A stretch of DNA of 64,000 nucleotides from contig DUQH01000035.1 in NCBI GenBank assembly GCA_012837895.1, positions 62,001 to 126,000 on the forward strand, written 5' to 3'. Numbering within the stretch: the first letter of the stretch is position 1; each line of letters opens with the position of its first letter. The translations under genes were made by a program, and so were the position numbers. The notes under the pieces are model-generated. The model was not told the DNA's origin. It was given only the letters and a program-made list of their open reading frames with translations, and searched no databases. Of this stretch, positions 1-64,000 are shown piece after piece. The stretch comes from Candidatus Fermentithermobacillaceae bacterium. GTDB lineage: Bacteria > Bacillota > Sulfobacillia > Fermentithermobacillales > Fermentithermobacillaceae.

Positions 1-647
1 AAATCCACGAAGAAGCTAGCGGCATGCCCGAAATCAGGGTGCTCCTGGGAGAACTCCAGGAGGATCCCCACAGCCGAATCAGGATCAGGCACTTTGTGCT
101 CCAGGGGTTTCCTCGCCCCTTGGTCCTCAGCGTATTTCCTGGTGACGAACCTTAGTTGGCCAATGGTGGCATCGTCAAAAGTGATTACCAGAGGGCTTGT
201 ACCTGCCGGCAAATCTATCTCGCCCCTCAGGTAAGCTTGGAGCGGCACCAGGCTATAACCGAGTTCGTAATAGCGCTCAAGATCGCGCCTGAAGTTGTCA
301 GGAGTCCTCACCCACTCTGATTCCGGTTCGCCTATAACGTGGTACATGATGATAGGAACCTTGCCTAATTCATTGGGCCTTTCAGCCAACCGGGACAATT
401 TCGCCGCACGCTTCTCCTCAAGAGGGGAAAGTTGCGGCCCGGCAACCGGCGGGTCCGGCTCTTGGATTTGTCCTGGTTCTTCACCTGGAACAAGCCCGTT
501 GCCTAACCCAAATATCCCGATGAACCCCAGGGGCTTGGCAACAAACAGCACTACAATGCCCAGGGCGCAAACTGCAATAGTATTCCAAGTGAGGGGCCTG
601 GTCCTCCGGTTCCTACACCTCTTGTGGTTTTTCTGAGAAGAATTCAT
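1..647 (-). CDS. Polysaccharide deacetylase (NodB-type), 3' end off window
   Basis: Only the first ~215 residues are visible because the gene runs off the left edge. The ATG at 645-647 has GGAGG at 654-658. A very basic N-terminus is followed by one membrane segment (about residues 20-45), a Pro/Glu-rich linker, PIIMYHVI (98-105) and ITFDDA (155-160). The last two are the usual opening of a NodB-homology deacetylase; the Asp pair is the metal/catalytic motif of the family. The His motif lies outside the window. The family removes acyl groups from cell-wall or extracellular polysaccharide, and this copy would be membrane-anchored with an external catalytic domain. The exact substrate cannot be told. 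It is divergent from lgt. Confidence 0.8.
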   Translation of the reverse strand, partial: MNSSQKNHKRCRNRRTRPLTWNTIAVCALGIVVLFVAKPLGFIGIFGLGNGLVPGEEPGQIQEPDPPVAGPQLSPLEEKRAAKLSRLAERPNELGKVPIIMYHVIGEPESEWVRTPDNFRRDLERYYELGYSLVPLQAYLRGEIDLPAGTSPLVITFDDATIGQLRFVTRKYAEDQGARKPLEHKVPDPDSAVGILLEFSQEHPDFGHAASFFVD

Positions 648-820
648 CAAATTCCTCCGGATTGGGTTTGGCAGCATCCGCCTGCATATTTATCCGACGC
701 CTGCTCGTGCAGGAAGTTCCCTGTTTACCACAAATTTCGACATTTTGCCCGGTTAGGATTACGCTAACCCCTGGGAGTCTGCCGCCGGAAAACAACAGCT
801 TTTCTTCTGCCTTGATGAGG

Positions 821-826
821 TATAAT
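821..826 (+). promoter_or_regulatory. Possible -10 box for lgt
   Basis: A perfect TATAAT lies 34 bases before the lgt TTG, but no good -35 is seen at 16-18 bases upstream. The 212-base gap between the deacetylase and lgt also holds a short inverted repeat, GGTTAG (751-756) and CTAACC (764-769). Confidence 0.35.
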
Positions 827-859
827 CGACAAGACGACAAAACAAAGGAGCGTTTATGA

Positions 860-1594
860 TTGCCTGAACCTGTAGCGATAGACCTTGGATTTATCCAAAT
901 ACGATGGTATGGGATAATGGCCGCAGCCACAGTCCTGGGTGGCCTGAAGCTTGGCCGCTACTGGGCGTCATATTTTTCACTGGACCCAGACACTTTTGAC
1001 AGTATTGCGCTTGTGTGCATCCCTTCGTGGATAATTGGTGCCAGGGCTGCCTACGTCCTTGCGAACTACTCTTATTACACCGGCAGGCCATGGGATATGT
1101 TCCGTATCAGCCAAGGTGGTTTGGCTTCCCAGGGCGGTCTGCTGCTTACCTTTGTCGTGGCCTGGCTCTCCGCAAGGTTCAAGAACATCTCCTTTTGGGC
1201 ACTGACAGACTCGCTGGCCCCGTCTTTTGCCATGGGCCATATATTCATACGGCTGGGCAACTTCGCCAACGGCGAACTGTGCGGTGCGCCCACGGGCTTG
1301 CCATGGGGGATGGTTTTCCCGGGAACATTTGAACCACGCCATCCCAGCATGCTTTATGAAGGGGTAGGTGCAGTGCTGGTATTGGCGCTGTCAATTGTCT
1401 GGGCACAGCGAAGGCGCTTTGAAGGGGAAGTGTTCTTGAAAACACTGATTGCCATATCTGCCCTCCGCTTCCTGGTTGACTTCACCCGTGAACTGCCTCA
1501 TGGGCATAAGCTTGCAGTAAGCCAGATCGTAGCACTTGCTTATGTAGCCATTGGATTGGGCCTCCTGTACAGACACTGCAAAACCTCAGTGTAA
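860..1594 (+). CDS. lgt: Prolipoprotein diacylglyceryl transferase
   Basis: Transfers diacylglycerol from phosphatidylglycerol to the lipobox cysteine of prelipoproteins in the cytoplasmic membrane. The 244-residue, many-times hydrophobic protein carries the Lgt signature RLGNFANGE (131-139, with the conserved Arg and Asn) and RHPSMLYEG (160-168). The start is TTG: AAAGGAG at 844-850 is 9 bases upstream, and the nearby ATG at 856 is out of frame and stops after three codons. The protein is shorter than the usual 260-290 residues. In the GGLxxHGG loop the usual histidine (His103 in E. coli numbering) is Gln91 here (GGLASQGG). Confidence 0.93.
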   Translation: MPEPVAIDLGFIQIRWYGIMAAATVLGGLKLGRYWASYFSLDPDTFDSIALVCIPSWIIGARAAYVLANYSYYTGRPWDMFRISQGGLASQGGLLLTFVVAWLSARFKNISFWALTDSLAPSFAMGHIFIRLGNFANGELCGAPTGLPWGMVFPGTFEPRHPSMLYEGVGAVLVLALSIVWAQRRRFEGEVFLKTLIAISALRFLVDFTRELPHGHKLAVSQIVALAYVAIGLGLLYRHCKTSV

Positions 1595-1629
1595 CAGCAC
1601 AACTTCCGCAACTCCGCAGCGCTAAGAGG

Positions 1630-1657
1630 TAAACTTTTCGCCATGCTTCTCCGATTC
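1630..1657 (+). promoter_or_regulatory. Sigma-D (motility) type promoter for the chemoreceptor
   Basis: TAAA (1630-1633), 16 bases, then TCCGATTC (1650-1657). This closely follows the sigma-D/FliA pattern TAAA-N14-16-GCCGATAT and lies just upstream of a methyl-accepting chemotaxis gene, the expected kind of target. Confidence 0.6.
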
Positions 1658-1693
1658 TAAAGGTTAGTAGAAAAGCGAGTCCATGGCAAGGAG

Positions 1694-3523
1694 ATGATTC
1701 AGATCAACAAACTACTCACCACCAGAAATAGGATCTTGATCATAGGGCTGGTAATATCTCTAGCCCCTGTAATAATCCTAGGCACTGCTGTTTACACAAG
1801 TGCCAGGAAGCACCTGGATGAATCATCAATAACAGCCCTAAAGGCGTTTGCCGAGTCCAAGGCGCGCGAAATGAATGGTGAAATATACGAGGATATAACT
1901 TCTGACCGTCTTGAGGAAGTTGTAAGCACTGGCCTACACCATGTTGGAAACACCGCAAACGCCTATCTCGTCGATGGGGACGGCAACTTGCTAGCCGGCG
2001 AAGAACGGTCACCTTGGCCTGAAGTTTCCTTGCTTGAAGCTATCTTGACAGGAAACACTGACTTCTCCCGGTTAGAGAAATACACAAGCCTGGCAGGCGA
2101 AAAGGTAACCGGGTATGCCACTGTAGTCCAAACTGGCGGCCGGTTTTACGGGCTTATCGTTGAAATAGGCGAAACTGAACCTTTTGCTCCTCTGGCAGGA
2201 TTGCGAAGATCCATCGTTCTGGTAAGCTGCCTTGTGATCGTTGCAGTGGTGATAATAGGAAATACGCTGGCGCAAGCTTTCCTTTCACCTCTGTTTGCTG
2301 CAACAGATATGATCCAAGACCTGGCTGACGGCGGAGGGGACCTCACCCGGCGGCTGGAGGTTGACTCTGCCAGTGAAACGGGAAAACTGGCAGCCTCGTT
2401 GAACAAGTTTCTTGATTACATCTCAGAGATTATGAGAAACATCACTGTTGCTGCAGACCACTTGGCTGCTACCAGCCAGGAATTATCAGCTACCTCAGAG
2501 GAGTCAACCAGCATCGCAGAACAGATCGCTGAAACCGCACTCCAACTAGCGTCAGGCGCTGCAGAGCAAAGCGAGACTGCAGCTGAAACTGCAGCTGCCA
2601 CAGAGAACCTGTCAATGGCCGTAGAAAAAGTGGCAGTGGGCACACAGGCGCAACACGGTGCAGTCGACACTATTGCTGCGATAATCTCAGGATCCAATGA
2701 GGTTTTCTCAGAGGTGCTGGAGGCATTGGAAAATGTTCAGACAGTGGCCAGCGACAACACGGCAGCGGCAAGCAAAGCTGCAGAGTCCATCCAGGTGCTT
2801 ACTTCCAGCATGTCCAATATACAGTCGGCTAATGAAAGTGCAGCTTCCCAGGTTGTTGAGCTCCGTGACCTCTCTCAAAACATAAGGCAGATAGTATCAG
2901 TGATCGATGACATCGCCTCGCAAACCAACCTCTTGGCGCTTAACGCTGCAATCGAAGCAGCCAGGGCAGGCGAACACGGGAGAGGGTTTGCAGTGGTAGC
3001 AGATGAAGTGCGCAAACTTGCTGAAAGGTCCCTTGCAGAAACTAAGAACATAAGCGAACTGATTAACAGGGTGGCATCATCTATAGAACACACTGTCGCC
3101 AGCATAGAGCAGAGCACTCAGGAAATACAAAAGGGTACTATAGTTGCTGAGAATGCAACCGTGGTATTGGTTGAAATCAGCGAAGCAGTTTCGGGTACCC
3201 AGGAAGAAGTAAGCAAACTGCTGACTTCCTTCGAGAAACTTAAACACGCATCTGCACAAACGCATTCAGCGGTAAGTGACATTGCAACCTATGCCAACGA
3301 GAACCTGTCGGCAGTTGAAGCAATGGCAATCAGCGCAGACGAAGTCAAACGCCTTGTTGAAAATGTAGCAGCAGTATCGGAAGAGAGTGCCGCAGCTATT
3401 GAGCAAGTGGCAGCGTCAATCAGGGAAATGGCTTCGGCCAGCGATCAAGTGTCCTCTTCAGCTCAGGACCTCGCAGGCCAGGCTGAAACCCTTCAAAACA
3501 TAGTAGGGAATTTCAAAATATAG
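1694..3523 (+). CDS. Methyl-accepting chemotaxis protein
   Basis: Membrane chemoreceptor of 609 residues. TM1 is at about 13-34, an extracytoplasmic sensor of ~135 residues follows, TM2 is at about 172-195 and a HAMP linker at 195-248. The long cytoplasmic coiled coil has the highly conserved hairpin tip, from [20 protein letters not shown] to [10 protein letters not shown] (about 402-445), which binds CheA/CheW. Many Ala/Glu/Ser heptads flank the tip and are candidate methylation helices. The sensor is short and its ligand cannot be read from sequence. AAGGAG directly abuts the ATG (spacing zero), and no other in-frame start lies between it and the upstream stop at 1658, so initiation may be inefficient. 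Confidence 0.93.
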
Positions 3524-3532
3524 GCTCGTGCT

Positions 3533-3572
3533 AAGGGAAGAGAAGAGGCTGGAAAGCTTCTTATCTTCCCTT
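3533..3572. terminator. Bidirectional hairpin between convergent genes
   Basis: AAGGGAAGA (3533-3541) pairs with TCTTCCCTT (3564-3572), with a further GAAG/CTTC inside. It lies between the ends of the chemoreceptor (plus) and the ABC-F gene (minus). The T-runs are weak. Confidence 0.5.
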
Positions 3573-3575
3573 TCA

Positions 3576-5501
3576 TTAACTTCGTCTTTCCTCTCCACCC
3601 CATTGTTCCCTGGCTTTCATAACCGCTTCCCAGCTGCTGTAGAGTTCGGCCAACTTCACACGTACCTGTCCCCACTCCCTTAGAGGTATATCACCAGATT
3701 GGGAGTAAGTATCAGGATCAGCCAACACTGAAGCCAACTCTTGCTCCCGCTCCTCAAGCCGGCTGATCTCAGATTCAATCGCTTCAATCCTGGCATCGAG
3801 TTCGGCAATTTCCCTGGCAGCAACTTCTTGCCCTGAAGAAGCAGCTGTCGCAGGCTGCGGTTTCCGGTTGTGAGTTTCCCGCCTGGATGCGCTTTCTTCC
3901 TCCCCAAAGCCTTCAGCTTCCTCACGGCTTTGTTTGAACGCAGAGTAGTTGCCTTCAAAAACCGTCACAGCGCCGTCTTCAAACCACAAGAGTTTGGTAG
4001 CAATCCGGTCTATGAAATACCTGTCATGGGATGCGAAAACAATAGTGCCTTGAAAATCTGCCAAAGCATCTTCGAGGGCCCTCCTTGAAGGCAGGTCCAG
4101 GTGGTTGGTAGGTTCGTCCAGCAGCAGTACGTTTGCGTCTGAGTACACCAGCCTCAGTAGAGCTAACCTTGATTTCTCCCCTCCTGAAAGGTTACCGGTT
4201 TGCTTCTTTACATCATCCCCTGAAAACAGAAACCTGCCGAGCAAATCCCTGGCTTCTGCGTGAGGCACTCCAAGAGACATGACTTCGTCAAGCACTGACC
4301 TCTCAGGTGAGCCAAGAACAAAATCCTGAGCGTAGTATGCTTTTCGTACACCCGCTCCCCATTTTACAATTCCTTCATAAGGCTCTATTCCCATGAGGCA
4401 TTTGATGAAAGTGGTTTTCCCACATCCGTTAGGGCCTACAAGGGCAATCCGTTCACCCCTAAACACAAGCAGGTCAATACCGCTGAACAACATCCGGTCA
4501 AACCCCTTGGAGAATCCTTTTAGCAGTAGCACCTCCCTGCCTGTAGCGCTGCTGGGCGTGAGCTTCAATTTGAGCGTGGCATGCTGTTTCGGCTTGTCTA
4601 CCAGTTCGAGCCGCTGGAGCATCTTTTCCCTGCTCCTTGCCTGTCCCGTCCTTCGCGCATTTGCTTTCCATTTTTGGATAAACAGCTGGGTCCTCTTGAT
4701 GAGTTCTTGCTGCTCTGCGTATTCCTGCGCCTGACGCTTGAGGAGCTCCTGCTTCTGCTGGATGAAAGCGGAAAAATTACCACGGTAGGGCGTCACTTTC
4801 CCTGCTTCAACTTCCCAGATCCTGTCCACCAGCGTATCGAGAAACCGCCTGTCGTGGGAGACGATTACCATAGCTCCGGGATAACGGCTCAAGAATGACT
4901 CGAGCCATTCCACCCCTCCAATATCCAGGTGGTTGGTAGGCTCATCAAGCAGCAATACATCAGGCTGTGACACCAGTAGTTTAGCAAGGTTCAACCTTAC
5001 TTTTTGCCCACCGCTAAGGTCCTTTGCCATAGCCTGCCATGTGTCTTCGCGCAAACCTAGCCCGGCTAGGATTGCAGCAATCTCATGTTCAAGGGCGTAA
5101 CCGTTCAAAGCCTCGAACCTTCCCTGGGCTTTGGCATATTCCCTGAGAAGCGCTCCAGTATCACCTATGCCGGAAGCAGCCATCTTGGTTTCGAGTTCCC
5201 TCATCTTCGAAGCTGCCTGAAGCACTTCAGGTTTGCCTGCCATAGCTTCTTCAAACACGGTAGACGTGTAATCAGGGAGCCCCTGTGAAAGATAGCCCAA
5301 ACGCACACCTGACGCTTTGTGAATCTTGCCTGAATCAGGTTCTAATTCTCCAGCGATGACCCTCAACAGGGTAGATTTGCCTTCACCGTTACGCCCTACC
5401 ACACCGATCCTGGCTCTTGCGGGCACTGAAAGGTTGACTGAAGAAAATATGCAGCGGGCTCCAAGATAACGTGAGACTCCGGTGATATCGACAAGTGCCA
5501 T
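3576..5501 (-). CDS. ABC-F family ATPase
   Basis: Soluble protein of 641 residues with two tandem ABC domains and no membrane segments. Domain 1 has Walker A GRNGEGKS (36-43), LSGGQK and LLLDEPTNHLD. Domain 2 has GPNGCGKT, LSGGEKS and a second LLLDEPTNHLD. The inter-domain linker is long, basic and alpha-helical (ABC_tran_Xtn type), and a C-terminal coiled coil (about 575-615) resembles Uup/YdiF. ABC-F proteins act on the ribosome, in translation factor or antibiotic-protection roles; length and C-terminal coil look like YdiF, but the exact subgroup is not certain. The ATG has GGGAGG about 9 bases upstream. The 5' leader up to the terminator at 5624 is ~115 nt with two short hairpins but no convincing leader peptide. 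Confidence 0.9.
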   Translation of the reverse strand: MALVDITGVSRYLGARCIFSSVNLSVPARARIGVVGRNGEGKSTLLRVIAGELEPDSGKIHKASGVRLGYLSQGLPDYTSTVFEEAMAGKPEVLQAASKMRELETKMAASGIGDTGALLREYAKAQGRFEALNGYALEHEIAAILAGLGLREDTWQAMAKDLSGGQKVRLNLAKLLVSQPDVLLLDEPTNHLDIGGVEWLESFLSRYPGAMVIVSHDRRFLDTLVDRIWEVEAGKVTPYRGNFSAFIQQKQELLKRQAQEYAEQQELIKRTQLFIQKWKANARRTGQARSREKMLQRLELVDKPKQHATLKLKLTPSSATGREVLLLKGFSKGFDRMLFSGIDLLVFRGERIALVGPNGCGKTTFIKCLMGIEPYEGIVKWGAGVRKAYYAQDFVLGSPERSVLDEVMSLGVPHAEARDLLGRFLFSGDDVKKQTGNLSGGEKSRLALLRLVYSDANVLLLDEPTNHLDLPSRRALEDALADFQGTIVFASHDRYFIDRIATKLLWFEDGAVTVFEGNYSAFKQSREEAEGFGEEESASRRETHNRKPQPATAASSGQEVAAREIAELDARIEAIESEISRLEEREQELASVLADPDTYSQSGDIPLREWGQVRVKLAELYSSWEAVMKAREQWGGEERRS

Positions 5502-5616
5502 TTAGAAAACCTCCCTGGTAAACATGTGTTCGCATTCAAGGGCATAGTGGTCAGTCAAACCGCTGATTCCGTATCAGGTAGCCCTGAAAGCTACACATCC
5601 AGGTAAGGCTCCTTTC

Positions 5617-5670
5617 AAAAAATCTAGGATGGGTGATACTCAAGTGTACGCCTTGATACTACCATCCTAG
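5617..5670 (-). terminator. Rho-independent terminator of the DUF2935 gene
   Basis: On the minus strand CTAGGATGG (5670-5662) pairs with CCATCCTAG (5632-5624), with an inner CAAG/CTTG, followed by ATTTTTT (5623-5617). It separates the DUF2935 gene from the ABC-F gene. Confidence 0.75.
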
Positions 5671-5685
5671 CCCATATGAGTCAAT

Positions 5686-6489
5686 CTAAGACGGTGACTC
5701 AAACCTCTGCAGCTCTTGCCGTATTACCCGCAGGTCCTCAAGGAACTTGTCAGCTTCCCGCCGGACGTGGTCCAAGAGCAGCGGTGAAGACACGGCGCTC
5801 AGTATCCTGCATTGAAGCAGTAGTTCGAAAGCTTGGGCTTTCAGATCCCGCAATTCCCGTACAAGTGGTTCTATCTCCTCTGCGAACCTTATTGCCCGGT
5901 TGAAGTAATCCGGCCGGACTTCTGACATGGACCGTAGTTCCCTGGCAGTCTCAAGGGCATCGGAAAACCGCGTTTCCAGATTTTCCAGGACCATTACCAG
6001 TGCCCGCTCTGACGGATCTAAGACTTGCCTGATGAAATCAATGTGCTCCCTCATGATACGCAGCCAGAACACTAGGGTGTCAATCAACTCGGCAAGCAAA
6101 TTGGGCCCAGGCGGTGTCAACCTGCCTGTTCTCAGCAACTCCAGGAAACGCACTGCTTCCCTTCTTATGTGATCGATGAGAAGCGGAAAAAGGTTGGCGT
6201 ACATCTCACATTGAATCTGCATCCTGAGAACCCGCTCTTTGAACTCAATCAGTTCTGATACTGTCGCGGCGATCTCTTGTGCCAGCCTGGAGTCAAGGTT
6301 CCTGCGCGCCATAAGCTCTGTTTCAAGCGCCGAAAGTTCATCAAAAAGAGTTTGAGCTTCGTTGATCAAATCCGTCCGGTCACATGGCAATCCCAGCTTT
6401 ATGAAAAGCGCATGTTCCTTGAATATCCTTATCCAAAACCGGCTCTCTTGCAAAAGGTCGATCCTCCCGTCACCCCTGCCGTTAGGCAC
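5686..6489 (-). CDS. DUF2935 protein with two repeats
   Basis: All-helical soluble protein of 267 residues built from two similar halves. ESRFWIRIFKEHALFIKLGL (16-35) and a matching TLVFWLRIMREHIDFIRQVL (~136-155) each carry the FW-x-R-I-x-x-EH-x-x-FI motif that marks DUF2935 of Bacillus and Clostridia. The paired Glu/His positions suggest a metal-binding helical bundle, but the function is not established. Starts at GTG with GGGGG 7 bases upstream. It has its own promoter and terminator, so it is monocistronic. Confidence 0.8.
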   Translation of the reverse strand: MPNGRGDGRIDLLQESRFWIRIFKEHALFIKLGLPCDRTDLINEAQTLFDELSALETELMARRNLDSRLAQEIAATVSELIEFKERVLRMQIQCEMYANLFPLLIDHIRREAVRFLELLRTGRLTPPGPNLLAELIDTLVFWLRIMREHIDFIRQVLDPSERALVMVLENLETRFSDALETARELRSMSEVRPDYFNRAIRFAEEIEPLVRELRDLKAQAFELLLQCRILSAVSSPLLLDHVRREADKFLEDLRVIRQELQRFESPS

Positions 6490-6519
6490 GGCGATTCCCC
6501 CTTTCGTTCTAATCTTTCT

Positions 6520-6549
6520 ATTATATGAAGGGGCTGAATGTTATGACAA
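6520..6549 (-). promoter_or_regulatory. Sigma-A promoter of the DUF2935 gene
   Basis: TTGTCA (6549-6544), 18 bases, TATAAT (6525-6520) on the minus strand. The -10 is perfect and the -35 matches 5 of 6. Confidence 0.7.
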
Positions 6550-6558
6550 CCAGGTGCG

Positions 6559-6588
6559 ATGACACCCATATGGTTCTTCTGCTATGAT
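6559..6588 (+). promoter_or_regulatory. Sigma-A promoter of the cysteine-cluster gene
   Basis: ATGACA (6559-6564), 18 bases, TATGAT (6583-6588). It is divergent from and close to the DUF2935 promoter. Confidence 0.5.
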
Positions 6589-6645
6589 ATTGACAGCATT
6601 GGCCTGCATAGCCGCGTCCGGATTTCATGGCAAAGGAGAGGTTAG

Positions 6646-7242
6646 TTGAAGAAATACGGTAATAAGAAACTGACTCAGGTGAATCTCGTGCCTTCAACCC
6701 TGTCGAAACAAGAGTTTGAAAAGGTGTACTCCCTGCTTGACGTAAGCCCCCTGGAGTTTGACTGCGGAATGCTATGTGCAAGCTTGTGCTGCTGCGAATA
6801 TGAGCCAGGTGTTGGGATGTACCTTTTGCCAGGTGAAGAACAAATGTTTACCATGGAAGAGCCATGGCTAACCTGGGCTTTCGTCAAAGCCAGTGAACAC
6901 AGTTTTCCTCCTGACTGGAAGGGGGACGTAGCTTTTGTGAAGTGTAATGCTACCTGCCCCAGAGATAAGCGGCCGGTTCAGTGCAGGGCTTTTCCGCTCA
7001 TGCCTTATCTAACCCATGAAGGCGAGCTTCAGGTGAAACTGGATACACTTTCAGGAATCCTTATATGCCCCATGATAAAACAAGCTGACACATACCCTGT
7101 GAGGCCCGAGTTCTATACGGCGGTCCGATCAGCATGGAACATCCTCATAAAGGACCCACTTATACGCAGCGACGTGTGGCACCAATCAAGACAGCTGGAC
7201 GAAGAAGAATCCTCTGTGTGGCGTGGCCTCCTAGGGTGGTAA
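6646..7242 (+). CDS. YkgJ-like cysteine-cluster protein
   Basis: 198 residues with a dense Cys pattern: C40, C44, the triplet C48-C50, C100, C104, C113 and C141. RPVQCRAFPL (109-118) matches the R-P-x-x-CR-x-(Y/F)-P core of YkgJ/UPF0153 proteins, thought to bind zinc or an iron-sulfur cluster. The role is unknown and no partner is obvious. The TTG start is supported by AAAGGAGAG at 6632-6640. It could be involved in metal or redox handling, as rubrerythrin is next door, but this is inference. Confidence 0.65.
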   Translation: MKKYGNKKLTQVNLVPSTLSKQEFEKVYSLLDVSPLEFDCGMLCASLCCCEYEPGVGMYLLPGEEQMFTMEEPWLTWAFVKASEHSFPPDWKGDVAFVKCNATCPRDKRPVQCRAFPLMPYLTHEGELQVKLDTLSGILICPMIKQADTYPVRPEFYTAVRSAWNILIKDPLIRSDVWHQSRQLDEEESSVWRGLLGW

Positions 7243-7403
7243 TGCTACCAGGCCTTCACGGGAGCATGATCTAGCGGGGATACTTAAGTCCGGTCCAGCG
7301 CTGTAAATCAGGTCTTTTCCGGCGCTTCGCTTCCATTTCTTTGCCGTTTGGCGCATAATACTCCCAAGAAGCTGACGAGATCTAATTTGGGGGAGTGAAT
7401 CAG

Positions 7404-7940
7404 GTGAAGGAACTCAAAGGAACCCGTACGGAGAAGAACTTGATGGAAGCTCTTGCAGGCGAGTCCCAAGCATTCAGCAAGTACATGTTTTTTGCTGGAG
7501 TTGCCAAGAGAGAAGGGTATCATCAAATCGCCGCAGTCTTCGAAGAAACTGCCTTCAACGAAAAGGAACATGCAAAAGTTTGGGCTAAGAAGCTGGGTCT
7601 CATTGGAGACACCAGAGACAACCTGAAGCATGCTGCAGAGGGCGAAAACTACGAGTGGACGACCATGTACAAGGACTTCGCCGAAGTGGCAGACGAAGAA
7701 GGCTTCCCGGAAATAGCCAAACTGTTCCGTGAAGTAGCATCAGTTGAAGTTGTCCACGAGGAACGCTATAAGAAACTCCTTGAACGGGTAGAATCAGGTA
7801 CTGTGTTCAAGAGGCCTGAACCCATTAAGTGGCATTGCAGAAACTGCGGATACATATACGAAGGTACCGAAGCGCCTGAGGTTTGCCCGGCGTGCGACCA
7901 CCCGCAGAGCTTCTACGAGCCTACACCGGAAAACTACTAA
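7404..7940 (+). CDS. rbr: Rubrerythrin
   Basis: Non-haem iron peroxidase of anaerobes that reduces hydrogen peroxide in the cytoplasm. The N-terminal ferritin-like diiron domain has the Glu/His ligand stretches [21 protein letters not shown] and [14 protein letters not shown]-terminal rubredoxin domain has CRNCGY and CPACDHP for the Fe(Cys)4 site. Of the two GTG codons I chose 7404, because GGGGGAG ends 8 bases before it and the family begins MKELKGT; the GTG at 7395 lies inside that Shine-Dalgarno. It sits alone and ends in a strong terminator. The 160 bases upstream hold a CATAAT at ~7355 but no clear -35. Confidence 0.95.
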
Positions 7941-7965
7941 ACTCCCGGGTTTAGTTATGTATGTT

Positions 7966-8004
7966 ACAGGAGGAGGCCGCTTGGGTCTCCTCCTGTGCAT
8001 TTTG
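7966..8004 (+). terminator. Terminator after rubrerythrin
   Basis: ACAGGAGGAG (7966-7975) pairs perfectly with CTCCTCCTGT (7987-7996), followed by gcatttt. The T-run is short. Confidence 0.65.
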
Positions 8005-8012
8005 CTGCGCCT

Positions 8013-8040
8013 GTGCTGTCTAGTGCTGTCTAGTGCTGCC
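8013..8040. repeat. Short tandem repeat
   Basis: GTGCTGTCTA occurs twice head to tail (8013-8032), followed by GTGCTGCC. It lies in the gap between the convergent rubrerythrin and pilus genes, with no sign of function. Confidence 0.7.
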
Positions 8041-8074
8041 CGTCTACCTGGTGCTATGCCTGCCCGGTACCCTA

Positions 8075-8596
8075 TTACCATTTGGTGCGTTCCACAACAG
8101 ATGACTCTGCTATGACAATCAGTGTTACCCCGCTTTCGAGGCCAGGTATCCATCTTAGGAAATATGTGTCCACCACCACGTATGCCTCTACAATAACAGC
8201 CGGCGCGTCTCTGGCCGAGTTGTCAACAGTTGCAGTCACTTTAACATCGCGGAACAGGTTCTCCATACCCCACAGGTTATCTCTTGTATACTCAATAGCT
8301 TTTGCCCTGCCCCTCTCTTCGTCTATGAACACAATTCCTTGTGCCAGCAAGTCCCAGTCAAGTTCCTGACATCCGGCAAGAGCACCCAAGTCGCAAGCAG
8401 CTTGGGCTAACCGCCTTGCTGCGAATATCACGCCCAAGTCTGCAACAATCCCAAGGCTCAGAACCGCTACCGGCAGAAACAGGGCGACCAAGGCGATTAC
8501 TGCGCCCTTCTCGGAACTCAACCCAGATAAACTTCGTGCGAACCAGGAACGTCCTTGCTTCTCCAGCCTGTATTCCCTACCTGGGGACAAACTCAC
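8075..8596 (-). CDS. TadG-like pilus assembly protein
   Basis: 173 residues. The stretch SSEKGAVIALVALFLPVAVL, with a single hydrophobic segment (about 28-52) after a Glu-Lys-Gly, is the N-terminal Tad/TadG-like anchor. A predicted extracytoplasmic domain follows, with RRLAQAACDLGALAG just after the membrane. TadG/TadE proteins are pseudopilin-like parts of the Tad/Flp secretion machine. Last gene of the operon, overlapping tadE by 20 bases. GTG at 8596 sits on the GGAG, so TTG at 8590 (5 bases after it) may be the true start. Confidence 0.72.
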   Translation of the reverse strand: MSLSPGREYRLEKQGRSWFARSLSGLSSEKGAVIALVALFLPVAVLSLGIVADLGVIFAARRLAQAACDLGALAGCQELDWDLLAQGIVFIDEERGRAKAIEYTRDNLWGMENLFRDVKVTATVDNSARDAPAVIVEAYVVVDTYFLRWIPGLESGVTLIVIAESSVVERTKW

Positions 8597-9014
8597 TCCG
8601 GGTCACCGCCTTTGCTCTTAGGGTGACTCTGCTTCCGGCAATAACCGAAACTACAGGCGACTTCACGCGGTAATCATAAGATAGGGTCACGTTTATGTCT
8701 GTACCGTATATAGCTTGCTTGGGAAACACGATCAGTTCTAAGAGATCCGGTTCAAGCCCTGTGGATTCAATCACCGAATCAGCCCGCTGTATTGCGTTCC
8801 CTACAAAACCTCCCTCAACTGCACAGATCCTTGCTATCTCCCTGGCAGCTGACGCAAGCGCCAGCTTTGCGTTAAGTACCAGTCCCAGTTCAAGTATGGC
8901 AAACAAGACTAGAATAAGGGTGAACAAGACCAGTACAAACTCTGCAATCGCTTGTCCCGATTCATCACTGGTTGCATATATTACGTTACGTCTCGATCCT
9001 TTCAAACCGGCCAC
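8577..9014 (-). CDS. TadE-like pilus assembly protein
   Basis: 145 residues. SGQAIAEFVLVLFTLILVLF is the classic TadE signature (Gly-Gln-Ala-x-x-Glu-Phe before a hydrophobic helix), a prepilin-peptidase-type N-terminus with the +5 Glu. The remaining ~95 residues should be outside the membrane and include RVTLRAKAVT near the end. Acts as a minor pseudopilin in Tad systems. GTG start with GGAGGTG 5-6 bases upstream. Confidence 0.8.
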   Translation of the reverse strand: MAGLKGSRRNVIYATSDESGQAIAEFVLVLFTLILVLFAILELGLVLNAKLALASAAREIARICAVEGGFVGNAIQRADSVIESTGLEPDLLELIVFPKQAIYGTDINVTLSYDYRVKSPVVSVIAGSRVTLRAKAVTRSEFVPR

Positions 9015-9035
9015 TTGGGCACCTCCGGTTCAAGG

Positions 9036-9257
9036 TCATTGGGTGGGGGCACCTTCGATCCCTCTAATTATCTGATCCAGCTTGAGTTTGAGTGCATCAG
9101 TCAGCTCCCCCAAGATCGCAATCAGCGCAACCACTACAACTGCCAGCAATATTGCATATTCGGCGATAGTGGCGCCCCGCTCTTCGCTGAAGAAGCTTTT
9201 GAGCCAGTCTGCAGCCTTTTTTCTAAGAATTAGTGCTCTTACGTATATCTCCAACAC
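9036..9257 (-). CDS. flp: Flp-type IVb pilin
   Basis: Major pilin candidate of 73 residues: a short basic leader, then SEERGATIAEYAILLAV. Prepilin peptidase would cut after Gly28, leaving Ala-Thr-Ile-Ala-Glu with Glu at +5 and the Glu-Tyr pair typical of Flp pilins, then one hydrophobic helix and a short tail. I chose GTG 9257 because CGGGGAG lies 9 bases upstream; the ATG at 9350 in the same frame has no ribosome site and would give an unusually long leader. No prepilin peptidase gene is in the operon. Confidence 0.85.
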   Translation of the reverse strand: MLEIYVRALILRKKAADWLKSFFSEERGATIAEYAILLAVVVVALIAILGELTDALKLKLDQIIRGIEGAPTQ

Positions 9258-9343
9258 GGTTATCCACTCCCCGCTTACATGCTCATTTGACTGAAATCCC
9301 GACATATGGGATGTATCTGTGCCTGGCATACCGTTGAGCTGAG

Positions 9344-9961
9344 TTACCATCCGGTTGCTATAAACGAAAGCACATGAGGCATTACTGAAATAATCAACAC
9401 GGGAGGTAACAGGAAGATAACAGTGATAACAGACAGTTTGACCGGAAGCGAATTGATCTTGCCTTCAAAACGCTGCTTTTCAATGGTGTAATATTCAGCC
9501 GCCAAAGCTTCAAGTACGTTGGAAACAGGCGTACCAAGCACTTCAGCCTGGGTAAGGGTAGCTCTCAGCCGTCTCGCGGCGCCAATGCCCTCTTCCTCTA
9601 TTGCAGACAAGGCTGCAGGCAGTGACATCCCGCTGTGTATCCTAACAACCACTTTTTCAAGGAATTCCCTCAAAGGTCCATACGTCTTGCCCGCACATAT
9701 CTCGAACGCATGCAGAACGTCCATGCCCGCTGATACCGCCACAGCCATACCTTCAAGCAGGGTAGGCCATTGGGCCAAAATAGCTTCTTCGCTGCTTCTG
9801 CGTTTAGAATTCCTGACAAGCAAGTGTAACAGGGCATCACTTGCATACCTCAATCTTGCAGGTCTGTCTGCCAGACGGCTGTGTTTGCGGTAGAGCGTCA
9901 ATCCGCCCACCACCCATGCGGATATACCTAAACTTCCGGCAATAAGCTGGATATCCCTCAC
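9344..9961 (-). CDS. tadC: Tad pilus inner-membrane platform protein TadC
   Basis: 205 residues: one N-terminal membrane segment, then a type II secretion F-like cytoplasmic domain (AVSAGMDVLHAFEICAG; HSGMSLPAALSAIEE; AEVLGTPVSNVLEALA), and a C-terminal hydrophobic hairpin rich in Ile/Leu/Pro. With TadB it forms the membrane platform that CpaF drives. Its GTG overlaps the tadB stop as GTGA, so translation is probably coupled. Shorter than typical TadC (~300). Confidence 0.8.
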   Translation of the reverse strand: MRDIQLIAGSLGISAWVVGGLTLYRKHSRLADRPARLRYASDALLHLLVRNSKRRSSEEAILAQWPTLLEGMAVAVSAGMDVLHAFEICAGKTYGPLREFLEKVVVRIHSGMSLPAALSAIEEEGIGAARRLRATLTQAEVLGTPVSNVLEALAAEYYTIEKQRFEGKINSLPVKLSVITVIFLLPPVLIISVMPHVLSFIATGW

Positions 9962-10716
9962 GAAGCCTTCCTACCCCTTTCAGCTTTCATCTGATACCTT
10001 GTATGGGCGGAAACAGGAAACACAGAGCGCAAAGACATCCTTATCAAAGCCCCTCCTAGCGCCCAAAGCACGACCCCTGCGATAATCAGGAGTCTGCCTT
10101 CTTGCGAAGCTGCAAAAGTTCTAATCAAGTTTGGATCGTGCTGCAACATGAAAAGCCCGATGAGCCACGGTAGAGCCAAGAGGAGCCACGAGGTGATTCT
10201 TGCTTCTGACAGCCTGGCATCAACTTCACCCCGGAACACACGTCTTCTTCTCAGTATTTCAAAGGCCCGCCATAGCAGACTCCCGGTATCGCCACCGCTT
10301 ATTGAACCGATTTCCAGGATGGCGGCTATCATGGACAATTCACCGTCCCCGTCAGCCACCATCTCCATGGCTTTTGTGATGGGTACTCCCGTTTCATAAA
10401 ACTTATAGGCCTTAGCAAGCTTCTTATGTGCACTGGATGTGCCATCCTGGGAAACTGAGCGGATAGCTTGCACCAGGGTATTTCCTGCGCGCACCTGAAA
10501 AGCCAGGTCTGAGCATATCTCATCCCATGGAATATCCCTGGGTTTCCGGCACCAGGCGCGCTTTCTGAGGCCTGTCAGGAGTGCAGCAGTTCCTCGTACA
10601 CCATCTTCATGCTTTTGTCCGAGTGCCCGTGGCAATCCCCACACCGGTGCCTTTTGCAGGTCCAGCCCGATCAAAGCCGCGGTAACGCCAAGGCCAATCG
10701 AAAACAGGAGTTTCAC
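9958..10716 (-). CDS. tadB: Tad pilus inner-membrane platform protein TadB
   Basis: 252 residues from GTG 10716, which overlaps the cpaF stop as GTGA and has GAGGAGGGAG just upstream. T2SS-F domain (AFQVRAGNTLVQAIRSVS; YETGVPITKAMEMVADG; IGSISGGDTGSLL) with an N-terminal and two C-terminal hydrophobic segments. Partner of TadC in the assembly platform. A start 20 codons further upstream is possible but lacks a ribosome site. Confidence 0.82.
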   Translation of the reverse strand: MKLLFSIGLGVTAALIGLDLQKAPVWGLPRALGQKHEDGVRGTAALLTGLRKRAWCRKPRDIPWDEICSDLAFQVRAGNTLVQAIRSVSQDGTSSAHKKLAKAYKFYETGVPITKAMEMVADGDGELSMIAAILEIGSISGGDTGSLLWRAFEILRRRRVFRGEVDARLSEARITSWLLLALPWLIGLFMLQHDPNLIRTFAASQEGRLLIIAGVVLWALGGALIRMSLRSVFPVSAHTRYQMKAERGRKAS

Positions 10717-12002
10717 GTTACTCCCTCCTCGACCAGGGCCTGACAACGCCCCTCGCCCACTTTCTCCGCGAACCACGATGGAAAATCCAAACGCAGCCCG
10801 TCTCCCCGGCGGTACACATGGAAGTGGGTAAGACCTTTCCCGGGCTTATTGCCCACTAATGAAACCCCTGATACCACCCTGTGTCCGGCTGAGGTTTTCT
10901 CCAGATGTACAATCACGTCAACCCCTATGCCAATCCACGACCTGAGTATATCCACAGGCACGCCTTCTTCTGCCATCAGTGCCATGCCTACCATCCTTTC
11001 CAGGCAATCTGCAGCAGAATTTGCGTGGACGGTTGAAAGACAGCCTTCATGCCCGGTGTTGCAAGCCGAAATCAAGTCGAAGGTTTCCTTGCCCCTGCAT
11101 TCCCCTATGATGAGCCTGTCCGGCCTCATCCGCAAGGCATTTCTCAGAAGATCCCTTATAGATACTTCCCCTTTGCCCTCCATGTTCTTGGGGCGGGCTT
11201 CAAGGTACACAACATGATGGTCAGGAATTCTTATCTCGGCCGAGTCTTCTATCACTATGATGCGTTCGTCCGGCGAAGCAGCATTGGCTAAAACGTTCAG
11301 AGTCGTGGTTTTTCCGCTTCCTGAACCGCCTGACACCACAATATCAAGTTTGGCCTTAACGCAATTCTTCAAGAAACTCGCAGCGCCTGGTTCAAGCGTC
11401 CTGCCTTCTACGAGCTGGGACAACTCAGTATAGCGCCGGGGGAAGCGCCTGATCGTAAGCACAGGCCCATTCAAAGCAAGAGGCGGGATTATTGCATTTA
11501 CCCTGGATCCGTCCGGTAGCCTGGCATCTACATACGGCATGGAGACATCTACCCTTCTTCCTGCGCTTTGGACAATCCGGTTTATGATGTCCAAGAGGTG
11601 CCTGTCGTTTTGGAATTTGATTGGCGTAGCTGCCAACATCCCATGCTTTTCTACAAACACCTCCTGGGGACCGTTAACCATGATTTCGGTTACTGATTCA
11701 TCATCCAGCAACTCATCAAGCGGCCCCAGGCCGCAAATCTCCTGAGCTATGCGCTCAGCCAGGTCTTGCCTGGTGAGCTTTGGAACATACAGTTCCGAAG
11801 AGATGATTACGTTGGATATCAAGGTAACGACTTCTCTTCGCTTGTCCCGCGACATCCTGGCTTCTATGATAAGGTCTGGGTAATTCTCCAACATTTTCTC
11901 CCTGACCTCCTGGGTCACGTCTTCAAAGCACATTTCCCTGGCCTCGCTGTGGGTGGACAACAATCCGTATGGCTCTCGCTCAAGCTTGTCAAGGATACTC
12001 AC
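10713..12002 (-). CDS. cpaF: Tad pilus assembly ATPase CpaF/TadA
   Basis: Hexameric type II/IV secretion ATPase that powers pilus assembly from the cytoplasmic face. 429 residues from GTG 12002, which overlaps the cpaE stop as GTGA; AAGGAGGT lies 10 bases upstream. Visible motifs are CGLGPLDELLDDESVTEIMVN (the CpaF N-domain), Walker A SGGSGSGKTT (about 224-233), the Asp box, GECRGKETFDLI (Walker B region) and the His box HEGCLSTVHANS. The conserved catalytic motifs appear intact. Confidence 0.93.
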   Translation of the reverse strand: MSILDKLEREPYGLLSTHSEAREMCFEDVTQEVREKMLENYPDLIIEARMSRDKRREVVTLISNVIISSELYVPKLTRQDLAERIAQEICGLGPLDELLDDESVTEIMVNGPQEVFVEKHGMLAATPIKFQNDRHLLDIINRIVQSAGRRVDVSMPYVDARLPDGSRVNAIIPPLALNGPVLTIRRFPRRYTELSQLVEGRTLEPGAASFLKNCVKAKLDIVVSGGSGSGKTTTLNVLANAASPDERIIVIEDSAEIRIPDHHVVYLEARPKNMEGKGEVSIRDLLRNALRMRPDRLIIGECRGKETFDLISACNTGHEGCLSTVHANSAADCLERMVGMALMAEEGVPVDILRSWIGIGVDVIVHLEKTSAGHRVVSGVSLVGNKPGKGLTHFHVYRRGDGLRLDFPSWFAEKVGEGRCQALVEEGVT

Positions 12003-13084
12003 CAAAAGCGGAACCTCCTTGTTTTGTTTTGTCTCTTCTCCATGTCTGGCAGCGGTAAACCGGGGGATACTTCCGACAACAGTCTCCATATCGATGAAGC
12101 GATTTCAGTTTTCCCGGACAGCACAACCGGCCTCCCCTGGAACAATGACCTTTCAACGGTCTTCCGGTCATCAGGTACTACTGAGGCCAGTCTCTTCTCA
12201 AGATACTCCTCGACTTTGCGCTCAGATAAGGGAGCATCTTTTGAATCCCTATTAAGGATCACGTGTACTGAGCTATCCTGAATGCCAAGCTTCCGGAATA
12301 TGTCAAGGGCTACCTTGCCCTGCTTCAAAGCGCATACATCCTGGGTAATCACGAGCACTATGGCTGAGGCTGCGTCGACAGCTTCACCTAACAGGTCACT
12401 GGTTATATCAGGAGCAGTATCGATGTACACAAGCCCCCATCTCCGTGCCGCAAGGGAGAGCAACTGCTTTACATGTTCAACTCCGATCAGGGCGGAGAGT
12501 TCAGGTCTTCTCGGGCCGCAGATCACGTTAAGGCGCGAAGGGGCGTATTTCTGGGTGTAACGGTCCAACCCGTCAGGCCTTAACCTTGGCAGTTCTGGCA
12601 GCATTTCGATGATAGTTGGACCGTCTGAAAGGTCCAAGTAGGTGGCGACGTCCCCGGAATACACATCCAGATCTATGAGTACTGCCTTCCCTTGGGTGGC
12701 CATTGCTGCAGCACACGCCAGGTTAGCTGATATGAAGGTCTTGCCCACACCGCCTTTAGGGCTCCATACCACTACTGTTTGTGAAGTTATTACGCTAGTG
12801 GCCGGTGTGTGTGCCCTGTTCCGGGGTACGCTTTCCCCTAGAACGGTTACGGCAACATGAGGAAACGCCTTTCTGAACCGTGCGATCCACTCATCCAGGG
12901 ATTCCCCACGCGGCGATAGCTGCCTGTCGACGACGATTTCGTCAACGTTAGTTTCTGCTGCCACGTACTCGACCAGGGCCGGGTCTTTGAGAACACCCAC
13001 TATCCTTGCATCAGGCTTTTCACGTCTGATCGCTTGTTCACAACGGGAATCACCCGCAATCAATACCGAAGTTCTTTGAGTCAT
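11999..13084 (-). CDS. cpaE: Tad pilus MinD/ParA-like ATPase CpaE/TadZ
   Basis: 361 residues from ATG 13084, which overlaps the cpaB stop as ATGA. The N-terminal ~95 residues form a receiver-like domain (VLIAGDSRCEQAI ... VDEIVVDRQLS). A MinD/ParA ATPase follows, with deviant Walker A KGGVGKT (110-116), VLIDLDVYSGDV and YIDTAPDITSDLL. TadZ/CpaE positions the pilus machine in the cell and recruits CpaF. A TTG 4 codons upstream lies too close to the GGAGG. Confidence 0.87.
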   Translation of the reverse strand: MTQRTSVLIAGDSRCEQAIRREKPDARIVGVLKDPALVEYVAAETNVDEIVVDRQLSPRGESLDEWIARFRKAFPHVAVTVLGESVPRNRAHTPATSVITSQTVVVWSPKGGVGKTFISANLACAAAMATQGKAVLIDLDVYSGDVATYLDLSDGPTIIEMLPELPRLRPDGLDRYTQKYAPSRLNVICGPRRPELSALIGVEHVKQLLSLAARRWGLVYIDTAPDITSDLLGEAVDAASAIVLVITQDVCALKQGKVALDIFRKLGIQDSSVHVILNRDSKDAPLSERKVEEYLEKRLASVVPDDRKTVERSLFQGRPVVLSGKTEIASSIWRLLSEVSPGLPLPDMEKRQNKTRRFRFW

Positions 13085-13761
13085 TTCCCAGGCCAAACCT
13101 CCGAATCAACCGGTATACCGTTCCCTGCCGTGTTCCAAGGCACCAGAGCCAGATAAATGCTGCCTGTTTCCAAGTAGTGAGCGATCTCTGCGCATGTCCC
13201 TGGCGGTGCTGCGATTACAACGCCTTTGAACTCACCTGATTTGTCATGGATGACCCTGACTACCCTGGCTCTGCCCATAACGGTGACAGCACCGTGAAGA
13301 TCACCGGGTTGGTAAACACTTGCGCCCCTGGCAGACCAGATGAGATCTACCCTGTCTCCTGGATTGATTAAGCCGCCTACTGCGCGGGAGGCGTCGGCAG
13401 GTACGAATATTGCACGTTCTTCGACGGGAATTTCAATGGATATGCCAGGCTGACTTCGTGAAGACATGACATGGCCTGCCAAGACGATTTGGCCTGCAAA
13501 CAGTGGGCAAATTGTGTAGTTTCCTATCAAATCTTCTGGTTTGCGGATACTCTCTGGATGTATGCCCTTCAGAGGTAGGTCGACAACCTTTATGTCTGAT
13601 ACAGAGATCTTCTGGTATGGCTCCAAGTGGCGGCTGGCCACAACCACCTTTTCCGTCTTTACGTAGACCGAAAGCAGTTTGTAAGATAAGGCGAACACTG
13701 AGAGTCCCAAGACAAGGGCAATCAGCAATGGTTTGTGCCTTCTTGCCAGTGATTTCAGCAG
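13081..13761 (-). CDS. cpaB: Flp pilus assembly protein CpaB/RcpC (SAF domain)
   Basis: One N-terminal membrane helix (LLIALVLGLSVFALSY), then a SAF domain (VVVASRHLEPYQKISVSDIKVVDL, with the next segment up to FAGQIVLAGHV) and an RcpC/CpaB C-terminal part (PGDRVDLIW). First gene of the Tad operon. Start is unusual: AAGGAGGT (13775-13768) is 6 bases before CTG 13761, which opens the frame LLKSLARRHKPLLIALVLG. The first standard start codon in frame is TTG 13728, inside the membrane helix, without a ribosome site and without the basic flank. I therefore chose CTG, giving 226 residues; TTG gives 215. Confidence 0.82.
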   Translation of the reverse strand: MLKSLARRHKPLLIALVLGLSVFALSYKLLSVYVKTEKVVVASRHLEPYQKISVSDIKVVDLPLKGIHPESIRKPEDLIGNYTICPLFAGQIVLAGHVMSSRSQPGISIEIPVEERAIFVPADASRAVGGLINPGDRVDLIWSARGASVYQPGDLHGAVTVMGRARVVRVIHDKSGEFKGVVIAAPPGTCAEIAHYLETGSIYLALVPWNTAGNGIPVDSEVWPGK

Positions 13762-13779
13762 ACAACTACCTCCTTATGC

Positions 13780-13918
13780 GTGGCCGTACCAGGTCATTGG
13801 GTCGACTGCGAAGGGCGCCGGTGGCGACAGTTTTTGGGCATCGCCGGAATGCCGTATGTGTGCTGCAAGGTCCCCCCTTTCTCCGGCAGAGATAGTACTG
13901 ATGACCCGGCACGGCCAC
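13780..13918 (-). promoter_or_regulatory. Structured leader RNA closed by an 18-bp stem, before cpaB
   Basis: In the minus-strand transcript GUGGCCGUGCCGGGUCAU (13918-13901) pairs along all 18 positions (16 Watson-Crick, 2 G-U) with AUGACCUGGUACGGCCAC (13797-13780). The stem encloses ~103 nt that can form further hairpins: GCCGGA with UCCGGC, and GGCGA with UCGCC. It begins ~25 nt after the promoter -10 and ends 4 nt before the cpaB Shine-Dalgarno. It does not match any riboswitch consensus I know. A small mobile element with terminal inverted repeats is the alternative; no clear target duplication flanks it. Confidence 0.6.
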
Positions 13919-13942
13919 TTACAAGTATTGCCAGGCTCTTCC

Positions 13943-13971
13943 AGAATATAACATATTTCCCATCCTGTCAA
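13943..13971 (-). promoter_or_regulatory. Sigma-A promoter of the Tad pilus operon
   Basis: TTGACA (13971-13966), 17 bases, TATTCT (13948-13943). The -35 is perfect and the -10 matches 4 of 6. It lies ~180 bases before cpaB, leaving a long leader. The 299 bases between cpaB and the SLH gene hold only this promoter, the leader and the SLH gene's own upstream region. Confidence 0.7.
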
Positions 13972-14060
13972 CACTTTCCAGAAATATTTCCATGAACAGA
14001 CATCCGTGTAAAAATATGATATATTCTTGGTGCCGGTGGCGAAATGGAGGTTCTGTATCA

Positions 14061-15653
14061 ATGGAAAATCCGTTGCCGCTACCTGTTTGGTTCAAAGCAG
14101 TATTGTGTTTTTGCTTTAGTCTGGTCCTTGCAGCTGCAATGCCCGCTTCAAAGGCGAGGTGTGAAGGTGATCCATGGTACAGTGACTTAAGGGGCCACTG
14201 GGCCGAGGAGATCATATATGTCTTGTGGCAGGAAGGTGTCACCGACGGATTCCTGTACACATGGGGCGGCAAGACCACCCCGTATTTTTTCCCCGACTCA
14301 GATTGCACAAGGGCTCAACTCACTGTACTGCTTGCAAAGGTATTCGGGCTTACGCCCATTTCTCCTGCGTCGCCCTCATATCCCGACGTGCCCAAATCAT
14401 ACACTATTTACCCGGGCAAACCTGCATGGAGATGGATAGAAGCAGCGCTTGCTGCAGGTTTATCTTCGGTCCCGGCAGGCCACTATTTCTACCCTGACAA
14501 CGGAATATCCAGGCAGGACGCGGTAGATCTGCTCATCCGTTGCCTGGACTTGTACGAATATGCCTTATCCATGCCTGATAGTGAAGTACGCAGCTTGCTT
14601 CAAGCTTTTGGCGACGGGATGAACACAAGGCATGACAGGCGGCATTCAATGGCCTGCGCCATAAAGTTCGGAATAATCCAAGGATACGACGACAGGACGA
14701 TACGTCCTGAAACCGTGCTCTTGCGTTGCCAGGCTGCGGCTATTGTGTACCGGTCGTGTCTTATACGGGCAACTGCAAGCCTAGATGTGTTCTCGCCGGA
14801 CGGTGACGACGTAGACGACACTGTAAAATTCAGCCTGATCTATCTCAAGAACCGCGGCATATCTAACTGGAACATGGCGGTTGAAGATGCTTCAGGCGGC
14901 ATAGTACGCACTTTCAATCCTGGCGGCAACCCTGGCTCGCCCCCAGCCACGATTACATGGGACGGGACCAATGCCCAGGGCAAAACCGTTCCTGCAGGAA
15001 AGTATTACTACCAGGCATGGGTGAGAGACAGGAACAACAGGCAGTTCTTTTCAGTGAAAAAGCCTTTGGATGTGGAGATACATTCCCTCAGCGGTTCGGT
15101 TAGCCCGGCGTCCTGCCGGGATGACCAGACGCTGACGGTAAAAGCTTACACCACTCCTTCTGCCAAGAGTGTAACGGCGTCTTTTGCTGACGGCAACACA
15201 AGGCATCTCAGCCCGTCGTCTGACCGGCGAACTTGGACTCTGCAACTTGTAATGGGCCCTTTCTTGCCTGCAGGACCCCAGCAAGTGTCGTTGACGGCGG
15301 AATTCGCCAAGGTGAGCAGGCAGATTACACTTAGCTTCACCAGGGTAGAGAACCTGTGGATATCGCCTTCTCTTTCTCCCAACCCGGCCGGACCTGGCCA
15401 GATTCTTGAGGCCTTGTGCGTAGCATCATCAAATGTGGGGGCGGTCACAGCAAGCTTGTTTGGGAGCGTGATCAATCTCTCGAAATCAGGCGGACTTTGG
15501 CAGGGGATTTCAGCGGTGCCCTTGGAATGCTCCCAAGGCGATTACCCGGTAGTTTTCACAGGGTATTCCGGCAACCGTCAAGTCTCAGCCACTATCTATC
15601 TCACAGTAGACACCAGCAAGCTTGCCAAGCTGGTTTTCACCCTTACACGTTAA
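14061..15653 (+). CDS. Secreted S-layer-homology protein with FlgD-like Ig domain
   Basis: 530 residues from ATG 14061 (TGGAGG 10 bases upstream); a signal peptide covers about residues 1-33. Two or three SLH-type repeats follow (YSDLRGHWAEEIIYVLWQEG; YPDVPKSYTIYPGKPAWRWIEAA; MACAIKFGIIQGYDDRTIRP), which bind cell-wall polymer. Then comes a FlgD-type Ig-like domain (about 250-340; VFSPDGDDVDDTVKFS ... WDGTNAQGKTVPAGKYYY) and two more beta-rich domains. No catalytic motif is seen, so it is likely a cell-surface structural or adhesive protein. It is divergent from the Tad operon, so the two surface systems may be linked, which is inference. Confidence 0.8.
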   Translation: MENPLPLPVWFKAVLCFCFSLVLAAAMPASKARCEGDPWYSDLRGHWAEEIIYVLWQEGVTDGFLYTWGGKTTPYFFPDSDCTRAQLTVLLAKVFGLTPISPASPSYPDVPKSYTIYPGKPAWRWIEAALAAGLSSVPAGHYFYPDNGISRQDAVDLLIRCLDLYEYALSMPDSEVRSLLQAFGDGMNTRHDRRHSMACAIKFGIIQGYDDRTIRPETVLLRCQAAAIVYRSCLIRATASLDVFSPDGDDVDDTVKFSLIYLKNRGISNWNMAVEDASGGIVRTFNPGGNPGSPPATITWDGTNAQGKTVPAGKYYYQAWVRDRNNRQFFSVKKPLDVEIHSLSGSVSPASCRDDQTLTVKAYTTPSAKSVTASFADGNTRHLSPSSDRRTWTLQLVMGPFLPAGPQQVSLTAEFAKVSRQITLSFTRVENLWISPSLSPNPAGPGQILEALCVASSNVGAVTASLFGSVINLSKSGGLWQGISAVPLECSQGDYPVVFTGYSGNRQVSATIYLTVDTSKLAKLVFTLTR

Positions 15654-15658
15654 CCTGA

Positions 15659-15707
15659 GCAAGGGAGAATCGTTCCGGACCTTCAGGCCTGGCACGCTCT
15701 CCCTTGC
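15659..15707. terminator. Bidirectional hairpin between convergent genes
   Basis: GCAAGGGAGA (15659-15668) pairs perfectly with TCTCCCTTGC (15698-15707), with an inner CAGGCCTG. It sits between the ends of the SLH gene and the TPR gene. Confidence 0.55.
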
Positions 15708-15729
15708 CTGATGAAGCGTACCTAACTGG

Positions 15730-16764
15730 CTAAGGGACATTTACGCTGCTTAAGGCCGCGATGATTTCTTGATAAGGCACCTGGTAAGTATGGTCACCGA
15801 TGGGCCTTTGTTCCAGCGCCTTCTGCAGTATTTTCCTGGCCTTTTGCCGGTCGCCCTTGGCACACAGTAGCTTGCCCCACCAGTAAAGCACATCCGGATT
15901 CTCAGGCGACAAGAGCTTTGCCTGGCGCAGCTCCTCTTCTGCCATGTCTATATCGCCGAGTTCAACATACGCCTGACCCAGTCTAAAGTGGCATTCAAAT
16001 GCTCTTGGAGCCAAGGAGAGCGCCTTCTGATATGCAGACGCCGCTGCCGTGTAGTCCTTCTTGGCTGCCATCACATCGCCGAGAACAGTGTAGCTCAACG
16101 GATTATCTTCTGATATCTTCCGGCAATCCTGAGCCAACTCAAGAGCTTCATCAAGCCTTCCTACCCTGATAAGTGCCCTGGCCAATACCACCCTCAGAGG
16201 CACATCCCCTGGCAGCCTTACTGCCGCCTCCTCGAGCAAGCTCACTGCTTCAAAAGTGTCCCCTTCGGCATAGGTCAGGCTTCCCAAGGCACAATATGCA
16301 TAACTGGTGGCCCTGCCGCTGTTAACAGCTTGCCGGTACCTCTTGTTAGCTTTCTGGTAGTCATTGAACACCCACCTGTTTAGGAACCCCACGTGCTCGT
16401 GGATGATCCATGGCACGAAAACCCGGCCTGCGGTAAGCCAGGCTACAACAGCCCCGAATACCACGCGGCCATCAAGTCCAGTAAACCGCCACAACAAGAC
16501 ACCTGTTACCAGTATGAGGAGCAGCACATAGTTCCACCAGTGCCTGAATGAAAATCTCAGCGGCTCCCTCACCGGGCACTCACCCCTCCAGAACATGCCA
16601 GAAATGCGGCTGCCAGAAAAACCGGCCCAAGTCTCCCTAAACGACCTAGGCCCTAGACTTAGTATGCTCAGAAGGGTTTTCATGAAAACCTGCAGTAAAC
16701 GGCCAAACCGGAAAACGCCCTGATGGAGATCACAATGTGCAGCAATCCTATTGAAGAGGGTCAC
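15730..16764 (-). CDS. Membrane-anchored TPR protein
   Basis: 344 residues. One or two hydrophobic segments (about 77-95 and 100-118) precede five or more tetratricopeptide repeats, for example SYAYCALGSLTYAEGDTFEA, AYQKALSLAPRAFECHFRLG and DVLYWWGKLLCAKGDRQKA. The TPR part would be a protein-interaction scaffold next to the membrane. GTG start overlaps the rbgA stop as GTGA, so it is cotranscribed with rbgA. No specific function is recognised; in Bacillus this position holds rnhB. Confidence 0.7.
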   Translation of the reverse strand: MTLFNRIAAHCDLHQGVFRFGRLLQVFMKTLLSILSLGPRSFRETWAGFSGSRISGMFWRGECPVREPLRFSFRHWWNYVLLLILVTGVLLWRFTGLDGRVVFGAVVAWLTAGRVFVPWIIHEHVGFLNRWVFNDYQKANKRYRQAVNSGRATSYAYCALGSLTYAEGDTFEAVSLLEEAAVRLPGDVPLRVVLARALIRVGRLDEALELAQDCRKISEDNPLSYTVLGDVMAAKKDYTAAASAYQKALSLAPRAFECHFRLGQAYVELGDIDMAEEELRQAKLLSPENPDVLYWWGKLLCAKGDRQKARKILQKALEQRPIGDHTYQVPYQEIIAALSSVNVP

Positions 16765-17579
16765 TGAGTATCCGGTTTTTCAATGGATATCCTTCCAAAC
16801 TTGCCTTCGCGGAAACATTGGATGAAGGATTTGCTCGCCCGGCCGAAGTCCACCTGCCCGCCAGGCCCTAAGAAACCCCGGCTCCTGCCAAACCCGGTGA
16901 TAAAGGAGACTGGATCGGGTTTATCAAACACCTCCTTGGCAAGCCAGAAGGCCACTTCCTCTTCATCATACTGGTTGTCCCTGACCGCCCACGTAGCGGC
17001 AAGTTTGTACAACACTTCGCCCTTAGCTTGGGACGTATCGATTACTCCGGGAGTGTCGAGGATTTCAAGCAGCCCGCGCCTGAGCCAGTGGCTCCCCCTG
17101 GTTAGCCCTGGCCTTGCACCAAAAGCTGCCTTGGAGGTTCCCAACAACCTGTTTGCCAAAGATGACTTGCCTACATTAGGCAACCCAAACAGCATTGTCC
17201 TTAGTGGCCTTGCGATCGCTTCCGGATGAGCCCTGTCGCTGATACTTGCTTGTTGCGCTTCAAGATAAGCGATGAGGTCGTCAACCCCCCGGCCAGTGTT
17301 GCTTTCAACTGCGAAGGCAGGCGATCCTTGAGTCCCAAACTTCTTCACCCAATGATAAGTGACCTCAGGATCTGCAAGATCTGCCTTGGTCAACACATAA
17401 ACCCTGTTCATTCTTGAAAGATAAGGCTCAGCAAGCTGAAGCGAGGTTTCAGGTATCCGCGAATCCAGAAGGAAGAGAAACAGGTCTACCATATCCAAAG
17501 TCCTGGGGCTTGGCAGTCCTGGATGCCACTTCTTCCCTCTGGAATCTACTTTATTGCGCCTACGGCTTTTGGCGGCCAT
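16761..17579 (-). CDS. rbgA: Ribosome biogenesis GTPase RbgA (YlqF)
   Basis: Circularly permuted GTPase needed for late 50S assembly. 272 residues; motif order is G4 TKAD (64-67), then G1 GLPNVGKS (132-139), then G3 DTPG, as in the YlqF family. The N-terminus (HPGLPSPRTLDMVDLFLFLLDSRIP) matches the family's HWFPGHM...VDVVIEVLDARIP, with the His kept. The C-terminal ANTAR-like helical domain is present. Its start lies 34 bases inside lepB, so it is cotranscribed with it. Confidence 0.9.
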   Translation of the reverse strand: MAAKSRRRNKVDSRGKKWHPGLPSPRTLDMVDLFLFLLDSRIPETSLQLAEPYLSRMNRVYVLTKADLADPEVTYHWVKKFGTQGSPAFAVESNTGRGVDDLIAYLEAQQASISDRAHPEAIARPLRTMLFGLPNVGKSSLANRLLGTSKAAFGARPGLTRGSHWLRRGLLEILDTPGVIDTSQAKGEVLYKLAATWAVRDNQYDEEEVAFWLAKEVFDKPDPVSFITGFGRSRGFLGPGGQVDFGRASKSFIQCFREGKFGRISIEKPDTQ

Positions 17580-18052
17580 ATGATCACAATCGCCTTTCCT
17601 TTTAGGAGATCCACATCAACAGGCCCGAAAAACCTCGAGTCTTCACTGTCGGTCCTGTGATCGCCCATTACAAACACCGTGTTCTCAGGCACGACCAAAC
17701 TGGCCATATTGTACAGCCCCGGATATAGCACATATGGTTCTTCCTGCAAGATACCGTTCACATAAAGCCTGCCCAGCCTTAGTTCTACAGTATCTCCCTC
17801 TACAGCTACTATTCGCTTGATGTAGTCTCTTGAAGGGTCAAGAGGGTAACGCAGTACGACCACATCGCCCCGTTTGGGTTTGCCAAGCTTGTAGGCAATC
17901 TTGGAAACCAGGAGCCGTTCCCCGTCCATGAGAGTAGGCTCCATTGAGGGGCCATGAACTACGAAGGTCTCGATTATCAGGCCCCTTACCACCAAAGCAA
18001 TCACAAACGCGACGACGATAACTTCAACGATGTCTTTGATTGTTTCCATCAT
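17546..18052 (-). CDS. lepB: Signal peptidase I
   Basis: Membrane-bound protease that removes signal peptides from exported proteins. 168 residues with one N-terminal membrane anchor (about 8-26). Catalytic Ser36 is in HGPSMEPTL and the Lys79 base in [11 protein letters not shown]; the family box [11 protein letters not shown] is present. Single-anchor Gram-positive type. The ATG overlaps the rplS stop (ATGA), continuing the trmD-rplS-lepB-rbgA operon. Confidence 0.95.
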
Positions 18053-18393
18053 CTTCTCTTTTCCGGAATCCTCGCTGACTTTCCTGACAATCCTCTTAGA
18101 TAGAAGAGTTTGGCCCTTCTTACCCTGCCCCTGCGGAGCACCTGGACTTTTTCTATTCTCGGTGAGTGCAACGGAAAGGTTCTTTCGACGCCTATCCCAT
18201 AGGAAATCCGTCTCACTGTGAAAGTCTCACGAAGGCCCCCGTTTTGACGCCTTATTACTACACCGTCAAAAGGCTGGACTCTCTCACGTCCACCTTCCAC
18301 TACCTTGAAAAACACTCTCACTGTATCGCCCGGCCCGAAATCAGGCAGATCTTTTCTCATTTGGGCCTGTTCAATTTGTCTGATAATGTCCAC
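18049..18393 (-). CDS. rplS: 50S ribosomal protein L19
   Basis: 114 residues from GTG 18393 (AGAGGT 7 bases upstream; the GTG at 18402 sits on that site). Contains the L19 signature [20 protein letters not shown] and [20 protein letters not shown]. Located at the 30S-50S interface. It overlaps the end of trmD by 23 bases. Confidence 0.97.
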
Positions 18394-19150
18394 AGTTATC
18401 ACCTCTAGCCTCGTTGGCCTTTTCTTCGTTTATTACTTGCTCTAAGAGACACCGGTCCTCAAAGGTGAGGCATGCAGTTTCCAGCAACTCCGGCCGTCTC
18501 TTCAAAGTTCGTCTGATAGCTTCCTTACGCCGCCACCTGCTAATGTCTTCATGCCGGCCGGTAAGCAGTATCTCCGGAACTTTCAGGCCCCTGTATTCTG
18601 CAGGCCTGGTGTACTGGGGACCCTCAAGAAGCCCGTCTGAAAACGAATCCTGCAACGCAGAATCCTTATCTCCCAGCACTCCCGGAACAAACCGGATTGA
18701 CGCATCAAGCACCACCATAGCCGCTAATTCGCCGCCGGTCAAGACATAATCCCCGATAGAGACTTCCATGTGGGCAAGGCAGCGTATCCGCTCATCGAAA
18801 CCTTCATAGTGCCCTGCTATCAGCACCAGGTCAGCTTTCTCAGCCAGTTCTTTGGCCAGGTCAGCATTGAAACTCTGTCCCTGAGGGGTGAGGAGCGCCA
18901 CAAACGGATTCCTCCCCAAATCCTGCCTAACCCAATCAACTGCTTCAAATACCGGCTCGGGTTTCAGTACCATCCCCGGCCCTCCGCCGTAAGGATAGTC
19001 GTCTACAGTCTTATGGGCACCTCTTGCAAAATCCCTGAGATCAACCGTCCGGATACGTACAAGGTCTTGCTCTTGAGCCCGCTTAATAATACTTGCGTTA
19101 ACCACAGGCGGGAACATACCTGGAAACAGGGTGAGTATGTACACATCCAA
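18371..19150 (-). CDS. trmD: tRNA (guanine37-N1)-methyltransferase
   Basis: SPOUT methyltransferase that makes m1G37 in tRNA and prevents +1 frameshifting. 259 residues; SAM-binding knot segments [25 protein letters not shown] and [14 protein letters not shown], plus [11 protein letters not shown] near the N-terminus. The C-terminal helical domain is complete. Starts with ATG after a strong purine stretch. Normally preceded by rimM, which is missing here; only 83 bases separate trmD from khpA. Confidence 0.97.
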
Positions 19151-19233
19151 TTCTCAGCCCTCCCCAGTTTCACACATGCCTTCATCTTCCCCTGCCTGCA
19201 AACCACTACACCGCCTTACAGCTTCAAACACCA

Positions 19234-19467
19234 CTACTCTAGAATTTCAACTGTAGCTCTTTTTCCTTCCTTGGCCGCAGCTGCTTGAACCAAAGCTCTC
19301 ACTGCATGGATAACGCGGCCCTTCTTTCCGATCACTTTCCCCATGTCTTCAGGAGCAACCCTTAGTTCGAAAACCACTGCTCTTTCGCCTTCCACTTCGT
19401 TCACTTCAACTTGATCAGGGTTATCCACGATGGATTTGGCGATAAACGTCACAAGTTCTCTCAACAT
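19234..19467 (-). CDS. khpA: KH-domain RNA-binding protein KhpA (YlqC)
   Basis: 77 residues from ATG 19467 (GAGGAGG 5 bases upstream). A single type-II KH domain with the GKVIGKKGR nucleic-acid-binding loop (GxxG). Forms an RNA-binding dimer with KhpB in other Firmicutes. Lies between rpsP and trmD as in Bacillus, but no ylqD or rimM follows. Confidence 0.93.
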
Positions 19468-19484
19468 ACGCACCCTCCTCGAAA

Positions 19485-19778
19485 CTAGTTATTCCCCTGA
19501 CTCTTATCCCGGGAACTCCGGGCCTCCTGCCATTTCTCAATCACACCGGCCCGCCTGAATATGGTCTTAACCGTAGGTGTAGGGATCGCCCCTTTGTCCA
19601 GCCATGATATGGCTCTTTCCTCATGGACCTTGAATGTTACCGGGTCAGTGGTCGGATCGTAATACCCGATTTCTTCTATGGAACGTCCGTCACGCTGAGT
19701 TTTTGAGTCGGCCACTACTATCCTGTAAGCCGGCCTTTTCTTTGCTCCCATTCTCTTGAGTCTGATTTTTACCGCCAA
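19485..19778 (-). CDS. rpsP: 30S ribosomal protein S16
   Basis: 97 residues: [20 protein letters not shown] and the segment [17 protein letters not shown] are diagnostic of S16. The C-terminal tail is polar and about 10 residues longer than the core. It is 40 bases downstream of ffh in the usual operon. Confidence 0.97.
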
Positions 19779-19818
19779 GCTATCCTATCTCCTTTCCTTT
19801 TACTGGAATGGCATACCT

Positions 19819-21141
19819 CTAGAATAACCGAAGCCTGCCAAGTCTTTTGTCAGAGCTGCCCATCTGGAACAGCATCTTCCTTGCCTGAAAGAACTGCTTG
19901 AGAAGACGGTTAACCTCCTGAACCGTAGTGCCGCTCCCCCTGGCAATCCTGCGCCTTCTGGACCCGCTGATTATATCAGGGTTTTGCCTTTCTTCCGGGG
20001 TCATAGAGTTTATGATCGCCTCAACCCGCGCAAGTTCTTTCGGGTCGAAATCAACGTCTACCTGTGCCCTGGCAAACCCCGGGATCATCCGGATAAGGTC
20101 ACCGAAGGAACCCATCTTCTTGACCTCTTTCATCTGATCCATGAAATCCTCAAGGGTGAACTGCTTCCGCCTGAGTTTTTCTTCCATCTGGGCGACTTTC
20201 TGTTGATCGAAAGCTGCCTCAGCTTTTTCAATCAGGGTGAGCACGTCACCCATCCCCAGAATCCTGGATGCCATCCGGTCCGGGTGAAATACCTGAAAAT
20301 CTTCAAGTTTCTCGCCTAAAGACGCAAACTTAATAGGTTTGCCTGTAACCTTTGCAATGGAGAGAGCTGCTCCTCCCCTTGCATCAGAATCCAGCTTGGT
20401 AAGGACCACGCCTGTAATGTCTACGACCCGGTCAAACTCTTCAGCAACCTGGCAAGCTTCCTGCCCGGTCATGGCATCCACCACCAATAAGCGCTCCCGC
20501 GGTAAGGTTGCTTCTTTGATTCTCCGGGCCTCGTCCATCATTTCATCGTCTATCTGCAGCCTGCCTGCAGTGTCCAGGATCACCACATTGTGAGCAGACT
20601 CAACAGCCTTCTCCACGCCCTTTTTCGCAATCACTTCAGGAGAAACTCTATCGCTCAAGGTGAAAAAGGACACTCCTGCCATGCCTGCGACAACCTCCAG
20701 CTGCTTTTGGGCAGCAGGCCTGTACACGTCACATGACACCAGCAACACCCTGCGGCCGCTCTTTTTCAGTTGCAGCGCAAGTTTACCGGCAGTAGTGGTC
20801 TTACCAGAGCCTTGCAATCCATACAAAGCAATAACCGCAGGCGGAGGTCCTGAAATATCAAGGGGATGAGTTCTCCCGCCCAGGAGGCTTATGAGCTCCT
20901 GGTGGACAATCTTGATAACCTGCTGTGCCGGTGTGAGGCTTTCCAGCACTTCTGCGTCAAGGCACCTTTCCCGCACATTGGCAATGAATTCCCTGACCAC
21001 CTTGAAATTTACATCTGCTTCCAGGAGGGCGAGCCGGACCTCTCTCAACCCTTGGTTGATGTCTTTTTCAGATAGTTTTCCTCTGCCCCTGAGTTTCTTG
21101 AACGTGTCCGCAAGCCGCGAAGCTAAACTTTCAAACGCCAT
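19819..21141 (-). CDS. ffh: Signal recognition particle protein Ffh (SRP54)
   Basis: 440 residues. Targets nascent membrane proteins to FtsY/SecYEG. N domain, G domain with GLQGSGKTTTAGKLA, SCDVYRPAAQKQLE, LDTAGRLQIDDEMM and TKLDSDARGGAALS, then the M domain (about 295-425) with the RNA-binding SGSRRRRIARGSG motif and a C-terminal stretch of Met/Phe/Gln. ATG start with GGGGGTG 9 bases upstream; overlaps the end of ylxM by 11 bases. Confidence 0.98.
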   Translation of the reverse strand: MAFESLASRLADTFKKLRGRGKLSEKDINQGLREVRLALLEADVNFKVVREFIANVRERCLDAEVLESLTPAQQVIKIVHQELISLLGGRTHPLDISGPPPAVIALYGLQGSGKTTTAGKLALQLKKSGRRVLLVSCDVYRPAAQKQLEVVAGMAGVSFFTLSDRVSPEVIAKKGVEKAVESAHNVVILDTAGRLQIDDEMMDEARRIKEATLPRERLLVVDAMTGQEACQVAEEFDRVVDITGVVLTKLDSDARGGAALSIAKVTGKPIKFASLGEKLEDFQVFHPDRMASRILGMGDVLTLIEKAEAAFDQQKVAQMEEKLRRKQFTLEDFMDQMKEVKKMGSFGDLIRMIPGFARAQVDVDFDPKELARVEAIINSMTPEERQNPDIISGSRRRRIARGSGTTVQEVNRLLKQFFQARKMLFQMGSSDKRLGRLRLF

Positions 21142-21541
21142 CTACCGTCTCACCCCCTGCCCGCGCATCTTTGAGCACTTTAAGAATACGTTCTCTCATG
21201 TCCTGCCAATTGGTGTGGTCCATATTCTCTGCAAGCTCTAACGCATGCTCAATCCGGGCCAACTGCTTCATGAAACCAAGTTTATGTTCGTAAGAATACA
21301 GCGCCCGCACGCAGCGTCTTACTGCATCATCACACCCCTGTCTGGAAATACCCAGTCTCTGGGCAATCTCAGAAAGGGATAAGTCCTCGTCAAACTTGAG
21401 GTAAGCTACTTGCTTCTGCCTAGGCGGAAGCAGGCCTTCATATATGTCCCTGAGCATTATGATCTCATGAATACGTTCAGGTGACTCATGATAAGACTTC
21501 TTCATGCTGTCACTGTCCATTCCGGCTGTCTTGGTCAACAC
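21131..21541 (-). CDS. ylxM: YlxM/p13-like HTH protein
   Basis: Helix-turn-helix protein found between ftsY and ffh in Firmicutes and suggested to affect SRP activity. LPPRQKQVAYLKFDEDLSLS, then EIAQRLGISRQGCDDAVRR, is the sigma-70 region-4-like HTH that defines the family. It is longer than typical YlxM (~110): a C-terminal helical tail follows the HTH. The start is uncertain. GTG 21541 has only AAAGG nearby, and ATG codons at 21520 and 21505 in frame would give a normal-length protein. Confidence 0.85.
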   Translation of the reverse strand: MLTKTAGMDSDSMKKSYHESPERIHEIIMLRDIYEGLLPPRQKQVAYLKFDEDLSLSEIAQRLGISRQGCDDAVRRCVRALYSYEHKLGFMKQLARIEHALELAENMDHTNWQDMRERILKVLKDARAGGETVDGV

Positions 21542-21582
21542 CTTTACACACGGATCGATTCTATATCACTATGCTTCCAAGG

Positions 21583-22509
21583 TCAACATTCAACTTGGTC
21601 GATACCGAACAGACTGTGCGCAAAACCACGGGCATCAAAGTCCCTCAAGTCAGAAGCTTGCTCTCCCACACCCACAAGTTTGACCGGAATCCCCAACTCA
21701 CTGGCAATAGCGACAGCTATGCCCCCTTTAGACGAACCATCGAGTTTGGTGATGCACAACCCTGTTATGTCAACGGCCCGGGCAAACACCCTGGCCTGAA
21801 TCAGCCCGTTTTGGCCTGTAGTGCCATCTATTACAAGAATGACCTCATGGGGAGCGCCGGGTATCTCACGGGATATGACCCTGATTACTTTCTTGAGTTC
21901 TTCCATCAGGTTCTTCTTAGTGTGCAGCCGCCCTGCAGTGTCAACCAGCAGCAAGTCAGCCTTGCGGGCAATAGCCGCCCTTGCAGCATCAAAAGCTACA
22001 GCTCCTGGATCAGAACCATGGCTGTGCCTGACCAAATCGGCTCCTGTGCGCTTGGCCCAAACCTCCAGCTGGTCACCTGCGGCAGCCCTGAACGTATCTG
22101 CAGCTGCAAGTACAACCTTCTTGTTTTGACTTGTATACCTGTGTGCCAGTTTGGCAATGGTGGTTGTCTTGCCAGAACCGTTTACGCCAACCATCGTGTA
22201 TACGGTGGGCCCCTGGCCGGCGACTTTCAAAGGAGCATCTATAGAAGCGAAGATACCAGCTACTTCTTCAGCCATTGTACGGTATAGGTCCTCTACAGTT
22301 TCAAAGGACTTACCACGGCTCTCTTCCCTGAGGCTGTCGATCAAAGCTGTAGTTGCCTCAACACCTACGTCGGCCTGTATCAAGACAGCTTCTAACTCAT
22401 CAAGAAACTCGTCAGTGAGTGCCCCCGGCTGGAAAATGCTTTGGATTTTGCTCCTGATGTTGTTCGATGTCCTGGCCAAACCTTGCTTGAGTTTTTGAAA
22501 CAAGCCCAT
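21583..22509 (-). CDS. ftsY: SRP receptor GTPase FtsY
   Basis: 308 residues. Short N-terminal amphipathic/basic helix, NG domain with GVNGSGKTTTIAKLA, AADTFRAAAGDQL, LVDTAGRLHTKKNLMEEL and TKLDGSSKGG. Docks SRP-ribosome complexes at the membrane. It lacks the long acidic A domain, as in most Gram-positives. ATG start with GGGGAG 6 bases upstream; 23 bases after smc. Confidence 0.97.
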   Translation of the reverse strand: MGLFQKLKQGLARTSNNIRSKIQSIFQPGALTDEFLDELEAVLIQADVGVEATTALIDSLREESRGKSFETVEDLYRTMAEEVAGIFASIDAPLKVAGQGPTVYTMVGVNGSGKTTTIAKLAHRYTSQNKKVVLAAADTFRAAAGDQLEVWAKRTGADLVRHSHGSDPGAVAFDAARAAIARKADLLLVDTAGRLHTKKNLMEELKKVIRVISREIPGAPHEVILVIDGTTGQNGLIQARVFARAVDITGLCITKLDGSSKGGIAVAIASELGIPVKLVGVGEQASDLRDFDARGFAHSLFGIDQVEC

Positions 22510-22532
22510 GCGAATCTCCCCTTTCCCCGGCC

Positions 22533-25500
22533 TCAGCGGTTCTCAAGACGCATGCTAAATACTTTGGAAACACCGGGCTCTTCCATGGTAATCCCATATA
22601 TTATATCTGCGACTTCCATGGTAGACTCCTGGTGGGTTATTACAATAAACTGTGTTTGTTCTGAATACCTTTTCAGGAACTGGGCAAACCGGACCACGTT
22701 TGCTTCGTCCAAGGATGAATCCACTTCATCCAGGACTATTACCGGCGAAGGTTTTGCTGAAAGGATGGAAAAGATCAGAGCTATCCCGCAAAGAGACCTT
22801 TCTCCTCCTGATAGGAGGTTGAATTGCTTATGTCTCCTTCCAGGGGGCTCTGCATGCACTTCAACCCCCATCGTATCCTCCACAAGCTTGAGTTTGCCCC
22901 GGCCTCCTCCGAAAAGCTCACTGAAGATCAGCTGGAAGTTCTCATCCACCTTTTCGAAGGTCTCTATGAAACGTTTCTCGATTTCCCGTCTAATCAACTC
23001 CCTGGCGCGGTTGAGCTCAACTATGGCATCTTCCACGTCCTTCATTTCACTGCAGATGCCCTCTATCCGTTCTGACAGCTCCTTGAAATCCTGTTCCGCT
23101 TTCAGGTTGACTGTACCCAGGGACTTGATGGACATATCAATGATCTCAACCTGGTTCAGGGCTTCCTGCCGTTCTATCCGGGGATGCTCATATGAGCCTG
23201 GATCCTGAATTCCGTACCTGGATGCGATCAGTTTCCTCGTATCTGAGAGCGCCGCCTCCAGGGATTCAAGTTCAAGCCGGCTGTCGGCAATCCTGGACTT
23301 GAGGGACGTTTGCTCCAGCCTCAAAGACTCGATTCTTGCCACAGACTGCTCCAGGAATTGCCTCAGCGATTCTGCCTGGCTTGAAAGTTCGGAAATCTGG
23401 GTGCTCAATTCCCCCATCCGTCCCTCAAGAGCTGGTATTGACTCTCCCAGGGACGTCTCATCGGAACTAAGCTCTTCCCTCAGTACTTCCAATCTGGCCA
23501 ATTCCTTGCATTCTTCATCAAGGTTTTTCCCGGTGGAGACAGCTTCCCCCCTCAGGTTTTCCAATTGTCTCACGAGCGAGCTCAGGCTTTGCTCCAACTC
23601 TTGTTTCTCGCGGCTCAGCCCGGCGATACGATCTGAATACTGCTCATCAATGCTCAGCCTGTCCCTAATCTGGGTTTCAAACTGCTTAAGTTCTTTTTCC
23701 TGCTCCGCCAAGATGTCAGAGATATGTTGTTCAGTGGCTGAAATCTCGTTCATTTGACTAAGCAGCTCTTGTTCAGCAGCTTTCATGAGTTCTACCTGCT
23801 CTTGGTTACTTACTATCTCTCCCCTGGCCTGCTCCAGGCTCTGCTCCAGTTGCAGCGCCTTTTCCTGCGACCTGGTCACTGATGTACCAGCCAAGAGGGC
23901 ATCCTCCCTGGCTTGCTCCAGGTCTTGAGTGAGGGCCGCAAGTTTTTGTTCCAGGGAAAGGATTTCCGAGCGGACTGCGCTTAACTCACCGTTCACTTTG
24001 CCGATCTCAGAAGCTAAGGAAGATAGTTCCTGCTTTCTCAGGAAGATAGACTCGTGCCTGGGAGCTTCTCCTCCGGTTATTGCGCCTCCAGCTTGTATGT
24101 TCTCGCCGCCCAAGGTAACCACCCTGGTAACCCACCCTGATTCTTTCATGAAAGCCAGGGCATGGTCCATGGTGTCTGCAAGTACCACCCTGCCAAACAA
24201 GTACTCGGCACATGGGATTAAGTCATCGTTGTACTGCACCACTGAGATAAGGGGCCTCACCCCTGGTACCCTGGACAAAGCATGCACAGCTCTTGGGTGG
24301 AGTTTGCCTGGTCTTAACAGGTTGAGAGGCAACAAGGTGCAGCGGCCGCTCTTGTGTTTCTTCAGGAAATCTATGGCTGCCTTCGCTGCCTCTTCGTCAG
24401 TCACCACTATATTCTCTGCCGCCCCTCCTACTGCCGCAGAAAGGGCCGGAACATATTTTGCGTCACACCAAAAAAGTTCTGCCACAGAACCTATGATTCC
24501 ATCCAGCACCGACTGCTCCCGGGCAGTAAGTATCGCCCGGGGGCCCTTTCCATAGCCCTCGAAAGATTTCTCCATTTCTTCAAGCAGCCGCTTTCTCGTA
24601 GCTATCCTGGTGCGCTGCGCCTCCAGCCTCTTCTGCTCTGAAACTACTTCTCTCACTCGAGTCCTAATCTTACTAACCTGTTCTTCAAGGATCCGGCAAG
24701 TTGCCCGGCTCAATCTGTGTCTCTCTGCGTTTTGGGCCAGACCTTGCCTGGTCTCCTCAAGTTCCCGTTCAAACCGTGATACTTGCTCGTTAAGAGACGC
24801 AAGGCGCACGTTAATCTCAACGGTTTCCCGGCGCTTATCCTCAAACTGCTCCCTGAGCTTGTCCTTGGCCTGTTGCAGCCGGCTAAGCCGGGCAGTAGAC
24901 GATGCCATGCTTTCCCTGATCCCGATTACCTTTTCGCTCAAAGACCTCCATTGAGTTTCAAATCCTTGCCTCTCATTCTCAAGCCGGTCAAGTTCGGCGC
25001 ACGTCACCGTAAGTCTGCCAGAAACACTCTCACGCTGCTCCAACAGTTCAGCCTCACGGCCGGACAAGGAAGCTATCTCCCGCTGGAGCACATTTTGACG
25101 CACCTTCCTGGTTTCGATCTCCCTGGACACCAGGGCAAGTTTACCTCTGGTTGAGTCCCTGCTCTTCTCTAACTCAAGGAGTTGGGAGGCAACTTGTTCC
25201 CTTTCGGCAATTCCCGACTTTAGCTTGTCCTCTACGGCTTCCAGTTTGCTCTTAGCAGGACCTAGCCCTCCCTCCAAGGCATGGGCAGCTGCAATGCTTT
25301 CCTCCAGTTCTCTTGTGTACCTGTTAATGCGCCGCACAACATTCTGGACGCGCCTGGATTCCTCTTGCTCCTGATAGAGCCACATAGCCAGCTCAACATC
25401 ATTCTTCTCGCTTACGAGGCGGTGATACTCCCTGGCTGTCTCCCAGTCGGCCTGGAGAGCTTTCTTGCGTTCCTCGAGTTCAACCAAGAGATCCGACAGG

Positions 25501-26051
25501 CGGACCAAATCCTCCCTTGCCCCTCTCAGCCTATTTTCAACTTCCCTCTCGCGCAGCCTGAAGCGTGACACCCCTGAAGCTTCTTCTATCCAAACTCTCC
25601 TGTCCTCAGGCCTGCCCCCTGCAAGTTCCTGAATGGTGCCCTGTCCTATTACCACATAACCTGTATGGGAAAGGCCGGTCCCCAGCAAGCTTTCATATAT
25701 GTCCTTCCAACGGCACACCTTGTCGTTGATCCTGTACTCCCCAGTCCCGTCGCGGGCAAAACGCCTCATGATCTCCTGTTCGCCCTCGTCAAACACACCC
25801 TCTAACAGGAGCCTCACTTCAGCCATGCCCATAGCTTTGCGCCGCCTTGTCCCGGAAAAGACGATCTCTTCCAGCTTATTGCAGCGCAACAGCCTGGCAT
25901 TATGTTCTCCCAGGACCCACCTAAGCGCATCAGCAAGGTTTGATTTGCCGCAGCCGTTGGGACCGACAATGGCTGTTATACCCTCTCCGAATACCAATTC
26001 AGTCCGATCGCAGAATGACTTAAACCCCTGCACTGTCATTGTTTTTAGCAA
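22533..26051 (-). CDS. smc: Chromosome segregation protein SMC
   Basis: 1172 residues from TTG 26051 (AGGAGG 9 bases upstream, protein beginning MLKTMTVQGFKSF). Two in-frame ATGs further upstream lack ribosome sites. Head domain with Walker A VGPNGCGKSN, long coiled coil, hinge around residues 505-660 (GSVAELFWCDAKYVPALSAA ... GGAITGG), second coiled coil, C-terminal signature LLSGGERSL and Walker B VIVLDEVDSSLDEAN. Condensin ATPase that compacts and segregates the chromosome with ScpA/ScpB. Full length. Confidence 0.98.
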   Translation of the reverse strand: MLKTMTVQGFKSFCDRTELVFGEGITAIVGPNGCGKSNLADALRWVLGEHNARLLRCNKLEEIVFSGTRRRKAMGMAEVRLLLEGVFDEGEQEIMRRFARDGTGEYRINDKVCRWKDIYESLLGTGLSHTGYVVIGQGTIQELAGGRPEDRRVWIEEASGVSRFRLREREVENRLRGAREDLVRLSDLLVELEERKKALQADWETAREYHRLVSEKNDVELAMWLYQEQEESRRVQNVVRRINRYTRELEESIAAAHALEGGLGPAKSKLEAVEDKLKSGIAEREQVASQLLELEKSRDSTRGKLALVSREIETRKVRQNVLQREIASLSGREAELLEQRESVSGRLTVTCAELDRLENERQGFETQWRSLSEKVIGIRESMASSTARLSRLQQAKDKLREQFEDKRRETVEINVRLASLNEQVSRFERELEETRQGLAQNAERHRLSRATCRILEEQVSKIRTRVREVVSEQKRLEAQRTRIATRKRLLEEMEKSFEGYGKGPRAILTAREQSVLDGIIGSVAELFWCDAKYVPALSAAVGGAAENIVVTDEEAAKAAIDFLKKHKSGRCTLLPLNLLRPGKLHPRAVHALSRVPGVRPLISVVQYNDDLIPCAEYLFGRVVLADTMDHALAFMKESGWVTRVVTLGGENIQAGGAITGGEAPRHESIFLRKQELSSLASEIGKVNGELSAVRSEILSLEQKLAALTQDLEQAREDALLAGTSVTRSQEKALQLEQSLEQARGEIVSNQEQVELMKAAEQELLSQMNEISATEQHISDILAEQEKELKQFETQIRDRLSIDEQYSDRIAGLSREKQELEQSLSSLVRQLENLRGEAVSTGKNLDEECKELARLEVLREELSSDETSLGESIPALEGRMGELSTQISELSSQAESLRQFLEQSVARIESLRLEQTSLKSRIADSRLELESLEAALSDTRKLIASRYGIQDPGSYEHPRIERQEALNQVEIIDMSIKSLGTVNLKAEQDFKELSERIEGICSEMKDVEDAIVELNRARELIRREIEKRFIETFEKVDENFQLIFSELFGGGRGKLKLVEDTMGVEVHAEPPGRRHKQFNLLSGGERSLCGIALIFSILSAKPSPVIVLDEVDSSLDEANVVRFAQFLKRYSEQTQFIVITHQESTMEVADIIYGITMEEPGVSKVFSMRLENR

Positions 26052-26109
26052 AACCGGCAGCCTCCTGACACTATTCATGTATCTATATTTATACAACTTA
26101 TGTAAAGGA

Positions 26110-26138
26110 TTATCAGGTTACGGCTATAACGCTATAAC
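26110..26138 (+). promoter_or_regulatory. Promoter of the S24-like regulator gene
   Basis: TTATCA (26110-26115), 17 bases, TATAAC (26133-26138). The -10 lies in a CTATAAC direct repeat (26124-26130, 26132-26138) and overlaps the palindrome described next. Confidence 0.5.
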
Positions 26139-26151
26139 ATGTCCATGTTAT
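26134..26151. promoter_or_regulatory. Palindromic operator between smc and the S24-like gene
   Basis: ATAACATG (26134-26141), TC, CATGTTAT (26144-26151): a perfect 8-bp inverted repeat with a 2-base spacer. It overlaps the -10 of the adjacent regulator gene, the classic place for autorepression, and also lies upstream of smc on the other strand. Confidence 0.65.
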
Positions 26152-26176
26152 CTAATCTGCCGGGAGTGAAACCCTT

Positions 26177-26740
26177 TTGTCTAGAATCGACCAGATGGCC
26201 CAGCTTGTACTGGCTGATCCAACTATAACAGCTAAGGAACTTGCACAAAAGATGGGTTATGCCGAACAGAAGTCAGTCTACTACTGGCTTGAGAAAGCTG
26301 GCTACCGGGGGATGAAGGACTTCAAGAAGTCTGTATTGTCCGGATGTTTTCAGTTTGCAAAGGTACCAGGGGAAATACCGGCGGTGAAAGATTCAATTAA
26401 GCTTCCTATACCGCTTTATACCGGTGACAGGATGAGGAGTCTTGACTGTTCGGAATTCCTGCATTCCCGCCTTGGGCCCGAATCCTTCGCTATACAGGTT
26501 TCAGGTGAAAAGTCCGGGCATCCGGGGAGCCCCGGTGACATCCTCATAATAGACCCTGAAGCGCCCTGCGACCAGGGGAGTATTGTGCTGGTAAGCATCA
26601 ACGGCAGGCCCCACCAAGCCAGGGTGTATTACATGCCCGGCAAATCTCCGATCTACGTGGACACAGATAACCCAAGCTTACTCCTGTCCCCTGACTTCGT
26701 CATGGGTAAAGTTGTTTTTGTTGTGAAGCACGCCATCTGA
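26177..26740 (+). CDS. S24/LexA-fold transcriptional regulator
   Basis: 187 residues from TTG 26177 with GGGAG about 9 bases upstream. The N-terminal 50 residues form an HTH (TITAKELAQKMGYAEQKSVY, then YWLEKAGY). The C-terminal half (about 90-185) looks like the S24 fold of LexA and phage repressors: FAIQVSGEKSGHPGSPGDIL, IIDPEAPCDQGSIVLVSING, then QARVYYMPG. The usual catalytic Ser after G-x and the Lys before the R-x-Y/L strand are not evident, so self-cleavage is doubtful. It is alone on the plus strand inside the minus-strand rnc-smc operon and overlaps the end of rnc by 63 bases. A palindromic operator lies at its promoter. Confidence 0.7.
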   Translation: MSRIDQMAQLVLADPTITAKELAQKMGYAEQKSVYYWLEKAGYRGMKDFKKSVLSGCFQFAKVPGEIPAVKDSIKLPIPLYTGDRMRSLDCSEFLHSRLGPESFAIQVSGEKSGHPGSPGDILIIDPEAPCDQGSIVLVSINGRPHQARVYYMPGKSPIYVDTDNPSLLLSPDFVMGKVVFVVKHAI

Positions 26741-27427
26741 GTATCCGTTACAGACCAGCCAGTTTCTTGCGGCATCCTCCTCAGCTTCTTTCTTGGAAGA
26801 CCCCTTTCCCTCAGACACCTGGCTGCCGTCAATTACACAAGCAACTGTGTATTCAGGCATATGATCCGGACCTGTCACGTCCAGCATCTCATACTCAAGC
26901 TTGGATCCGGGGGTCCTTTGTACAATTTCTTGCAGCAAAGTCTTTGGATCCACAGGCACGGCTTCCAGTTCCTTGTCCAGCAGCAATTCTTCCGCCAGCG
27001 AACGTACAAATTCCCACCCGTGCTGGATAAAATACGCCCCGAAAAAAGCTTCAAGAGCTCCGGCCAGGATCCTAGGGCGCGTGCGGCCGCCTGTGAGTTC
27101 CTCCCCACGTCCGAGTCTTAGATGTCGCCCCAACTCCACATCTTTTGCAAGGCTCGCCAGGGAAGCTCCTGAAACCAGGCTGGCTCTCATTCTTGTAAGA
27201 TCCCCTTCAGGAACGTGAGGATAGTGCTGGTAGAGGTGAAGCCCTACCGCCAAGGAGAGCACCGCGTCCCCTAGAAACTCCAGTCTTTCGTTGGAGGAAC
27301 TAGCATCGCCATGCTCATTTGAATAGGAAATGTGGGTAAAAGCCTGTGTCCTAAGTCCAGGCTCAAGCGAGCTTACCGCATCGTTGAATATTGTCTTTAG
27401 CCGATGTATTTTCTCAGTACCAGGCAA
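26678..27427 (-). CDS. rnc: Ribonuclease III
   Basis: Double-strand-specific endonuclease for rRNA and mRNA processing. 249 residues from TTG 27427 (CGGAGGG 8-9 bases upstream), overlapping the end of fabF by 31 bases. Signature NERLEFLGDAVLSL with catalytic Glu/Asp residues; second acidic cluster GALEAFFGAYFIQHG. The C-terminal dsRNA-binding domain ends in GSSKKEAEEDAARNWLV, followed by ~25 extra polar residues beyond the normal end, in the part overlapped by the opposing regulator gene. Confidence 0.96.
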   Translation of the reverse strand: MPGTEKIHRLKTIFNDAVSSLEPGLRTQAFTHISYSNEHGDASSSNERLEFLGDAVLSLAVGLHLYQHYPHVPEGDLTRMRASLVSGASLASLAKDVELGRHLRLGRGEELTGGRTRPRILAGALEAFFGAYFIQHGWEFVRSLAEELLLDKELEAVPVDPKTLLQEIVQRTPGSKLEYEMLDVTGPDHMPEYTVACVIDGSQVSEGKGSSKKEAEEDAARNWLVCNGYSDGVLHNKNNFTHDEVRGQE

Positions 27428-28638
27428 GCATTCTGCCCTCCGAAACCAAAAGAATTTTTCAGTGCCAGGTTGATTTCTCCAGGCCTTGCCCTGTTGGGCA
27501 CGTAATTCAAATCGCATTCAGGATCAGGTGTTTCGTAGTTTATCGTAGGTGGCACTACCTTGCTCTTTATGGCCAACACAGTGGCTATAGTCTCCACGGC
27601 ACCGGCGGCCCCGAGCAAGTGGCCTGTCATGGACTTAGTAGATGAAATCATCACTTCATAGGCCCTGTCACCCAGTGCGCCCTTTATGGCCTTCGTCTCA
27701 TTGACATCGTTATACGGTGTGGAAGAACCGTGGGCGTTTACGTAATCTATCTCGCCTGGACTTACCCGGGCATCCATCATTGCAGCTTCCATGGCACGCC
27801 TGGCTCCTTCCCCTTCAGGGGCAGGAGCAGTGATGTGGTATGCATCAGAAGCCATTCCATAGCCGACTATCTCAGCATATATGTTTGCGTTCCGGCCCAG
27901 GGCATGGGTAAGCTCCTCCAGGATCAGCACTCCTGCGCCTTCACCGATCACAAAGCCGTCCCGGTGCTTATCAAAAGGGCGGCAAGCTCTTGAGACCAGG
28001 TGATTGCTGGTTGACAAAGCTCTCATACTGCAAAACCCGGCAATGGTCAGAGGCTGTATCGCAGCCTCAGAACCGCCGGCAACCATTACGTCTGCGTAGT
28101 TGCCTTGGATAAGCCTAAAAGCTTTTCCAATGGCATTGGCACCGGAAGCACAAGCTGTGACTATCGTGCTTATAGGCCCCTTAAGCCCAAGGGCAATGGA
28201 CGTCTGCCCCGCAGCCATATTCGGGATTATCATCGGTATGAAAAACGGTGAAACCCTGTCTGGGCCCATAGACCGGAAGCGGTCGTACTGAGCGGTAACG
28301 GTTTCAAGGCCTGCCAACCCCGTCCCCATTATCACCCCGGCCCTTTCAGGGTGGAAGCGCCCGGCGATTCCCGAATCCTCTACTGCCATCCGGGAACACG
28401 CCACAGCCATTTGGGTGAACCTGTCCATCTTCCTTGCGTCCCTGCGTTCCAGGTACAACTCAGGGTCGAAGTCTGCCTCTCCTGCAATCCTAGACGGGAG
28501 GCCGGTTGCATCAAACCTGGTAATCTCCCTTATGCCCGGTTTCCCTCCTGCAAGACTGTCCCAAAACTCAGGCAGCCCTATGCCAATAGGGCTTATGACA
28601 CCCATTCCTGTTACAACCACTCGTCTTCGCGAAACCAT
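27397..28638 (-). CDS. fabF: 3-oxoacyl-[ACP] synthase II
   Basis: Elongating condensing enzyme of fatty acid synthesis. 413 residues; catalytic Cys in VTACASGANAIG, His in VNAHGSSTPYND and second His in KSMTGHLLGAAGA; GFGGQNACLVLRKY at the C-terminus. ATG 28638 with GGGAGG 6 bases upstream (a GTG one codon earlier is less well placed). Downstream of acpP after a hairpin. Confidence 0.97.
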   Translation of the reverse strand: MVSRRRVVVTGMGVISPIGIGLPEFWDSLAGGKPGIREITRFDATGLPSRIAGEADFDPELYLERRDARKMDRFTQMAVACSRMAVEDSGIAGRFHPERAGVIMGTGLAGLETVTAQYDRFRSMGPDRVSPFFIPMIIPNMAAGQTSIALGLKGPISTIVTACASGANAIGKAFRLIQGNYADVMVAGGSEAAIQPLTIAGFCSMRALSTSNHLVSRACRPFDKHRDGFVIGEGAGVLILEELTHALGRNANIYAEIVGYGMASDAYHITAPAPEGEGARRAMEAAMMDARVSPGEIDYVNAHGSSTPYNDVNETKAIKGALGDRAYEVMISSTKSMTGHLLGAAGAVETIATVLAIKSKVVPPTINYETPDPECDLNYVPNRARPGEINLALKNSFGFGGQNACLVLRKYIG

Positions 28639-28671
28639 CACCGGCCTCCCGCCTTACAGCTCAAAAGGATA

Positions 28672-28697
28672 GCAGGGCCTCATCCGGAAGGCCCTGC
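28672..28697 (-). terminator. Hairpin between acpP and fabF
   Basis: GCAGGGCCT and AGGCCCTGC form a perfect 9-bp stem with an 8-base loop just after the acpP stop, followed by only a short T stretch (tatccttttg). More likely an attenuator or mRNA-end stabiliser that raises acpP over fabF than a full terminator. Confidence 0.5.
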
Positions 28698-28706
28698 GCC
28701 TGACCC

Positions 28707-28949
28707 TCATTCTCTAGTGTGTTCCACCAAGTAGTCTACTGCATCTTGCACAGTAGACATATTCTCAGCATCCTCGTCGGATATTGTTATCCCAAACTCA
28801 CTTTCAAAAGCCATTATCAGATCAACTATCTCCAGAGAATCGGCACCCAGGTCATCGATGAACGAAGCCTCCAGGGTCACCAGAGACTCTTCAACACCCA
28901 GTTGATCCACTATAATCTTCTTCACCTTTTCAAAAATCTTATCTGCCAT
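28707..28949 (-). CDS. acpP: Acyl carrier protein
   Basis: 80 residues, strongly acidic. The phosphopantetheine site is [10 protein letters not shown] with the conserved Ser. Carries acyl chains for FabD/FabG/FabF and PlsX. Good ribosome site before the ATG; 26 bases downstream of fabG. Confidence 0.98.
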
Positions 28950-28975
28950 GCCAATTCACCTCCTTGCCAGAAGCC

Positions 28976-29731
28976 CTATAAAATCAACCCGGAAGACAAA
29001 CCCCCGTCAACAGGCAGGACCTGTCCTGTAATATACCCAGCCTGTGGCGATGACAAGAACGCCACTGCATAAGCTACGTCGGCCGGAGTACCGGGCCTAC
29101 CCAAAGGTATCTGCCGCTTGAACGCCTCTTTCACATCCAAAGGCAAGTTTTCTGTCATATCTGTAGATATGTATCCGGGCGCCACTACATTCGCTGTAAT
29201 CCCATATCTTGCCATCTCCTTGGCGAGGCTTTTGGTGAAGCCAATTATCCCGGCCTTCGCTGCAGCATAGTTTGCTTGTCCCGGGTTGCCCCTCAAAGCC
29301 ACTACCGAAGAGATGTTGACTATCCGTCCTCTTCTTCTCCGGGCCATACTTCTAACGGCCCACTTTGTGACGTTGTACACCCCCTTCAAGTTAGTGTCCA
29401 GGACTTGATCCCAGTCATCCTCGCTCATCCTGATTAGCAGGGCATCCCGGGTTATACCTGCGTTGCCAACCAGGACCTCAATAGGCCCTAGTAGTTCTTC
29501 GCTACACTGGACAAGGTGCTTGGCAGCATCATACATAGACACGTCACACTGAAGCGCCACAGCCCTGCCTCCTGCTTGCTCTACAAGTCTTACAGTCTCA
29601 AGGGCCCCTGCTTCATCTGCCAGGTAGTTCACGGCAATATCAAACCCGCTCCTGGCCAGTTCTACTGCACAAGCTCTCCCGATACCCCTGGACGCTCCCG
29701 TTACCAAAGCGACAGGACGATCGAGCATCAT
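28976..29731 (-). CDS. fabG: 3-oxoacyl-[ACP] reductase
   Basis: 251 residues from ATG 29731, overlapping the fabD stop as ATGA. Short-chain dehydrogenase fold: NADPH motif TGASRGIGRA, NAG motif VGNAGITRDALL, catalytic Ser (ISSVVALRGNPGQ) and YxxxK (YAAAKAG). Reduces beta-ketoacyl-ACP. Confidence 0.96.
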   Translation of the reverse strand: MMLDRPVALVTGASRGIGRACAVELARSGFDIAVNYLADEAGALETVRLVEQAGGRAVALQCDVSMYDAAKHLVQCSEELLGPIEVLVGNAGITRDALLIRMSEDDWDQVLDTNLKGVYNVTKWAVRSMARRRRGRIVNISSVVALRGNPGQANYAAAKAGIIGFTKSLAKEMARYGITANVVAPGYISTDMTENLPLDVKEAFKRQIPLGRPGTPADVAYAVAFLSSPQAGYITGQVLPVDGGLSSGLIL

Positions 29732-30672
29732 TCTAACCAAGCCTCCTTGTGAGAATCAAGCACGTCATCAAGATCTTCAGGGGCACCAAACCTCACAAAG
29801 CGAATCCCAGGATTGATTCTCCGCCCAAATCCGCAAAGAGTCTTGCCCGGGCCTGCCTCAACAAACAAGGAGGCACCGTCACTTATCATATTTTCAACGG
29901 CAACTTGCCACAGCACCGGAGACGTAACCTGCCTTACAAGAGCTTGCTTTATCTCCCGGACTGTAGACACTGTCTTGCCTGTAACATTGGTATAAACCGG
30001 CACAGAAGGAGGTCTTATGGCCATAGTATCCAGGTCTCTTTGGAGCTTAAGGGCAGCAGGCTCCATAAGTACGCAATGAAACGGTGCGCTTACAGGAATG
30101 GGAATAGCCCTGCCTCCCCTTTCCTGAACTGTCTTGCATACGTGTGCTACAGCTTTGGTTTCACCGGAAATCACAATCTGTCCAGGGCAGTTGTAATTGG
30201 CTCCTGTAACTACTCCATGCTTAGAAGACGCAAAACATAAAGCTTCTAGTTCGGCGCAAGGCATGCCCATAATTGCTGCCATACTACCTTTGCCTGGGGG
30301 GCATGCTTCCTGCATGTACAACCCACGTCTCCGGGTTAGCATTACTGCGTCCTCAAAAGCTAAGCTGCCTGCGACAACCAGGGCGCTGTATTCACCCAGA
30401 CTGAAACCTGCCACCATATCCGGCCTTAACCCATGGGACTCAAGAACCCTTGCACAAGCAATGCTTACAACGAGTATTGCAGGTTGGGCGTTATGGGTAA
30501 GCGTGAGCTGTTCAGCAGGTCCATGGATAATAAGCTCCGACAGTCCAAATCCCAAAGCCTGGTCGGCAGTATCAAAGACTTCCCTTGCAACAGGGTAGTT
30601 GTCATAAAGCTGTTTACCCATACCCGGGTACTGGCTGCCCTGTCCTGGGAATATCCAAGCGACGCTGGCCAA
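29728..30672 (-). CDS. fabD: Malonyl-CoA:ACP transacylase
   Basis: 314 residues. FPGQGSQYPGMG at the N-terminus, catalytic Ser in GFSLGEYSALV, His in PVSAPFHCVLM. Loads malonate onto ACP. TTG start with a weak GGCGGGTGTAGGAA in front. Directly follows the DegV/FakB-type gene. Confidence 0.96.
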   Translation of the reverse strand: MASVAWIFPGQGSQYPGMGKQLYDNYPVAREVFDTADQALGFGLSELIIHGPAEQLTLTHNAQPAILVVSIACARVLESHGLRPDMVAGFSLGEYSALVVAGSLAFEDAVMLTRRRGLYMQEACPPGKGSMAAIMGMPCAELEALCFASSKHGVVTGANYNCPGQIVISGETKAVAHVCKTVQERGGRAIPIPVSAPFHCVLMEPAALKLQRDLDTMAIRPPSVPVYTNVTGKTVSTVREIKQALVRQVTSPVLWQVAVENMISDGASLFVEAGPGKTLCGFGRRINPGIRFVRFGAPEDLDDVLDSHKEAWLE

Positions 30673-30693
30673 TTCCTACACCCGCCCACTGAG

Positions 30694-31551
30694 TCATATA
30701 AGCCTGGCAGGAATGGCTAACAAAGCAAGAGTGCCAGGCCCTGTGTGAGTACCGATTATAGCCCCGATTTCAGTTTCAAAAAACCTAGTGACCGAAAACC
30801 CGGCTTGAGCCCTTTCTTTAAGCAAGGCAGCTTCCCTGGGGGCATCGGCATGTGAGATGCAAAGATAGACTTCTTCTTCTCCTGCCAGCCGCTCTTTGGC
30901 AATCTCAACCATCCTGGGGATTACCTTGTCCTTTCCCCTGACCCTCTCTATAGCTGTTACATAGCCTTCTTTGTCCAGGGACAGTACGGGCTTCATGTTG
31001 AGCAGGGTGCCCAGAAAATGTGCTGCTTTCCCGATCCTGCCGTTTCGCGCAAGGTAGTCGAGGGTATCAACGCAGAAAACAGTCACTGCGCTGTCACGCA
31101 TACGGTTTACAAATGCAGCGATTTCATCAAGGGATTTGCCTTCATCAGACATCTCCTGAGCCAGAATGGCCATCACCCCGTACATCCCCGACGCGCATTT
31201 TGAGTCAATCACCTCAATTTGCCTGTCAGGAAGCGCCTGCCTGGCGATGATTGCCGATTGATAAGTGCCGCTAAGGGCAGATGAAAGGGTGATTGCCAGC
31301 ACAGCTGAACCATCTGCGCTCAGCCGGTCAAAAACTAGTTCAAAATCCCAAGGCGATGGTTGTGATGTCCGTGCAATATGTGCAGAAGACACCAGTTTTT
31401 CATAGAACGCTTTCCCGCGCAGCTCGTAACCGTCTTTGAAAGACTCGTCGCCAAAATGCACGTTCAAAGGAACAACAGTGATTCCCAAACTTTCAAGAAA
31501 CTTAGGTTCAAAGTCCTGGGCACTGTCGGTAACAATCTTAACCTGAGCCAT
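30694..31551 (-). CDS. DegV family fatty-acid-binding protein (FakB-like)
   Basis: 285 residues from ATG 31551 with AAAGGGG upstream. KIVTDSAQDF at the N-terminus, ARTSQPSPWDF in the lid and ITLSSALSGTYQSA are DegV signatures; Thr/Ser residues bind the fatty-acid carboxylate. In Firmicutes these proteins (FakB) present exogenous fatty acids to the kinase FakA, whose gene lies at 41540-43210 here. It lies between plsX and fabD, a slot where fabH often sits, and therefore in the FapR-controlled operon. Confidence 0.88.
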   Translation of the reverse strand: MAQVKIVTDSAQDFEPKFLESLGITVVPLNVHFGDESFKDGYELRGKAFYEKLVSSAHIARTSQPSPWDFELVFDRLSADGSAVLAITLSSALSGTYQSAIIARQALPDRQIEVIDSKCASGMYGVMAILAQEMSDEGKSLDEIAAFVNRMRDSAVTVFCVDTLDYLARNGRIGKAAHFLGTLLNMKPVLSLDKEGYVTAIERVRGKDKVIPRMVEIAKERLAGEEEVYLCISHADAPREAALLKERAQAGFSVTRFFETEIGAIIGTHTGPGTLALLAIPARLI

Positions 31552-31592
31552 ATCATATATGCCCCTTTCACAATCTGATCCACCGAGACAAA

Positions 31593-32615
31593 TCATTCAT
31601 CTTCCTTGTAAATCTCCGAGATGGTTTCGGAAATGACAGTAGCTACATCATTGGATATGAACTTGAGCGCCTGGGCTATTCCGTTGGCAATGGCCGTAGC
31701 GCCGGATGAACCGTGACATTTCACCACACAGCCTTCCAAGCCAAGCAGCGGGGCGCCCCCGTAAGCAGAATAGTCTAGGACCTCGCGAACCTTACTAAAC
31801 ACAGGTTTCATGAGGAGTGCCCCCAACCTGGATCTGAGGCTGCCGTACACCTGCTCCTTTATCGTCTCCATTTGAAACAACACGGTTCCTTCACAAGTCT
31901 TCAGGAACACGTTGCCGGTAAATCCGTCGATCACGATCACATCAGCCTTCCCAAAGAATACGTCGCGCGCCTCAACATTCCCGACGAAATTGAAGGGGGC
32001 ATCTTCCATCAGATTGTACGCCTTCCTTGCAACCATGCTCCCTTTTTGTTTCTCTGTTCCGATATTCAGCAGGCCTACTGTAGGTTCTTCCCATCCCAAT
32101 ACGCGTTCTGCGTATATCTTGCCCATGAGTCCAAACTCAACCAGCGTCTCAGGGCGTACGTCAGACGAAGCGCCAAGATCCACAAACAGCACACCTCGCT
32201 TGTTCCGCGCAGGCAACACAATCCCCAGGCAAGGGCGGTCAATTCCCTTGGCACGCTTGATAATCAGGGCACCGCCTGCTACAAGCGCCCCGGTAGATCC
32301 TGCCGAGACAAAAGCCCCCGCCTGTCCCTCTTTCACTGCGCCAAGACCCCGCACAATGGTTGAATCTTTCTTACGCCTTATTGCGCTCACAGGCGGTTCA
32401 TCGGGAGTAATCACCTGGCTACACTCAATGGTTTGGAGGTGGGGATAATCACCCTGGCTTCTAAGTTTGGCAACTGCCTCGGCATCTCCCAGGGCCAAGA
32501 TAGGGATACCCTTTTCCAGGGCAGCTACACATCCTTCTATCGCTGCATCAGGGGCATAATCGCCCCCCATGAGATCTACAGCCACGGTTGTTCTTGCCTC
32601 TACTCCGGTGTTCAA
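31593..32615 (-). CDS. plsX: Phosphate acyltransferase PlsX
   Basis: Makes acyl-phosphate from acyl-ACP for phospholipid synthesis. 340 residues: AVDLMGGDYAPDAAIEG, AGSTGALVAGG, VLFVDLGASSD and VIDGFTGNVFLKTCEG are PlsX hallmarks. TTG start (GGGGGAG 6 bases upstream) overlaps the fapR stop as TTGA, so the two are coupled. Confidence 0.97.
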   Translation of the reverse strand: MNTGVEARTTVAVDLMGGDYAPDAAIEGCVAALEKGIPILALGDAEAVAKLRSQGDYPHLQTIECSQVITPDEPPVSAIRRKKDSTIVRGLGAVKEGQAGAFVSAGSTGALVAGGALIIKRAKGIDRPCLGIVLPARNKRGVLFVDLGASSDVRPETLVEFGLMGKIYAERVLGWEEPTVGLLNIGTEKQKGSMVARKAYNLMEDAPFNFVGNVEARDVFFGKADVIVIDGFTGNVFLKTCEGTVLFQMETIKEQVYGSLRSRLGALLMKPVFSKVREVLDYSAYGGAPLLGLEGCVVKCHGSSGATAIANGIAQALKFISNDVATVISETISEIYKEDE

Positions 32616-33187
32616 TCCTGGCTCCCCCTCTCATCTAACGCAAAAACCAGAAACTTGCCCCTGAATACAAGTTCACCCCTGGCACGGGTTTCCACCAGAA
32701 CTACGGACTTCTGTCCTTTTTCCCTGATAACCTGCGCTTTGGCGATAAGTTTCTCGCCCACCCGGGCCTGGCGTTTGAACTTGAGGTTGGCAATCCCGGT
32801 AACCACGTTATCGGCATCGATCACGCAGATCGCAAGCGAGTCTGCCTGGGCAAAAATATACTGGCTTCTTGTAATCCCTGTACGTTCAAAGGCCATGTCG
32901 GGGGTTATTTCCATGATGGAAATTGCAGATTTTCCAAGTTCAAGGTCTATGAGTTCTCCCACAACCTCGCGTTCGCCCATTGCCCGGAGTCTCTGGTAAG
33001 CTCTCTCTGCGACCTGTTTTGTCCTGGTTCTTTGTCCTGGAATACCAAGGGCAAGCCTGTCAAGGCGTATGGTCTGCACGCTTACGTCAAAATGACGTGC
33101 CAGCCGCCGGTCAGGCAAGAACGGGTTGGCAGTAAGAATCTCTTTAAGCTGTTCTCTTCGCTGCTTAGGATCGTACCCCATCAGCAT
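32612..33187 (-). CDS. fapR: Fatty acid and phospholipid biosynthesis regulator FapR
   Basis: 191 residues: an N-terminal DeoR-like HTH (DRRLARHFDVSVQTIRLDRL) joined to a hot-dog fold that binds malonyl-CoA (ANLKFKRQARVGEKLIAKAQ). Represses fab and pls genes until malonyl-CoA rises. A matching FapR-type box sits 13 bases upstream of its own start, so it very likely autoregulates fapR-plsX and the downstream fab genes. Confidence 0.93.
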   Translation of the reverse strand: MLMGYDPKQRREQLKEILTANPFLPDRRLARHFDVSVQTIRLDRLALGIPGQRTRTKQVAERAYQRLRAMGEREVVGELIDLELGKSAISIMEITPDMAFERTGITRSQYIFAQADSLAICVIDADNVVTGIANLKFKRQARVGEKLIAKAQVIREKGQKSVVLVETRARGELVFRGKFLVFALDERGSQD

Positions 33188-33199
33188 TCACCCTGATCC

Positions 33200-33216
33200 T
33201 TAGCATCTACTACTAA
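33200..33216 (-). promoter_or_regulatory. FapR-type operator
   Basis: The 17-base site reads TTAGTAGTAGATGCTAA on the minus strand. It has TTAGTA and TGCTAA half-sites (one mismatch) around a 5-base centre, close to the Bacillus FapR box. A possible -10 (GATATT) overlaps its upstream edge. Confidence 0.6.
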
Positions 33217-33267
33217 TATCTTTGTCTTAATCTTAAGTATACAAACCCTGGGAAGCATCTGCAATCC

Positions 33268-33301
33268 AAAAAACAAAAACTCCGATAACCATCGGAGTTT
33301 T
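33268..33301 (-). terminator. Terminator after rpmF
   Basis: AAAACTCCGAT pairs with ATCGGAGTTTT around a 4-base loop (33276-33301), followed on the minus strand by TGTTTTTT (to 33268). It separates yceD-rpmF from the fapR operon. Confidence 0.85.
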
Positions 33302-33324
33302 GAGTACGCTTTGAAAACAAACCG

Positions 33325-33513
33325 TTACTGCTGTACCTTGATGACTTCCTGACCCCTGTAATGCCCGCAATCAGGACACACCCTATGCGGCAGGCGCAAT
33401 GAGTGGCACCTCGGGCACTCTACCAGGTTAGGAGCTGAAAGCCTTCTCTTCCATGCAGAAGCTCTCCTCATATCCCGCTTAGACCTGGATGTCCTTCTCT
33501 TTGGAACTGCCAT
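33325..33513 (-). CDS. rpmF: 50S ribosomal protein L32
   Basis: 62 residues: AVPKRRTSRSKRDMRRA and a zinc ribbon CPRCH ... CPDCG (four Cys). Overlaps the end of yceD by 35 bases and ends in a strong terminator, the standard yceD-rpmF pair. Confidence 0.97.
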   Translation of the reverse strand: MAVPKRRTSRSKRDMRRASAWKRRLSAPNLVECPRCHSLRLPHRVCPDCGHYRGQEVIKVQQ

Positions 33514-34045
33514 TTTCCTTGCCCCTTTCCTCTAAAGCTTCCAGTAGTTTTCTTCCAAACAGTGTAGCTTGGCCTTGCAGTCTTGAACACTGGCACTGTT
33601 CTTCATTCAGGTTAGTGCCACAAACCCCACATAACCCCTTACATAATGCATCGCACAAAGGTTTCATGGGAATGTTGAGGAGAAGTCCGTGCTCCACCAT
33701 ATCATCTAAGACGCAATAGCCGCCATCCATGGCAAAGGTTTCGATATCATCTTCGTCCTCGTATTCATGCATATCAGGGTCTTGGACAAACCTGCCTTCG
33801 CAGTCAAACTCAATAGGCATATCAAAATCCGCCAGACACCTGGAACAAGTGAGTCCTACTGTTCCCCTGACATTGGCTTGAACATATATCCCTTCACCGG
33901 TAGAAGTGGCGACACCCTTTACCGTAAACGGAGCCTGGGTTGCAATAAGGTCGCTCCCGTCTCCATATAGATCTATATGGCCTGTTTCGGAAAACGCAAT
34001 GCTGGTACCGGGCTCATCGATTATATCTGAAACATCTATCTTCAA
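33479..34045 (-). CDS. yceD: YceD/DUF177 protein
   Basis: 188 residues from TTG 34045 (GGAGGG 7 bases upstream) giving MKIDVSDII, the family's start. CSRCL (zinc-type), then the acidic middle, and CGVCGTNLNEEQCQC near the C-terminus. Conserved before rpmF and linked to 23S rRNA metabolism in other bacteria. A near-consensus promoter lies just upstream. Confidence 0.9.
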   Translation of the reverse strand: MKIDVSDIIDEPGTSIAFSETGHIDLYGDGSDLIATQAPFTVKGVATSTGEGIYVQANVRGTVGLTCSRCLADFDMPIEFDCEGRFVQDPDMHEYEDEDDIETFAMDGGYCVLDDMVEHGLLLNIPMKPLCDALCKGLCGVCGTNLNEEQCQCSRLQGQATLFGRKLLEALEERGKENGSSKEKDIQV

Positions 34046-34072
34046 ACTCTGACCCTCCATTGGCATAAAGGG

Positions 34073-34102
34073 ATTATATCCACATAGAGAACATGGTGTC
34101 AA
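34073..34102 (-). promoter_or_regulatory. Consensus sigma-A promoter for yceD-rpmF
   Basis: TTGACA (34102-34097), 18 bases, TATAAT (34078-34073): both hexamers are perfect. It overlaps the last codons of the Lon-type protease gene. This is the strongest promoter I see in the window, fitting ribosomal protein expression. Confidence 0.85.
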
Positions 34103-34827
34103 GAATTGCTACCTGAGGCAAGCACTTTTATCGCCTCTTCAACAGTGTCCACACCGTATACTTCCATATCCCCTGCAAAGCGTAAAGCTTCATCAAGGTT
34201 TTTCCTGGGAACCAGGAATATCTCTATGCCTTCTTCCCTGCATGCGATTGTTTTTTGCGCCACTCCTCCTACAGGAAACACCCTGCCCTCAGAGTCGAGA
34301 ATACCGGTACCTGCAATCTTTCGCCCCATGACTATATCCTGATCCATTCTGGTAATGATTTCAAGGGCAAAAACTAGCCCGGCAGATGGGCCGGCAACCT
34401 GTCCCGGCCTTATGGTTGCTTTCACAGGAAACGGTCCTTGCACAGGTACGGACATCCCCTGGAAGGTCAAGGCCACATAGGTAGCAGTCACCTGGCTCTG
34501 TTCCATCAAGTCCCTGTTTGCCTCCAAGTACTCTTCTACACTTCTCCCGCCGAGCACCTGACGTCGGGGCCACAAGGCCAGGTTGCGGTCTACGGCTGCC
34601 CTGATGGACTGTATAATGCTGGCCTCTCTTGCCATAACTGAGACCATGTAAAACGATGAATCTCCAGAGGGGTAGCCTTCAATCTCAACAATCTCGCTAA
34701 GTTCAATCACAGGGCCTGGTGAAACCACAAGATACCCTGAAGGCACATGGTTCAATGTGCAAAGCATGACCACGAAAACTAAGGCAAGCCCAATCCGTTT
34801 CCATTTGAGTCTCTTTTGTCCGGCCAA
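34099..34827 (-). CDS. Secreted Lon-type (S16) serine protease, YlbL/SepM-like without PDZ
   Basis: 242 residues from TTG 34827 (GAGGGG 9 bases upstream; TTG 34854 lacks a site). One N-terminal membrane anchor, YLVVSPGP region, then an S16 domain with the Ser in AGPSAGLVFALE (Ser148) and the Lys in GGVAQKTIACREEG (Lys192), an intact Ser-Lys dyad. Bacillus YlbL is ~340 residues with a PDZ domain between anchor and protease; that domain is missing here. Located beside ylbJ and yceD as ylbL is in Bacillus. Confidence 0.85.
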   Translation of the reverse strand: MAGQKRLKWKRIGLALVFVVMLCTLNHVPSGYLVVSPGPVIELSEIVEIEGYPSGDSSFYMVSVMAREASIIQSIRAAVDRNLALWPRRQVLGGRSVEEYLEANRDLMEQSQVTATYVALTFQGMSVPVQGPFPVKATIRPGQVAGPSAGLVFALEIITRMDQDIVMGRKIAGTGILDSEGRVFPVGGVAQKTIACREEGIEIFLVPRKNLDEALRFAGDMEVYGVDTVEEAIKVLASGSNS

Positions 34828-34889
34828 GACCGAATACCCCTCTCTGATCTCCAATATAGATTGATGGTGAGTAAAGGAGGCTTCCCTAT

Positions 34890-36167
34890 ATGGGTTACCT
34901 GGCGATCATCCTTGCTATCGTTTTCATTGTATGCTTCAAACAATGGAGGCAGCGAAAAGATGCACTCCTGTCTGTCCTTCTTGCCCTTCTCGTGGTAATT
35001 CTTGCCGTTACAATGATACTCTTTCCTGAACCTTCTTTCAAAGCGGCAGAAAGAGGTTTGACTGTATGGTGGGACATAGTGTTGCCGGCGCTCCTACCCT
35101 TTTTTATTGCTGCAGAGCTTCTAATGGGGATGGGAGTAGTCCATTTCATCGGGGTCTTGATGGAACCACTTATGAGGCCCTTGTTCAATGTCCCAGGCAC
35201 AGGCGCATTTGTGTTAGCGATGGGGATAGCTTCAGGATATCCCCTTGGAGCCGCACTGTCTGCCAGGCTCAAAGACGACAAACTGGCAACCAAGACTGAA
35301 GCTGAAAGACTAATGTGCTTCTGCAATACTTCTGATCCCCTTTTTATGACAGGTGCCGTTGCAGTGGGGATGTTCAAACGGGCTGACCTGGCGGGAGTAA
35401 TTATAGCAGCCCATTACCTGTCTGGGCTCACAGTAGGGATCGGAATGAGATTCTGGCAGAGGGGAAAAGACGAGAGCCGGGTTGAAACACCCAGACAGGA
35501 TCGGCCTGATCCGCCCCTGAGGCGTGCGTTCAGGGCTATGCGGAAAGCCCAGCAAGAAGCTAACAGGAGCCTTGGCGAACTCCTGGGTGAGGCAGTCAAA
35601 CGCTCCATTGACACTTTGCTCCTGGTGCTTGGCTTCATGGTGCTTTTTTCGGTGATATTCGAAATACTCACACTGGCAGGGGCCACAAACTATATTTCAC
35701 ACCTGATCTCAAGAGTGGTACCTGAGTCGCTGTTGCCAAAAAGCTTGCATCAATCAGTAGTAAGCGGGCTTTTCGAGATAACCATAGCTAGCTCATTGGC
35801 CGGCCAGGCAGATGCCCCGCTAATCACAAGGGTAGCAGTATGCAGCGGGATCATAGCGTGGAGCGGTTTATCTGTTCACGCACAGGTAGCTGCAGTAATA
35901 CAACCATCAGGCCTGTCAATCTGGCCGTATTCGGCTAGCAGGTTGTGTCAAGCAATGCTGGCTGCAACTTACACTGTCCTCTTGATGAAAATCGACGAAG
36001 GCAGGTGGACACTGCCCGCTTTCGAACCTGTATTTGCCGAAGCAAGCTGGCTTCACAGCCTTGGCGCTGCAACCAAGGCCTGCCTTTCCTGGGTCCTGTT
36101 GATGTTCCTGGTATCCCTGGCTCTTGCCGCAGGTGGCCACCTAAAGCGGCTCTGGGACAACCGTTAG
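34890..36167 (+). CDS. ylbJ: Sporulation integral membrane protein YlbJ
   Basis: 425 residues, about eight membrane segments, with two nucleoside-transporter gate-like halves (GLTVWWDIVLPALLPFFIAA; ITRVAVCSGIIAWSGLSVHA). The family is needed for spore cortex formation and made in the mother cell. ATG with AAAGGAGG about 8 bases upstream. Divergent from the Lon-type gene, convergent with the coiled-coil gene. Confidence 0.88.
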   Translation: MGYLAIILAIVFIVCFKQWRQRKDALLSVLLALLVVILAVTMILFPEPSFKAAERGLTVWWDIVLPALLPFFIAAELLMGMGVVHFIGVLMEPLMRPLFNVPGTGAFVLAMGIASGYPLGAALSARLKDDKLATKTEAERLMCFCNTSDPLFMTGAVAVGMFKRADLAGVIIAAHYLSGLTVGIGMRFWQRGKDESRVETPRQDRPDPPLRRAFRAMRKAQQEANRSLGELLGEAVKRSIDTLLLVLGFMVLFSVIFEILTLAGATNYISHLISRVVPESLLPKSLHQSVVSGLFEITIASSLAGQADAPLITRVAVCSGIIAWSGLSVHAQVAAVIQPSGLSIWPYSASRLCQAMLAATYTVLLMKIDEGRWTLPAFEPVFAEASWLHSLGAATKACLSWVLLMFLVSLALAAGGHLKRLWDNR

Positions 36168-36169
36168 GG

Positions 36170-36760
36170 TTAATCCCTGCCCTGGTTCCACAGAAACCTG
36201 CGGGGGCGGGCCGGCTCATCGTCATCCATGCTGTCGTCCATTTCATCTGCAAAAAACTGTTCATCTTCGGTTCCGGGATTATCCGTCTCCTGCTCCAGGT
36301 CATCCTTTTCCTGCGGTTCACGGACGCCCAGCTCATTCCTATCGCTTCTTACCCTCTCGAGCAGTTCAACAAGTAGATCTTCAACGGTTTTCATCATCTC
36401 ATCTGCGTACTCACGTGCGCCATAGTTTATTTCCTCTGCTACGGACTTAGCTTGAGCTATAAGTTGTTCCGCCTGGAGCCTGGCTTCTTTGGCAATCAAA
36501 TGTTCAGAAGCCCGCGCTGCTATCTGGCTCTGAGCATCCCTTATTATCTCCTGGGCTTCTTTCCGGGCTTCCTGGAGTATTTGTTCCCGTTCTTTCAACA
36601 CCCAGTTGGCGCGCTCAAATTCCTGAGGAATTGCAGCTTGAAGTGCATCGATCAGGTCAAATACCTCATCTTCGTCTACGACAATCTTCCCAACCAAAGG
36701 CAAACGTGAACATTCTTGCAGGTATGTATCAAGCCGTTCAAGTAGATTCAGCACATCCAT
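36170..36760 (-). CDS. Coiled-coil protein (V-ATPase H / DivIVA-like), function unknown
   Basis: 196 residues from ATG 36760 with GGGGGG 8 bases upstream. N-terminal segment DVLNLLERLDTYLQECSRLP, then VDEDEVFDLIDALQAAIPQE, a long Ala/Glu/Gln-rich coiled coil (about 45-135) and a very acidic tail (EDEQFFADEMDDSMDDDE) ending in a basic patch. It resembles conserved Clostridia proteins annotated only as ATPase-like next to coaD. Two bases separate its stop from that of ylbJ on the other strand; no terminator is seen. Confidence 0.65.
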   Translation of the reverse strand: MDVLNLLERLDTYLQECSRLPLVGKIVVDEDEVFDLIDALQAAIPQEFERANWVLKEREQILQEARKEAQEIIRDAQSQIAARASEHLIAKEARLQAEQLIAQAKSVAEEINYGAREYADEMMKTVEDLLVELLERVRSDRNELGVREPQEKDDLEQETDNPGTEDEQFFADEMDDSMDDDEPARPRRFLWNQGRD

Positions 36761-36795
36761 TGTTAGAGCCCCCCAATTTGTGACATAATTCAAGC

Positions 36796-37281
36796 CTAAT
36801 CTTTTCTCTTGAACTTACTCAGGAGTTTCCGTTCAACACTTGGAGGAACCAGGTCCCTGACACAGCCGCCATACGCCGCCACTTCTTTCACCAAGCTTGA
36901 ACTAAGGTAAAGATACTCAGACGACGTCATCATGAACATTGTCTCGATTTCGGGAGCGAGTTTCTTGTTCATCAGAGCCATCTTGAACTCATAGTCGAAG
37001 TCAGAAACCGCTCTTAGTCCTTTGACCAGCACCCTTATTCCTTTTTCCCTGGCAAAGTTTACCAGAAGGCCCTGGGAAGAGGTCACTTCGACATTAGGCA
37101 AGTGCTTGCATTCTTCCCTGATCATTGCTACGCGTTCGTCGACAGTAAACAACGGTTCTTTGGCTGGATTTTCGAATACAGCTACATAGAGTTTGTCGAA
37201 ACAACGGGAACTGCGTTTAATGATATCCATATGACCGTTTGTTATGGGGTCAAAACTGCCGGGATAAGCTGCAACTAACAA
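36796..37281 (-). CDS. coaD: Phosphopantetheine adenylyltransferase
   Basis: Fourth step of coenzyme A synthesis. 161 residues from TTG 37281 (AGGGGG 8 bases upstream), the normal length. [20 protein letters not shown] carries the nucleotide-binding HxGH-like GHMD motif; [19 protein letters not shown] and the C-terminal SSSLVKEVA are conserved. Confidence 0.96.
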
Positions 37282-37341
37282 GAAACCAACCCCCTGTCTT
37301 TGGGCTATATAATATGTCAAATATGTCCTTCAGTGTATAAT

Positions 37342-37466
37342 TCGTCAATATTTTGGCCACAGTACCTAAGGAGAGTCAGGGTGCAGTCGTGAGATTGCCC
37401 CTTACAGGCTCTTCCTCCGGTTTCTCCTCTCCCAATGCCGCTTCCGGAAAGAAGCGGCATTTTTTT
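37342..37466 (+). ncRNA. Candidate small RNA with terminator, no ORF
   Basis: A plus-strand TATAAT (37336-37341) is followed by ~90 nt that can fold: GGAGAG (37374-37379) pairs with CTCTCC, and a hairpin forms GGGTGCA/TGCCCC. A strong terminator closes it: ATGCCGCTT (37435-37443) pairs with AAGCGGCAT (37452-37460), then TTTTTT. Both flanking genes are on the minus strand, so nothing on the plus strand would be terminated except this transcript. No known family recognised. Confidence 0.4.
37435..37466 (+). terminator. Strong plus-strand intrinsic terminator
   Basis: 9-bp perfect stem (37435-37443 with 37452-37460), 8-base loop, T-run 37461-37466. It is oriented against the genes on both sides. 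Confidence 0.85.
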
Positions 37467-37477
37467 GTGCTAGCTGG

Positions 37478-37918
37478 CTATGCCGGCTCCTTGAGCAGCA
37501 AATAGGCTCCAACTATGAACAACACCACTCCCACTGCTTTGGTTATATCGATATCCGCCTTCTGCCCTGTGACTCCCAAGTAGTCAACAACCAGGGCCGT
37601 GAGGATTTGTACCGTTAGTATCGCAGTGGTGGCCGGAGCAGCACCTACTTTTGCGATACTGGTAAGCACTCCCCATACGATGATAACACTTAAGGGACCT
37701 CCAAGAAACCCAAACCATGGGGCAGAACCGATGTTTCTCATGTTTCCGTTGGTAATTCCTGAAACAAGTACGATTCCGAGGAGCGCCGTAGCTATTACGT
37801 GGACTACAAATGTAGCCTCTATTTCCCCTATCTTCTCGCCAAGAATTGAGTTCAACACTCCTTGAACTGCCATGGAACCTCCTGCAAGGCCTGCTATAAC
37901 CAAGGGCCAGATTTTCAA
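37478..37918 (-). CDS. YdcZ/DUF606 membrane protein (DMT-type)
   Basis: 146 residues with about five hydrophobic helices. GGSMAVQGVLNSILGEKIG near the start, PWFGFLGGPLSVIIVWG and TKAVGVVLFIVGAYLLLKEP at the end match the DUF606/YdcZ half-size transporter family, which often works as a dimer. Substrate unknown. TTG start with GGAGG 7 bases upstream. Confidence 0.85.
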   Translation of the reverse strand: MKIWPLVIAGLAGGSMAVQGVLNSILGEKIGEIEATFVVHVIATALLGIVLVSGITNGNMRNIGSAPWFGFLGGPLSVIIVWGVLTSIAKVGAAPATTAILTVQILTALVVDYLGVTGQKADIDITKAVGVVLFIVGAYLLLKEPA

Positions 37919-37945
37919 GCCTCCACCTCCAACCTGAAATCATAC

Positions 37946-37959
37946 ATAAGCGCGCTTAT
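37946..37959. repeat. 14-bp perfect palindrome between ydcZ and gpr
   Basis: ATAAGCGCGCTTAT lies in the divergent gap 28 bases from the ydcZ start and ~60 from gpr. A possible regulator site; no neighbour is a DNA-binding protein. Confidence 0.5.
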
Positions 37960-38017
37960 CCTTTGGGTAGTATAGCACCAGAACAGTCAATAAAATCTAG
38001 GCAGACAGGTGATGACA

Positions 38018-38953
38018 ATGCGTTGGTCAAACTGGGACAGAACTGACCTGGCAGTAGAACGTGCAGCCATGGTAAGGGAGCGCACAGGCGAGATCCCCGG
38101 ATTGGAAAGTTCGCAGGAACAGATTAACGGGATCCACATCACAAGGGTGCAGGTATCCACTCCGCATGCAGCAAGCCAGGTAGGCAAGCCGCCGGGCCGT
38201 TACTTCACACTGGAATGCCCAGAGCTGAAATACAGGAACAGGACACTCCTCAAGAACGTAGCTCAGATAATAGCTAAGGAACTGGCAGTGTTAGCAGAAC
38301 TGCCAAGGAAAAACGATGTGCTGGTAGTGGGATTAGGAAACTGGCAGGCAACGCCCGACGCCCTTGGGCCTAGGGTGGTCTCTCAACTCATGGTTACCCG
38401 GCACATAAGGGGCTACATCTCTCAGGACCTGGGCCAACGCTTGTATCCTGTGGCGGGAATATCCCCTGGTGTGTTAGGGATAACAGGGATGGAAACTGCA
38501 GACATAGTGAGGGGCATTGTTGAACAGATCAAGCCTGAACTGGTAATCACAGTGGACGCCCTAGCTGCAAGATCCCCTTCACGCCTATTCTCCACTATCC
38601 AGATTGCAGATACAGGGATACAACCCGGTTCAGGGGTGGGCAACAAACGCCCCGGCCTAAACCGTGAGAGCTTGGGCGTACCTGTAGTTGCTCTCGGGGT
38701 GCCCACAGTAGTCTCAGGCGCTTCAATAGCTGTAGATGTGCTCCAAGACTATTTCTCCAGGTTCAATCCACATGCCAGACCGTCAATAGATTCAGTGTAC
38801 GACTTCTTGTCCCAGGACTTGCTGGATTTGCTTGTTACCCACAAAGATGTCGATATGCAAATTATGGAAATGTCAAAATTGCTGGCAAGCGCCATTAACA
38901 AGGCGACTCAACCGGCCATCACTGAAGATGAGATGCTTGATTACTTGCAGTAG
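38018..38953 (+). CDS. gpr: Germination protease GPR
   Basis: Spore endoprotease that degrades SASPs at germination. 311 residues. RTDLAVE near the N-terminus is the zymogen processing site region; DVLVVGLGNWQATPDALGP, TVDALAARSPSRLFSTIQI and GVGNKRPGLNRESLGVPVVA are family signatures. Three clustered starts (GTG 38009, ATG 38012, ATG 38018); CAGGTG placement favours 38018. It is convergent with its likely substrate gene. Confidence 0.95.
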   Translation: MRWSNWDRTDLAVERAAMVRERTGEIPGLESSQEQINGIHITRVQVSTPHAASQVGKPPGRYFTLECPELKYRNRTLLKNVAQIIAKELAVLAELPRKNDVLVVGLGNWQATPDALGPRVVSQLMVTRHIRGYISQDLGQRLYPVAGISPGVLGITGMETADIVRGIVEQIKPELVITVDALAARSPSRLFSTIQIADTGIQPGSGVGNKRPGLNRESLGVPVVALGVPTVVSGASIAVDVLQDYFSRFNPHARPSIDSVYDFLSQDLLDLLVTHKDVDMQIMEMSKLLASAINKATQPAITEDEMLDYLQ

Positions 38954-38966
38954 CAGGAAAGCTGAA

Positions 38967-38993
38967 GGGGCAGCCTGACCGGCTGGCTGCCCC
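38967..38993. terminator. Bidirectional hairpin between gpr and ssp
   Basis: GGGGCAGCC (38967-38975) pairs with GGCTGCCCC (38985-38993); 9-bp GC-rich stem, no strong T-run. Confidence 0.6.
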
Positions 38994-39009
38994 TGATATT
39001 CAATTGTCG

Positions 39010-39261
39010 TTACTGAAGCCTCTGTTGCTGTTGCTGGACACCTGACGGGAATCTTCCCTGTGCCAGGTTATGCTGTGCAAACTCTATCATCCGTCTTACC
39101 ATGTGGCCGCCAACTGCCCCACAAGTCCTGGATGGGATATCTCCCCAGTAATCACCAGGAGGCTGTATTCCCAGTTCGTTGGCTACTTCATTTCTAAAGG
39201 CATCCAACGCGGGCCGGGCTTGCGGTACCACTGCAATGTTCCTACGCTGTCCTTGACCCAT
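39010..39261 (-). CDS. Small acid-soluble spore protein, alpha/beta type
   Basis: Coats and protects DNA in the dormant spore and is cut by GPR. 83 residues from ATG 39261 with AAAAGGAGGTG upstream. FRNEVANELGI is the GPR-cleavage-type segment and GDIPSRTCGAVGGHMVRRMIE the second conserved block (TSRxxGxVGGxMVKRMI). An unusual Gln-run ends the protein. A sigma-G-type promoter lies upstream. Confidence 0.93.
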   Translation of the reverse strand: MGQGQRRNIAVVPQARPALDAFRNEVANELGIQPPGDYWGDIPSRTCGAVGGHMVRRMIEFAQHNLAQGRFPSGVQQQQQRLQ

Positions 39262-39285
39262 TCGATTCACCTCCTTTTCACGACT

Positions 39286-39314
39286 TATTATGTTCACCAA
39301 GAATTCTTGTATGC
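39286..39314 (-). promoter_or_regulatory. Sigma-F/G-type forespore promoter of ssp
   Basis: GCATA (39314-39310), 17 bases, CATAATA (39292-39286) fits the sigma-G pattern GCATR-N15-xxCATWHTA. The spacer contains the perfect palindrome CAAGAATTCTTG (39298-39309). Confidence 0.75.
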
Positions 39315-39476
39315 TGGTATGTTATGGCGCTGCAGGTTAAGTAAACTCTGAGCGACAAGCAAAATGCCGATTCTAACTGGGGATATACAGATATGACATG
39401 AGGTAACATAAGTTTTCAAAAATGAAAAATTATATTTTGCAAGACAGCGCAAACTGATTGGTTGCCTAGTGTAGCA

Positions 39477-41540
39477 CTACCTGGAGCGTGCATGCATGAG
39501 GAGGTTGCCAAACCTTGCGTTGACCTTAGATAACAAGGGCGATAGCTGGAGAGGCGGCCGGTCCCCTTGTTCAAATGCTTCAACAAGAGGTTTGGCTTCA
39601 TGCCTTGCTGCATACAGGATATCTTCAGTGACACCCAGGTCCTGGATGTTTATCTCACTCACTCCGTGTTGCTTCAGGCCGAAAAACTGGCCAGGCCCTC
39701 TCTCGAGCAAGTCCAGCTCTGCAACTGAGAAGCCGTCGTGCAGCTTTTCAAGAGCTTTGAGCCTGGCGGCTGATTCGCCTGATTCACCTGAGGAAATCAT
39801 AAAGCAGTATGATTGTTTTTCGCCCCGCCCCACCCGGCCTCTTAGCTGGTGAAGCGTTGCCAATCCAAAGGATTCAGCGCCTTCAATCACCATACAGGTG
39901 GCATTTTTCACATCAACGCCCACTTCAATGACTGTGGTTGCCACAAGTACCTGCGTCTTGCCCTCTACGAAATCTTGCATTTGCTCAGCAAGCTTGTCCC
40001 TGGGCATATCCCCGTGGGCCAGTCCTATCCTGGCCCCGCGCAGGTACCCTGTCTTGAGCTCCTCAAACACCTCCTGGGCAGACCTGCGTCCCGACTTACC
40101 TTCGCGTATCAGGGGACACACTACGTAAGCTTGGTTACCCATGGCCAGCTCCTGTCTCACCCTTTCATAGGCTAAGTGCCTTAACCGTTCTTCAATTACC
40201 TGGGTACGTACTAGCTTCCTGCCATGGGGCAGCTCATCTATCACAGACAAATCCAAGTCTCCGAAAAGGGTGATCGCCAGTGACCTCGGTATTGGGGTAG
40301 CGCTCATCACAAGCATGTGGGGGGCGTCGCTGTCGTACGAAAGGCGTAGACGCTGCCTTACGCCAAACCTGTGTTGTTCATCTGTTACCACCATGCCAAG
40401 CCGCGCCCAATCTACGTCAGGTTCGAGCATGGCATGGGTGCCCACAAGTATGTCGATTGAACCTTCAGCTAGCTGTCTAAGCGTCATCCGCTTGTCATTT
40501 GCGCTCTGGCTGCCCGACAAGAAGCCTACACGGGCCATGTCCCGGGCAAACTCTCCTACGGTCTGCAGATGCTGCCTTGCCAGCACTTCCGTCGGCGCAA
40601 GCAGCGCCCCCTGATAGCCGTTGGCAACTGCTGCCAAGAGCGACCATACAGCCACTACAGTCTTTCCGCTTCCAACGTCCCCTTGGAGCAGGCGGTTCAT
40701 GGTTCTCCCAGAACACAAATCATCCCTGATTTCATGTATAGTCCGCTCTTGAGCGTTTGTCAGCCTGAAAGGCAGGGCATCAAGGAAAGCTTGAGGCAGG
40801 TCGAATCTTGTGTAAGGCGCTGCAGGTTTCACCGTTTCGATCTGGCTTTTCATGAGGAGAAGTGCAAACTGCAGCAAAAGCACTTCCCTGAACGCCAAGG
40901 TTCTCCTTGCCTTTTCCCACATTTCGGCGCTGGATGGGCAGTGAATGCCAATATATGCCTGCTTCTGGCTTAGCAATCCTTGCCTGCGCGTGATCGCAGC
41001 CGGGATGCACTCGTCTATCAGATGGGCATAGCTACTCAAAGCCTCGCGGACTATCCTGGCAATGGTAGAGGAATTCAGCCCTGCAGTAGTGTGGTAAACC
41101 GGGACAATCAAGTCTCTAGGGGACAGTTGGGCGGTTTCTTCCCACCGTGGGTGTGCCATTTCCCAGCTGTGGCGCCTCCACTCAACCTTACCTGAAGCTA
41201 CAAGCTGCTGCCCCCGGTAGAACTGCTTGGAAAGGTAAGGCATATTGTACCATACCAGATAGCAAATCCCAGTCCCGTCTGAGACGCCTACGCGCAAGGC
41301 ACGCCCCCTGATACTGGGGATAACAGCAACGGAGATTACTTTGCCCGCTATTGTCACCTTTTCTCCCGGTTCAAGGTTCCTTAGCCTCTGAACCCGGGAA
41401 AAGTCGTCGATCCTGAAGGGAAAGAAGTCAAGCAGGTCCTGTACGGTGTTGACTCCCAAGCTGGCAAACATCTTTGCCCTTCTAGGGCCAACGCCTTTCA
41501 AGTATCTTACATCATCTTGAAGGGACAGACGCCGTGACAT
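39477..41540 (-). CDS. recG: ATP-dependent DNA helicase RecG
   Basis: 687 residues. Wedge/OB domain at the N-terminus (LKGVGPRRAKMFASLGV), then superfamily 2 motifs: Walker A GDVGSGKTVVA, TDEQHRFGV (DEQH), MSATPIPR, VATTVIEVGVDV and QLRGRVGRG. Reverses stalled replication forks and branch-migrates Holliday junctions. The ATG overlaps the fakA stop (TAATG). Full length with the C-terminal RecG hook. Confidence 0.97.
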   Translation of the reverse strand: MSRRLSLQDDVRYLKGVGPRRAKMFASLGVNTVQDLLDFFPFRIDDFSRVQRLRNLEPGEKVTIAGKVISVAVIPSIRGRALRVGVSDGTGICYLVWYNMPYLSKQFYRGQQLVASGKVEWRRHSWEMAHPRWEETAQLSPRDLIVPVYHTTAGLNSSTIARIVREALSSYAHLIDECIPAAITRRQGLLSQKQAYIGIHCPSSAEMWEKARRTLAFREVLLLQFALLLMKSQIETVKPAAPYTRFDLPQAFLDALPFRLTNAQERTIHEIRDDLCSGRTMNRLLQGDVGSGKTVVAVWSLLAAVANGYQGALLAPTEVLARQHLQTVGEFARDMARVGFLSGSQSANDKRMTLRQLAEGSIDILVGTHAMLEPDVDWARLGMVVTDEQHRFGVRQRLRLSYDSDAPHMLVMSATPIPRSLAITLFGDLDLSVIDELPHGRKLVRTQVIEERLRHLAYERVRQELAMGNQAYVVCPLIREGKSGRRSAQEVFEELKTGYLRGARIGLAHGDMPRDKLAEQMQDFVEGKTQVLVATTVIEVGVDVKNATCMVIEGAESFGLATLHQLRGRVGRGEKQSYCFMISSGESGESAARLKALEKLHDGFSVAELDLLERGPGQFFGLKQHGVSEINIQDLGVTEDILYAARHEAKPLVEAFEQGDRPPLQLSPLLSKVNARFGNLLMHARSR

Positions 41541-43210
41541 TATTCCACTGATACTAAGTAGTAATATAAGGGTTGCCCGCCACGGTAAACCTCAACCTCA
41601 CACTTACCGCCAACCCGGTTCTCGAGCATCTCCTGCAAACCCTCTGCCGTGGAACTGTCGATGTCTTCGCCGTAATACACAGTCACCACAGAATGGTTCT
41701 TGCCTACCATTTTCCTGACTATTTCCCCGAGTACCTCTTCAGAATCCTGCCCTACTGCTTCTACCTTGCCGTCTACCAGGCCTATGATATCTCCCTCTTG
41801 CATCACATGCTTTCCGAACTTGCCGTTCCTGGCAGCAAAAGTCACCTCGCCGGTCTTGACGCTGCGCACCGCTTTGCCTGCCTTCTTAAGGTTTTCCCGC
41901 ATACTCTCATTGGGATTCAATGCAAGAAGGGCCGAAATACCCTGGGGTACCGTCTTTGACGGCACGATGTACATGTTTCTGCCCGTGAGCTTCTTAGCTT
42001 GTTTTGCGGCCAGAAAGATGTTACCGTTATTTGGCAAGAATATCACTTTCTTGGCGCCTACTGACTTAACTGCTTCCACAAGGTCGCTGGTTGACGGGTT
42101 CATGGTAATGCCGCCGTCCATCACCAGATCGCAACCCAGACTCCTCATTATTTCCTGGAGCCCATCACCTGTAGCTACAGATACGATTCCTACTTCCTTG
42201 ACCGGCTTTTGCCCGCTGGGTTTGGGGACTTCCTCTTGAGAACCGGCAGGTTCCAAATCCTTTCTGCCTAGCTGCGCCTGTTTGGACTGTTCTATCATAT
42301 TGTCTATGGTAACCTGGGAAATCTGGCCGTACTTGAAACACAGGCCCAGTACCTCATGGGGAACTTCTGTGTGGATGTGAACTCTGACCACTTCTTCAGA
42401 GCCCACTACAAGAAGAGAGTCTCCCAGCGGCTCCAAGTCTGCCCTTATCTCATCAATTGGAAGCCTGCTTCCCAGTATCAGCAGCTGGGTATCGTACGGG
42501 TTATCAATCGCTGCAATCTCTTCTTCATGCACATGGGCAAGCTGGTGTTCCGCATACAAGGAAGACTCATCCGGGTGGATGGCTGCATCAGGTCCGTAGC
42601 CGCGGAGAAACCCCTCTATGATGTAAACAAGCCCTTTTCCACCTGCATCAACCACCCCAGCCTCCTTCAACGCTGGAAGCATCTCAGGAGTCTTGTCAAG
42701 CACTTCCTGCCCTTTGGCAAGACATTCACGAAGCACTTCAGGAATTGTGGCACCTGGGACCGCCGACGCAAGCTGGGCAGCATCGCGCATACCACGTAAC
42801 ACTGTTAGGATTGTGCCTTCCACCGGTTTCATCACTGCCTTATACGCAGTAGACACCGCCTCTTCAAAAGCATTGGCCAGGTCCTTGGGGTCAGCAGCTT
42901 GTTTGCCTGCAAAGCTCTTGGCAATACCCCTGAATATCTGCGACAGGATTACGCCTGAGTTCCCCCTTGCCCCCATGAGCGCACCCATACTGGCTGTTTC
43001 GGCAGCTGCACCTAGCGGAAGCCCTTGTTTCCCCTTGAGGCTGTCAGCAGCTGAAGAAAGGGTAAGATACATATTTGTGCCTGTATCTCCGTCAGGAACC
43101 GGAAATACATTGAGCGAATCGACCTCTTTCTTGCGTTCGGAAAGGTACCTTTGGGACATAATAACCAGTTCTCGAAACCTGTCGCCATCTAACACCGAAG
43201 TACGAACCAT
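41540..43210 (-). CDS. fakA: Fatty acid kinase FakA (DAK2 domain, YloV)
   Basis: Phosphorylates FakB-bound fatty acids for use by phospholipid synthesis. 556 residues from ATG 43210 (GGGGAG 6 bases upstream). The N-terminal DhaL/DAK2 kinase domain has NVFPVPDGDTGTNMYLTL (the Asp cluster binds Mg-ATP), with ARGNSGVILSQIFRG and DAGGKGLVYIIEG further on. The middle and C-terminal FakA domains (EDFDSS-like region, GTNGNIFLAA-type loop) are complete. A DegV/FakB partner is at 30694-31551. Confidence 0.93.
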   Translation of the reverse strand: MVRTSVLDGDRFRELVIMSQRYLSERKKEVDSLNVFPVPDGDTGTNMYLTLSSAADSLKGKQGLPLGAAAETASMGALMGARGNSGVILSQIFRGIAKSFAGKQAADPKDLANAFEEAVSTAYKAVMKPVEGTILTVLRGMRDAAQLASAVPGATIPEVLRECLAKGQEVLDKTPEMLPALKEAGVVDAGGKGLVYIIEGFLRGYGPDAAIHPDESSLYAEHQLAHVHEEEIAAIDNPYDTQLLILGSRLPIDEIRADLEPLGDSLLVVGSEEVVRVHIHTEVPHEVLGLCFKYGQISQVTIDNMIEQSKQAQLGRKDLEPAGSQEEVPKPSGQKPVKEVGIVSVATGDGLQEIMRSLGCDLVMDGGITMNPSTSDLVEAVKSVGAKKVIFLPNNGNIFLAAKQAKKLTGRNMYIVPSKTVPQGISALLALNPNESMRENLKKAGKAVRSVKTGEVTFAARNGKFGKHVMQEGDIIGLVDGKVEAVGQDSEEVLGEIVRKMVGKNHSVVTVYYGEDIDSSTAEGLQEMLENRVGGKCEVEVYRGGQPLYYYLVSVE

Positions 43211-43212
43211 TG

Positions 43213-43584
43213 TCAACTCCCCGAGTTCTCCTGAAGCCTTATACTTTCTACGCTCACCGTCACCTTGCTGACCTTAAGCCCGGTAATCTTCTCAACGGTG
43301 TAACGGACCTTGTCTATGATCATCCTGGCCACTTCAGAGATTTTGACCCCGTATCCAAGTATAACAAACAGTTCAATGTAGAGTTGGTCACCGTCTATTG
43401 ACACTGAAACGCCCTTGGCCAAATTCTCCATGCCCAAGAGTTCCGACAAGCCATCGGTCATCTTGCGGCCTGCCATGCCGACCACGCCATAACACTCTAT
43501 TGCGGCGGCACCTGCAATAGTAGCAATGGCCTCTTCTGACAGCACCAGTTTTCCCATTTCAGTTTTGATTTCTTTTCCAGTCAA
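43213..43584 (-). CDS. yloU: Asp23/Gls24 family envelope-stress protein (YloU)
   Basis: 123 residues from TTG 43584 (GGAG 8 bases upstream; GTG 43593 sits on that site). GKLVLSEEAIATIAGAAAIE, CYGVVGMAGR and FVILGYGVKISEVARMIIDKV define the Gls24 fold. Always next to fakA in Firmicutes; its role at the membrane is poorly known. The 228 bases between it and rpmB hold a plausible minus promoter (CTGAAA-16-TATATA) but nothing else certain. Confidence 0.93.
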   Translation of the reverse strand: MTGKEIKTEMGKLVLSEEAIATIAGAAAIECYGVVGMAGRKMTDGLSELLGMENLAKGVSVSIDGDQLYIELFVILGYGVKISEVARMIIDKVRYTVEKITGLKVSKVTVSVESIRLQENSGS

Positions 43585-43812
43585 CTGAAACACTCCAGTT
43601 TACTAGCGCTCCATATATATTGCCACAACAATCCGTTTCAGGGAAGCTTTACAGCAGCTTTTCAAGACTGCCGGGAACCATTTTATAGTTAGCCCTTCAA
43701 CAAGCAAATACCTCTTTCATGTTCTCACCTTGTTTTCCCTGGCCGGTACTTCCCCTTGGTAAGCATTCTATGGTAGGATAGATGCGTTACAAGTTGGAAG
43801 GAGGTTCGTGAG

Positions 43813-44004
43813 GTGCCCAAGTGCGAAATATGCGGCAAGACGAGGACAGTAGGGAACCGCGTCAGCCATTCAAACATAAAGACCAAGAGAAAGTGGTCTC
43901 CTAACGTTCAAAGAGTAAGGGCAGTTGTAGGCAATACTACCAAAAGGATATACGTGTGTGCCCGGTGCTTGCGGAGTGGAAGAGTTAAGCGCCCTGCATT
44001 CTAA
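43813..44004 (+). CDS. rpmB: 50S ribosomal protein L28
   Basis: 63 residues from GTG 43813 with GGAAGGAGG 8 bases upstream. A zinc-binding form with CEICGK and CARCLRSG. The only plus-strand gene in its neighbourhood, monocistronic with its own terminator, as in Bacillus where rpmB opposes its neighbours. Confidence 0.97.
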   Translation: MPKCEICGKTRTVGNRVSHSNIKTKRKWSPNVQRVRAVVGNTTKRIYVCARCLRSGRVKRPAF

Positions 44005-44030
44005 AAACTGTGTCCTTATGACTGAATAGT

Positions 44031-44071
44031 ACACCTCTCAAAGGTCATGTCCTGAGAGGTGTTTTGATTTT
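44031..44071 (+). terminator. Terminator after rpmB
   Basis: ACACCTCTCA (44031-44040) pairs with TGAGAGGTGT (44053-44062), followed by tttgatttt. Confidence 0.8.
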
Positions 44072-44082
44072 GTTACCGGCCG

Positions 44083-44166
44083 TTACGGCCGGTAGCCAAA
44101 TATGCTCATAACCATCCTTACCAGACCTGAAAGTAATCTGGGCACTCTTATGATCCGTACGGTCAT
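44083..44166 (-). CDS. spoVM: Stage V sporulation protein M
   Basis: 27-residue amphipathic peptide: TVRIIRVPRLLSGLVRMVMS, then IFGYRP. It aligns along its whole length with Bacillus SpoVM (pattern KLPKFLGGIVRAMLGSF), including the central Pro that lets it sit in convex forespore membrane and recruit SpoIVA. ATG 44166 with GGGGGG 9 bases upstream. The location next to rpmB and near rpe/rsgA/prkC is the same as in Bacillus. Confidence 0.9.
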   Translation of the reverse strand: MTVRIIRVPRLLSGLVRMVMSIFGYRP

Positions 44167-44186
44167 ATGGAACATCCCCCCGCCAT

Positions 44187-44351
44187 TCACCTGTTCCCAA
44201 GAAACATAACCACGCCGCCGGCCAGCATTGCAGAGCCTAACAAGGCCCACAGCATCCAAGAAGGCAATGCCATGATAAGGATGACCAGCCCGCATGCGCC
44301 CAAAACTGCCGAAATCAGATGCCGGTTATGCTTGCGGGAACGTAATCTCAC
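44187..44351 (-). CDS. Small two-helix membrane protein, unknown
   Basis: 54 residues from GTG 44351 (AGAGGGG 6 bases upstream). A basic N-terminus (RLRSRKHNRH) is followed by two hydrophobic helices (about 13-28 and 32-50) rich in Gly/Ala/Leu, ending LGNR. Lies between rpe and spoVM, the slot of thiN in Bacillus. Possibly sporulation-linked by position. No family recognised. Confidence 0.55.
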   Translation of the reverse strand: MRLRSRKHNRHLISAVLGACGLVILIMALPSWMLWALLGSAMLAGGVVMFLGNR

Positions 44352-44402
44352 CGCTAACCCCTCTTGCACTCTGTTAATTGCCTTTTCACTAAGACAGTAT
44401 AT

Positions 44403-45080
44403 TCAGCAATTCACAAGTGTGCGTCTGCGGAGGCTCTGAATGGCGGAAGCCATGTCATCGCTTGAGAAGATGTAATTGCCTGAAACAAGGATACTGGCTC
44501 CCCTATCAGCCACGGCCTTGGCATTCTTGCCTGATATGCCGCCGTCTACGGAAACCTCGACAGGAAATCCTGAGTCACGCACAAGTTTGCTGACTTCTTC
44601 GATTTTCTGCAGCATGCCGGGGATAAATGATTGCCCTCCCCATCCGGGATTTACAGTCATTACCAACACCAAGTCCACATTTTCAATGACATATTTGAGA
44701 AACCCAGGGGAAGTGGACGGGTTTAGAGCTACACCGCTCTTACATCCCTTCTCCCTAATCAGGCGAAGCATCCTGTCAAGGTGAGGGGTCGCTTCCGCGT
44801 GAATTGTCAAGTACTCTGCATAAGGTGCAAAGGCTTCTATTGCCCAACCAGGGTTTGAAACCATAAGGTGAACATCTAACGGGATTCCCAACCCCTTGAG
44901 CTCCTTGGCCAAGCCGGGCCCAAAGGTGAGGTTAGGCACAAAATGCCCGTCCATTATGTCAAGATGGAGCAAATCGGCTCCTGCATCTATCACCTGGCGC
45001 GCCTGGTTTCCGAGATTGAGCAGGTCAGCAGATAGTATTGACGGTGCCACTTTGACAGGTCCTGTGACAGGATTACTCAT
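44403..45080 (-). CDS. rpe: Ribulose-phosphate 3-epimerase
   Basis: TIM-barrel enzyme of the pentose phosphate pathway. 225 residues: VAPSILSADLLNL, HLDIMDGHFVPNLTFGP (metal His/Asp), VMTVNPGWGGQSFI and EVSVDGGISGKNA. Overlaps the end of rsgA by 8 bases. Confidence 0.97.
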   Translation of the reverse strand: MSNPVTGPVKVAPSILSADLLNLGNQARQVIDAGADLLHLDIMDGHFVPNLTFGPGLAKELKGLGIPLDVHLMVSNPGWAIEAFAPYAEYLTIHAEATPHLDRMLRLIREKGCKSGVALNPSTSPGFLKYVIENVDLVLVMTVNPGWGGQSFIPGMLQKIEEVSKLVRDSGFPVEVSVDGGISGKNAKAVADRGASILVSGNYIFSSDDMASAIQSLRRRTLVNC

Positions 45081-45942
45081 ATTTTCTTCTCGCCCTTTCT
45101 ATCAGTTCTTCCAGAAACATAAGATAATTGTCATAACGCTCCTGGGGAACCTGCCCCTTGCGCAGGGCATCCAAGACCATGCACCTGCTTTCTGTTTTGT
45201 GAAGGCATCTGGGGAAATGGCAGGACAATGCATGCTCTCTGAACTCAGGGTACAGGAGGCTCAGTTCGTGAGGCTCAACATCTGCAAGATCAAGCCGTGA
45301 AAACCCTGGTGTATCAGCTACATAGCCATTTCCGGGAGTCTGGATCAAATTCACCCACTTGGTGGTATGACGGCCGCGCGACCCCTGTGAAAGCTCGCCT
45401 GTAAGCAGTTTCACTCCCATGAGCGCGGATATGAGTTTGGATTTTCCAACTCCGCTTTGCCCTGCAAACACAGTGACTTTGTCCCGGAACAGGTCACTCA
45501 ACTTGTCCAGTCCGTAGCCTGTCACCGCCGAGGTTACCACGCATTGGTATCCGGCATCAGAATAGATCTTCTCTACCCTGGCTATCTCATCTTCATCTTC
45601 AATGTCCTGTTTGTTAATGCATACTACCCCTTGAATATCTTCATACTCAAGTTGAACCAGTATCCTGTCGATATAGGCGAGATCCAAAGGGGGTTGGGTG
45701 ATTGCGGTCACTACTATAGCTTGATCAACGTTGGCGATAGGCGGGCGCACTAACAAGTTTTTTCTCTCAGCGATGCCCTCGATCACACAAGTATCTGCTG
45801 ACCGGGATATATGGACAATGTCTCCTGTATGGACTTGGGAATACCCCAACCTGAGCCGGCCCCGGAAAGCACATGAGACTACTTCTTCCCCTAAATCGAC
45901 CCTGCATTCAGACGAATGTACGCTTAGCACTCTGCCAATCAA
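45073..45942 (-). CDS. rsgA: Ribosome small-subunit GTPase RsgA (CpgA, YloQ)
   Basis: 289 residues: an N-terminal OB fold, a circularly permuted GTPase with NKQD (CINKQDIEDED), G1 GQSGVGKSKLIS, G3 DTPGFSRLD, and a C-terminal zinc finger SCHFPRCLHKTESRCMV (Cys/His ligands). Checks 30S maturation. TTG start with a weak GCGGGT site. Confidence 0.95.
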   Translation of the reverse strand: MIGRVLSVHSSECRVDLGEEVVSCAFRGRLRLGYSQVHTGDIVHISRSADTCVIEGIAERKNLLVRPPIANVDQAIVVTAITQPPLDLAYIDRILVQLEYEDIQGVVCINKQDIEDEDEIARVEKIYSDAGYQCVVTSAVTGYGLDKLSDLFRDKVTVFAGQSGVGKSKLISALMGVKLLTGELSQGSRGRHTTKWVNLIQTPGNGYVADTPGFSRLDLADVEPHELSLLYPEFREHALSCHFPRCLHKTESRCMVLDALRKGQVPQERYDNYLMFLEELIERARRKYE

Positions 45943-45962
45943 ACCCGCGTATCACCGCTTTC

Positions 45963-47807
45963 CTATGGCTTGATTCTCTGTTGATATGCCAACTTGCCGT
46001 CAAAATACACCTTTATGATCGCAAAGTCACCTTTGTACTGGAACGATATGGTCAAGGTATCCCCTGGCGCTTCATTCCGGTTGTGGCGCACTGCTTCCCC
46101 GTCAAGATCCGTCACAGTAAGCCTTACGTGAACAGGGCGTCCCTTGTCAGGAACCTCAATCTTGATTGTGTGGGAACGCTTGGCGCCCTGGGAACCCATT
46201 GAGACGGTAATATCAACCCTGGTCCTCACCGGGACTTCCTCGCCTTCCTCAGGGGTTTGAGCGATGATAGTTCCAGGAGGCTCATCAGACGGAACCCCGG
46301 TCACGTCGCCTAGGTCGAGCAAATTGTCATTGAGAACGGCCGAAGCTTGTGCTTCAGTAAGTCCTATCAGATTTGGGACTATGACAGTTTCGGGCTCAGT
46401 TCCCTTGGACACTACCAGGTCTACCCTGGTGCCAATTGCGACTGACGTCCCTTCCCTGGGATTTTGGGATATAACGTGGTCTTTGGGTACAGTAGCATCT
46501 TGTATTTCGTCCACGTTGCCAAGTTGCAGCTGGTGGTTTTCAAGTTCGAGCTGGGCTTCCCTGAGGGTAAGCCTGCGCACATCAGGTACGTCAACGTAAG
46601 CTTCGCCTTTGGAAAGGGTATAGTAGATTTCCCTGCCCACTTTGACTTTCTCGCCCCCAAGAGGGCTCTGGGATATCACTGTCCCTGCAGGGAAGTTCCG
46701 GTCGTACTTCTCTGCTGAAAGCCGGGGGATAAGCCCTTTTTCACGTATCAGAGCTTGTGCCTCTATGTGAGGCATCCCTACAATATCAGGGACTTCAACA
46801 ATCGGCACTGCCATCCACTTGTAAAAGGAATAAATTGCATACGCAGCTATAGCTATCCCCAGCACCACAAATACAGCTAGTACCTTGACGGCTGTGGGGG
46901 TTGACCGCTTCCTCCTACCGCGCCTAGCCATTGCTCCATCACCTTTTGCAGTAAACTCCGGCTCAGTCCTGTACAACGCTGACCTGGCCTTCCTAATGGA
47001 TTGTAACATCTCGCCTGCAGACTGGAAGCGCTCACCAGGGTTCTTGGCAAGAGTTTTTGATATCAGGTCTTCGATTTCAACAGTTATGTCAGGAACCGTC
47101 TCACGCACAGACGGTGCCCGGGCTTCCACGTGCTGCAATGCCACTGCCACGGGGCTGTCGCCTGTAAACGGCAGTTTGCCCGTTATCATTTCGTAGAGGA
47201 CAACTCCTAGTGAATACAGGTCAGACCGGGCCGAAACCTGTCCGTTCCTGGCCTGTTCAGGAGACAAATACGAAGCGGACCCGACCACTAGATCTGTAGA
47301 CGTGGTCGAAACTACTCCAAGGGCCCTTGCAATTCCAAAATCGGCTACTTTCACGTGGCCAAGTTCTGTAAGCAGGATGTTCTGGGGTTTGATGTCCCTG
47401 TGGATTATATTATTGTTATGGGCGTGGGCAAGGCCCAGGCATATCTGGGCTGCGATGTTCAAGGCTTCCTCTGGCTCAAGCCTGCCTTCCCTGTTCAGTT
47501 TGTCCCTGAGGGTTTCCCCTTCCACCAGTTCCATAACAATGAAATGCAAACCCTGGTCTTCGCCCACATCGTAAATGCTCACTATGTTAGGATGGGACAA
47601 AGATGCAGCAGCCTTTGCCTCCCGCCTGAACCTCAGCACAAAATCCTCATCTTCACTCATTTCGGGTCTCAAGATTTTCAAGGCCACATGCCTATCCAGA
47701 ATCAAATCGTTGGCCTTCCAAACAACACCCATGCCTCCGCCGCCAATGCGTTCTACAATCTTATACCTGCCTAGAATCTTCCGGCCTATCATCTGCTTCG
47801 GGTCCAA
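45963..47807 (-). CDS. prkC: Ser/Thr protein kinase PrkC with PASTA repeats
   Basis: Membrane kinase that senses muropeptides and controls wall and germination responses. 614 residues from TTG 47807 (GGGGGTG 8 bases upstream). Kinase domain: GGGGMGVVW, ALKIL, IIHRDIKPQNIL, DFGIA, and an activation loop rich in Ser/Thr. One membrane helix (AVKVLAVFVVLGIAIAAYAI), then three PASTA domains (each with a VPDIVG/VPDVRR/VPNLIG motif) and an extra beta-rich C-terminal domain (~80 residues). Confidence 0.95.
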   Translation of the reverse strand: MDPKQMIGRKILGRYKIVERIGGGGMGVVWKANDLILDRHVALKILRPEMSEDEDFVLRFRREAKAAASLSHPNIVSIYDVGEDQGLHFIVMELVEGETLRDKLNREGRLEPEEALNIAAQICLGLAHAHNNNIIHRDIKPQNILLTELGHVKVADFGIARALGVVSTTSTDLVVGSASYLSPEQARNGQVSARSDLYSLGVVLYEMITGKLPFTGDSPVAVALQHVEARAPSVRETVPDITVEIEDLISKTLAKNPGERFQSAGEMLQSIRKARSALYRTEPEFTAKGDGAMARRGRRKRSTPTAVKVLAVFVVLGIAIAAYAIYSFYKWMAVPIVEVPDIVGMPHIEAQALIREKGLIPRLSAEKYDRNFPAGTVISQSPLGGEKVKVGREIYYTLSKGEAYVDVPDVRRLTLREAQLELENHQLQLGNVDEIQDATVPKDHVISQNPREGTSVAIGTRVDLVVSKGTEPETVIVPNLIGLTEAQASAVLNDNLLDLGDVTGVPSDEPPGTIIAQTPEEGEEVPVRTRVDITVSMGSQGAKRSHTIKIEVPDKGRPVHVRLTVTDLDGEAVRHNRNEAPGDTLTISFQYKGDFAIIKVYFDGKLAYQQRIKP

Positions 47808-47821
47808 CCTGCTTTCACCCC

Positions 47822-48559
47822 CTAGCCCGATACTGCCTGGGGCCAAAGTACAACCACTGTAATGTTGTCATAGCCGCCCCGCTGGTTAGCAAGGTCCACA
47901 AGTTTGCGGGCAACCTGATCCCTATCGTATGTAACCAACATGTCGTAAATCTCGTTTTGAGACACGAGGCTGGTAAGGCCGTCTGTACACAAGACAACTA
48001 TATCGTCTGGACAGAGCCTCTCCTCATAAATATCGACGTCAACGGTTTCCTGAGTGCCCAATGCCATGGTAAGTACATTTCTCCCAGGATGACGCATTGC
48101 ATCTTCTTCTGTTATGGTACCGTTTCTCACCAGTTCTCCTGATACCGAGTGATCGTCTGTAACCCGCCTTATCTTTCCATTTGAAACAATGTACGCCCGG
48201 CTGTCCCCTACATGGCCCACAAAAGCTTTTGACATATCACAGGTAATCACAACACACGTAACCGTAGTTCCCATTCCCGGAACTCCCTGATGACTGGCAC
48301 TTTCACGGATCTTGCCATTTCCGTACAGGATGGCCTCTCTTAGGACTTGTCCCGGATCTCCGCCCGAAAAGTGCTCTGATACATACTGCTGGATGGAACT
48401 TACCGCCACAGATGATGCAATCTCGCCTCCGTCGTGCCCGCCCAGCCCATCTGCAACCATGGCAAGCCACCCTCCGGGAAGGCCAACCACGGACCAGGAA
48501 TCTTCATTCTTAGGCCGGACTAACCCCCGGGATGTCTCAGCTCTCCACTCCAAGGTCAT
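47822..48559 (-). CDS. prpC: PP2C-type Ser/Thr phosphatase
   Basis: Opposes PrkC. 245 residues from ATG 48559 (AGGAGGGG 2-3 bases upstream, close). Metal-binding motifs RPKNEDSW, ADGLGGHDGGEIAS, GDSRAYIV and QRGGYDNITVV are intact. An in-frame GTG at 48667 would add 36 residues with no family similarity. Cotranscribed with prkC; rlmN, normally just upstream, is missing. Confidence 0.93.
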   Translation of the reverse strand: MTLEWRAETSRGLVRPKNEDSWSVVGLPGGWLAMVADGLGGHDGGEIASSVAVSSIQQYVSEHFSGGDPGQVLREAILYGNGKIRESASHQGVPGMGTTVTCVVITCDMSKAFVGHVGDSRAYIVSNGKIRRVTDDHSVSGELVRNGTITEEDAMRHPGRNVLTMALGTQETVDVDIYEERLCPDDIVVLCTDGLTSLVSQNEIYDMLVTYDRDQVARKLVDLANQRGGYDNITVVVLWPQAVSG

Positions 48560-48704
48560 TCCCCTCCTGCCAAACAGCCATGCCCATTGTGCTCCCACTC
48601 TTCTGTCCCAGCTGCTCTTGTCCTGGGACGTACTGTCACTGTGACCCGGTTCCACACCATCCGCCACCGGCCTTTACCAACATCCCTTTCAAAATCCTAG
48701 CAAC

Positions 48705-50039
48705 TTAGTCCTGCCGTTTCAACGCCTTAGCTATGAAAAACCCGTCAGTGCCATGGATATGAGGTAACAGGTAGCCGCATCCGTGTTCCATCTTAAATGT
48801 GACACCGTTGTCTAATCTTATGGTTTCGCCTGCGGGAATAAACTCACTGTGGGCATCCAAGAAGCGGTGCCATACATCCTCATTCTCTTCTTGTGTAAGG
48901 GTACACGTGCTATATACTAACGTACCCCCCGGCTTCAAGAAACAGGCAGCTGTATCAAGAAGTAAACCCTGCCTTGTAGCCATTTCAGCTATGTCAGTTT
49001 GCCGGCGCATCCACTTTATGTCAGGATGCTTGCCTATAACCCCAAGCCCTGAGCAAGGGGCATCTACCAGCACCCTGTCAAAACACATAGGAAGCCCTGC
49101 TGACTCAAAAACACAGGCAGTCCCGGCCGGATTTGTGGCATCAAGCACTGCAGTGAATACATTGTCAAACCCGAGCCGCTCCCCAGACTCAACAATCAGA
49201 CCGGTACGGTCCCTGGATACATCAGACGCCACCACAATACCTGTATCTGATACCAGTTCGGCTATGTGCATTGTCTTCCCGCCTGGAGCGGCACACATAT
49301 CCCATACAACATCCCCCTGTCCGGGGGCTAACACCATCGTCACGATCATTGCGGCTTCATCCTGCACCGTAAACAAACCTTCCCTGTAGCCGGGAAACCC
49401 GCTTACGGATCTCCCGCCGGTTACCTTAATAGATATGTCCAGGATGCCCGGCTCAGCTGAAAACCCGTTATCCCGAAGCATCGTAAGCAAGCCGGGACGA
49501 TCCGTCCTGGATTTGTTTACCCGCAAGGTTACGGGAGGAGGATGATTCTGAACCTTAAGCAGGGAAAGAGCGTCCCGCATCCCGAACGACCTGAAGTAGC
49601 GGCTTACAATCCAGTCAGGAAAAGAATACCGTATCCCTGCATATTCCTCAGGGCAGTCGTCTAAAGAAGGCAAGTCTATGTGGCCCTGGTTCCTTGCTAT
49701 ATTTCTGAGTACACCGTTTACAAGACCTCGATGGGACTTGGCCCTTACGCATTCAACCACTGAGTTGACAGCTGCATAGGCCGGAATCCCCATAAAGACA
49801 AGCTGGTAAGCTCCAAGCCTGAGGGCATTTAGCAGTTCAGGAGCAAGTTTTTCCAGGGGCCTGTGGCAAAAGCGCGAAAGATAGTAGTCCAGTAGGCGTT
49901 TCCATCTCTCCGCACCGGTGACAAGATCTTTTACAAGTGCCCTGTCCCTTTCATCCAGTTTGGCAAAACCGCCATGGGCGCCCGGAGGTATTCTGGATCC
50001 TATGATTTCGAGAGCAACCCTCCGGGCGCTTCCAAACAA
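48705..50039 (-). CDS. rsmB: 16S rRNA m5C967 methyltransferase RsmB
   Basis: 444 residues from TTG 50039, right after the metallopeptidase stop (ribosome site weak). NusB-like N-terminal domain (DERDRALVKDLVTGAERWKR), then a SAM-dependent methyltransferase: MCAAPGGKTMHIAEL, DVSRDRTGL, DAPCSGLGVIGKHPD with a catalytic Cys, and YSTCTLTQEENE with the second Cys. An in-frame extension upstream is Cys-rich noise overlapping the neighbouring gene. Confidence 0.94.
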   Translation of the reverse strand: MFGSARRVALEIIGSRIPPGAHGGFAKLDERDRALVKDLVTGAERWKRLLDYYLSRFCHRPLEKLAPELLNALRLGAYQLVFMGIPAYAAVNSVVECVRAKSHRGLVNGVLRNIARNQGHIDLPSLDDCPEEYAGIRYSFPDWIVSRYFRSFGMRDALSLLKVQNHPPPVTLRVNKSRTDRPGLLTMLRDNGFSAEPGILDISIKVTGGRSVSGFPGYREGLFTVQDEAAMIVTMVLAPGQGDVVWDMCAAPGGKTMHIAELVSDTGIVVASDVSRDRTGLIVESGERLGFDNVFTAVLDATNPAGTACVFESAGLPMCFDRVLVDAPCSGLGVIGKHPDIKWMRRQTDIAEMATRQGLLLDTAACFLKPGGTLVYSTCTLTQEENEDVWHRFLDAHSEFIPAGETIRLDNGVTFKMEHGCGYLLPHIHGTDGFFIAKALKRQD

Positions 50040-50041
50040 CC

Positions 50042-50716
50042 CTAATCGCGCCTTCCCCGCAGTAATAAGAGCCTTAAGAACTGACCTACAGCCACAGCAG
50101 TGGCAGCTACATAGGTAAGAGCTGCCGCATTTAGTACATTTCCAACGTGTACCGATTCGGTACCGGAAACGCAACCCGACGATTCTAACATATTGAGAGC
50201 GCGCCTGGATGCATCGAATTCCACTGGCAGCGTGATCACCTGGAAAAGCACTGCGCCGAGGAAGAATAAGAGTCCAAGGTCCATCAGCGTGCCAGACCTC
50301 ATGAAGAAACCAATCAGGAATAGAGGAATGGCGGCGCTTGACGTAAAATGCGCCACAGGAATCAGACTGTTCCTTATGGCCAGGGGAGCGTAGCTTACTC
50401 CGTGCTGTACAGCATGGCCTACCTCGTGGGCAGCAATTCCCAGGGCGGCTACTGAAGTGCTGTCGTACACACCCGACGACAATCGCAGCACTTTAGACCT
50501 GGGATCATAATGATCCGTAAGGATTCCAGGCGTTCTCTCTATCCTTACATCTTCCAGACCTGCGTCCCGGAGCAAAGATGCTGCTACAATATAGGCCGGC
50601 TGCCCTGACTTGGCATAGACCCTGGAATAGTTGTCATAAGCAGAACGGACCTTGCCCTGGGCCCACAGGGCAAATATGAATGCCGGCAGCACGAAAATGA
50701 CATAACCTACATCCAT
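50042..50716 (-). CDS. Membrane zinc metallopeptidase (YugP-like)
   Basis: 224 residues from ATG 50716 (GAGGAGGGAG about 5 bases upstream). Zinc motif HEVGH (GIAAHEVGHAVQHG) and several hydrophobic segments (N-terminal anchor, 130-170, C-terminal). EFDASRRALNML is the conserved third-ligand region. Substrate unknown. Common between fmt and rsmB in Clostridia. Confidence 0.9.
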   Translation of the reverse strand: MDVGYVIFVLPAFIFALWAQGKVRSAYDNYSRVYAKSGQPAYIVAASLLRDAGLEDVRIERTPGILTDHYDPRSKVLRLSSGVYDSTSVAALGIAAHEVGHAVQHGVSYAPLAIRNSLIPVAHFTSSAAIPLFLIGFFMRSGTLMDLGLLFFLGAVLFQVITLPVEFDASRRALNMLESSGCVSGTESVHVGNVLNAAALTYVAATAVAVGQFLRLLLLRGRRD

Positions 50717-50745
50717 GTAATCTCCCTCCTCAGCAAGTGAGACTA

Positions 50746-52182
50746 TCACCCAAACTTTGTTTCTCTATCTTGCCTGCCTGCCAAGAAAGCTTTGGCAGGC
50801 ATAGTCTTTTTTCCTGCCGGTTGTACCTCAAGCACTCCGATTACACCTTTGCCGCACCTAACTACAGCCATTGTATCACCGGCTTTCAGTATTGTGCCCG
50901 GGACAGTATCAGCAGGAAACGGATAGCTCTCTGAAGGCAGAAGCTTTGTCCTCCATATTTTTGTACGCTCACTCCCGAATACGGTAACGGCACCTGGCAC
51001 AGGAGAAAGCGCCCGCACAAGATTGTGAATATCTTCTGCAGATGCCTGCCAGTTGATTAGCTCTTCCCCCGGCTTTAAGTGGGGGGCATAGGTGCTCTCT
51101 TCCTCATTTTGAGGCGTCCTGGCTGCAGAGCCTGTATATACCAAGCACATTGCCTCAACAAGGGCTTCGGCTCCTACAACAGAAAGACGTTGCTCCAGAG
51201 TCCCGTAGGTTTCATCAGGGTCTACATCAAGCACCTTTTGCAGGCAAATATCCCCTGCATCCATACGTTCACTCATGTATATGATTGTAACCCCGCTTTT
51301 TTGTTCCCCAGCCATGATTTGCCTTTGGACAGGATTACCCCCGCGGTACTTAGGCAGTAGTGACGGGTGCACATTCAAACATGCGTACTTAGGGAGACCA
51401 AGCACTTGTGCAGGGATTTTCTGCCCGTAAGCGGCAACAGCTATAAAGTCAGGTTCCAGGGCCTTGAGCCGCTCAATTGCCCCAGGCGAGCTTATGGTTT
51501 CAGGCGTAAACACCTCCAACCCCAACTCCAGCGCCCTCTGCTTAACAGGCGTGGGCGTCAGGATCTTCTTTCTCCCGTATGGGCGGTCTGGTTGTGTTAC
51601 AACCAGCCGGACATCTGCTCCTGCTTGAACAAGCTGATCCAGTGACGGCAAAGCAAACTCAGGGCTTCCCATAAAGACACAAGTCACGCCTGAGAGCGCT
51701 TGGTCCTCTCCGAAAGAGTCTTCTTGAAGCTCGATGATGGACTTCGCCCTATCTATGAACAACACCCCGTCAAGGTGATCCAGTTCGTGGCACAATGCCC
51801 TGGCCAACAGCCCTTCCCCTTCTACCCAGATTTCACGGCCGTCGCGGTCCAGGGCTTTGACGCACACCTTCACCGGGCGCTCAACCTCTCCCAGATAGCC
51901 TGGCCAGCTCAAGCAGCCTTCCCATTTAGTTTCAGTCTCCTGTGACTGGGATACGATTTCAGGGTTAATGAGGAAATAAGGGCCTTCGCCCACGTCTATG
52001 ACGACCATTCGCTTTAGTATACCAACCTGCGGCGCAGCAAGCCCAACCCCAGCTGCTTCCCTCATGGTTTCGAGCATGGCATCAAGCTGTTTACGAACTG
52101 TGTTATTCACCCTGCGTACCGGCTTAGCTTTCTTCCTCAACACAGGGGCGTCAAACGTATATATTTCAAACCCTGACAACAA
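50746..52182 (-). CDS. def-fmt: Fused peptide deformylase / Met-tRNA formyltransferase
   Basis: 478 residues in one frame. Residues 1-~153 are a peptide deformylase with all three motifs: [10 protein letters not shown] (45-54), EGCLSWPG (88-95) and HELDH (132-136). A ~12-residue linker leads into a complete formyltransferase (~167-478): [27 protein letters not shown] (Asn270, His272), MDAGD (Asp308) and the C-terminal OB domain. The two activities add and remove the N-formyl group, and are normally separate adjacent genes. No stop or good internal ribosome site separates them. TTG start after AAAGGTGG; overlaps the metallopeptidase region only in untranslated sequence. Confidence 0.93.
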
Positions 52183-52261
52183 AGCACCACCTTTGTCAAA
52201 TCCACATCCGGGTATATTTTGATTATATCATCCAATTATATCATTTAAGGGGTAAGCGCCG

Positions 52262-54298
52262 TTACCCGATTCCATAGGGCTCTTCAGTATCCACAGTCAC
52301 CCTGACCTGGCTGTGGGAAACACGGTTCAAGACCTGTTTGGCAACCTTGGACAAATCTTCCCTGTTCCGGGCCTTAAGCATGACTATCCACCTGTAACGG
52401 CCACGTACCATGGCTTTTGGCGCAGGCCCTGGCCCAAGTACTTGGACGCTTTGGGGGCAGTTTTCCGCTTCTGTTGCAAACTCTTCAGCAAGCTGTTTCA
52501 CCTTGTCCGGTTGTCTCCCGGAAAACTCAATCTTGAAGAGCGCGCCGAACGGCGGATAGCCCAAAGCCGCGCGGTTCTCAGCTTCAACAGCATAAAAGGC
52601 CTCAGGGTCTTGGACACCTCTAATGGCATGGTGTTGTGGGTTCAGTGTTTGAACCATGAACTTCTTTTGGGGATTTCCACCTGAGCTCTTGAGCAGGTGC
52701 AGTAGGTCTGTAAGGAGCTTAAACACTTGTTCAGGAGCGCTGTAGTCGGGAAAACTGAGCAGATTGTCACAAGAGATCACTCCCAGCCCGGTAAACGGCG
52801 GCACCTCAAACCCAAGCACCATCTGTGTGCATAGGAGGCATGAAGGTGCCGATGACCTGAATTGGGCCATCACGTCTTCAGGTGCCTCAGTATCTTGATC
52901 CAGGAGAAAGATGGGTACCTTGGGAAAACGCTTCTTGAACTCTGATTCCACCCGGTCTATTCCATATCCCACCTGCCTCCAGGTGAACCCGCGGCACACA
53001 GTACATTCTATAGGAGGGGGTTGACTGTATCCGCATGTATGGCAAACCATCACCTTATCCCGGGCATGATATGCAAGTGCCACAGAACATCTAGGACACA
53101 TGATTGTACTGCCGCAGTCACTACACACAAGCGCAGGCGCAGTACCCCGCCTGTTCAAAAACAGCACCGCCCTCTCACCGTCATTGAAAATATCTCGCAA
53201 GGCAAGGTGAAGTTGTTTGCTGATTGCCATCCCTCTTTTGGTCCCAAGCATGCTGATGACCATATGTGTAACGCTTGCACCGGGGGAATCTGGTACATCC
53301 CCTGGCGTTGCAATACAGGCAGTTCCCAGCTTTCCTTGGCTCATGTAATAGCGGGTTCTTATCGAAGGCACGAAAGACCCCAGCAGCGCTTTGCAGTCCT
53401 GAAGGTTTGCCCGTATCCTTGCCACAGTCGCTGCATTGTACCTGGGAAACTCTTCAGCCTTGTATAGATGGGACTCTTCTTCATCGACAACGATTAGGCC
53501 CAGATTCTTCACAGGGCTCAAGACTGCGCTCCGGCTCCCTACAGCGATGGTGGATTTGCCTTGAAGCAGTCTCAACCAATTCTCACGTCTGGTTGCCCCG
53601 GTGAGGTCAGAATGGACTATCGAAACAGGGCCAAAACGTGACTCCAAAGCGTGTACCACAATGTCCAGTTTGCGGATGTCAGGCACGAGTACTATTACCC
53701 CATGCCCTGAGCTTAGAGCCTGCCCGATCTGGTCAAAGTAATAATCCCACCTGAAAGAGGCCGGACCCTGTATGAATAAGGTGTTGGCGAAAGAACCGGG
53801 GGCTTGCAGTTCCGCGGTTGTAGGCCAGATCTCCTGGCCCGGCGCGAAGAGCTGGCCTGGCTGCCCTGGTTGGCCAGGTTGCCCTGGCCAGAGAACTTGC
53901 CCCGGCTGGACGGGTCCTGCGGCTTGGCCGATCTGGTCAAGTTTTGTACCAGCTTGCAGGCGTTTCCGCCGTACCAAAGGAGGCCACAAGTACTGCCAGA
54001 AGGACGCAGTGGAAGTGAGATAGTGTTCCTTGAGCACCTGTCCCAGCTTCAAGAGCTCCACAGGCGGCAAGAATCTGAGATCGTAAACCGCTGACACGCT
54101 CTTTAAGTCAAAATCAGGCCTATCGCTGCTGTGGCCCACCACATACCCTTCTGCTTGTCTCTGCCCGAAAGGCACTTCGACCTTAGCGCCATAGGGCAGG
54201 TACCATGCCCCGGGAACCTCATAGGTGAATTGGCGGTCACCAACAGCAGGAACGTCCACTACAACTTCAACATATCTGAACCGGTCCGGGTCAACCAA
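52262..54298 (-). CDS. priA: Primosomal protein N' (PriA) with eroded helicase motifs
   Basis: 678 residues from TTG 54298 (AAGGTG upstream; overlaps the coaBC stop). The N-terminal 3'-DNA-binding domain (FTYEVPGAWYLPYGAKVEVPF), all eight zinc Cys (392, 395, 401, 404, 419, 422, 432, 435) and the C-terminal domain (AALGYPPFGALFKIE) are present. The ATPase core is not. The Walker A loop reads LFIQGPASFRWDYY (174-187) with no GKT, DEEH is DEEE (272-275), the SAT motif is SFVPS, and QVAGRAGR is absent near 530. It probably acts as a DNA-binding primosome scaffold, as proposed for actinobacterial PriA. A PGQ repeat lies at 129-155. Confidence 0.92.
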   Translation of the reverse strand: MVDPDRFRYVEVVVDVPAVGDRQFTYEVPGAWYLPYGAKVEVPFGQRQAEGYVVGHSSDRPDFDLKSVSAVYDLRFLPPVELLKLGQVLKEHYLTSTASFWQYLWPPLVRRKRLQAGTKLDQIGQAAGPVQPGQVLWPGQPGQPGQPGQLFAPGQEIWPTTAELQAPGSFANTLFIQGPASFRWDYYFDQIGQALSSGHGVIVLVPDIRKLDIVVHALESRFGPVSIVHSDLTGATRRENWLRLLQGKSTIAVGSRSAVLSPVKNLGLIVVDEEESHLYKAEEFPRYNAATVARIRANLQDCKALLGSFVPSIRTRYYMSQGKLGTACIATPGDVPDSPGASVTHMVISMLGTKRGMAISKQLHLALRDIFNDGERAVLFLNRRGTAPALVCSDCGSTIMCPRCSVALAYHARDKVMVCHTCGYSQPPPIECTVCRGFTWRQVGYGIDRVESEFKKRFPKVPIFLLDQDTEAPEDVMAQFRSSAPSCLLCTQMVLGFEVPPFTGLGVISCDNLLSFPDYSAPEQVFKLLTDLLHLLKSSGGNPQKKFMVQTLNPQHHAIRGVQDPEAFYAVEAENRAALGYPPFGALFKIEFSGRQPDKVKQLAEEFATEAENCPQSVQVLGPGPAPKAMVRGRYRWIVMLKARNREDLSKVAKQVLNRVSHSQVRVTVDTEEPYGIG
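53825..53914 (-). repeat. PGQ-rich low-complexity repeat inside priA
   Basis: Encodes residues 129-158 with seven P-G-Q-type units, including four in tandem (WPGQPGQPGQPGQ). The DNA is an imperfect 9-base tandem repeat around CCTGG/CCAGG. It falls between the DNA-binding part and the former helicase core. Confidence 0.85.
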
Positions 54299-55484
54299 TG
54301 ATACTCTTCACCTTGTCAAGGATGGCCATTGCGATCTCATACTTGGGTGCAGGGCCGATTTCCCGGTGGCTGCCGTCAGGCATTACTATGCTGATGACAT
54401 TGGAATCTGACCCAAAGCCCCTGTCCGAAAGGCCCACCTGATTGGCGCAGACGAAATCGAGGTTCTTCTGTTTTGCTTTTTGGACTGCATTCTCAACGAT
54501 GTTTTCGGTTTCTGCCGCAAACCCTACAAGTATCTTGTTTGCTTTGTCCTGGCCCAGGGTTTTTAGGATGTCGGGGGTTTCACGAAAAGTAAGTTGGATC
54601 CCGGCTCCTGACTTCTTTATCTTCTGCCCGGATATCCTCTCAGGATGGAAATCTCCCGGAGCCGCAGCCCCTATCACCACGTCCGATTCCGTGTAGAATT
54701 CCAGGCACGCATCAAGCATTTGCTGGGTGGTCTCGACCTTCCTCAAGATGACCCCGGCCGGCGCCTCAAGCGCAACAGGCCCTGACACAAGGTATACGGT
54801 AGCACCTCTCCTTGCGGCAGCGGCTGCAAGGGCGTAACCCATCTTGCCTGTGGACGGGTTAGATATGTATCGCACCGGATCAATCCATTCCCTTGTAGGT
54901 CCGGCAGTTATAAGAATCTTCAGTCCCTCTAAGTCACGTTCAGGCACCAAGATAGATACAACTTCCCGGACTATGCTTTCGGGGTCAGGCAGCCTGCCTT
55001 TGCCGGTTGCCCCTGACGCCAGGCGGCCGGATTCAGGCTCTAAGATGTGATACCCCAGTTGCCTCAAGCCTTCCAGATTCCTCTGGACAACAGGATTATG
55101 GTACATATTGTGGTTCATTGCAGGACAAATAAGTTTGGAAGCAGTACATGCCATGATCGACGTGGTGAGGAAATCGTCTGCTATGCCATTGTAAATCTTG
55201 CCGATTACATTAGCTGTCGCAGGGCACACAAGAAACAGGTCTGCTGCTTCGGCCAGGGCTACGTGCTCCACATTCCACCGCTTAGGTTCCTCGAACATAT
55301 GCACGACAACAGGGTTGTTGGATATTGTTTGAAATGTTATGGGAGCTACTAATCTCGTAGCGCTTTCAGTCATTATCACACGGACCTCAGCACCGAGTTT
55401 CCTCAGTCTTGATACAACTTCAAGGGTCTTGTACGCAGCTATCCCGCCGGTTACTCCGACTACCACGGTGAATCCTGACAACAA
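54291..55484 (-). CDS. coaBC: Bifunctional phosphopantothenoylcysteine decarboxylase/synthase
   Basis: Second and third steps from pantothenate to CoA. 397 residues from TTG 55484 (GGGGTGG 6 bases upstream). CoaC flavin half: GVTGGIAAYKT, catalytic His in NVEHVALAEAAD and PAMNHNMYHNP. CoaB half: ITAGPTREWIDPVRYISNPS, AAAPGDFHPE (usual AAVADF-type loop) and KKSG. Confidence 0.96.
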   Translation of the reverse strand: MLSGFTVVVGVTGGIAAYKTLEVVSRLRKLGAEVRVIMTESATRLVAPITFQTISNNPVVVHMFEEPKRWNVEHVALAEAADLFLVCPATANVIGKIYNGIADDFLTTSIMACTASKLICPAMNHNMYHNPVVQRNLEGLRQLGYHILEPESGRLASGATGKGRLPDPESIVREVVSILVPERDLEGLKILITAGPTREWIDPVRYISNPSTGKMGYALAAAAARRGATVYLVSGPVALEAPAGVILRKVETTQQMLDACLEFYTESDVVIGAAAPGDFHPERISGQKIKKSGAGIQLTFRETPDILKTLGQDKANKILVGFAAETENIVENAVQKAKQKNLDFVCANQVGLSDRGFGSDSNVISIVMPDGSHREIGPAPKYEIAMAILDKVKSIIG

Positions 55485-55519
55485 GGCCTGCCACCCCAAT
55501 CAAATCTATTCTCAAAATC

Positions 55520-55547
55520 CCAAGGCACCCTTAACTGGGTGCCTTGG
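55520..55547 (-). terminator. Hairpin between rpoZ and coaBC
   Basis: CCAAGGCACCC pairs with GGGTGCCTTGG, 11-bp perfect stem, 6-base loop, then gattttg on the minus strand. A partial terminator or attenuator. Confidence 0.65.
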
Positions 55548-55550
55548 ACA

Positions 55551-55754
55551 TCAACTTGCGGCATCAGATTTCAACCGGTACTTCACTTTACCGTCGCATA
55601 TCTCGTCTATCGCTATCGCTACTGGTTTTTCTGTCGCAAGCACATCGCCTTGCTGCTCGACTACGATTTGCCTCGCCCGTTTGGCTACTGCAAGTACCAG
55701 AGTGTACTTGGAGCCGGTCTTTTGTATCACATCTCTCAGAGATGAGTTTGCCAT
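55551..55754 (-). CDS. rpoZ: RNA polymerase omega subunit
   Basis: 67 residues from ATG 55754 (GAGGGG 8 bases upstream). SKYTLVLAVAKRARQIVVEQ matches omega's KY-x-L-V-x-x-A-K-R-AR core; the C-terminus KPVAIAIDEICDGKVKYR is also typical. Almost its whole length overlaps the 3' end of gmk in another frame. Confidence 0.93.
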   Translation of the reverse strand: MANSSLRDVIQKTGSKYTLVLAVAKRARQIVVEQQGDVLATEKPVAIAIDEICDGKVKYRLKSDAAS

Positions 55755-56355
55755 CCCTCGCCCCCCTCTGAACCTTACTGGCGATAAGGTCACGCCTTGC
55801 CCTTTCTCCCAAAGTTATCGCAACAAGCCTATCTGTGGCTCTTTCAATATCTTCATTGATAATAACATAATCGAAACCAGCGAGATCAGCAATCTCCCGG
55901 CGTGCGCTGTCAAGCCGTATACGCTGTTCCATATCATTTTCAGTCCCGCGGGTTCTAATCCGCCGTTCGAGCTCTTCAAAGGAAGGTGGAAGGATGAAGA
56001 TGAAGATGCCTTCAGGATAAGCCTGCCGTAAGGTCCGGGCGCCTTGAACGTCCTTCTCAAGCAACACGACATAGCCTTGCTCAAGTGCCTGCTCCAAATC
56101 TTCCTTGGGTGTCCCGTAAAAGTTGCCGTATACTTCTGCCCATTCTACAAGCTCATTGCTCCGCTTTCTCTCGATAAACTCTTCAACGGATACGAATATG
56201 TAATCAACTCCGCGAACTTCGCCTGGCCTCTGCGGCCTGGTTGTGATTGAAGGACAGAATTTTATGTCGGGCTGCTCAGCTAGGAGAGCCCTCCTCAAGG
56301 TGCCTTTTCCACAACCGGAAGGAGCAGTTATGACAAACAAAAAACCTGGTTTCAT
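55588..56355 (-). CDS. gmk: Guanylate kinase with C-terminal extension over rpoZ
   Basis: GMP to GDP. 255 residues. P-loop APSGCGKGTL, SITTRPQRPGEVRGVDYIFV, ELVEWAEVYGNFYGTPKEDL and IFIFILPPSFEELERRIRTRG are complete. The normal protein ends near residue 200 (ERARRDLIASKVQ). The frame then runs on ~55 residues of Arg/Ser/Asp-rich sequence through 167 bases of rpoZ in a different frame. The tail looks like an accidental read-through of rpoZ. Confidence 0.95.
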   Translation of the reverse strand: MKPGFLFVITAPSGCGKGTLRRALLAEQPDIKFCPSITTRPQRPGEVRGVDYIFVSVEEFIERKRSNELVEWAEVYGNFYGTPKEDLEQALEQGYVVLLEKDVQGARTLRQAYPEGIFIFILPPSFEELERRIRTRGTENDMEQRIRLDSARREIADLAGFDYVIINEDIERATDRLVAITLGERARRDLIASKVQRGARDGKLISERCDTKDRLQVHSGTCSSQTGEANRSRAARRCACDRKTSSDSDRRDMRR

Positions 56356-56397
56356 TTGTGCTATAGACTACCTTTCCCTGTATAACAACAGTCGAAA

Positions 56398-56706
56398 CTA
56401 CTTGTCCATGAACCGCGCCAAGAGCGCCTGTTTCTGTCTTGAACCCAGTCCCTGGACCCGCCTGGATTCGTTAATCCCTACCTCTTGCATAATCCTTTCA
56501 GCTTTGACTTTGCCAACTCTCGGTAAAGAGCTCAGCAGGTAAGACACTTTCATACGTGCCACAACCGGATCGTCCCGGTTCAGCACTTCCTCAAGCTTTA
56601 CTTCGCCCTTCTTGAGTTGCTCTCTCAGGACAGCCCTGGCCTTTCTCATAGCCTGGGCCTTCTCCAACGCCTTTCTCTTTTCATCTGCAGTCAGGCTCGG
56701 AAGCAT
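56398..56706 (-). CDS. mihF: Integration host factor, mIHF type
   Basis: 102 residues from ATG 56706 with AAGGAGGG about 5 bases upstream. LPSLTADEKRKALEKAQAMR, then MKVSYLLSSLPRVGKVKAER and MQEVGINESRRVQGLGSRQK, match the actinobacterial-type IHF, a small basic DNA-bending nucleoid protein with a helix-two-turn-helix. It occupies the position just upstream of gmk. Confidence 0.9.
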   Translation of the reverse strand: MLPSLTADEKRKALEKAQAMRKARAVLREQLKKGEVKLEEVLNRDDPVVARMKVSYLLSSLPRVGKVKAERIMQEVGINESRRVQGLGSRQKQALLARFMDK

Positions 56707-56776
56707 TCCATTCTCCCTCCTTATCTTGAACATTGCGCTAACTGTAAGATATCTGAAAACGGGTTCGCTCTGGGCG

Positions 56777-58822
56777 TTATTCGCCCTGGATAGCAGAATT
56801 CCTCCTTTTTCGTCGAATTCTTGGCAGTTGCGGTTTAGCATAAGCCCCGCTTTCCACCTGTATAAGGTTTACTAAGTCGATGTAAGCTGAGTGGGACCAC
56901 GCAAGTGGGGCCACTGACAGCGGCGCCCCTGTTAACCCGTCTACCTGTTCAGGCAATATGCCAGGGCCTAAGCTGTTCTTGCGGAACCAGGCAAGCCAGG
57001 CCACGATATCTTCCTTGCCCAGCAGGTTCAGCAGATAACCTGAAATCAAGTACCATGCTGTTGTGACAAACCAGGGATTACCAGAAAGGTCATGGGAACC
57101 TTCGGGACGCCAATACCAATCTCCTGCATACCTTGCAATTCCATTTGGTTCAGGCCCTGTCTTTACCATGAGTGCTTTTTCCAACCTCTTCCATGTGGTT
57201 ATGCTCCTTGGCCTAAAGTGCTTCAATAAACATTTTGTGCGTTCCACAGCGGAAGACCCAGGTACCTTATTGCATAATCCCTCAATCTTGCTGAGGAGAA
57301 CCGGGACCATGAACAGACTTGCATCCTCAGTCCAATCGGGGCAAGAAGCGGGCATCACCAGCCCCCTTGAAAAACCAAGCCGGTCATCGGACAGGTCTGA
57401 GTAAAGGCCATGGAGGAGTTCAGAGCTTGCCTCACAAAATGCAGCGTAGTCCCGTTCATGGAGCAACCATGCAATCCTAGCGGAAGCCATGAGTGCAGCT
57501 GCTGAGACAGCTTGGGTAAACGAAAAGATGCCCCGCCGCTCCTCCCAGAGGTCAAAGGAAGGCTTTACCAAACAGCCGCCTTGAGTACGGTATTCCTGAA
57601 TAAACCCTGCAGCCTTTTTCACAAAACGGGGATAGATTTCATTGATGAAGTCCAGATCTTGTGTGTTATCAAGGTACTCAAGGGCTGTGAGAACCGCTAG
57701 GGCTACCTGGTCTTCTTGAATAGGCAGTTCGCCAAAGGGCAGGTCCGGACTGTGCCACCCCGAACCCCGCGTCCCGTCGGGCCTGTATCTTTGCCAGAAA
57801 AACCCGCCCTGGGATAGAGTCTGGGCGGAGAAAGCCAGATAGCGCTTTGCGTATTGGGGCAATCCGGCCTTGATCATGGATGAAGCGCACATAGCTGCAT
57901 CCCTGGGCCATACATAACTGTAGTGATCCCTGTAATCTCCCATAATATCCGTGTCGCAAGAAGCCAGGATCCCGCCGCCCCTGTCACAATGGGTGGCAAC
58001 CAGTTTGATTGAAGTGGTGTAGAAACTGCCGGAACTATCGCACCCAAGCCTGCCGCCCCAATACTTCGCAGAACGCCTGCAAATCCCCTTGAACCCCGAT
58101 TCTAACCCCTTATCCAACGCAAGATCTGCATCGCGCTTGGTGGCGCCAAAAGCCATGAAATATGTAGCTTTCAGGGTGTTGAGAGTCGCCCCTCTATGCC
58201 CCTCACATCTTACTTTGTAGATGCTTTCAATCAACCCGTGATCCATCGATTTCCCGGAAATCCCGCCGGTTTCCGGAACAAGTCTCACTCCGCCGTCGCG
58301 CATCTTGGCAACTGCCGCGTGAGTAGTGCATCGCGAGTTTTCAGCTTCAAGCGTGTCATCCAGGATTACGGCTATGGCTACCCAGCAGGGCCCTTTGTAG
58401 TGGTACAGGCGTCCGGCCCTGGCATCGAAAAATCCGCATTCGCCGGTGGGGTTCTCACCCAAATGATAATGCTGCCTGAAATACAGCCCTAGCTTACCTG
58501 TGGTCCGGCACTCGAGCCTCACTTCCCTCACCCACAGGGGATTGTAGGGGGCCACGCAATCGCACATCCTTACTGACAAAGGCAGCCGTCTATGCCTAAG
58601 CAACCAGTCAAAGCGCATGCCTTTTCCGTATTTTCCCTGGGTATACCAGGAGTCCCCGCCGACTTGGTGAAAGGTGCCGTCATACCAGACAAGGCAGGCG
58701 TTGTCAGCGCCCTCGCCCACATGATTGGCCAGCCCTACTACAGGCCAAAACATCTCTCTTGTTCTTGCTTCAGGGTCAAAGCCCAGGAACAAGCTTCCGT
58801 TTCCAAGCACACATAATCTCAT
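56777..58822 (-). CDS. GH15 glucoamylase-type glycoside hydrolase
   Basis: 681 residues from ATG 58822 (GGGAG 7 bases upstream). An N-terminal beta-sandwich (about 1-270) and a C-terminal (alpha/alpha)6 barrel with YSYVWPRDAAMCASSMIKAG, PIQEDQVALAVLTALEY and GNPWFVTTAWYLISGY, the usual GH15 boxes with candidate catalytic Glu residues. No signal peptide, so it likely acts on intracellular glycogen or maltodextrin. Divergent from the DUF4912-GH57 pair, with which it forms a glucan cluster. Confidence 0.9.
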   Translation of the reverse strand: MRLCVLGNGSLFLGFDPEARTREMFWPVVGLANHVGEGADNACLVWYDGTFHQVGGDSWYTQGKYGKGMRFDWLLRHRRLPLSVRMCDCVAPYNPLWVREVRLECRTTGKLGLYFRQHYHLGENPTGECGFFDARAGRLYHYKGPCWVAIAVILDDTLEAENSRCTTHAAVAKMRDGGVRLVPETGGISGKSMDHGLIESIYKVRCEGHRGATLNTLKATYFMAFGATKRDADLALDKGLESGFKGICRRSAKYWGGRLGCDSSGSFYTTSIKLVATHCDRGGGILASCDTDIMGDYRDHYSYVWPRDAAMCASSMIKAGLPQYAKRYLAFSAQTLSQGGFFWQRYRPDGTRGSGWHSPDLPFGELPIQEDQVALAVLTALEYLDNTQDLDFINEIYPRFVKKAAGFIQEYRTQGGCLVKPSFDLWEERRGIFSFTQAVSAAALMASARIAWLLHERDYAAFCEASSELLHGLYSDLSDDRLGFSRGLVMPASCPDWTEDASLFMVPVLLSKIEGLCNKVPGSSAVERTKCLLKHFRPRSITTWKRLEKALMVKTGPEPNGIARYAGDWYWRPEGSHDLSGNPWFVTTAWYLISGYLLNLLGKEDIVAWLAWFRKNSLGPGILPEQVDGLTGAPLSVAPLAWSHSAYIDLVNLIQVESGAYAKPQLPRIRRKRRNSAIQGE

Positions 58823-58947
58823 GCAATGACTCCCAATCGTGACCCTCGAATAAAATGCAAGGTTATTCCTCATATTTAGTTAGAGCCGGTCATTTGAACC
58901 AGCAGCTTTTTTCCGATTTTAGCCTGACGGGAGGAATACTATTCACA

Positions 58948-59868
58948 ATGTGGGTTGTTGCAGCAGCAATCGCCATATTATTGCTTGTGCTCGCTTTTTT
59001 CCGCTTCCGGCAGAGCACTGACGTACGTCCCAGCACCGGCATACCTTCCAAGAGACCTCAGACGGGCATGGAGATATCAACCGGTATCGGAGTGCCGCCA
59101 GAGGAAATTGACCCGGACAAAGCCGGCAAAGTCCACAGGCAAGCAGGGGTTACCCTTCCGGCGGTCCCCCCGCCCAGGCAAGATACAGACGACAGTTCCT
59201 TGGCGTCAGTCAAACTGCGCAAAATAGACTTGCCGAAAGAAGTGGAACTCGCGTGGGAAGCAGGCGGCCTCATCGAATTTCAGACCGGCGCTTGGGCAGT
59301 TGCCAAGGATCCTTCTGAGTATTCCGATCAAGACCCAGAAAGTAAGCCTGCCCGTGGGCCTGCCCGTAAAAAACCGTCCGGCGAAGTAGTGGAAGAATCC
59401 TACTCACTCCCTCAACGCTATGGAATTGACAGGCTGGTTCTCATAGCCAGGGATCCTGATTGGGTATATGCCTACTGGGAGGTAACCCACGAAAGGTACA
59501 GGCAGATGTATGAGAGACACTTGCGCGACTGGGGGCTTTCCCGTCCTGTGCTCAGGATTTATGACGTGACTCCAGGCCGGGGCCGGCAGAAGGAAATGGA
59601 TGTATTCATAAGTGACCACGCAGATAACTGGTATATCAACATTTCCAAACCCCGGCATACCCTCATGGCTGAGTTGGGAAGGCTCTTCCCTGACAACACC
59701 TTTCTGAGATTGGTAGCATCTAACGTCGTAACCCTTCCGGCAGACAGGTTTTCAGACAAGATTAGTGCCGATTGGCCCCCTGTTGGCTGGCCTGATCGAT
59801 ATCACGGTTTCCAAGCTCAAATCGGAACCAGTTCGCCGGGGGCTTGGGGGAACGAAGCAGATGGCTAA
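58948..59868 (+). CDS. DUF4912 protein with N-terminal membrane anchor
   Basis: 306 residues from ATG 58948 (GGGAGG 13 bases upstream). ATG 58855 in the same frame has no ribosome site and would leave only 32 bases to the divergent gene. A membrane helix at the very start (WVVAAAIAILLLVLAFF) is followed by a disordered Pro/Asp-rich stretch. The C-terminal DUF4912 domain (about 155-290) has PQRYGIDRLVLIARDPDWVY, then AYWEVTHERY, with conserved Trp/Tyr. Recurrent partner of GH57 enzymes; role unknown, perhaps a carbohydrate-binding anchor. Overlaps the next gene by 8 bases. Confidence 0.82.
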   Translation: MWVVAAAIAILLLVLAFFRFRQSTDVRPSTGIPSKRPQTGMEISTGIGVPPEEIDPDKAGKVHRQAGVTLPAVPPPRQDTDDSSLASVKLRKIDLPKEVELAWEAGGLIEFQTGAWAVAKDPSEYSDQDPESKPARGPARKKPSGEVVEESYSLPQRYGIDRLVLIARDPDWVYAYWEVTHERYRQMYERHLRDWGLSRPVLRIYDVTPGRGRQKEMDVFISDHADNWYINISKPRHTLMAELGRLFPDNTFLRLVASNVVTLPADRFSDKISADWPPVGWPDRYHGFQAQIGTSSPGAWGNEADG

Positions 59869-61468
59869 AGGTTTTCTAAGCATCGTGCTTCATGCGCACC
59901 TGCCTTTTGTAAAGCACGTTGATGCAGATGACTGCCTGGAACAAAGGTGGCTCTTTCAGGCAATCACCGAAACGTATATTCCTATTTTGAACTGTATATC
60001 CAGACTCGCAGAAGATGATTTGCCAGGCAAGATAACTATATCCCTATCTCCTCCCCTGCTTGAAATGCTGGATGACAGTTTACTGCAAGAGCGCTACATA
60101 AGACATCTTGAGCACCTAATAGAGCTTGCCCAAAAAGAAACTGTAAGGGTCAGAGGCGACATCAACCTGGAACCTCTGGCTAGCATGTACCTGAGCAGGT
60201 TTGAGCAAACCTACCTCGATTACGTAGACAAGTTCAAATGCAACCTGATACAACCATGGGCTGCCCTGGAATCTGAAGGATACGTGGAATTATCCACTTC
60301 AGCCGCCACTCACGCATACTTGCCGCTCCTGCTGAGTGACAGCTCTATCCGGGCTCAAGTTGAGGCTGGGCTAAATACCTTCAGGCGCCATTTCGGCCAC
60401 ACTCCAAAAGGCTTCTGGCTACCTGAATGCGCATACGTACCAGATGTGGAGCCGGTGCTGAAACAGGAAGGCGTTGACTACTTCATCATGGAAACCCACG
60501 GAGTGCTTTTCTCCACCCCAAGGCCAAGGTTTGGGTATCACGCGCCTGTGGTCACACCCAATGGTTTGCTGGCTTTCGCCAGGGATCCTGATTGCTCCAA
60601 GCAGGTATGGAGTGCAGACGAAGGTTATCCCGGAGACCCCTGGTACAGGGAGTTTTATAGGGACGTGGGATATGACCTTCCTTTGGACTACCTTGGCAAG
60701 GCTTTACCCGGCAACACCAGGGTGCCTCTAGGGATTAAGTATTACAGGGTAACCGACAGAAAGAGCAACTACAAGGATTTCTACCGGCCTGAAATAGCTA
60801 AGCACAGGGCATGGGAACATGCGGGCAGTTTCATGTTCTGGCGCAACAAGGAAGCGGAGTTTTGGAATGACATATACGGCCGTAGGCCGGTCATGGTTGC
60901 GCCTTACGACGCTGAGCTCTTCGGGCACTGGTGGTACGAAGGCCCTCTATGGTTAGAGAACCTCATGCGGCGGATGGCACTGGAAAAGCAATCCGTCAAG
61001 CTTATATCCCTGTCCGAATACCGTGAGTATTATCCTGTCAATCAGCCGGCTGAACCGGCGGTTTCAAGCTGGGGCTACAAAGGTTACCATGAAGTATGGC
61101 TTGCAGATTCGAATCACTGGATTTACCGGCACTTGCACCACTGCGAAACGCTAATGGCCCGGCTTTCAGAGGACTTCAAACATGCCACGGGGCTTGCAGA
61201 AAGGGCTTTGAACCAGGCAGCACGGGAGTTATTGCTGGCTCAGGCTTCAGACTGGCCATTCATAATGAAATCAGGAACTGTACATCAATATGCAGTCAAC
61301 CGTTTTGTAACTCACGTAGGCAGATTTCTAAGACTCGCCAGGCAGATCGAAACAGGTGCCGTAGACCCTGTATTTCTAAAGCACCTGGAGCATACCGACA
61401 ACATATTCCCTGACATTGATTTCAGGGTTTTCGCCACCGGTATCCGGGATGAAGGAAAGGTATCCTGA
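59861..61468 (+). CDS. GH57 glucan-branching enzyme (DUF1957)
   Basis: 535 residues from ATG 59861 (GGGGGA 9 bases upstream). LHAHLPFVKH at the N-terminus (metal/substrate His), nucleophile Glu in GFWLPECAYVP, acid Asp in PYDAELFGHWWYEGPLW, and a C-terminal DUF1957 helical domain. This layout is that of GH57 1,4-alpha-glucan branching enzymes. Starts inside the DUF4912 stop, so the two are coupled. Confidence 0.92.
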   Translation: MAKGFLSIVLHAHLPFVKHVDADDCLEQRWLFQAITETYIPILNCISRLAEDDLPGKITISLSPPLLEMLDDSLLQERYIRHLEHLIELAQKETVRVRGDINLEPLASMYLSRFEQTYLDYVDKFKCNLIQPWAALESEGYVELSTSAATHAYLPLLLSDSSIRAQVEAGLNTFRRHFGHTPKGFWLPECAYVPDVEPVLKQEGVDYFIMETHGVLFSTPRPRFGYHAPVVTPNGLLAFARDPDCSKQVWSADEGYPGDPWYREFYRDVGYDLPLDYLGKALPGNTRVPLGIKYYRVTDRKSNYKDFYRPEIAKHRAWEHAGSFMFWRNKEAEFWNDIYGRRPVMVAPYDAELFGHWWYEGPLWLENLMRRMALEKQSVKLISLSEYREYYPVNQPAEPAVSSWGYKGYHEVWLADSNHWIYRHLHHCETLMARLSEDFKHATGLAERALNQAARELLLAQASDWPFIMKSGTVHQYAVNRFVTHVGRFLRLARQIETGAVDPVFLKHLEHTDNIFPDIDFRVFATGIRDEGKVS

Positions 61469-61532
61469 CAGAGAAACAGCAGCAACCAGCCCCTTGCTGT
61501 TGGAGTATTAGAATGCTGGATATGAGCTGGAT

Positions 61533-62339
61533 ATGAATACGCTGGAAAGGACTGATCATGTGGGAACGCCTGAGCAGCCTGAATCAAACAAGACCGGTGC
61601 AATCAAGGAATTCGGAACGGTCAGCTTGCCGTACGGACAGGCAAAGATCTTCTGCCTGCCAATAACCGGACAGATTGAAGGGCATATTGTGCTTCCTTCC
61701 CAAAACAAGACCACCAAGTACGAACACGTCCTGCCCCAGCTTGTGGCCATAGAAGAAGATCCTAACACCGCAGGCCTCCTGGTGCTTCTAAATACAGTTG
61801 GTGGAGATGTAGAAGCGGGCCTGGCAATAGCAGAACTAATCAAGAGCATGTCCAAACCCACGGTCTCGCTTGTGCTCGGCGGGGGGCACAGCATCGGGGT
61901 ACCCATAGCTGTTGCAGCCAGGTACTCGTTCATTACAGAAACGGCAACCATGACCATACACCCTATCAGGCTTGCCGGAACTGTCCTGGGAGTCCCGCAA
62001 ACATATGAGTACCTGGAGAAAATGCAGGACCGCGTAATCAAGTTCGTAGTGAATAATTCAAATATTCGCGAAGAAGTTTTCCGGGGAATAATGTTTAGAA
62101 CCGGTGAGCTTGCCCGGGACATAGGCACCATCCTTGTTGGAAAGGAAGCGGTAAAGGTGGGCCTAATCGACGGGGTGGGCGGACTCCAAGACGCTGTGGA
62201 GAAACTCAAGCAACTGTCCTGCGGGACTCAAGATAATCAGAGCTGCGGGTACACACAGACGGAACCTCCCATGGTCCAACGACCTAACGGGCAAGCGCAC
62301 CACCCGCAGCAGCCTCACATACCCTACGAGTTTGAGTAG
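61533..62339 (+). CDS. tepA: ClpP-like protease TepA (YmfB)
   Basis: 268 residues. ClpP/crotonase fold with nucleophile Ser in [12 protein letters not shown] and His in [32 protein letters not shown] is the oligomer strand. TepA proteins are linked to protein export in Bacillus, where ylzJ and spoIIIE follow. Here ylzJ follows but no ftsK/spoIIIE is seen. The polar N- and C-terminal tails (Gln/Pro-rich end) are longer than usual. The ATG has GCTGGAT only, a weak site. Confidence 0.85.
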
Positions 62340-62398
62340 ACCGGCTGAGTTCCAACATGGCGAGAACCGAGACTTACCAGGAAGGAGGTAGCCAGGCC

Positions 62399-62614
62399 AT
62401 GGTGCTTTACACCATCTACCCGCAGGAAGTGGTATTCCAGGTTGACGAACCGCGTAACTATCTCACGGTAGAGGTTGATAACAGGGTTTTTGTAATAGAG
62501 TTGGTAAACGGCCAGGCGCAAATAGTAAGGCTGATTTCCCACGATCCTCATGACTATCTCAACCCTCACTGGCAACCTGGAACAAAACTGAGTTTCACGA
62601 TTCCGGGGAAATAG
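62399..62614 (+). CDS. ylzJ: YlzJ-like protein
   Basis: 71 residues from ATG 62399 with GGAAGGAGG 10 bases upstream. VLYTIYPQEVVF, then the middle and IVRLISHDPHDYLNPHWQPG match the small YlzJ family found after tepA. Function unknown. Confidence 0.85.
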   Translation: MVLYTIYPQEVVFQVDEPRNYLTVEVDNRVFVIELVNGQAQIVRLISHDPHDYLNPHWQPGTKLSFTIPGK

Positions 62615-62737
62615 TCATCCTGTAAATATTGTTACCCTATACCCCCTAGCCGGGCCTCTGCAAGAAGAGAAAGAAGGTTTTCGTAACCCGACTGCGAAGA
62701 AAGATATACGCAAACGCGAGCGGAGAGGAGAGTCTGA

Positions 62738-64000
62738 ATGCCTGGAAAACAGAACCGGATCAGGCTGCCGGTAATATCACTACTGTTCATCTCGCTCTTG
62801 CCGGCAACGCTCTTTGCTGCTGTAATCCAGCAGCCGGCCTTGGCCCAAGGCGCTGAGAAGTTGGCAGTCAGCATAGCTGCTGAAGAACCACCTTATGTAA
62901 ACGTGCTTCTGGACATGGCACCAGTGAGATTCCCTACTAAACCGTACATAGAAGCTGAAACAACAATGGTGCCCCTGAGGGCGCTGGGCGAAGCCGTGGG
63001 AGCTGAGATCGGATGGGACGATACCCAGATGGCAGCCACTTGTTCCAAGAACGGCCTTACGTTAGTAATAAGGATCGGTGAAGCAACCATCAGCACCGCC
63101 GGTGGACAACTTGTCTCACTGCCTCAACCTGCTGCATTAGCTGGCGGAAACACCATAGTGCCCTTGGATCTCTTTACCGAAATCCTAGGCTATGATGCTA
63201 GTTGGGACGAAGCCACCCGCACTATATACTTATCGTCACCGGAAAAGAGCACATGCCCTAGCCTCTGGGGGTTCTATGCCCTGGGCTCAGTTACATACTC
63301 AAGCTGGTCAGACGTGTTTGGCGCCAGGTATCCTTTCTGCCAAGATGATTCCGCAGCCAACAAGATGGAAGGTTTGTTCCTGGGGTGGTTCGCAGTAGAC
63401 GATAGCGGAAAGATCACCTCAGAGCACAATACTGCCGGTTTTCAGAAGCCAGACGGCTGGCCTTCTGTGATTTTGAGGGCACGATTACATGGAATGAAGT
63501 TGTATTCAATGTATTTTGCGGACAGCGGGTCACAAATAACTTCGCTTCTTGATGACCCGGGTGCCAGGCTCCGGCTCGCCTTGGATATTGCCGGCACGTC
63601 AGCTGAATATGATGGGGTACTCATCGATTTTGAAGGCTTGGGTTTGGACGAAAACACGGCTGAAAGAGATAAGGCGAATTTCAACGAATTCCTGACTCTC
63701 TTGAGGGACTTCCTTGACAACAAATCCCTTGCAGTGGCTCTTCCTCCTGTGAGTAGCCCATTTAGAGGCTACGACCACAGGTACATAGGAGACCTTGCCG
63801 ACTTGGTTGTGCTCATGGCGTACAATTTCCAAGATCCGGACACACCGTCACCAGTAGCACCTTTTGATCAGGTAGACAACGCCATTAGGCAAGAAAGTGA
63901 ACTTGTAAGCCCGGACAAGATAATCCTCGGAGTTCCGGCATACGGGGTCATTTACGGCGTCTCTGAGGAAGGTCAGGCATCTGTGCTTGCTTTGCCTCCG
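62738..64000 (+). CDS. Secreted GH18-type glycosidase with copper amine oxidase-like domain, 3' end off window
   Basis: 421 residues visible, open at the right edge. ATG 62738 with GGAGAGGAG 7 bases upstream. Signal peptide (about 1-36), then a copper-amine-oxidase N-terminal-like (stalk/SH3-type) domain (about 60-165; YIEAETTMVPLRALGEAVGA ... DASWDEATRTIYL). A GH18 barrel follows with the catalytic motif YDGVLIDFEGLG (Asp and Glu present) and VVLMAYNF. Likely acts on spore or cell-wall peptidoglycan, as do related Clostridia and Bacillus proteins (YaaH/YdhD type); this is inference. Confidence 0.85.
   Translation, partial: MPGKQNRIRLPVISLLFISLLPATLFAAVIQQPALAQGAEKLAVSIAAEEPPYVNVLLDMAPVRFPTKPYIEAETTMVPLRALGEAVGAEIGWDDTQMAATCSKNGLTLVIRIGEATISTAGGQLVSLPQPAALAGGNTIVPLDLFTEILGYDASWDEATRTIYLSSPEKSTCPSLWGFYALGSVTYSSWSDVFGARYPFCQDDSAANKMEGLFLGWFAVDDSGKITSEHNTAGFQKPDGWPSVILRARLHGMKLYSMYFADSGSQITSLLDDPGARLRLALDIAGTSAEYDGVLIDFEGLGLDENTAERDKANFNEFLTLLRDFLDNKSLAVALPPVSSPFRGYDHRYIGDLADLVVLMAYNFQDPDTPSPVAPFDQVDNAIRQESELVSPDKIILGVPAYGVIYGVSEEGQASVLALPP

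Follow-up and report, generated by a model that had tools for sequence, protein, structure and literature searches.

A conserved structured leader RNA of the tad pilus operon in Candidatus Fermentithermobacillaceae and its complementarity to the mRNA of a divergent SLH-domain gene

Genomic Context of the tad Leader

The window analyzed here is a 64,000-nucleotide stretch of a Candidatus Fermentithermobacillaceae genome (contig DUQH01000035.1, positions 62,001 to 126,000). It carries a tad pilus operon and, in divergent orientation, a gene encoding a surface protein with SLH and FlgD-Ig domains (Table 1). Homologues of this SLH gene are found in 17 of 17 genomes of the order. Below, G-labels stand for genomes and L-labels for loci; families and genera are designated by the f and g numbers that the search assigned to them. 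The transcript starts are predictions: the tad mRNA would begin near 13936, downstream of a sigma-A-like promoter whose TTGACA box is conserved in the family, and the SLH mRNA near 14032, as its predicted -10 box ends at 14025. The tad promoter lies on the same strand as the operon, which supports the minus strand being the transcribed one, as the first-pass annotation of this DNA had assumed.

Among ATG, GTG and TTG codons, the in-frame start listed for cpaB is the TTG at 13728, where automatic annotation would place the start. Judged by its fit to the Shine-Dalgarno sequence (SD) and its conservation in the genus, the CTG further upstream is the probable start. A CTG-AAA/AGA about 10 nt after GGAGG is conserved (13756-13761 on the minus strand, also at L012-L015 and L019). 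The genomes of g1 and g3 have no in-frame ATG, GTG or TTG that suits the cpaB SD, and g4 has a TTG at the position of the CTG. The SLH genes of L031 and L095 have apparent CTG starts as well.

Two further motifs are found around the promoters. A TGGCAAT/TGGAAAT...CTGG-like motif ahead of the tad -35 box (13974-13999, minus strand) resembles hairpin P0, located just after the -10 box, and similar TGGCA...CCA palindromes lie near the tad or SLH transcript starts in other families of the class (L029, L034, L095, L102, L112, L116). Motifs of this type are possibly operators. The motif TTCGACA/TGTCGAA, recurrent upstream of tad and SLH promoters in several families of the class (L029-L032, L034-L036, L061, L118), looks like a regulator site.

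Table 1. Features of the tad/SLH locus, in positions of the window
Feature	Position	Strand	Basis
Rest of tad operon: ParA-like CpaE, CpaF ATPase, TadB, TadC, Flp pilin, TadE	8577-13096	minus	Pfam
cpaB (RcpC/SAF domains), probable CTG start at 13756-13758	13084-13761	minus	Pfam RcpC 2.2e-9, SAF 3e-8
cpaB SD, AAGGAGG	13769-13775	minus	sequence
P1 3' strand, AUGACCUGGUACGGCCAC	13780-13797	minus	closing stem
Ultra-conserved 17-nt core, CACCGGCGCCCUUCGCA	13807-13823	minus	14/14 family genomes
Core part complementary to SLH mRNA 5' end, CGCCACCGGCGCC	13814-13826	minus	duplex with SLH 5' segment
P4 hairpin GGCA...UGCC, loop containing P2 3' strand	13837-13854	minus	GGUA/UACC in G007
Purine-rich, SD-like segment in P2 loop, GAGAAAGGGGGGA	13871-13883	minus	recurs in f1, f2 and f16 leaders
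P2 5' strand UGCCGGA, partner 13842-13849	13882-13888	minus	stem read by eye
P1 5' strand, GUGGCCGUGCCGGGUCAU	13901-13918	minus	closing stem
P0 5' hairpin, CUGGCAA...UUGNNAG	13918-13934	minus	14-leader alignment
Sigma-A-like tad promoter, TTGACA-17-TATTCT	13943-13971	minus	consensus scan, 10/12 matches
SLH mRNA 5' segment complementary to core, GGUGCCGGUGGCG, transcript from about 14032	14029-14041	plus	duplex -30.8 kcal/mol, p 0.004 versus shuffles
SLH gene SD (GGAGG) and ATG	14046-14063	plus	sequence
Divergent SLH-domain/FlgD-Ig surface protein gene	14061-15653	plus	Pfam SLH 7.6e-10, FlgD_ig 1.3e-8

Fold of the Leader

The leader is organized, from 5' to 3', as P0, the 5' strand of P1, P2, P4, an A-rich linker, the core and the 3' strand of P1. 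It sits at the predicted 5' end of the transcript and, in this genome, starts no more than about 15 nt from the promoter. The closing stem P1 consists of 18 contiguous pairs, 16 Watson-Crick and 2 G-U in the minus-strand RNA. It encloses 103 nt (13798-13900) and ends 4 nt before AAGGAGG. The first-pass annotation had described this leader of about 160 nt and its uninterrupted stem correctly, and had rightly remarked that the two G-U pairs favour the minus-strand RNA. The RNAfold minimum free energy of the 161-nt leader is -66.3 kcal/mol; none of 200 dinucleotide shuffles was as stable (mean -51.0, sd 4.0, z = -3.8). No terminator was seen in the sequence at the 3' end of the leader.

P2, which is GCCGGA/UCCGGC in the genus of this genome and AACCGA/UCGGUU in g4, was read by eye because the aligner displaces one of its strands by a single base. 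The purine-rich segment in its loop has the consensus GAAAGGRGG. It reads GAAAGGAGGUGAUC in G005 (L024) and GAAAGGAGG in the others (L031 and L032 among the loci noted), an extended complement of the 16S 3' end, and no conserved start codon or reading frame follows it. P4 changes from GGCA/UGCC to GGUA/UACC in G007, and together with P2 it may form a pseudoknot. The core is identical in 14 of 14 family genomes, except for a C/T difference at one site. It may fold as GCG-CCCUU-CGC at 13808-13818 (family form GYG-CCCUU-CRC), and its CCCUU loop could contact the AAGG of the purine-rich segment.

A leader peptide or attenuator was rejected. When frames are counted from the core, none contains a start codon in every species, and G007 lacks one whichever frame is read. 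The PPAPFA-like or ATGALR-like frames are not even shared by the species of a single genus.

Conservation and Spread

The leader is present in a single copy in its own genome, and four relatives of the genus carry leaders of 82-86% identity. According to a contig scan, the relatives belong to Candidatus Fermentithermobacillaceae, class Candidatus Fermentithermobacillia. Each of the 14 family genomes (5 genera) contains one exact copy of CACCGGYGCCCTTCGCA, always upstream of cpaB, and a search for additional copies found none.

In the alignment of the 14 family leaders, 90.4% of the cells of P1 and P0 are paired, and 11 pairs show two-sided changes; the shuffled mean is 4.4, 0 of 500 shuffles reach 11, and slid controls give 1-2 such pairs. 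For P1, compensatory changes occur at 10 of the 16 alignment pairs (0/500 shuffles), and homologous Tad leaders keep the stem. P0 is paired in 88% of the cells, with a two-sided change at one of its six pairs, and may alternatively be a palindromic DNA operator.

The covariance model of the 14 leaders retrieves the family members and two of the three genomes of the sister family f2. In the leaders of f2, f10, f14, f16 and f21, the core is kept, and the closing stem that follows it within a few nucleotides has a rewritten sequence that is again complementary. The core takes the form ACCRGCGCCCU in the cpaB leaders of f10, f14, f16 and f21. The closing stem is CUUGGCGAAGGAG/CUCCUUCGCCAGG in f16 and CCGGCAGGGG/CCCCUGCCGG in f14, and f21 has a long one that ends at CCUUGCCGGUCUUUCCUGAUU. 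Shuffle p-values for single closing stems are modest (0.003-0.06, and 0.22 in G008) because the sequences are GC-rich. To judge from these comparisons, the leader is a conserved structured RNA element whose stems are preserved by compensatory changes, and it is recognizable in six families of an uncultured Firmicute class.

The distance from the core to cpaB ranges from about 60 nt in f1 to about 200 nt or more in f2, and is larger still in L116, which argues for a self-contained module and not an SD switch. The distance from the element to the SD likewise varies, from 4 nt to over 150 nt, so that P1 was rejected as an SD-occluding switch. Nor was a riboswitch expression platform found, whether as a terminator or as SD sequestration.

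The RNA is absent from Rfam. Rfam 15 gave no match at the gathering threshold for the whole window and 20 related loci, and none among 4227 models, c-di-GMP riboswitches included, for the leader at E<=5. A known riboswitch or Rfam family was rejected on these grounds, in line with the first-pass annotation, which had recognized no riboswitch consensus.

The core is missing from the leaders of most other families of the class, and nothing convincing was found outside the class in a phylum sample of 398 genomes and the contig scan, where R1 scores reached at most 15.7 bits without other support. Weak R1 matches in f41 (G078, G093) overlap long ORFs and were taken as chance, and extra weak matches in G014 and G016 lack the core. 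Long, apparently structured cpaB leaders without the core occur in f25 (L030 and L035, about 250 nt before cpaB) and f15 (L029), the latter with a strong closing stem kept and a GGAAAGGGGGGAGG loop. These are perhaps divergent forms of the same RNA. L028 (f41) has no core in its tad leader, yet carries GGGTGCCGGTGGTGG ahead of cpaB, CCACCCCGGTGCCC inside the tad promoter spacer and GGGCGGTGGACGGGAGG in the SLH leader, a rearranged set of related motifs.

Complementarity of the Core to the SLH mRNA

A repeat of the core, in the same orientation on the DNA, occupies the 5' end of the divergent SLH gene about 215 bp upstream. The two transcripts are complementary over 9-14 bp, the SLH segment lying 4-6 nt before the SLH SD. 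From about 14032 on, this segment (GCCGGUGG) is common to g1, g3, g4 and f2, and the preceding bases vary. The complementarity was spotted by eye first and tested afterwards. Family duplexes have energies of -20 to -31 kcal/mol, and comparison with dinucleotide shuffles gives p-values of 0.002-0.07 for 13 of the 14 genomes; these p-values are not independent, and the family-level tests reuse related sequences. G008 (genus g5), without significant complementarity, is the sole exception among the 14, and G011 is not significant with the consensus core and a longer region.

The complementarity recurs in f1, f2, f14, f16 and f21, with p-values of 0.007-0.010 in f2, 0.005 in f14, 0.012 and 0.026 in f16, and twice 0.027 in f21; for f14, f16 and f21 the SLH starts were set by hand. 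It is not significant at L032 (f16, p 0.22) and L121 (f10). Two-sided changes are found in f14, where the core CCACCAGC faces the SLH leader GCUGGUGG, in f21 (L116), with the core end CCCUCG and the SLH leader GAGGGCG, and within genus g2, where a U-A pair alternates with C-G. Own partners pair better than swapped ones (mean -27.6 versus -26.6, permutation p 0.028). Among class genomes that lack the core, 20 SLH leaders include no significant case (smallest p 0.09), and the core-bearing genomes outside the family surpass these coreless genomes (Mann-Whitney p 0.03).

In G014 and G015 of f2, the SLH orthologue and the tad operon are on different contigs. The f2 SLH leader nevertheless retains TATATT-GTGATC-GCCGGTGGC (p 0.010). 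As far as sequences can tell, this retention with unlinked genes is the strongest single point for pairing. G016, also of f2, has an SLH gene with the GCCGGTGGC leader motif, and cpaB, cpaF and other tad genes were not found in its 90% complete assembly.

After opening of both RNAs, the net pairing energy is calculated as -5 to -16 kcal/mol. A plain cofold of the G000 leader with the SLH 5' end places the contact elsewhere. Inverted core copies near tad are not significant, apart from a marginal value in G002. The own genome contains exactly three exact copies of GCCACCGGCRCC, two of them at the tad/SLH locus and the third with no visible ribosome-binding context. The pattern CGGTGG-N-GGAGG shows no genome-wide enrichment. 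A bias of G-U versus C-A between the repeats, assessed by eye, is too slight to discriminate between RNA and DNA models.

The core complementarity to the 5' end of the divergent SLH mRNA is the new element here. The first-pass annotation had missed it, together with the ultra-conserved core, the family extent and the variable SD distance. Its reading as a new cis-regulatory RNA for surface pili holds insofar as the leader is a new structured RNA without an Rfam match, with a stem kept by compensatory changes and a single copy before cpaB. Purely cis action is no longer favoured, given the complementarity to SLH.

Alternative Explanations

Within f1, the CCCUUCGCA half of the core does not vary, though the SLH leaders of g1, g3 and g4 offer no pairing to it. 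The core must thus have another role too, and the leader probably has a second role, cis or tertiary. This conservation without a partner, the constant position of the element at the start of a tad operon, and an invariant core within a helix-rich, pseudoknot-capable fold would suit a cis-acting aptamer or protein-binding RNA of riboswitch-like kind. Its core and P2 loop would bind a small molecule or protein and thereby control stability, translation or elongation of the tad mRNA, the SLH complementarity being secondary. We consider this rather unlikely, as no terminator is seen and the closing stem does not adjoin the SD in other families, leaving no conserved expression platform; such a reading accounts neither for the complementarity to SLH that recurs across families nor for its persistence in f2. 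Also possible in principle, and in our estimate improbable, is that one regulator of the tad and SLH genes uses GCCACCGGC-like sites as its DNA operators, the core being a DNA site that happens to sit in a structured leader. The two complementary sites are direct repeats in DNA, so that the same data equally fit a protein operator; part of the site forms a GCC-N3-GGC dyad, and retention in unlinked f2 genes suits a trans-acting protein. However, g2 and f14 lose the dyad yet keep the complementarity, and the conserved SLH part lies downstream of the predicted transcript start, the upstream part being variable. The covariation of P1, which surrounds the core in several families, calls for a function at the RNA level, and this scaffold around one site tips the balance to RNA over a DNA operator.

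The very stable P1 and 5' hairpin and their location at the 5' end could indicate a structure that only stabilizes or insulates the long operon mRNA, with no specific partner. This is very unlikely, since it leaves unexplained a 17-nt core kept base for base while the stems vary freely. The first-pass annotation had also considered a MITE-like insertion with terminal inverted repeats, on account of the 18-bp inverted repeat around 103 bp. That origin now has next to no probability: each genome has one copy, always before cpaB, and the stem sequences are wholly different between families with the inner core kept.

Comparison with Known Systems

No regulatory RNA for Tad pili was found in the literature searched or in Rfam 15. 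The c-di-GMP-I and -II riboswitches occur before surface-organelle operons. They share with the pilus leader the location of a regulatory RNA in a pilus-operon leader; the latter matches none of their Rfam models, at the gathering threshold or at E up to 5. The C-rich-loop antisense RNAs of Firmicutes are mostly free small RNAs that use a single-stranded, C-rich core to target G-rich sequence close to an SD. The pilus leader has a C-rich core and a G-rich target near the SD as well, but its core is inside an operon leader.

The SAM riboswitches SreA and SreB of Listeria monocytogenes act in trans on the prfA mRNA (PMC8079631). SreA, whose ligand is known, is set free by a terminator, whereas the pilus leader has no Rfam match and no terminator, its partner is usually the divergent neighbour gene, and its trans action is only predicted. 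The SreA-like feature, a cross-species conserved complementarity to the ribosome-binding region of another mRNA, is present in the predicted duplexes, with the exceptions of G008, L121 and L032. UpsM is a small RNA from the 5' leader of the dcw operon of Rhodobacter sphaeroides (PMC5089854). It resembles the pilus leader as a long, structured leader of a conserved operon that is confined to one family and to which trans action is ascribed. UpsM arises through Rho-independent termination and RNase E cleavage (PMC5089854), in contrast to the pilus leader, in whose sequence no terminator is seen. SreA/prfA and UpsM are precedents for a known or supposed trans action of leaders.

Proposed Mechanism

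Conservation, covariation of P1, complementarity and its retention in unlinked genes are observed; from the sequences we infer pairing in the cell, its direction and effect, and any processing of the leader. The 5' end of the tad mRNA is a self-contained structured RNA module of about 160 nt, in which P1 and P2, with its purine-rich loop, frame the invariant core UCGCCACCGGCGCCCUUCGCA and would present it for pairing. The core would pair in trans with the 5' end of the SLH mRNA, at the segment GCCGGUGG(C) directly before the SLH SD. Such pairing would occlude the SLH ribosome site and block 30S loading, and expression of the pilus and the SLH protein would thereby be coupled. An effect in the opposite direction, of the SLH mRNA on the tad leader, is also possible. 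The leader could act while still part of the tad mRNA or once set free from it, RNase III cleavage of P1 being one conceivable route; as no terminator follows it, a free small RNA would need processing. We regard the chances as evenly balanced that the core works by trans RNA-RNA pairing between the pilus leader and the SLH mRNA.

More tentatively, and with somewhat less confidence, the two may represent a conserved class of riboregulator made of two fitting RNA halves, a pilus leader and the 5' end of a surface-layer mRNA, whose trans pairing would wire two surface systems by RNA alone and would be kept after separation of the genes. The pairing partner can be read from the sequence, which makes the proposal directly testable. 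By such RNA pairing, the two surface systems, pili and SLH protein, may regulate each other. Real pairing would make this one of the rare examples in which the leaders of two mRNAs tie the production of pili to a surface-layer protein.
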